A stretch of 21,490 nucleotides of DNA from a virus, in IMG/VR virus record IMGVR_UViG_3300050175_000062, positions 1 through 21,490 of that record. One strand, given 5' to 3'. The notes beneath the pieces were generated by a model, which was given only the letters and a program-made list of their open reading frames with translations, did no database searches and had not been told where the DNA came from. The translations under genes and the position numbers were made by a program. Shown piece after piece: positions 1 through 21,490 of the stretch (position 1 is its first letter; each line of letters starts with the position of its first letter).

Positions 1-54
1 CTGCTAGCGGAGCCGCGCTTTTCGCTCAAATTCGATATCGAGATCGACGGCTGA
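1..54 (+). CDS. C-terminal end of an upstream gene (partial)
   Basis: The first 54 bases read in frame 1 as 17 codons followed by TGA, with GC-rich third positions like those of the phage genes further on. The residues end in ...KFDIEIDG. The start lies outside the window and the fragment is too short to assign a function. Its stop falls 26 bases before the predicted -35 element at 80-85, so it probably closes the preceding operon. In lambda-like genomes this place is often held by lysis genes, but nothing here identifies it as one. Confidence 0.45.
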   Translation: MLAEPRFSLKFDIEIDG

Positions 55-79
55 ATATCATTCCCAATAAAATCAACAG

Positions 80-108
80 CTTACAAAGCATGCTCTGGAA
101 GGTATAAT
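80..108 (+). promoter_or_regulatory. Predicted sigma70-type promoter
   Basis: A perfect -10 hexamer TATAAT lies at 103-108. A CTTACA element at 80-85 matches four of six bases of the -35 consensus, with the optimal 17-base spacer. Transcription would start near 115 and the first likely start codon downstream is at 164. The surrounding DNA is AT-rich and non-coding. This would give the two accessory genes at 164-1274 their own promoter, separate from late structural transcription. Prediction from sequence only. Confidence 0.6.
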
Positions 109-163
109 CGGTTGACGAACGCCTTATGGCAGCGCAACCGGAAATTTGAACGAGGAAACCGAG

Positions 164-796
164 ATGATGCAAGGTTACTTGGAAAGCATTACGTTCCTTG
201 ATCTTGAGTCGAGGATGAGTGTTTGCAAAGCCGGCGCCAATTTCGTGTCGAGCAATCGCTACCACGAAACCAAATCAGAATTTGATGTAGATCCTGTAGA
301 AGTATTTCTGGATGGTCCGACTGTAGTTTTGGTGTCTGGAGAATCTGCCGACGAAATCATTCAGGCTACCATGGAAGAGGTTGCAAACCGTGCAGCAGCA
401 TCGTTGGATCGGTGCATCATGCAATCGATTATTGATGACGATCGAATCGCTGCGGTTAGAGGGGATCATCGATCCCTAACGGGGGCGATGATAGGTGAGA
501 TTGTTGAGGGGGACGATAGTAAAACCTTTTTCTGCATTCCTTCTGTTGCGGACAAGCTGCTCGTTGAAGGTAATCTTGGTGGTTCTGGTGGGACGTCGGT
601 GAGATCGTTCAGGTACATACCTGTTCGGTGGTCATTGCTAGGGGATTTTTCAAAGATTTCACTCGTATACTCTTCGCATGAGCCGATTCTTACCAGACCA
701 TATGAGAAAGAAAGTAATGTATTTAAAATTTCGATCGATGTGGTGAACGAATCCCCTGAATGTTTCTCGAAGTTTTCTTGTATAGATTGGGATTGA
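164..796 (+). CDS. Unrecognised 210-aa phage accessory protein
   Basis: I do not recognise this protein. An open frame runs from a TTG at 146, but the ATG at 164 is the better start because GAGGAA (152-157) sits 6 bases upstream. There is no signal peptide or membrane segment. Residues 64-90 form an amphipathic helix (EIIQATMEEVANRAAASLDR), followed by an acidic segment, then a beta-rich half with a glycine-rich turn near 138-144. The helix, then a short 'L..A...I' stretch, an 'FFCIPSVADKLL' strand-helix, and a late 'YIPVRWSLLG..' strand vaguely recall the spine helix and P/A domains of HK97-fold capsid proteins; this is a pattern impression, not a match. Composition is lower in GC (about 42 percent in two sampled 60-base stretches) than the head and tail genes. 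It lies just downstream of a predicted promoter and upstream of the packaging genes, the usual place for late-acquired accessory genes. Confidence 0.75.
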   Translation: MMQGYLESITFLDLESRMSVCKAGANFVSSNRYHETKSEFDVDPVEVFLDGPTVVLVSGESADEIIQATMEEVANRAAASLDRCIMQSIIDDDRIAAVRGDHRSLTGAMIGEIVEGDDSKTFFCIPSVADKLLVEGNLGGSGGTSVRSFRYIPVRWSLLGDFSKISLVYSSHEPILTRPYEKESNVFKISIDVVNESPECFSKFSCIDWD

Positions 797-863
797 GTAA
801 TCTATTTGATTGATACTATTCGCCTTTCCAATATCGGATCGGCGACACCAAAGGAGAGAGAAG

Positions 864-1274
864 ATGGGCAAACTAGTGTTTTTAGCAGTCTTAGCGGCTA
901 TTTCCTGTTCGTCATTTGCAAATGACACCCTTACAGCGACCCCGATCGTAGATAATTGCCTGGATATATCTGCGGTCATTCGATGCAATGACGCCGGCCG
1001 GGCGTCCATCGAAGAATGCGGTGATGACGACACCATTGCTGTGTTCACTGAGCAGCGCGCAGCCGAAGATGGCGACGGGATTGATCCGGCACGTCTGTTG
1101 ATTGGGGACCAACTGGTTTCTGATTGCACGAGCGTTGATCGTCGCATTCAGATCTGCGACGTCGACCGGGACCTTCGTGGCACTTTCAGGGCATCTGTCC
1201 GACAGCTAGGGTTCTTTTTCCCTACAGATCCTGCCTCTGAAGTTTGCGAGGAAGGGCTGACCGTAACCCTGTAA
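864..1274 (+). CDS. Small secreted cysteine-rich protein (136 aa)
   Basis: The start is the ATG at 864, preceded by AAGGAG (851-856) at 7 bases; the frame is open further upstream but without a ribosome site. The N-terminus is a typical Sec signal: Lys3, a hydrophobic core (LVFLAVLAAI, residues 4-13) and a probable cleavage after Ala19 (SFA|ND). A lipoprotein reading with Cys15 is possible but the box (A-I-S-C) is poor. The mature part has six cysteines (residues 32, 41, 52, 88, 98, 128), compatible with three disulfides, and is strongly acidic. That points to a periplasmic or exported protein. It sits between the 164-796 gene and the small terminase, the relative position of the lambda bor lipoprotein gene. 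A host-envelope or lysogenic-conversion role is therefore plausible, but there is no sequence similarity I can claim. Function unknown. Confidence 0.8.
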   Translation: MGKLVFLAVLAAISCSSFANDTLTATPIVDNCLDISAVIRCNDAGRASIEECGDDDTIAVFTEQRAAEDGDGIDPARLLIGDQLVSDCTSVDRRIQICDVDRDLRGTFRASVRQLGFFFPTDPASEVCEEGLTVTL

Positions 1275-1301
1275 CTGCGCAATTTTTTAGTCCATAATGT
1301 T

Positions 1302-1327
1302 CCAGGCTCGTCCACGGGCGGGCCTGG
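1302..1327 (+). terminator. Strong hairpin upstream of the terminase genes
   Basis: CCAGGC (1302-1307) pairs with GCCTGG (1322-1327). The stem continues inward through T-G, C-G, G-C, T-G and C-G pairs to a four-base loop (1313-1316), about 11 pairs in all. No T-run follows on either strand, so it is a weak candidate for intrinsic termination. It may end transcription of the accessory genes, or be a structural element of the packaging (cos-like) region that often flanks the small terminase gene. The pairing is seen; the function is inferred. Confidence 0.45.
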
Positions 1328-1354
1328 TCGTTGATCTGATTTAGGTAAAAGGCT

Positions 1355-2029
1355 TTGGTTGGCATAACGCAAAAGAAGCTTAATGTCGTGGTAAGTGTCA
1401 GGGAGCTGTCGCTACTCATGGGCATTAATATCAGCGCGATGTATATCCATATCACGAATGGTATGCCTGTTGTCAAGACCAAGCAGAGCGGTGAACCGAC
1501 GAAGATACATGTCCCCTCCGCGATTTCATGGCTGATCGATGAAGAGGCAAAGAAGTTGGTGGCTGCCAGGGAGCGGTTGTTCGCGGGCACAAACGATGAG
1601 AAGGCGCGTTTGACGAAGGCGCAGGCGGATCACCGAGAGCTACTTGTTCAGAAGTTGGCGGACTCGCTTGTGCCTCTTGAAGACGTTGAGAGCACGATCC
1701 GAGAGTTGTTCGTGTTGCTTAGAAAATCCGTCATGGACCAGGCTGGGCGTCTTTCTTCTGAGCTAGCCAACGAGTCGGATCGATCTTTAGTGCGCCAAAT
1801 TCTATATAATGAAGGTCGTCAAACGATGGACGCGCTGTCCGATCTGGTGGTTAATTTTTGCGATATAGAAGAGGATGCAGAAGAAACAGAACGATCTTTT
1901 GAGCGTTCAGTGACTGGTGAGAACGGGCACGAAGAAAATGACTCGAGTACGAGAGGCGATCAAAAGACAGACACATCTGCTCCATGTCCAGGAGAGGATA
2001 AGCCCGTGGAAGTGGGCGGAGAAAGATAG
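1355..2029 (+). CDS. Terminase small subunit (Nu1-like DNA-recognition protein)
   Basis: The small subunit binds the packaging site and recruits the large subunit to phage DNA. Residues 12-60 read as a winged helix-turn-helix of the lambda Nu1 type: a VSVRELSLLMGI first helix pair, a recognition helix, then 'GMPVVKTKQSG...' and a closing AISWLI helix. The middle (70-165) is helical and charged, as expected for the oligomerisation region. The C-terminus from about 175 is very acidic and low in complexity, and would contact the large subunit. The start is a TTG at 1355 with TAGGT 8 bases upstream; the next ATG (1418) would cut into the DNA-binding domain. Length (224 aa) is somewhat above Nu1 (181 aa). 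The 3' end overlaps the start of the large subunit by about 90 bases, suggesting coupled translation. Confidence 0.8.
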   Translation: MVGITQKKLNVVVSVRELSLLMGINISAMYIHITNGMPVVKTKQSGEPTKIHVPSAISWLIDEEAKKLVAARERLFAGTNDEKARLTKAQADHRELLVQKLADSLVPLEDVESTIRELFVLLRKSVMDQAGRLSSELANESDRSLVRQILYNEGRQTMDALSDLVVNFCDIEEDAEETERSFERSVTGENGHEENDSSTRGDQKTDTSAPCPGEDKPVEVGGER

Positions 2030-3857
2030 GAGCTTACCCAGCGGCAACTCTGAGCCTGGGCCATATCGTACTAGCAGAGCCCCTTGGATTCGAGAGATTC
2101 TGGATCGGGCATCCTCAATCCGGCACAACAAAGTAATTTTCTGCTGCGGCTCTCAGCTAGCCAAGACAGACGGTGTTCTCATGAACCTCTTGGGGTGGCG
2201 CCTGTCAATCGATCCTGCCCCTGTCATCTTCTATGCCCCGACCAAAACGCTCGGGCGAGGAATATCCAAGTTCCGCCTGGAGCCAATGATAGAGAGCGTC
2301 AAGGCGCTAAAAGACGGGCTCAAGGGCGGTCACGACGACACCATATTCGAGAAGATCATCAACGGACAGCGTTGCGGCATCGGTTGGTTGGGTTCTAAGG
2401 CTCAGGCCAGGAGCTACAGCGCGCCGTTGATTTTGATTGATGAGCGCGATGCGATCCCACAGATTACTGCCGAGGGCGACGTCGTCGACGTGGCTAACGC
2501 TCGCTCTGCCAGCTACCCGGACAGGATGTGCGTGGTAACGAGTTCCCCACTAAAGGGATCGATTCGAAGTGCCGTACGGGAAGACACTGGCCTAGAACAT
2601 TGGGTTGTCAACCCTGACGATGAAATTGAATCGCCCACGTGGCTGCTGTGGCAGAAGGGTACGCGGCACGAATGGGCGTGGCCTTGCGTGCATTGTGAAA
2701 CCTTTTTCGTGCCTCGATTACGGCTACTGCGATGGGGTAACACAGAAGACCCTAATGAGGCCGCAGACAACGCCCACATGATTTGTCCTTCATGCGAGGA
2801 GAAGATTTACTACTCCAGTGTGGCGACGATGAACCTGGACGGGGTTCACGTAGCGCCTGGGCAGCGCGTTGTCAAGGGGGCTGTCGTTGGGGAGGAAGCC
2901 CCCAATCTGATTTTCAGTAGCTGGGTTTCCGGGTTGGTCTCTAATTGGATAGACTGGGCGGAGCGCGCCCACAATTACGTAAACGCGAAGATCGATGAGC
3001 GGCGCACGCCCGGCGCACTTCAGGCCTTCATGAATGTGGAAGGTGGGGAGCTATACCAGAAAGACAAGCAGACGATCAGCGATGTAGGGATCAAGGCATG
3101 TATGGCGGATTACGGGATGATGGAGGTAGATGAGCGAGTCACGGTGCTTACGATGGCCGCTGACGTGAGCGCAAACAGGTTCATCTACATCGTTCGAGGC
3201 TGGGCGCCGGACTACACTTCTTGGATGCTCGATGCTGGGCTGATTTTTGGGAATACGGATTATCCGAACGCCTGGCGCGATCTGCAAGAGTACATTGATG
3301 AAGCTGATTTTGGGGGCATGCCATTGCGCCGCATTGCTGTTGACGCAGGCTATCGGCCGAACAACACCTATGAATTCGCGCGCCTGAATCGAGGTATTGT
3401 TCACCCGGTCATGGGCAGCAATAATCAGAAAAAGCTGTACGCTACAAAGCCGGTAGATGTTGATATACGTGGTAAAGTTGTCAAGCATGGTGCTACACTT
3501 GGCGTATTCAACTCCAATGTGGCCAAGGATTTTGTCCACAGCCACATCATGTACGAGCAATCAGAGCCCGGAGCATTGATGGTCCCTAGAGATGTTCCTG
3601 AGAACTACTTCAATGAGATTCTTGCCGAATACAAGATGACCAAACCATCTGGGGAGGTGGTGTTCAAGCAATTGCGCAAAGATAACCATTATCTTGATTG
3701 CGAGGCGATGAACTACGTGATGGCTTATAGCGCGGGCATTCGGAGAAGACGGTCAAGGAGGGGTCCTATTGCTGAACCAGTCCCCCAGCAGCAGGACTCC
3801 TCGCCTCTCGTACAGCCTGGATCTGATTGGGGACAAGGCATTGGGGGCGGATGGTGA
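1938..3857 (+). CDS. Terminase large subunit (GpA family ATPase-nuclease)
   Basis: This is the packaging motor: an N-terminal ATPase that pumps DNA into the capsid and a C-terminal nuclease that cuts concatemers. Numbered from the ATG at 1938 (639 aa), the pre-ATPase region has the family signature 'EPGPYRTSRAPWIREILD' (39-56). A P-loop-like GSQLAKTD is at 71-78, Walker B LILIDERD at 164-171 and coupling motif VVTSSPL at 199-205. Paired CxxC motifs (C250/C253 and C283/C286) look zinc-binding. The nuclease half includes TMAADVSANRF, AVDAGY and the family C-terminal 'HYLDCEAMNYVMAYSAG'. A GTG at 1917 would add seven residues; neither start has a strong ribosome site. The 5' end lies inside the small subunit gene. 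The Walker A glycine before Lys is replaced by Ala. The tail after the nuclease is Arg-rich, then Gln/Pro/Gly-rich. Confidence 0.95.
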   Translation: MTRVREAIKRQTHLLHVQERISPWKWAEKDRSLPSGNSEPGPYRTSRAPWIREILDRASSIRHNKVIFCCGSQLAKTDGVLMNLLGWRLSIDPAPVIFYAPTKTLGRGISKFRLEPMIESVKALKDGLKGGHDDTIFEKIINGQRCGIGWLGSKAQARSYSAPLILIDERDAIPQITAEGDVVDVANARSASYPDRMCVVTSSPLKGSIRSAVREDTGLEHWVVNPDDEIESPTWLLWQKGTRHEWAWPCVHCETFFVPRLRLLRWGNTEDPNEAADNAHMICPSCEEKIYYSSVATMNLDGVHVAPGQRVVKGAVVGEEAPNLIFSSWVSGLVSNWIDWAERAHNYVNAKIDERRTPGALQAFMNVEGGELYQKDKQTISDVGIKACMADYGMMEVDERVTVLTMAADVSANRFIYIVRGWAPDYTSWMLDAGLIFGNTDYPNAWRDLQEYIDEADFGGMPLRRIAVDAGYRPNNTYEFARLNRGIVHPVMGSNNQKKLYATKPVDVDIRGKVVKHGATLGVFNSNVAKDFVHSHIMYEQSEPGALMVPRDVPENYFNEILAEYKMTKPSGEVVFKQLRKDNHYLDCEAMNYVMAYSAGIRRRRSRRGPIAEPVPQQQDSSPLVQPGSDWGQGIGGGW

Positions 3858-4372
3858 ACGAGCCGAGAAGCTTCTGGCAAGGCGATACGGTAAGCTGGTC
3901 GGAGTCGTTCGATGAATACCCGAGCACCGAAGGGTGGGTACTGAGCTACTTCTTTTCCCGTGCCGATGACAGCAGGGAGGTCATCGCCGTTGGGCAGCCC
4001 GACGGGAGCCATCTGGTAACGATCACCGCTGATGAAAGCCAACTATTCCTTGCTGGTCAGTATCGCTGGCAAGCACGCGTAGCCAGTGCCCCCCAGAACT
4101 ACACGGTTGGCTCGGCCCCCATTGAAGTAATCCCCTCCCTGAATGCCCAGGTGGAGACGCGAACGTCTTCTCAGGTAACCCTCGATGCGATCTCTGCGGT
4201 CATGGAAGGAAAAGCGAGCAGGGATCAATCGAAGATATCGGTCGGCGGTCAGTCACTGGACCGAATGACATGGGAAGATCTGCTGAAGGCGCACCAATAC
4301 TTCTCTAACAAAGTAAAACGCCAGCGGGTAGCGGCGGGAGAAGATTCCGCAGTAACCGTGGGGATATTCTGA
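3851..4372 (+). CDS. Head-tail joining/structural protein between terminase and portal (gpW position)
   Basis: The gene starts at ATG 3851, overlapping the terminase stop (ATGGTGA), and is 173 aa. The N-terminal ~95 residues form a beta-sandwich-like domain (FWQGDTVSW..., ...AGQYRWQARVA..., YTVGSAPIEVIP). The C-terminal part (108-160) is helical with 'LDAISAVMEGKASRDQ' and 'SLDRMTWEDLL', a pattern common to proteins at this locus in GpA-type phages and resembling the small gpW head-tail joiner. In lambda, gpW is 68 aa and sits at the same spot between A and B, so this one carries an extra N-terminal domain. Position and the C-terminal helical pattern support a connector or virion role; the exact function is inferred. 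Translation is probably coupled to the terminase and portal on both sides. Confidence 0.7.
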   Translation: MVNEPRSFWQGDTVSWSESFDEYPSTEGWVLSYFFSRADDSREVIAVGQPDGSHLVTITADESQLFLAGQYRWQARVASAPQNYTVGSAPIEVIPSLNAQVETRTSSQVTLDAISAVMEGKASRDQSKISVGGQSLDRMTWEDLLKAHQYFSNKVKRQRVAAGEDSAVTVGIF

Positions 4373-5904
4373 TGAGGTTCATGGAAAACCTGGCGTCGCT
4401 ATTGATGCCCTCGCCAGCCGTTTACCAGCCGAAGAGGAACGAGGCTGAGGGATTGCCAACAATAAAGGCGTCCTTCCCCGCTGGCCAAATCACCAGCACG
4501 ACGTCTAGTTGGAACACCGTTCCGCAATCCCCGAGCCAAATCATCTTCCAGGAACTGACGGCGATCAGAGCCCGGTCCCGGCAACAGTACGGCGCATCCG
4601 ATTACATCAAGAGATACACCAGGCTCGTCCGGTCGAATGTTGCAGGGCCGGAGGGTATGGGATTTCAGAGCCATGCAAGGTCGGCTGACGGGAAGCTGGA
4701 CATCGATCTCGGCAAACGGGTTGAGCGCGAGGTAAATCGTTGGCTGAAAAGGGGGGTTGATTTTTACGGAGAACAGGAGTGGCCTGAATTACTGTCAACG
4801 ATCATGACGACCCTCCCAATCGATGGGGAGGTTTTTGCGAGAATACGTACCGGACGTGATGCGGGGCCCTGGGGGTTATCCGTCCAGCTAATCGACGCAG
4901 AACTGATAAATGTTAGCGATTTCAGGCAGCTTCGAAACGGGAACATCGTTCGATTCGGGATCGAGCTTGACCGTCAAGGCCGACGAGTTGCTTACCACAT
5001 ATCGCCAAATTACGGATATGGGATTTACAGCGGAATACAAGACCCCGAGCGTCCTTCGAAGATTATCAGGGTGCCCGCGAAAAACATGCTGCATGTGTTT
5101 GATCGTGAATACGTGGGTCAACTCCGCGGCATTCCCTGGACGGTAACGGCGATCCCCCGCACTTGGCAGATGGAAAAGTATGATGAAGCCGCGCTCGTCA
5201 ATGCCAGGTGGGGGGCTGGGAAGATGGTTTTCTTCAAGACCCCTGACGGAGAGGGTCAATACTCGAAGGCCGATGGGGACAAATGGCCCAACGGATACAA
5301 GGTCCAGAAAATGGTTCCAGGGGCTACGGAGGAGCTTCCGCCTGGAGTAGAGCCAATCGGATGGGACCCAACCTACCCGAACAACGAGTACGGTGCATTC
5401 TCGGAAAGAAACCTTCGCGGGGCATCGGCTGGTCTCGACGTGTCGTACGAGTCCATAGCGAACGACCGCACGGGGGTCAATTTCAGCAGTATCAGAGCGG
5501 GAGTAATGGAGGATCGAGAAACCTGGAAATCACGGCAACTCTTTGTCAATCGAACATTTTGTGACCCGTTGATCGAGCGGTTTTTCTCGCTCCAGGCCAC
5601 CAAGCAAGGGTCTGTCTTCTTTAATCCAACGCAATATCCAGAGCAATTCGAAGACATTACGGAGCATAGCTGGCAGAATCGCACATGGGCCCCAATCCAG
5701 CCTGTGCACGACGTGACGGCATCGAAGATGGAGATAGAGATGGGCGTCAAGAGCCGGGCGCAGCACATGCGGGAGATGAACCGAGATCCTGCTGATACGT
5801 GGGAGGAAATCGCCAAGGAAGGAAAGATCATGTCAGATCTTGGGGTAGGAGAGCCAGAGCCAGGATCAGCAGAAATTGAGGTGGACGACGATGCCGACAG
5901 ATAA
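4372..5904 (+). CDS. Portal protein (lambda B family)
   Basis: The portal is a dodecameric ring at one capsid vertex through which DNA enters and leaves, and on which the shell is nucleated. The 510-aa product has the landmarks of the lambda-type portal family: 'YIKRYTRLVRSNVAGPEGMGFQ' near residue 80, a long wing with 'PIDGEVFARIRTG', the stem-preceding 'MLHVFDREYVGQLRGIPW', and the crown-side 'VNFSSIRAGVMEDRETWKSRQ' followed by 'DPLIERF'. Length matches lambda gpB (533 aa). The ATG at 4372 shares one base with the previous stop (TGATG) and has GTGGGGA 8 bases upstream. The C-terminal 25 residues are acidic and, at the DNA level, overlap the start of the protease-capsid gene by 14 bases. Confidence 0.93.
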   Translation: MRFMENLASLLMPSPAVYQPKRNEAEGLPTIKASFPAGQITSTTSSWNTVPQSPSQIIFQELTAIRARSRQQYGASDYIKRYTRLVRSNVAGPEGMGFQSHARSADGKLDIDLGKRVEREVNRWLKRGVDFYGEQEWPELLSTIMTTLPIDGEVFARIRTGRDAGPWGLSVQLIDAELINVSDFRQLRNGNIVRFGIELDRQGRRVAYHISPNYGYGIYSGIQDPERPSKIIRVPAKNMLHVFDREYVGQLRGIPWTVTAIPRTWQMEKYDEAALVNARWGAGKMVFFKTPDGEGQYSKADGDKWPNGYKVQKMVPGATEELPPGVEPIGWDPTYPNNEYGAFSERNLRGASAGLDVSYESIANDRTGVNFSSIRAGVMEDRETWKSRQLFVNRTFCDPLIERFFSLQATKQGSVFFNPTQYPEQFEDITEHSWQNRTWAPIQPVHDVTASKMEIEMGVKSRAQHMREMNRDPADTWEEIAKEGKIMSDLGVGEPEPGSAEIEVDDDADR

Positions 5905-7762
5905 CATGCTCTATTTCGACGGCTCGATTGACAGCACATCGGTACCCGAAGCGGGCGATGAAGTTCCAGGGCCAGATCACGTTTATTCGGCGACGTTGTC
6001 TTCTTCGAAGCCGGTGGATTTTTTGATGGGCGGGCGCAAGGTAAAGGTTGTGCTCGACCATTCTGACGGGGCTGTCCGAATGGGCCGCCTCAAAGATGGT
6101 GCTCCGATGATCGTCAATCATGACGCGGACCGCCTCGCTGGACACGTTGTTGCGTCGACATTGACCAATAACCAGATTTTCATTGATTTCCAGCTCTCCG
6201 GGAACGAAGAGGGTCGACGGGAAGCGATGATGGTCAAGGAAAAGACCAGAAGCAAGCTGTCGGTGGGGGCTGAGCCATACACAATTGTTCCTGAGGAAAG
6301 GGACGACGGTTCGGTTGTGCTTACTGTGACCGATTGGGAACCGCTTGAGGCTTCTCTTGCGACAATCCCCCGCAACGTGGACGCCAGGATCATGCAAACG
6401 ATCGGGCGAAATTTCGAACTGCATCTTGAGGACAAAATGATGCCAGAAATTCTAGAAAACACCGGGACTCAAGATGCGGCGGCGCAGGTCCAGGTCAATG
6501 ATGCGCTCTCGGGCGTTCGGATCAATGAGGCAAGGGAAGCTGCTCGGACTCAGGAAATCGATCGTATTCGGTCTATCACGGAGATGGGCCGGATACACGA
6601 TGCGGCTGGTGATGCACAGAAGTTCGTCAAGGAGGGGAGGGGTCTAAGCGAGTTTAACGCCCACCTTTTGAAAAAAATGGCGGATGATCCTGATGAGCCT
6701 TCTGTTCAGCGCGTGCCTGAGAATAGCGCCTCAATTGGGATGTCTCCCCGTGAGATGAAGCGATTCTCCTGGGGGCGCATTGTTCGGTCTCTCTCCTTCC
6801 CTGACGTGAAAAAGCACCAGACAGCGGCTGCCTTTGAGCTCGAATGCTCGGTGGCGGCCGCCGAGCGCATGGGGATTACGCCAGAAGGCATACTCGTGCC
6901 GAACGATGTGCTTACCTATGTTGGGCAAGCCGGAACGGCCGGCGAAAACCAGGAATGGGTAGGCACCGACACAGTAGGATTTATCGACAACCTTCGCAAC
7001 GCATCAATTTTCGCCCAGTTCAATCCGACTATTTTGAACGGGTTGGTCGGCAACGTCTCTATCCGGAAGAAGACTGGGTCGAGTACGGCGTACTGGACGG
7101 CGGAGGGGGGCGCAACAACTGCCTCTAGCATTCTATCCGGCAAAGTACCGTTGTCCCCTCGAAGACTCACGACGGAAAGCGCTTATGACAAGCAGTTGAT
7201 TGTTCAGACCGATCCCAGCGTAGACGCGATCTATCGAGGCGACATGGTTGAGACGATGGCGCTGGAGTATGACCGCGCGGCATTGTACGGATCGGGCACA
7301 AACAGCCAGCCAACCGGAGTTATTGGACAGACAGGCGTCACCAAGCTAACCGATTATCTTCTGGCCAACCCCGGACCGAGTTGGTCTGAAATTGTTGAGC
7401 TGGAGACTGCGGTCGCGAGTGCAAATGCGGCGGTCGGGAATCTCGGCTATGCAATGCCGGCTACTGGCCGAGGGCACTGCAAAACGCAAGCGAAATTCAC
7501 CAATGGCGACACCCCAATCTGGGAGCCGAACAACACCGTTAACGGCTATGGCGTTGGCGTCAGCAATCAAATCACGGACCTGCAGTATTGGTTCGGCAAC
7601 TGGCGTGATCTGATAATGGCGATGTGGGGTGCTCTGGACATGACGGCAGACCCCTTTACTCGCGCCTCCTTCAATGAAGTTCGGCTGATTGGGATGATGT
7701 ACGTTGATGTAGGCGTGCGTCATGGGGAGAGCTTCTCGTACATCGAGCGATCTGCGACCTAA
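5891..7762 (+). CDS. Fused prohead protease and HK97-type major capsid protein
   Basis: One 623-aa frame joins what are usually two or three genes. Residues 1-180 form a prohead protease: His77 in 'MIVNHDADRLAGHV', Ser124 in 'SKLSVGAEPY', Glu153 in 'PLEASLATIP'. Their spacing is close to the HK97 protease triad (His65, Ser114, Glu138). Residues about 185-290 are charged and helical, like the delta/scaffold segment. From about 300 the HK97-fold coat follows: 'GILVPNDVLTYV', the E-loop region '...TAYWTAEGGATTASS...', 'VDAIYRGDMVETMALEYDRAALYGSG..QPTGV' and the closing 'VRHGESFSYIE'. The protease would cut itself and the scaffold segment off the coat after prohead assembly. The chosen ATG has GAGGTG 7 bases upstream; a TTG at 5876 is a weaker alternative. 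No separate decoration protein gene is present. Confidence 0.93.
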   Translation: MPTDNMLYFDGSIDSTSVPEAGDEVPGPDHVYSATLSSSKPVDFLMGGRKVKVVLDHSDGAVRMGRLKDGAPMIVNHDADRLAGHVVASTLTNNQIFIDFQLSGNEEGRREAMMVKEKTRSKLSVGAEPYTIVPEERDDGSVVLTVTDWEPLEASLATIPRNVDARIMQTIGRNFELHLEDKMMPEILENTGTQDAAAQVQVNDALSGVRINEAREAARTQEIDRIRSITEMGRIHDAAGDAQKFVKEGRGLSEFNAHLLKKMADDPDEPSVQRVPENSASIGMSPREMKRFSWGRIVRSLSFPDVKKHQTAAAFELECSVAAAERMGITPEGILVPNDVLTYVGQAGTAGENQEWVGTDTVGFIDNLRNASIFAQFNPTILNGLVGNVSIRKKTGSSTAYWTAEGGATTASSILSGKVPLSPRRLTTESAYDKQLIVQTDPSVDAIYRGDMVETMALEYDRAALYGSGTNSQPTGVIGQTGVTKLTDYLLANPGPSWSEIVELETAVASANAAVGNLGYAMPATGRGHCKTQAKFTNGDTPIWEPNNTVNGYGVGVSNQITDLQYWFGNWRDLIMAMWGALDMTADPFTRASFNEVRLIGMMYVDVGVRHGESFSYIERSAT

Positions 7763-7764
7763 CC

Positions 7765-8082
7765 ATGTCGGAGTTCGACGGGCACGCTGCGGACATATGG
7801 TCGGAGGTCGAATCCGTGTTCGGCGATCAAGCCACTTGGCGCAGCGAAGCCCACCAAGATGTCCAGCTCGTCTTGGTAGCGGATTCGGACTACGAGACGA
7901 TCGAGACCAGAGGGGGCGAAGCGCTGGTGGTGGTGAAAGCTCAATTGGCTGATCTAGGCCGACGCCCGGCCCCTAATGATCTGATTGAAGTGCAGTCCGG
8001 AAGGCTTGCTGGTCACTACGAGTTTTTCTCCATTGTTGACGATGATGGCTATTCGATCAGCGTAGCGCTCAAGGCGATCTGA
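7765..8082 (+). CDS. Head-tail joining protein (lambda FII-like)
   Basis: A 105-aa protein directly after the capsid gene, starting two bases beyond its stop. Length and position match the FII-type head-completion protein (lambda FII, 117 aa), which binds the connector and forms the site for tail attachment. The N-terminus 'MSEFDGHAADIWSEVESVFGD..ATWRS' followed by a beta-rich remainder ending '..YSISVALKAI' fits the family pattern (short helical N-terminus, then a small beta-barrel). No clear ribosome site precedes the ATG, so expression probably depends on reinitiation from the capsid gene. The family call rests mainly on synteny and overall shape; medium confidence. Confidence 0.68.
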   Translation: MSEFDGHAADIWSEVESVFGDQATWRSEAHQDVQLVLVADSDYETIETRGGEALVVVKAQLADLGRRPAPNDLIEVQSGRLAGHYEFFSIVDDDGYSISVALKAI

Positions 8083-8612
8083 TGCAGGTTACGATTACGG
8101 GCACCGACAAGACCGCCAGGAAGCTTAGAGACCTCGGCAAGCTCTCGGCATCCGTCGTGCCGGGGGCCACGAGAAAGGCGCTCAGGTCTGGTCAGGCGCG
8201 GGCTGTGCGCGACACGGCTTTGGTGCTCAACCTGCCCTCGGCGAGGATCAAGAAGCAGCTCAAAACGACGCGGGATTCTTTGCTCGTTCGAAATCAAGAG
8301 CGGGAATCCTCTCCAACTCTTGGGGCTTTTCGGGGGAGGTTCGTTCGCAGCGGGCAGCGATCGGCTGGCTACCGGGTTCGCGTTTGGAAGGGATTGGGGC
8401 AACAACTTATCAAGCCCGCGTTTTCGATACCGCGTAGTAATTTGCCGTTCATCCGTACTGGTGCCGGGCGGGATTCGCCGATCCGTCCGCTGTTCGGGCC
8501 GAGGGTTGGCGTGGTCTTCAACACGATCCACACGAGCTTGCGCGATTTCATGCGCGATCGTCTGGTTACTGAATGGCGCCGCGCGATACAGGGGAGGCTT
8601 GCAAGGAAGTGA
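8082..8612 (+). CDS. Minor tail protein Z-like (tail completion)
   Basis: A 176-aa basic protein whose start overlaps the preceding stop by one base. The N-terminal 'MQVTITGTDKTARKLRDLGK' and 'ATRKALRSGQARAVRDTALVLNLPSARIKKQL' helices, a central very basic beta-rich region and the C-terminal 'SLRDFMRDRLVTEWRRAIQG' helix are characteristic of prophage minor tail protein Z. In lambda, Z acts late in tail completion at the head-proximal end. The high Arg content (about 30 Arg) suggests nucleic-acid or portal contact. Its stop overlaps the next start (GTGA), indicating coupled translation. Confidence 0.78.
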   Translation: MQVTITGTDKTARKLRDLGKLSASVVPGATRKALRSGQARAVRDTALVLNLPSARIKKQLKTTRDSLLVRNQERESSPTLGAFRGRFVRSGQRSAGYRVRVWKGLGQQLIKPAFSIPRSNLPFIRTGAGRDSPIRPLFGPRVGVVFNTIHTSLRDFMRDRLVTEWRRAIQGRLARK

Positions 8613-9046
8613 TCAGCGTTGAGCAGCAATTGATGGCAGCGGTCGTGAGCAGGCTGGAGGAGATTTCGATAAGCGGGGGCTACCAGACAAACCTTGGCCT
8701 ATCCCTGTTCGATGGTTCCAAGGTGATCGATTTCAAAACCTGCCAGGACCCCACGTGCAATGTTGTTTTCGAGGCGTGCGAACCTGAAGAAATTATCGTG
8801 ATGGGTGATGGTGGGGTTCGGCGCTCTAATCTTGCGATTCGCATTGAGATCTATTCGAATCTAAATCCTGCTGCAGCGATCGCAGATGTAAAAACAGCGC
8901 TTGGTTACGAGGTTGAGCCTGCTCAGGATATGAGCTTCGAGGGTTGGCTCCTTTCGAGCGAGGACCAAGCGAGTTTGAGAGTATACACGGTAAACTTCCT
9001 CGCGCAGTATGATGAGCGAGTCAAAGACCCCTATGTAGGCAATTGA
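8609..9046 (+). CDS. Tail terminator protein (lambda U-like)
   Basis: Predicted tail terminator: a ring-forming protein that caps tail-tube polymerisation and docks the tail to the head. I choose the GTG at 8609 (145 aa), which overlaps the Z-like stop and has a GGGGAGG site 11 bases upstream, over the ATG at 8573 that would add 12 residues inside the Z gene. With this start the N-terminus is 'MISVEQQLMAAVVSRLEEI', the usual opening helix of the family. It is followed by a beta-alpha-beta core ('RSNLAIRIEIYS', a helix from NPAAAIADVKTAL, and the final strand 'LRVYTVNFLAQYD'). Position between Z and the tube gene matches lambda U. Sequence evidence is moderate, synteny strong. Confidence 0.72.
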   Translation: MISVEQQLMAAVVSRLEEISISGGYQTNLGLSLFDGSKVIDFKTCQDPTCNVVFEACEPEEIIVMGDGGVRRSNLAIRIEIYSNLNPAAAIADVKTALGYEVEPAQDMSFEGWLLSSEDQASLRVYTVNFLAQYDERVKDPYVGN

Positions 9047-9056
9047 GGACCAGAAA

Positions 9057-10034
9057 ATGGCTGTCGCGAAAGGCACACAAATCAATGTGACCGTGTACGA
9101 AGAGTCTGCATATGGCGTACCAGTGACGCCAGCCAGCGGGGTAAGGCTAGGCGTTTCTACGTTCGAGCCGCAAGCCACCCAGTCATTGATTCAACCCACG
9201 ACGATTACATCAGACCGTCAGCGCTCACGTCCAGATGCAGATGCTATCGACGTTACCGGGCCGCTACAGTACGAGCTAGCGCCGGGGGACATCGGGATTC
9301 TTCTCAAGCACTCGATCGGCACGGTCACGACCTCAGGGACCGGCCCCTATGAACACGTGTTCACGCCATCCGACCTCCCGGTCGGAATCGAGTTCGAGCT
9401 GGATAATGGCCCCTCGCTCGCCGGCCCTAGACGCTATCAAACGGTCGTGGGCGGCAAGATCGCATCGGTTACCTACACGTTCGGATCAACCGGTTATGCG
9501 ACGGCCTCGTGGTCTATCATCGGGCAGCAGGTGACCTACGCAGCGGCCCCCGCAGATGCGTCGCCGCTTGTTACTACGCATCGGTCGATGTCGATGGCGC
9601 GAGCGACAATTGAGAAGGATGGCGTAGCGCTCGGGGTTGCTTCTGATATCACGCTGACACTCAACAATAACGTCGAGACTGATATCCGGGCAATACAGCC
9701 GGGGGGATTGCGCATTGATGCGCCGGAGGGGTTTGTTGACGTCAACGGCACATTGACATCGTTTTTCACGGACGCGACGTTACTGGATGACGCGCTCAGC
9801 GGAACCCCGGCGGATCTCAAGATCATCTTGCAACGAGGGACTGGAGATGGAACGCAAGATAACGAGTATCTCGATTTGTTCGTTGGGAAGCTGATTTTCG
9901 AACCCACATCCTCTACGGTAACGGGACCAACATCGAGGCGCCTTCCTCTGAATTTCATCGGCTATAGGGACGGGTCGATCGACAGCATTACCGCAACACT
10001 ACGAAACCAGCTCGCAGGAGTGACGAAACCATAA
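9057..10034 (+). CDS. Major tail tube protein
   Basis: A 325-aa protein preceded by GAGGA (9045-9049) at 7 bases from the ATG. It reads as a long, all-beta tail tube protein of the two-domain kind found in many siphoviruses: 'MAVAKGTQINVTVYEESAYGV' start, repeated beta segments such as 'GPLQYELAPGDIGILLKHSIG', 'TYTFGSTGYATASWSIIGQQ' and 'DITLTLNNNVETDIRAIQPGG', and the C-terminal 'RRLPLNFIGYRDGSI'. Its hexamers would stack into the DNA-conducting tube. Ser/Thr/Gly-rich composition and lack of cysteine fit an abundant virion protein. It is larger than lambda V (246 aa), possibly because of an extra surface domain. The next gene starts one base inside its stop. Confidence 0.87.
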   Translation: MAVAKGTQINVTVYEESAYGVPVTPASGVRLGVSTFEPQATQSLIQPTTITSDRQRSRPDADAIDVTGPLQYELAPGDIGILLKHSIGTVTTSGTGPYEHVFTPSDLPVGIEFELDNGPSLAGPRRYQTVVGGKIASVTYTFGSTGYATASWSIIGQQVTYAAAPADASPLVTTHRSMSMARATIEKDGVALGVASDITLTLNNNVETDIRAIQPGGLRIDAPEGFVDVNGTLTSFFTDATLLDDALSGTPADLKIILQRGTGDGTQDNEYLDLFVGKLIFEPTSSTVTGPTSRRLPLNFIGYRDGSIDSITATLRNQLAGVTKP

Positions 10035-10399
10035 TGACTGTGCAACTAGATGATGATGATGAAGTATATGAAGTTCAGGTATTTTTCCAACCTCCGCGGA
10101 AGGGGAGAGGGAAGTCAAAAAGAGTGCCCGCTATTTTCCAATGGAATCTTTGCTCAGCAACATTGGTAAAAGACAATAGTTTGTCTCCAGAAGAAAAGGA
10201 CGAGTTACTCATGGAAGAATTCGTTGAAAAGCTTCACGATTGGGATGTAGAGGATAGTCGCGGAGAAAGAATTCCTTGCACGGAAGATAATGTGAGAAAG
10301 GCGTTAAACAAGTTATGGTTTCAAGACCAAATCTTGAAACAGTGGCTTATGCACTCTTCTCAGATGGAGTCGAAAAAAAAATCTGCAAGGGTTCGTTAG
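10034..10399 (+). CDS. Tail assembly chaperone, upstream frame (lambda G-like)
   Basis: A 121-aa acidic, helical protein lying between the tail tube and tape-measure genes, where siphoviruses encode the tail assembly chaperones. These coat the tape measure before tube assembly and are absent from the finished virion. 'SPEEKDELLMEEFVEKLHDW' and 'EDNVRKALNKLWFQDQILKQWL' are typical of the G-like N-terminal frame. It ends KKKSARVR, with the three Lys codons formed by a run of nine A at 10373-10381, a probable ribosomal slippage site leading into the frame at 10380-10748. GC content is about 40 percent in 10141-10260, against 58 percent in a stretch of the tape measure gene, so the gene looks compositionally distinct. 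Confidence 0.82.
   Translation: MTVQLDDDDEVYEVQVFFQPPRKGRGKSKRVPAIFQWNLCSATLVKDNSLSPEEKDELLMEEFVEKLHDWDVEDSRGERIPCTEDNVRKALNKLWFQDQILKQWLMHSSQMESKKKSARVR
10373..10381 (+). other. Putative programmed frameshift site (A9) in tail chaperone gene
   Basis: Nine consecutive A residues read as AAA AAA AAA in the upstream chaperone frame. A slip of -2 (or +1) here enters the frame that is open without a stop from 10338 to 10748. The -1 frame ends quickly at a TAG at 10405, so the usual lambda-type -1 shift would not give a long product. The two frames are both open only between 10338 and 10399, and this homopolymer is the only obviously slippery sequence inside that overlap. Confidence 0.65.
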
Positions 10400-10748
10400 G
10401 AATTTAGTTCTAGGCAAAAAAATACAGGAAGATCAGAAGGAACACTGTTTCTTGTGCAAGATGGCGCGAGAAAGTAAAGATCCATGCGAAGATTGCCCTG
10501 AATTATTCGAGATTTTGGAGGAAAATAGGGAGATTGCGTATCTGTTCTCCCTTTCGATGACGCAGGTGCGTCGTTCGGATAGGATTGTGTGGGGGTTCGA
10601 CTACGTAGCGATTGATCTTGTGGCGAAATGGCATGGGATCGAGGTCACCAAAGAGTTGCACGAAGGTCTTCTGATCTGTGAACTCGAATACTGCAAGATC
10701 CACAACGAGAGAATGACACCCCATGACGACCGAAGTTCTCAGGATTGA
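10380..10748 (+). CDS. Tail assembly chaperone, downstream frame (GT-like extension)
   Basis: This frame is open from 10338 and is most simply translated by frameshifting from the gene at 10034, giving a fusion of about 237-238 aa comparable to lambda gpGT (279 aa). It contains a C-x2-C-x9-C-x2-C motif (Cys codons at 10446, 10455, 10485 and 10494), then 'PELFEILEENREIAYLFSLSMTQVRRSD' and 'GFDYVAIDLVAKWHGIE', a helical pattern seen in T-like downstream chaperones of other phages. The only usual start codons near its beginning are TTG 10452, with AAGGA about 9 bases upstream, and ATG 10461. Both lie downstream of the first cysteine codon, so independent initiation would lose part of the motif. 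It overlaps the tape measure gene by 26 bases. Confidence 0.72.
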   Translation, partial: NLQGFVRNLVLGKKIQEDQKEHCFLCKMARESKDPCEDCPELFEILEENREIAYLFSLSMTQVRRSDRIVWGFDYVAIDLVAKWHGIEVTKELHEGLLICELEYCKIHNERMTPHDDRSSQD

Positions 10749-13311
10749 GCTGCAGGATACCGGGGGGAAGCAGACCCGCGCATCGCTGGAGAAAACGGGA
10801 GGATCGGTTGAGGGGCTGGGGAACCGCGTCAAGAATCTCACCGGCGCGCTTGGTGGCTATCGTACAATCCTAACGGCGATTGCAACGGGGGCCGCGGGCC
10901 GCTTCGTCACAGACACCCTCTCTCAAGTTGATGCCATCGGCAAGTTCTCGGACAAGATCGGCGCCAGCGTCGAAGCGTTGTCCGAGTATCGTCATGTAAC
11001 TGCACTGGCTGAGGTCGATTTCAAGACCTTCCAGAAGGCGTTGGAGACATCGACGATTCGGATATCCGAAGCAGCAGCCGGCAGTGGGGCCGCGAAAAAG
11101 GCTCTCGAAGAACTCCAAATACCCATCAAGCAGATCACGGAGTTGTCTGCGGACGAGCAGTTTGATGCGGTCTCCGAAGCAATGCAGGGCGTTGAGAATC
11201 AGTCTCGTCGCCTGAAACTCGCCTACGACATCTTCGGCCGTTCTGGAACAGACGTTCTGAAGATCATCAATCAGGGCACTGACGCGATCGATGAGCAGAG
11301 AGAGGCAGCTCGCGAGATGGGCGTGCAGCTCACGCAGGAGAACGTGAAGGCGGCCGCCGAGTTCAACGATGCGATGGAACGGCTGACCAGGACGTTCTCT
11401 GGCTTTGGGGAACAGGTTGTGCTCGTTGTTGTGGGGCCGCTGACCTCGCTGTTAGATACCATCCGAGATATCATCGAAACAATCACGGGCGCCGTTCGTG
11501 CTGTAAAGGAGTTCGCTCAAGGCCTGAAAAATGATTTGACGAGCGCGCTCACAGGAACACTTGGAGCCATGATTCGGACAGCGGCAGGGCTGAATGATGT
11601 TGCTGCGGCGGAGATCGAAGTGGCCGATGCGGGAGAGGAGGCAGCGAGAGGCCTGGATGCTTCGACAAAAGCGGCCACAGATTATCTAAAACCACTTGAT
11701 GCGGTCAAAAAAGAGACGGTGGTTATGGTCGATCTGTTGTCCGAGCAGGCGACGCAAGCGTTGATACTAGAGCAGGCGACAGAACGGCTGCGGATGGAAG
11801 AGGAAGCAGCCGCGCAAACAACGCGAGAGCGAACGGTCGCGGTAACCGGTTTGGTAGCATCGATCGCTACGCTGGCTGGGGTTGTCACGCCTGACCAAGT
11901 GGGCTCGATACTAGGGCTTGTCCAATCGGCTGGAACGCTCTTTGGGGTCTCGGGCGATCAGCTCGCCTCGATTGGCGCGGCTGGTTCCGTGGGTGCGGTG
12001 GGTGGCGCGTTGGTGGGTGGTGGTGGCACGGGTGCCGCGGTGGGTGGCGCGCTCGGGGCGATTGCCGGGAGTTTCCTGGGGCCGCTCGGGACCGCTCTGG
12101 GGGCCGCCGCTGGCGGTCTGATCGGCGGTATGTTCGACTCCGAGAACCAGCCGTCGGTTACCTTTGCGACGCAGGCTGGCGTGGCGGGAGCGCCTTCGCG
12201 CGGCCGGTTCGGTCAGCGCACGTTCGTATCGGAAGGCGCCCTGGGCCTCAACATTGTGGGGGCTCGTGATGGGGGCTCGTTGACACCTGAGCTAATCGCG
12301 TTCGCCGATACACTGACATCGCTGGATGATGCCATCGGGGGGTTTGTCGATGGACAGGAAGAACGATTGCAGGCGGCGCGGGCGGCGGCACAGTCGATTT
12401 CCAACGAGACCAACGCGGCCAACTTCGATCCTGCCGAGAACATCAGGATTCGGTTCAGCGCAATATTTGACGCGATTGGCGGAATAGAGGATGAGCTTTT
12501 CGACGCGTTCTCTCCGGACGGTGAGTTCGTTCCTCAAGTGGTCGCAGCGATCGAGGTACTGCGCAACCTGGGGGAAACATCGCAGCAGATCGCGAAAGTT
12601 TGGGACGAGACGGACGAGAACTTCCTGAGCGCAATCGGTTCGCTTCAGTTCCTGAACGATGTGCTCGATCAAGATGACCCTGTTGGTAGAATCCGCGATC
12701 AGATTGCCGAACTCGGGTTGACGGTCGAGGAGCTACAATCCCGGCAGTCGCAATCACTCATCGAACTCGCCCAATCCTACGATGGGTCGATCGAAGCCAC
12801 CAACCAAATGGCTTCCTCCGTCGCAGCGTTGGAGCAGGTTACCGCGCAGACGCTCATCGGGATCGATCGCGCACGCTCCGCCACCAACGCCGGCAGTGCT
12901 TCGGCGATCAAGCGCATTCGTCAGTCCGGTCTGTCGGCAACCGAGGTGTTTAGCGAGAACAGGGCCCAAGCTCAATCATTGCTGGGATCGCTGGAGTCTG
13001 GGACGATCACCTCGGCCGCCGGTATCCAATCGGCCGTGAGTGAAATCAACAGCTTGCTATCGAGCGGCTTCTTTGGGCTTGATCAATCCGGACGTGATGC
13101 GCAGCGCGAGTCTACGTTATCCCTGCTGGAGGACGCGAGGGCCACGGCAAGCAAGCAGTTTGACGCGCAGGAAGCCAGGGCGCGCCGCGAGCACGAAGCC
13201 GCGCTACAAGCTGCAGCAGACGGCCTGGCCGCCGCTGCTGCGCTCAATGAGGCGGCGGCGAATCTCAACAGCGCCGCGGATAATCTCAGCGATCAACGAG
13301 AGGTTGCATAA
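10723..13311 (+). CDS. Tail tape measure protein
   Basis: An 862-aa, largely alpha-helical protein that sets tail length and is ejected ahead of DNA. At about 0.15 nm per residue it predicts a tail of roughly 130 nm. Helical segments rich in Ala, Glu, Gln and Ser run through residues 1-400 and 490-862. They are broken by a glycine/alanine-rich hydrophobic stretch at about 416-472 (GAVGGALVGGGG..., ...GALGAIAGSFLGPLG..., AAAGGLIGGMF) that could insert into the host membrane. The C-terminal 60 residues are an almost pure Ala/Gln/Arg/Glu coiled coil. 'ALSEYRHVTALAEVDFKTFQKALE' and 'RLKLAYDIFGRSGTDVLKIIN' near residues 85-185 are a common tape-measure core motif. No peptidase domain is evident. 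The start lies within the downstream chaperone frame. Confidence 0.93.
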   Translation: MTTEVLRIELQDTGGKQTRASLEKTGGSVEGLGNRVKNLTGALGGYRTILTAIATGAAGRFVTDTLSQVDAIGKFSDKIGASVEALSEYRHVTALAEVDFKTFQKALETSTIRISEAAAGSGAAKKALEELQIPIKQITELSADEQFDAVSEAMQGVENQSRRLKLAYDIFGRSGTDVLKIINQGTDAIDEQREAAREMGVQLTQENVKAAAEFNDAMERLTRTFSGFGEQVVLVVVGPLTSLLDTIRDIIETITGAVRAVKEFAQGLKNDLTSALTGTLGAMIRTAAGLNDVAAAEIEVADAGEEAARGLDASTKAATDYLKPLDAVKKETVVMVDLLSEQATQALILEQATERLRMEEEAAAQTTRERTVAVTGLVASIATLAGVVTPDQVGSILGLVQSAGTLFGVSGDQLASIGAAGSVGAVGGALVGGGGTGAAVGGALGAIAGSFLGPLGTALGAAAGGLIGGMFDSENQPSVTFATQAGVAGAPSRGRFGQRTFVSEGALGLNIVGARDGGSLTPELIAFADTLTSLDDAIGGFVDGQEERLQAARAAAQSISNETNAANFDPAENIRIRFSAIFDAIGGIEDELFDAFSPDGEFVPQVVAAIEVLRNLGETSQQIAKVWDETDENFLSAIGSLQFLNDVLDQDDPVGRIRDQIAELGLTVEELQSRQSQSLIELAQSYDGSIEATNQMASSVAALEQVTAQTLIGIDRARSATNAGSASAIKRIRQSGLSATEVFSENRAQAQSLLGSLESGTITSAAGIQSAVSEINSLLSSGFFGLDQSGRDAQRESTLSLLEDARATASKQFDAQEARARREHEAALQAAADGLAAAAALNEAAANLNSAADNLSDQREVA

Positions 13312-13646
13312 TGGCAGACTATCCATCCTATCCGCAGCTCGTCGCGACACAGCCCGAACGCAACTCAGGGGTGCAGCTCGATGTGATGGAGTCTGGCGTC
13401 GTTCGGGGTTCTTCGCCATACGATAAACCGTTGGTTCGGTTTCGTGTCCAGCATTTCTTGACGTCAGCCGACTATGACGCACTGATCTCGTTCGCGCAGG
13501 CCAACGCCGGGTTGTTTGTGCAGTTCACGTACGCCGGGGATTCACAGGCTGTGACGTACAACTTGATCATTCAGAACATCAACGAGCGCTGGACACCATC
13601 TGGGAAATATTTCGTCGAAGTTGACATGATGGGCAATCCGCAATGA
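13311..13646 (+). CDS. Minor tail protein (lambda M position)
   Basis: A 111-aa beta-rich protein whose ATG shares one base with the tape measure stop (TAATGG). It has 'PLVRFRVQHFLTSADYDALISFAQANAGLFVQFTYAG', a strand-helix-strand arrangement, and ends 'ERWTPSGKYFVEVDMMGNPQ'. Small proteins of this size immediately after the tape measure form the distal tail ring that links the tube to the hub (lambda M and equivalents). The role is inferred from position and size; no catalytic motif is seen. Its stop overlaps the next start as ATGA. Confidence 0.7.
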   Translation: MADYPSYPQLVATQPERNSGVQLDVMESGVVRGSSPYDKPLVRFRVQHFLTSADYDALISFAQANAGLFVQFTYAGDSQAVTYNLIIQNINERWTPSGKYFVEVDMMGNPQ

Positions 13647-14152
13647 CCAGGCCGCTGCCTGCGGGACTGTCGGGCAAGATCACAGATCCGGTCACTGCCA
13701 AGCGCTGGCTGCTCTACATGGCATACGAGCCTGAAGTACGGCTCTATTCCGGGCAGGGCTCGGTCTCGTGGGGTGGGTTCTCCTGGATGAGCTTCCCCTT
13801 CGAGGTCAGGGGACCTCGGTTCACTTCGACGGGTGGAGGTTCGGCTGAGATCACGTTCTCTAATCTGGATCGTACTCTTTCCGGTCTTTTCCTGGGTTCT
13901 CAGGGCGTAGAGGGTGTCCCGGCAACGATCTACTACTATGATCGCGGCGATGCCGTTGAGCTGCTCGATGGATACCTGGATTCGGCAGACATCTCCCGCC
14001 GGGCCGTCGTCAAGATGATCACGGAAGATATGACGTCGCGATCTGCCCCGAGATTGATTGCCGGCCCGCCGCTCGCGAACTGGATCACGCCATCTGGGAC
14101 GAAGATCTCGTGGGGCACAGAACGCATTGAAGTAAATCGGCGCGCGCGATAA
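13643..14152 (+). CDS. Minor tail / tail tip assembly protein (lambda L position)
   Basis: A 169-aa protein translated from an ATGA overlap with the preceding gene. The sequence is all-beta: 'PVTAKRWLLYMAYEPEVRLYSGQGSVSWGGFSW', 'SAEITFSNLDRTLSGLFL', 'GVPATIYYYDRGDAVELLDGYLDSADIS'. Wording of the type 'evtfsN.d..l..l.l......g..v.iy' is common in tail-tip proteins that sit between the distal tail ring and the central hub. There is no cysteine cluster of the kind that coordinates the Fe-S site in lambda L. Position supports a baseplate/hub-adaptor function; the specific family is uncertain. Confidence 0.68.
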   Translation: MTRPLPAGLSGKITDPVTAKRWLLYMAYEPEVRLYSGQGSVSWGGFSWMSFPFEVRGPRFTSTGGGSAEITFSNLDRTLSGLFLGSQGVEGVPATIYYYDRGDAVELLDGYLDSADISRRAVVKMITEDMTSRSAPRLIAGPPLANWITPSGTKISWGTERIEVNRRAR

Positions 14153-16833
14153 TGGCAAGATTCGTTCACCCGCAAACCGGTCAGCTCATCGTCGACGGCG
14201 TACCGCAGCTCACCGCGGAGAACTTCTACCGGCCGCGGGCATCGAGCATTAACCGAAGCAATCGTTCTGCCGCCAGCGCGCAGGCGCAAGTAGCGGCTGA
14301 TGGAGATACAATCCCGATTATCTACGGCCACCAGCGGATCGGTGCTCAAGTGCTGACATGGGTGGAATATGGCGGCCAACTGATTGCCCATTGCCAGTGG
14401 GGAGTGGGAGGAAAGTACGGTCTTTCGGGTATTACCGTTCAGATCAACGATGAGGCGGTCCCAGCCCAGGTAAGTGTGCAGTCGCAGGCAGGGACAACGA
14501 GCCAACCTCCCCAGCCTGTAATGGTGGCAGCGGTGGATGGTTTTGCGGACAATCTAGTAGCAGATGTTCCTGTATCGCCAGGCGTGACCGAGCCGATGGG
14601 CATCTGCAATAGCGTCGTGAGCGTCCCGCCGCGTGCGGTAGAGGGTGTTCCCGTTATCACCGCGGTCCTCGACGGGTTGCCATGCTTTGATCCACGTATC
14701 GGTTCGGATATCAACGATCAAGGGAACTGGTCATTCACTAAAAACCCGTCATTGATTCTGGCCGATTTCATCTCATCGAAGCTCTACGGCTGGGGGAGAA
14801 AGATTGATTGGGATTCGGTTGCTACGTGCGCAGATGCGAACGATGAGGTCGTGGGTGGGCAGCCTCGTCGGGAGATTGGATTCTCAATTCTGACACGGCA
14901 AAGCTGTGAGAGCATCGTCAATCTGCTAAAGACCTATGCCGGTGTATTCGTGAACTTCGTGGGCGATACGATCGTGCTCGTTCCGGATAGGCCAGCAAGC
15001 GTGACGCGCGCGTTGGACAACAACGATTTCCTGGCTAACAGCATGCGGTTGCGGAAAGGACGTCAGGCCGACGCCCCGACTGTTATAGAGGTTGAATACA
15101 CGGACACAACAGTTACGCCCTGGGACACAAAGCGCGCTCAGGCGAAGACCAGCGGGGTTGATTTAGGCACGGCCCCATGGAAACTTTCCGTTGTATCGAT
15201 GCCTGGTATACAAGCCCATGAGCAAGCAATGCGAGAGGCAATCGAGCGGATCAACCGGTTAACCGTCATTGATTTGACCGGGCAGCACACGATTAGCGCA
15301 GAAGGTCTTCAAGATCTCGCCGGGGATGTCCTTGAAGTGACGAACAGCATTGGCCTGACGAACAAAAATGTAAGGCTTTTGTCGTGCGTGCCGGCAGGGA
15401 GCCATCTTTGGAACCAGACATGGGAGGAGTACGACGCCGGTATTTACTCCGACGAAGTAATCGGCGCACCCGCATCGCCGGACACCGCGTTGCCGAATCC
15501 GCTCGAAATTCCTTTGATGGACGAGATCGAGCTTGTTGAGCGACCTTACACGGACGAGAACGGTCGCACGTATTCCACCATCCGCGTCACTTGGGACGGT
15601 GTTTCATGGCCCTTCGTGAATAGTTATCGGGTTCGCGTCCAGGGCGTGAACGTGGACCAAGAGGGCTTCGTTACGCATTCTGGGGCCGGAAACCCGCACA
15701 CGTTCGTCTCACACAACGTCAAGCAGGGTGTGCTGTATACGGTTCGGGTCGCAATTGTGGGGGCGCTGGCGGTCGGAGAGCCGGCATCGGCCACGATCAC
15801 ACTGCAAGGCAAGCTCCTCAACCCCAGCAACGTTCCATCACTGAGCGGGTTCGAGGCAGGGCAGTACGTGTGGTTGACGTGGGGCCAGGCCGTTGATGAA
15901 GATCTAACCGGATACCAGATCCGCCGGGCACCGTCCGGATCAACCGATCCATGGAATGCCCGCACGATCATTAGCAGGTCCTACCGAGGCGATTCGATCT
16001 TGATACCGAATCAGCCAGAGGGAAAGCAGATTTACTCGATCCGCGCGCATGACAGCCGCTACGATCTTTCAGACGGATGGGATTTCACTGTTGGCTTTTC
16101 CCCGAATGAGACGACTGCGGAAATCGATGTCACGGTTTTCCGGGGTGGTTCTCAGCAGTCTATCGATATCGATCACACGCAGGTCAGTTTGACGAACTTT
16201 CAGTTCGCGTTCGTATCGGGACAACCGGTGCTCGCGGCGCCGGAATTCGGTGATACCTGGGGTGCTAATGTGGCCTGGAACACAGAGCCCGATCATTGGA
16301 TTCTGCCCTATTCGGATGCAACACCCACATCATTGATTGCCTCGGATGAATTCGACGCGGGCTCTGACCTGAAGGGGTATTTCGCATGGACTGCTCGGGT
16401 GGAGTCGTTCTCGATCAGTGGTTCGCTGAATGTGTGGGAGGAATACCTTGACACTGCCACGCAATCGGCTTACCCCACGTTCACAGCGAACGCGGGGCGC
16501 ACGCAGGAGACAACAGCGCGGTACGCGCGCATGCGCATTGTCGAGTCCGATGCGGTTACCGATAACAACTCGGGGGTAGCCATCCAGTTCCCCATCACGC
16601 TTTCTGTGTCTCAAGAGACGAGGACAGAACAGGGGGTGGTGGCAGTCACGAACTCTGCGGTGGTTGCCTTCGCCAATCCATTCTCTGTTGCGCCGGTCAT
16701 CACCGTGAGTGCGCAAAGCAGCACAGCCGTTACTGTGACATACGACCAGGTTACCTCGACACAGTTCACGATCTACGTGTTTGTGGGCGCCTCGCCTGGC
16801 AGCGCAACCGTGACATGGACAGCGACAGGATAG
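14152..16833 (+). CDS. Central tail hub / tip attachment protein with FN3 domains (lambda J-like)
   Basis: An 893-aa protein at the lambda J position. It starts at the base shared with the previous stop (TAATGG). Residues 45-75 carry 'DGDTIPIIYGHQRIGAQVLTWVEYGG', the typical opening of J-like hubs, and residues up to about 450 would form the hub. Two fibronectin type III-like domains follow (about 460-550 and 555-650; 'YSTIRVTWDGVSWPFVNSYRVRVQG', 'YVWLTWGQAVDEDLTGYQIRRA'). The last ~70 residues have the beta pattern 'F..P.V.V...', 'V.STQFTIYVFVG', 'VTWTATG' seen at the ends of tail receptor-binding proteins. The protein would close the tube and contact the host surface. Four small tip proteins follow in the same operon. 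Confidence 0.87.
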   Translation: MARFVHPQTGQLIVDGVPQLTAENFYRPRASSINRSNRSAASAQAQVAADGDTIPIIYGHQRIGAQVLTWVEYGGQLIAHCQWGVGGKYGLSGITVQINDEAVPAQVSVQSQAGTTSQPPQPVMVAAVDGFADNLVADVPVSPGVTEPMGICNSVVSVPPRAVEGVPVITAVLDGLPCFDPRIGSDINDQGNWSFTKNPSLILADFISSKLYGWGRKIDWDSVATCADANDEVVGGQPRREIGFSILTRQSCESIVNLLKTYAGVFVNFVGDTIVLVPDRPASVTRALDNNDFLANSMRLRKGRQADAPTVIEVEYTDTTVTPWDTKRAQAKTSGVDLGTAPWKLSVVSMPGIQAHEQAMREAIERINRLTVIDLTGQHTISAEGLQDLAGDVLEVTNSIGLTNKNVRLLSCVPAGSHLWNQTWEEYDAGIYSDEVIGAPASPDTALPNPLEIPLMDEIELVERPYTDENGRTYSTIRVTWDGVSWPFVNSYRVRVQGVNVDQEGFVTHSGAGNPHTFVSHNVKQGVLYTVRVAIVGALAVGEPASATITLQGKLLNPSNVPSLSGFEAGQYVWLTWGQAVDEDLTGYQIRRAPSGSTDPWNARTIISRSYRGDSILIPNQPEGKQIYSIRAHDSRYDLSDGWDFTVGFSPNETTAEIDVTVFRGGSQQSIDIDHTQVSLTNFQFAFVSGQPVLAAPEFGDTWGANVAWNTEPDHWILPYSDATPTSLIASDEFDAGSDLKGYFAWTARVESFSISGSLNVWEEYLDTATQSAYPTFTANAGRTQETTARYARMRIVESDAVTDNNSGVAIQFPITLSVSQETRTEQGVVAVTNSAVVAFANPFSVAPVITVSAQSSTAVTVTYDQVTSTQFTIYVFVGASPGSATVTWTATG

Positions 16834-16837
16834 TTCG

Positions 16838-17206
16838 ATGGCACAAGTAAAGCCAAACTGGTCGATACCCTGGCAAAAAGAGGGGAGGTTCGATGATCTG
16901 GACCACATCCGAGAGCACCAGCAGATCGCATGGGCCGCTGCCGGGCTTGGTGCGGATATGATTGTTCTTGGATGGAATTTGACATCGACGACGCGCAATG
17001 CCGACCAGTTCCCGACGCAGCGCGTTTACGAAGAGCCCGCAAGCGGATACAAGATCAGAATCACCATCACGTACACGGGTCTCAACCGCGACCGAACGAC
17101 CTACGAGTCCGACGTCGGCTCGGGGTGGGAGGCCTTTGATCCATCGGTGTTGGACGAGGTATTTGATGGTTCCGATCTTCTGCGCGCGACGGAGTGGTCG
17201 ACATGA
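16838..17206 (+). CDS. Small tail-tip protein, paralog 1
   Basis: A 122-aa protein starting 4 bases after the hub gene, with no recognised function. Near the N-terminus it has 'KPNWSIPWQ...DDLDHIREHQQ', then 'GWNLTSTTRNADQFPTQRVY' and a C-terminal half rich in Asp, Thr and aromatic residues. The same order of landmarks (P-[DN]-[WY]..P, an acidic [DN]-[LI]-[DE]..R-[EN] helix, a middle W, then [ND]AD followed by strands) is found in the next two products. The three are therefore probably paralogs from tandem duplication. Placement between the hub and the operon end suggests tail fibre or fibre-associated components. Translation is probably coupled to the hub. Confidence 0.75.
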   Translation: MAQVKPNWSIPWQKEGRFDDLDHIREHQQIAWAAAGLGADMIVLGWNLTSTTRNADQFPTQRVYEEPASGYKIRITITYTGLNRDRTTYESDVGSGWEAFDPSVLDEVFDGSDLLRATEWST

Positions 17207-17574
17207 GTATATCGCCCGATTGGACGACACCGGAGCGCTCGCACACCAAGACTCAAGATCTCGATGCGATCCGCGAGGGTATGTGGAACACGCTATTCAT
17301 TGCCGTTGCCTCGGTGGGGGGATTCCAGATCGGATGGGATCTCATCGCCTCCACGTTCGACGCTGACGGATTCCCGCTTACGCGCCGATGGAAAATCACC
17401 AAGTTCAACCAGAACAACGAGATTTACATGGTCTGGAACTACACGACGGGGGCTAGAGTTACCTCGATAGAGGTTTATCACAAATACCTTGGCCAATCGG
17501 ATTTGTTAACGGTTCCTGGGACGTGCACGTTCGGCTACGTGGGCGATTACATCGACACGTACACTTGGAGCTGA
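17203..17574 (+). CDS. Small tail-tip protein, paralog 2
   Basis: The start is the ATG at 17203, which overlaps the previous stop (ATGA), has GGAG 8 bases upstream, and gives an N-terminus (MSISPDW) matching paralog 3 (MSLSPDY). An ATG at 17194 would add three residues. The 123-aa product has 'TQDLDAIREGMWN', 'GWDLIASTFDADGFPLTRRW' and beta strands ending 'IDTYTWS', the same ending as paralog 3. No catalytic motif, signal or coiled coil is seen. Likely a tail-tip or fibre component by position; function not recognised. Confidence 0.78.
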   Translation: MSISPDWTTPERSHTKTQDLDAIREGMWNTLFIAVASVGGFQIGWDLIASTFDADGFPLTRRWKITKFNQNNEIYMVWNYTTGARVTSIEVYHKYLGQSDLLTVPGTCTFGYVGDYIDTYTWS

Positions 17575-17577
17575 ACA

Positions 17578-17943
17578 TTGTCACTTTCCCCTGACTATCG
17601 TCTTCCAAAACGATCTAGAACGAAGTGGAACGACATCGAAGCTTGGCGGAATCACAACATTCCGACGTTCGCAGCAGCAATCCATCTCGCCGGTGGGGAC
17701 CTGGCGCATTGGCGCACCATTGACGTGCAGTACGATGCAGATGGGAACGTGACGCAGATCTTGTACCAGTCGCCGACGGATGACCAGGCAAAAGCAACCT
17801 TCACGTACTCGAGCGGTCGATTGTCAGTCGCTGTGATTGCTTACAAGCGGATGCCTGCCCCGGGGGTGTTCGAAGCCACAGATCCAGATACGATCACAAT
17901 GAACTGGGTCGACGGTAATCTTTCAACCTATACTTGGTCCTGA
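17578..17943 (+). CDS. Small tail-tip protein, paralog 3
   Basis: A 121-aa protein starting at a TTG (17578) with GGAG (17567-17570) 7 bases upstream. This unusual start is supported because the resulting MSLSPDY aligns with MSISPDW of paralog 2. It has 'WNDIEAWRNHN', 'HWRTIDVQYDADGNVTQILY' and ends 'NLSTYTWS'. The middle strand pattern 'YDADGNVTQILY' resembles the beta-turn-beta unit Y-D..G-N-[VL] common in phage surface proteins. Only the framework positions are shared with paralogs 1 and 2, so the copies have diverged far. Function not recognised; virion tip location inferred. Confidence 0.78.
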   Translation: MSLSPDYRLPKRSRTKWNDIEAWRNHNIPTFAAAIHLAGGDLAHWRTIDVQYDADGNVTQILYQSPTDDQAKATFTYSSGRLSVAVIAYKRMPAPGVFEATDPDTITMNWVDGNLSTYTWS

Positions 17944-17946
17944 ATC

Positions 17947-18420
17947 ATGTCATTCGATATTTTCCCATCTGTCAAGACACTGACAGACCGCGTGAGCGCA
18001 CAGCGGGCCGCTTGGTTTGATCGTCTTCAGTACGTGACGCAATCGGCAATGGCGAATCTGGATGCGGCGATGAGTTCGCGCGCTTCCGAGTCAACCACAG
18101 CAAAATCTGCGACGTGCAGTGAGACGAGGTTGGCGAAGCTCGATGGGGAGATTAGAGGGGTACGGATCGTCCGCAACTACACCACGGCCATTAATCCAGG
18201 TCAGGTAACTGTGGATGTGACGATAACGGCTGTCATCGACACCACGAAGACGCAGGTAACCGACATGTCGTGGCACCAAACCTCATCGAACACTCCGGAC
18301 TACGTAGACCCCCCATCCGTCCGGCTTCTCAATTCGACGACTGTTCGGGTCCAGCACGCCACTGGGACCCTTGGCAATCGGGGCAAGCAGGTCTACTTCT
18401 CGGTGGTGGAATGGTATTGA
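17947..18420 (+). CDS. Tail fibre-type protein (C-terminal beta domain)
   Basis: A 157-aa protein starting 3 bases after the preceding stop. The first ~65 residues are helical, suggesting a short trimeric coiled stalk. From about residue 67 the segment 'GEIRGVRIVRNYT...VTVDVTITAVIDTTKTQVTDMSW' and '...PPSVRLLNSTTVRVQHATG....VYFSVVEWY' follows a recurring phage tail-fibre domain pattern ('G..R......V.ITAVD..K..V', 'VRL.NSTTV', 'V.F.VVE'). It is the last gene of the rightward structural operon and is followed by a hairpin. Probably a tip or side-fibre component involved in host contact; the exact partner is unknown. Confidence 0.75.
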   Translation: MSFDIFPSVKTLTDRVSAQRAAWFDRLQYVTQSAMANLDAAMSSRASESTTAKSATCSETRLAKLDGEIRGVRIVRNYTTAINPGQVTVDVTITAVIDTTKTQVTDMSWHQTSSNTPDYVDPPSVRLLNSTTVRVQHATGTLGNRGKQVYFSVVEWY

Positions 18421-18425
18421 GATGG

Positions 18426-18446
18426 GGGGGGAGTGATTCTCCCCCC
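18426..18446. terminator. Hairpin between convergent operons (possible terminator)
   Basis: GGGGGGAG (18426-18433) pairs with CTCCCCCC (18439-18446), giving an 8-bp GC-rich stem with a 5-base loop. It lies in the 42-base gap between the rightward tail operon and the leftward recombination operon. No T-run follows on either side, so intrinsic termination may be inefficient. The position between two convergent stops is the main argument for a bidirectional terminator. Confidence 0.5.
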
Positions 18447-18462
18447 GAGTTGTTGCCCAGCC

Positions 18463-19986
18463 CTACTGGCCAGAGATGGCTTGATAGCGTTCTAGCACTT
18501 TATCATACAGATTGTCTTTTGAATCCTCCGATATCTCTTGTCCTGGCGCGTCGTTGATATCGTCCTCGACGGTGGTAATCTCTTCAACCGTATTTGCCGA
18601 TTCGATCCTTTGAAGAATCCTCTCCTCGAAGCTCTGCGCGGGCGCGTCCGGTATATCGGAAGACTCATTAGGGTCGGTAAACCCAAGAGAAACAGCATTA
18701 TCTTTCCCTGATTTGATCGCCCTTTGCGCGCTTCGTAGATCTTCTACATCTTGCAGTTTAATCTCGTTTAGGGGTTTTCCAATCTTCTTTTCGATCTGCT
18801 CTTTGGTTATTCCGATTCGCTCAAACGCACCCTTGATACGCCCGACCGTCGTAGCAGTCACCCCCTCAGAAAGCACTGTGCCTGGCGGCACGGCTGGACC
18901 TCGAGGTTTTGGTTTGTCCCTGTCAGCCCGTTCCTTTTCAGCCCGTTCCTTGGCCGCTTCCTTTCCCATTTCCTCAAAGCTACTCGTGAAGCGCCTGGCG
19001 GCAGGGTCCGTTTGCGTGGTCTGCGCAGTGGTCAGATCGCCTTCCGGTGGCTGTTCATCCTCATTAGGAGGAGGGGTCTTGTCTGTGAAGCTGTCGGGCC
19101 CCGTCGCGCGTTTGATGGCCGCCTTGTCCGCTAGGGATTCGGTGGGCTTCTGGGCTTCCCCATCAATAGTGACACTGGTTCGTTTGCCTTTGCGCGCCTG
19201 TACGCGCTCCTGCATCTTCTCAGCGGCGGTTGGTCCTTGCCCCTCAGTGTCGGCCCTAACCCCTTCAAACCACTCGCCAGCGCTGGTCATGCCTTCCTTG
19301 ATCGAGGTGTAGACGCGGCGTAGGCGTAGGATATCGTAGGCGTTGGCATCGTCTGTCTCTTTGCCAAGGTAACGAGAGAGATGTTTGCGCTCTATGCCCA
19401 TTGGTTCAAAAGCAGAAATCATACGAGTCCTTGCTTCACCGATGGTGCCAAGCGTGTCCCGGATGGTCGCCTCGCATGCCTCATCGAATTCCTCGATGAT
19501 GTCTGCAGGGATCATCGAGGTGATGCACGCGCGCACGAGCCGCTGCGCCCGATTGGCGACCATCTCCGAGATATCGCGCTGGTCGGTAACGCGATATGAT
19601 CCGCGCTTGGTGTTCCGGATGTGAGAAACGATGAACCTTCGCGACTGCCTTGAGTTGCACTGCATGTCGATGCAGAAAGCCTCGCCCTCGGTCTCATCCG
19701 ATCCCTGTGATAGGATTCTGAATCCGAAATCAAGGTTGCCCCAATTTCGCACCATCTCCTCGGCGGCTCGGATCGTCACGCCTTTGATTTCCTTTCCTGA
19801 GCGCTTGTACAGGAAGTGCGCGGACTCGGCGAATCGAAGCCGCTTGGCCGCCTCCAGTATTGCAGCCCGCGCATTATCGATGTCTCTCGGTCGCATCGCG
19901 GCCATGGTCCACTGCGCCTCGATAACCGCGATCTCGGCTCTGGGCGTGTCTTTAACCGATTGTATTAAACCTCGTTCTTCACTCAT
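18463..19986 (-). CDS. Putative phage single-strand DNA annealing protein with long C-terminal extension
   Basis: The 507-aa product starts at an ATG overlapping the exonuclease stop (ATGA), with AAGGA 9 bases upstream. Residues 66-160 hold the conserved core of a phage family that often sits beside a YqaJ-type nuclease: 'GVTIRAAEEMVRNWGNLDFGFRI', 'EAFCIDMQCNSRQSRRFIVSHIRNTKRGS', 'DQRDISEMVANRAQRLVRACITSMIP'. Pairing with the nuclease suggests it anneals single strands left by the exonuclease, as RecT/Beta do; the biochemical role is inferred. Residues 186-240 ('AFEPMGIERKHLSRYLGK ... LRRVYTSIKEG') recur in diverged form at 381-436 ('AFERIGITKEQIEKKIGK ... LRSAQRAIKSG'), separated by a disordered, charged, Pro/Glu/Lys-rich linker. 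The final ~70 residues are acidic and helical. This architecture is longer than usual for annealing proteins. Confidence 0.72.
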   Translation of the reverse strand: MSEERGLIQSVKDTPRAEIAVIEAQWTMAAMRPRDIDNARAAILEAAKRLRFAESAHFLYKRSGKEIKGVTIRAAEEMVRNWGNLDFGFRILSQGSDETEGEAFCIDMQCNSRQSRRFIVSHIRNTKRGSYRVTDQRDISEMVANRAQRLVRACITSMIPADIIEEFDEACEATIRDTLGTIGEARTRMISAFEPMGIERKHLSRYLGKETDDANAYDILRLRRVYTSIKEGMTSAGEWFEGVRADTEGQGPTAAEKMQERVQARKGKRTSVTIDGEAQKPTESLADKAAIKRATGPDSFTDKTPPPNEDEQPPEGDLTTAQTTQTDPAARRFTSSFEEMGKEAAKERAEKERADRDKPKPRGPAVPPGTVLSEGVTATTVGRIKGAFERIGITKEQIEKKIGKPLNEIKLQDVEDLRSAQRAIKSGKDNAVSLGFTDPNESSDIPDAPAQSFEERILQRIESANTVEEITTVEDDINDAPGQEISEDSKDNLYDKVLERYQAISGQ

Positions 19987-20879
19987 GTTTTGATGTCCTT
20001 AAACGTTGTTTTGGTATATTCGTAGCCGTTGGACGGCTTTACTGAAACCATGCTTTTGATGACCTCGAAAACGTTTCCACATACCCCATTTTTAGCGCCT
20101 TTCATCGCCAATTCAAACTTCGCTTTGATTGCTCTCAGCTCTTTATCTGCGTCTGTTTTTAGTTTCGTGACCTCCTTTCTGCGCTCGTTCAGCGCTATAA
20201 ATTCAGGGTCTAGGTAGGCGATTTCCTGTGAATTTTCAGATAGCTTTCCGTACGCCTGGTGTATTTGTTTCTGGGCTCGAGTGGAGTTGAAATCTACGCA
20301 TTGCATCGGGTCGAGCAACCCTTTTTTGGCCAGTAAAACCTCTTTCCATGCCTCTTGCGCCTCGTCCAGAATGATCGCCTGTGAATCGTCGTCCTTCTCT
20401 AGCTCGAACCAACGAGGATCGGTCGAGTTGATGAGTGCGAACACCCTCCATTTGTCCAGGCCGACGATCGCCATATAGGACTGGCACTGGATGTAAACGC
20501 TCATCGGAACTCTGTTGGTGCCCGACGTGCCCCATGATCCAGCCATCCCGGCTCCGACGACCTTTATTTCCAGGCCAGCACGTGACTGGCAAAAAAGACC
20601 ATCGGGGTGCCCTTTCAGAGCATTAAAATGATCACATTCATACGTCTCATTCGACTCAATAACATCCTCGTTCCAAAACTCGGCCGCCCATTCAATCATG
20701 ACTCTTTCTAATCGATTGCCTGCCTCTATTGCTAGATCGCCAGAAAAATCCCTAGGCTGGATAATCCCTGCTTTCTCGGCGATAATCAGCGCCCGGTCAC
20801 TGCCGTCCATTATAATCCCTGGCATGTCTGACCCGTAGATCGCCTCCGAGCGTTCCTTCCGTTGTTCTGCGGTTAGCAT
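19983..20879 (-). CDS. YqaJ / lambda-exonuclease-like recombination nuclease
   Basis: A 298-aa PD-(D/E)xK nuclease. The core motifs are visible: the acidic helix 'DLAIEAGNRLERVMIEW' (48-64; Glu52/Glu58), Asp93 in GHPDG, Glu104-x-Lys106 in LEIK, and the Gln motif 'VYIQCQSYM' (128-136). Enzymes of this family degrade one strand of linear DNA from a 5' end, leaving single strands for an annealing protein, here the gene immediately downstream. After residue ~220 a helical extension carries 'ALNERRKEVTKLKTDADKELRAIKAK', likely coiled coil. The start ATG lies 1 base beyond the HNH-like stop, with an AAGGG site 10 bases upstream. It is transcribed leftward from beyond the window. Confidence 0.88.
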   Translation of the reverse strand: MLTAEQRKERSEAIYGSDMPGIIMDGSDRALIIAEKAGIIQPRDFSGDLAIEAGNRLERVMIEWAAEFWNEDVIESNETYECDHFNALKGHPDGLFCQSRAGLEIKVVGAGMAGSWGTSGTNRVPMSVYIQCQSYMAIVGLDKWRVFALINSTDPRWFELEKDDDSQAIILDEAQEAWKEVLLAKKGLLDPMQCVDFNSTRAQKQIHQAYGKLSENSQEIAYLDPEFIALNERRKEVTKLKTDADKELRAIKAKFELAMKGAKNGVCGNVFEVIKSMVSVKPSNGYEYTKTTFKDIKT

Positions 20880-20880
20880 C

Positions 20881-21237
20881 TCATGTCCACCCTTTTTGCG
20901 TTGCTAATCGGTAAAGATTCTTTTCCTCTTCGCTTTCGACCTCTGCGCCTCGGTCCTTTACCGCGATCTGTTTCCTTTTGGACGGCGAGGCCCTGACAAT
21001 GGCGTGATCCGGATTCACACAGTCGGTTGTTCCGCAATTGCTGGCGACCTGGTGGTAGGGGAGTATTTCATGTCCTGTCGCAAGCCATACGCAACGCCGC
21101 GGAAGCATCCACGTGCCCCTATAGCAGATTCGAGGCTCTTCTCCGCTCGCGTTCGTTCGGCTCCAAATCCAGCACCCATCCTCTCGATGATTGATGAATT
21201 TCCGCATCGAGTCCAAATCATTCGCTACTACTCTCAC
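20881..21237 (-). CDS. Degenerate HNH-endonuclease-like protein
   Basis: The start is a GTG at 21235-21237 with a strong AAGGAAGG site 5 bases upstream. The 118-aa product has the phage HNH fold signature: GCWIWSR (21-27) then, after a gap, 'CGTTDCVNPDH' (68-78). The family consensus places a catalytic His two residues before the first Cys of this last motif; here that position is Ser67 (SNCGTTDC). The upstream 'HR' dipeptide position reads RR. Asn75 and His78 are kept. It may therefore bind DNA or zinc without cutting, or use another residue such as His62. Such small genes often lie among phage replication and recombination genes and can be mobile. Function uncertain. Confidence 0.7.
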   Translation of the reverse strand: MRVVANDLDSMRKFINHREDGCWIWSRTNASGEEPRICYRGTWMLPRRCVWLATGHEILPYHQVASNCGTTDCVNPDHAIVRASPSKRKQIAVKDRGAEVESEEEKNLYRLATQKGWT

Positions 21238-21261
21238 TATTGCCTTCCTTTTTGAATTTTG

Positions 21262-21490
21262 TTACCACTCAATGGTGTATATCCCATCTGGCCCATGAAA
21301 GATGGCTCCGATCAAATTGGCTCCGAACAAATCAGCTTCGTTCAGATTGGTTTTTACAAGATGAGCCCCGGCCAGATTAGCGCCGCCCATATCAGCCCCG
21401 CCTAGATCGGCGCCTCTCAGATTAGCGCCGCTCATATTGGCTCCGAACAAATATGCCCCGGACATATTGGCTTCGATCAGATTAGCTCCG
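21262..21490 (-). CDS. Pentapeptide-repeat protein (5' end outside window)
   Basis: The visible C-terminal ~75 residues are tandem five-residue units of the A-[ND]-L/M-x-[GE] type (GANLIEANMSGAYLFGANMSGAN... and onward), forming a right-handed beta-helix. The repeat continues upstream of the first internal ATG (21463-21465) to the window edge without a stop, so that ATG is not the true start and the gene is incomplete here. The last 14 residues (HGPDGIYTIEW end) leave the repeat as a capping tail. At the DNA level the repeats give an approximate 15-base period on the + strand, 21280-21490. Some pentapeptide proteins (MfpA, Qnr) mimic DNA and bind gyrase, but most have no known role. It is upstream of, and probably co-transcribed with, the HNH-like and nuclease genes. 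Confidence 0.85.
   Translation of the reverse strand, partial: GANLIEANMSGAYLFGANMSGANLRGADLGGADMGGANLAGAHLVKTNLNEADLFGANLIGAIFHGPDGIYTIEW

Follow-up and report, generated by a model that had tools for sequence, protein, structure and literature searches.

A probable G/GT-type tail chaperone pair of a virus whose two frames, in the sequence as given, meet at an A9 tract in the +1/-2 phase

The frameshift that joins the G and T parts of a tail assembly chaperone is conserved in tailed phages, as in lambda gpG/gpGT (Xu, Hendrix and Duda 2004, as cited in PMC5009743). Tail chaperones with -1, -2 or +1 shifts are known (PMC5009743), and for that reason the +1/-2 phase described here would not alone add a new kind. 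The -2 shift of the phage Mu tail chaperone (PMC5009743, PMC2628397) is similar to our locus in net phase and in the kind of gene. Another group for comparison is formed by tssM of Citrobacter (A11) and Yersinia (A9), the T3SS genes of Shigella and dnaX of Thermus, which also possess runs of at least nine A's or T's and yield mixed-frame mRNA and two protein lengths (PMC4256274, PMC5009743); unlike our locus none of them is a phage tail chaperone, and slippage in our case is a proposal. Transcriptional slippage at A11 and activity of the A9 site, of about 20-25%, were described for the tssM genes (PMC4256274), and nine A's in a row cause efficient slippage of bacterial RNA polymerase in vivo (PMC5009743).

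The DNA analysed here (the window) is a virus record in one linear piece, 21,490 bases long, whose genes for packaging, head and tail come in this order: terminase, portal, protease-capsid, tail tube, two overlapping frames and tape measure. The pair of overlapping frames is located between the gene of the major tail tube protein (9057-10034, plus strand; Phage_tube_2, PF18906, E 2.2e-35; phrog_290), which adjoins it on the 5' side, and the gene of the tape measure protein (10723-13311, plus strand; phrog_9483, E 1.4e-36), which adjoins it on the 3' side. The tube protein shares 34% identity with that of Microcystis phage MACPNOA1, whose own tube gene (4001-4990) is annotated in GenBank as XerD recombinase. 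The G+C content of the pair (10034-10748) is 41-46%, versus 57% in the tube and 60% in the tape measure gene, which would fit a cassette of separate origin. Further downstream, after a large tail-tip-like ORF, three successive ORFs of about 121-126 aa (starts 16838, 17194 and 17578, within 16838-17943) look by eye like tandem paralogues, and a small ORF of pentapeptide-like repeats (GANL/GADL) is found on the minus strand at 21262-21465.

The first of the two frames, G-like, runs in frame 2 from ATG 10034 to TAG 10397-10399 (10034-10399, plus strand) and its zero-frame product has 121 aa. The second one, T-like, is open in frame 0 from 10338 to 10748, its first ATG, GTG or TTG is TTG 10452, and within the overlap of the two frames an A9 tract occupies 10373-10381 (plus strand), which in the G register is read TCG AAA AAA AAA TCT. 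Thus we have two overlapping frames, the second without a start of its own, with a slippery site where they overlap. The T-like frame, going by the given sequence, is +1, or equivalently -2, relative to G, and not in the phase that -1 programmed ribosomal frameshifting would need: the -1 frame after the tract encodes EKKICKGSLGI and then ends with TAG at 10405-10407 (plus strand). The earlier note had described the two frames, the tract and a cysteine motif at precisely these positions, and its statement that the -1 frame is a dead end and that T is found in the +1/-2 phase agrees with our re-reading. Its phase claim, namely a -2 or +1 shift and not the common -1, is correct for the given sequence, although no intact relative has this phase.

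A9 is the longest A run of the window, where one such run is observed versus 0.15 expected (both strands, whole window), and by simple arithmetic about 0.0002 would be expected inside the 62-nt G/T overlap. The next-nearest A run, an A7 at 10416-10422, lies 3' of the stops of both other frames. We take the A9 tract as the candidate shift site, and its place matches that of the A_AAA_AAC sites of relatives. G+C by codon position in 10382-10445 has the T-frame pattern (0.62/0.14/0.43), unlike the other two phases, which places coding in the T frame directly 3' of the tract. The tract had earlier been set against the classical heptamer; this contrast does not hold, since A9 includes an ordinary A_AAA_AAA. 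By comparison, the shift site of the Mu tail chaperone is G-rich. A Shine-Dalgarno-like GGAG (10366-10369, plus strand) is located 3 nt 5' of the first AAA codon, at the spacing of the prfB +1 site, and this four-base motif is a weak hint of a +1 slip. A search 3' of A9 for a downstream stimulatory RNA hairpin gave nothing better than shuffles.

Both parts show homology to known G and T, with the G side weaker. The T domain of the predicted fusion (KKNLQGF...SSQD; 10374-10748, plus strand) matched phrog_680 with E 1.4e-7 and appears DUF1799/DUF7697-like; its match to Pfam DUF1799 (E 0.027-0.033) had 15 bits, under the cut-off of 26, and a DUF7697 match was found in T domains of eight of the ten relatives scanned. 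A T profile built from relatives, with the window left out, matched just one of 417 window ORFs, the one at 10338-10745 (E 1.3e-4). For G, the match to the tail assembly chaperone family phrog_313 (E 0.0014) was weaker than that of T, and a G profile of relatives ranked the G frame first of the 417 ORFs at a weak E of 0.025, in an alignment that stops at the A tract. The AlphaFold model of T is a helical domain with a mean pLDDT of at least 90 over residues 51-110; several of its nearest viral folds are named tape measure chaperone, none of these matches passing E 0.001. Neither a PDB fold search with the T model (no significant match) nor a PDB sequence search with the T profile (nothing usable) added to this, and T had no match in cyanobacterial genomes. 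From the position between tube and tape measure, the T profile matches, the predicted T fold and the profiles of relatives, we conclude that 10034-10748 is almost certainly a G/GT-type tail chaperone pair, of the lambda kind, joined at the A tract. A tail chaperone with fusion at the tract had been proposed earlier from the letters alone, and it is now upheld by synteny, profiles and the codon signal of the T frame. Like lambda gpG/gpGT, the pair has the tube/tape-measure position, a short G, an overlap, a slippery site and a T accessible only through the shift; unlike lambda, it has a +1/-2 instead of a -1 phase and A9 in place of the lambda heptamer.

Related tail modules were reached via the tail tube protein and include MACPNOA1, a human gut phage contig and many proteobacterial prophages; in these tube-derived relatives a short G-like ORF comes next after the tube, and then a T-like frame. 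Relatives recruited by terminase mostly have tails of other kinds. Direct searches of IMG/VR for homologues, by single proteins or by a two-sequence alignment of the tube, were unsuccessful, and two of our alignments (A1 and A4) lacked any stretch of the conservation that a collection scan needs. G and T profiles were run over all fetched loci. T was in the -1 phase to G in all 114 intact non-identical relatives, a count biased by 80 loci collected by a scan with patterns that contain residues adjoining the shift site, and which therefore represents far fewer independent lineages, by our guess 15-20. The window itself was unscored in this survey, as its G did not reach the threshold of the profile, and its phase was read directly. 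Six or seven A's followed by C (A_AAA_AAC) were present in 107 of 116 tabulated shift-site rows and G_GGA_AAC in four. Distant modules reached through the tape measure protein (L011, L094, L112 and L144) are by inspection -1 too. One of them, L144, is a viral relative with an A9 of its own and with RKKNL in its T, in the register of the window; it is an ordinary -1 site, because its G frame differs by one base from that of the window. In a prophage relative (L172, reverse complement, 530-1595) the A run is cut to A5 and T is broken over two frames, and its chaperone gene has probably decayed.

The nearest profile homologues of the pair are the DUF7697/DUF1799 four-cysteine chaperones (proteobacterial prophages L054-L080, L161-L171 and L187-L266, and MACPNOA1), which have the CxxC...CxxC-P motif near the T start and a shift site at the same place, and differ from the window in the -1 phase (114 of 114 intact) and mostly in A_AAA_AAC. 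Judged by these sequences, the window is the sole intact exception to the -1 phase among the relatives surveyed. A tract of A's had been called an unusual shift site: this needs correction, as A tracts are common in the family, with the 107 of 116 rows and the A9 of L144.

The strongest rival to a genuine A9, absent from the earlier note, is a one-base miscount of the run: the true run would be A10, with one A lost in assembly or in a minority haplotype, and the shift would be an ordinary -1 on A_AAA_AAA. One more A would indeed make the window an ordinary -1 case, in which G would end SKKKICKGSLGI and -1 leads directly into T. Every intact relative is -1, L144 combines a long A tract with this phase, and the longest A run of the window is the sort of place where a count can err. 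On the other side, the main genes of the window other than the pair are open and without frame breaks. Moreover, a viral contig (L081) is 99.25% identical to the window with zero indels over 6163 aligned bases (L081 613-6775, window 1974-8136, gap-free), an A7 and several 6-base runs included, which argues for low-indel data; this alignment ends at position 8136, before A9. We therefore consider the miscount possible, though rather doubtful. The same contig has at its start (1-568) a second stretch, 93% identical to window 1574-2140 and overlapping the region already matched, which would be either a duplication or a chimeric end.

A real loss of one base from an ancestral A10 would give the same single-base difference from the family pattern, and would mean a lineage or subpopulation in which the site is damaged or varies in length, tolerated or non-functional. 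In one version it would be tolerated because slippage on A9 still yields some fusion. Replication tends to slip on long A runs (PMC3711429), and the probably degraded prophage relative has a shortened run (A5) and a broken T; nevertheless G and T of the window are otherwise intact and its whole structural operon is open, and we regard this explanation as improbable.

The T part begins in relatives with a KK-x-L helix, also present in the window just 3' of the A tract, followed by CxxC...CxxCP and a helical domain. In the window the motif is C-x2-C-x9-C-x2-C followed by P (C-F-L-C-x9-C-E-D-C; 10446-10499, plus strand). The window T aligns with relatives over its length with all four cysteines matched, and the four columns are invariant in the alignment of relatives (A6). 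ATG, GTG and TTG are absent from T 5' of the cysteines in ten of 15 relatives, and in the remaining five such codons lie upstream of the shift site, so that between the shift site and the cysteines of relatives none of the usual start codons occurs. A separate start of T at TTG 10452 or ATG 10461 without any frameshift, for which there is an AGAAGGA about 10 nt 5' of the TTG, is very improbable, since both codons lie 3' of the first cysteine (10446), invariant in the aligned relatives, and such a start would lose it together with the KK-x-L helix that relatives keep 3' of their shift site. The comparison with homologues, which the earlier note had itself put forward as a test, went in its favour: the two-frame organisation and the four cysteines persist, and the cysteines are accessible only through the fusion. 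The shift would restore the motif, as had been claimed, yet across the aligned relatives the motif appears as a family feature, not peculiar to this phage. We know of no such four-cysteine domain in lambda T. In the AlphaFold model the four-cysteine stretch has low confidence, which bears on the question of zinc binding. The annotation of MACPNOA1 (L002) gives T as a short ORF of its own, 5631-5906, and leaves the four cysteines outside it.

The two frames, the homology to G and T on both sides of the tract and their phase are thus read from the sequence itself; nine as the true count, production of a fusion and the route of the shift are what we infer from it. We propose, with a probability of about 0.58, that A9 is genuine and that the G-T fusion is made by slippage on it. 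Most translation would stop at 10399 and give G, which, by analogy with lambda, would coat the tape measure protein; a smaller share of expression would shift frame at A9 and continue as the T domain with four cysteines, and the T part, again by analogy, would bring in tail tube subunits. If A9 is correct, the -1 slip of the family leads nowhere in this phage, and a net change of +1 (or -2), versus -1 in relatives, is what the fusion requires. Against a genuine A9 stand the 114 of 114 intact relatives with -1 phase, among which no relative confirms A9 with a +1/-2 phase. Shifting by -1 on long A runs is efficient, a reporter with a 9-A cassette having given 40% (PMC3711429), and an efficient -1 slip on A9 would here waste ribosomes on a dead end, which would also count against slippage.

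Under a genuine A9 the likely route is homopolymer slippage by RNA polymerase, by the ribosome (-2 or +1), or by both. RNA polymerase may produce A8 or A11 transcripts that are read directly into T, or an A10 transcript on which an ordinary -1 ribosomal slip would follow. The ribosome may make a direct -2 slip of two tRNA-Lys, which is possible because all positions re-pair, or a direct +1 slip with the GGAG 3 nt before the first AAA. A9 reaches the length of at least about nine A's or T's considered as the threshold for transcriptional slippage (PMC5009743). We tentatively suggest, as a doubtful variant of the proposal, that RNA polymerase slippage, perhaps with a -1 slip on A10 transcripts, makes the fusion, and that the loss of one base turned a conserved switch of the ribosome into one of transcription. 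Our literature search for a tail chaperone made by transcriptional slippage returned only a review and prediction papers; if true, such a chaperone would be more interesting than the phase alone.

The G-T shift belongs to the most conserved recoding events of phages, and within the family surveyed its direction is constant. The four-cysteine T domain is documented here as a conserved element of the fusion to which only the shift gives access. A single homopolymer exception, if true, would mean that a programmed shift can change its phase by one base with the fusion kept, and would show whether RNA polymerase can replace the ribosome in the G-T switch.
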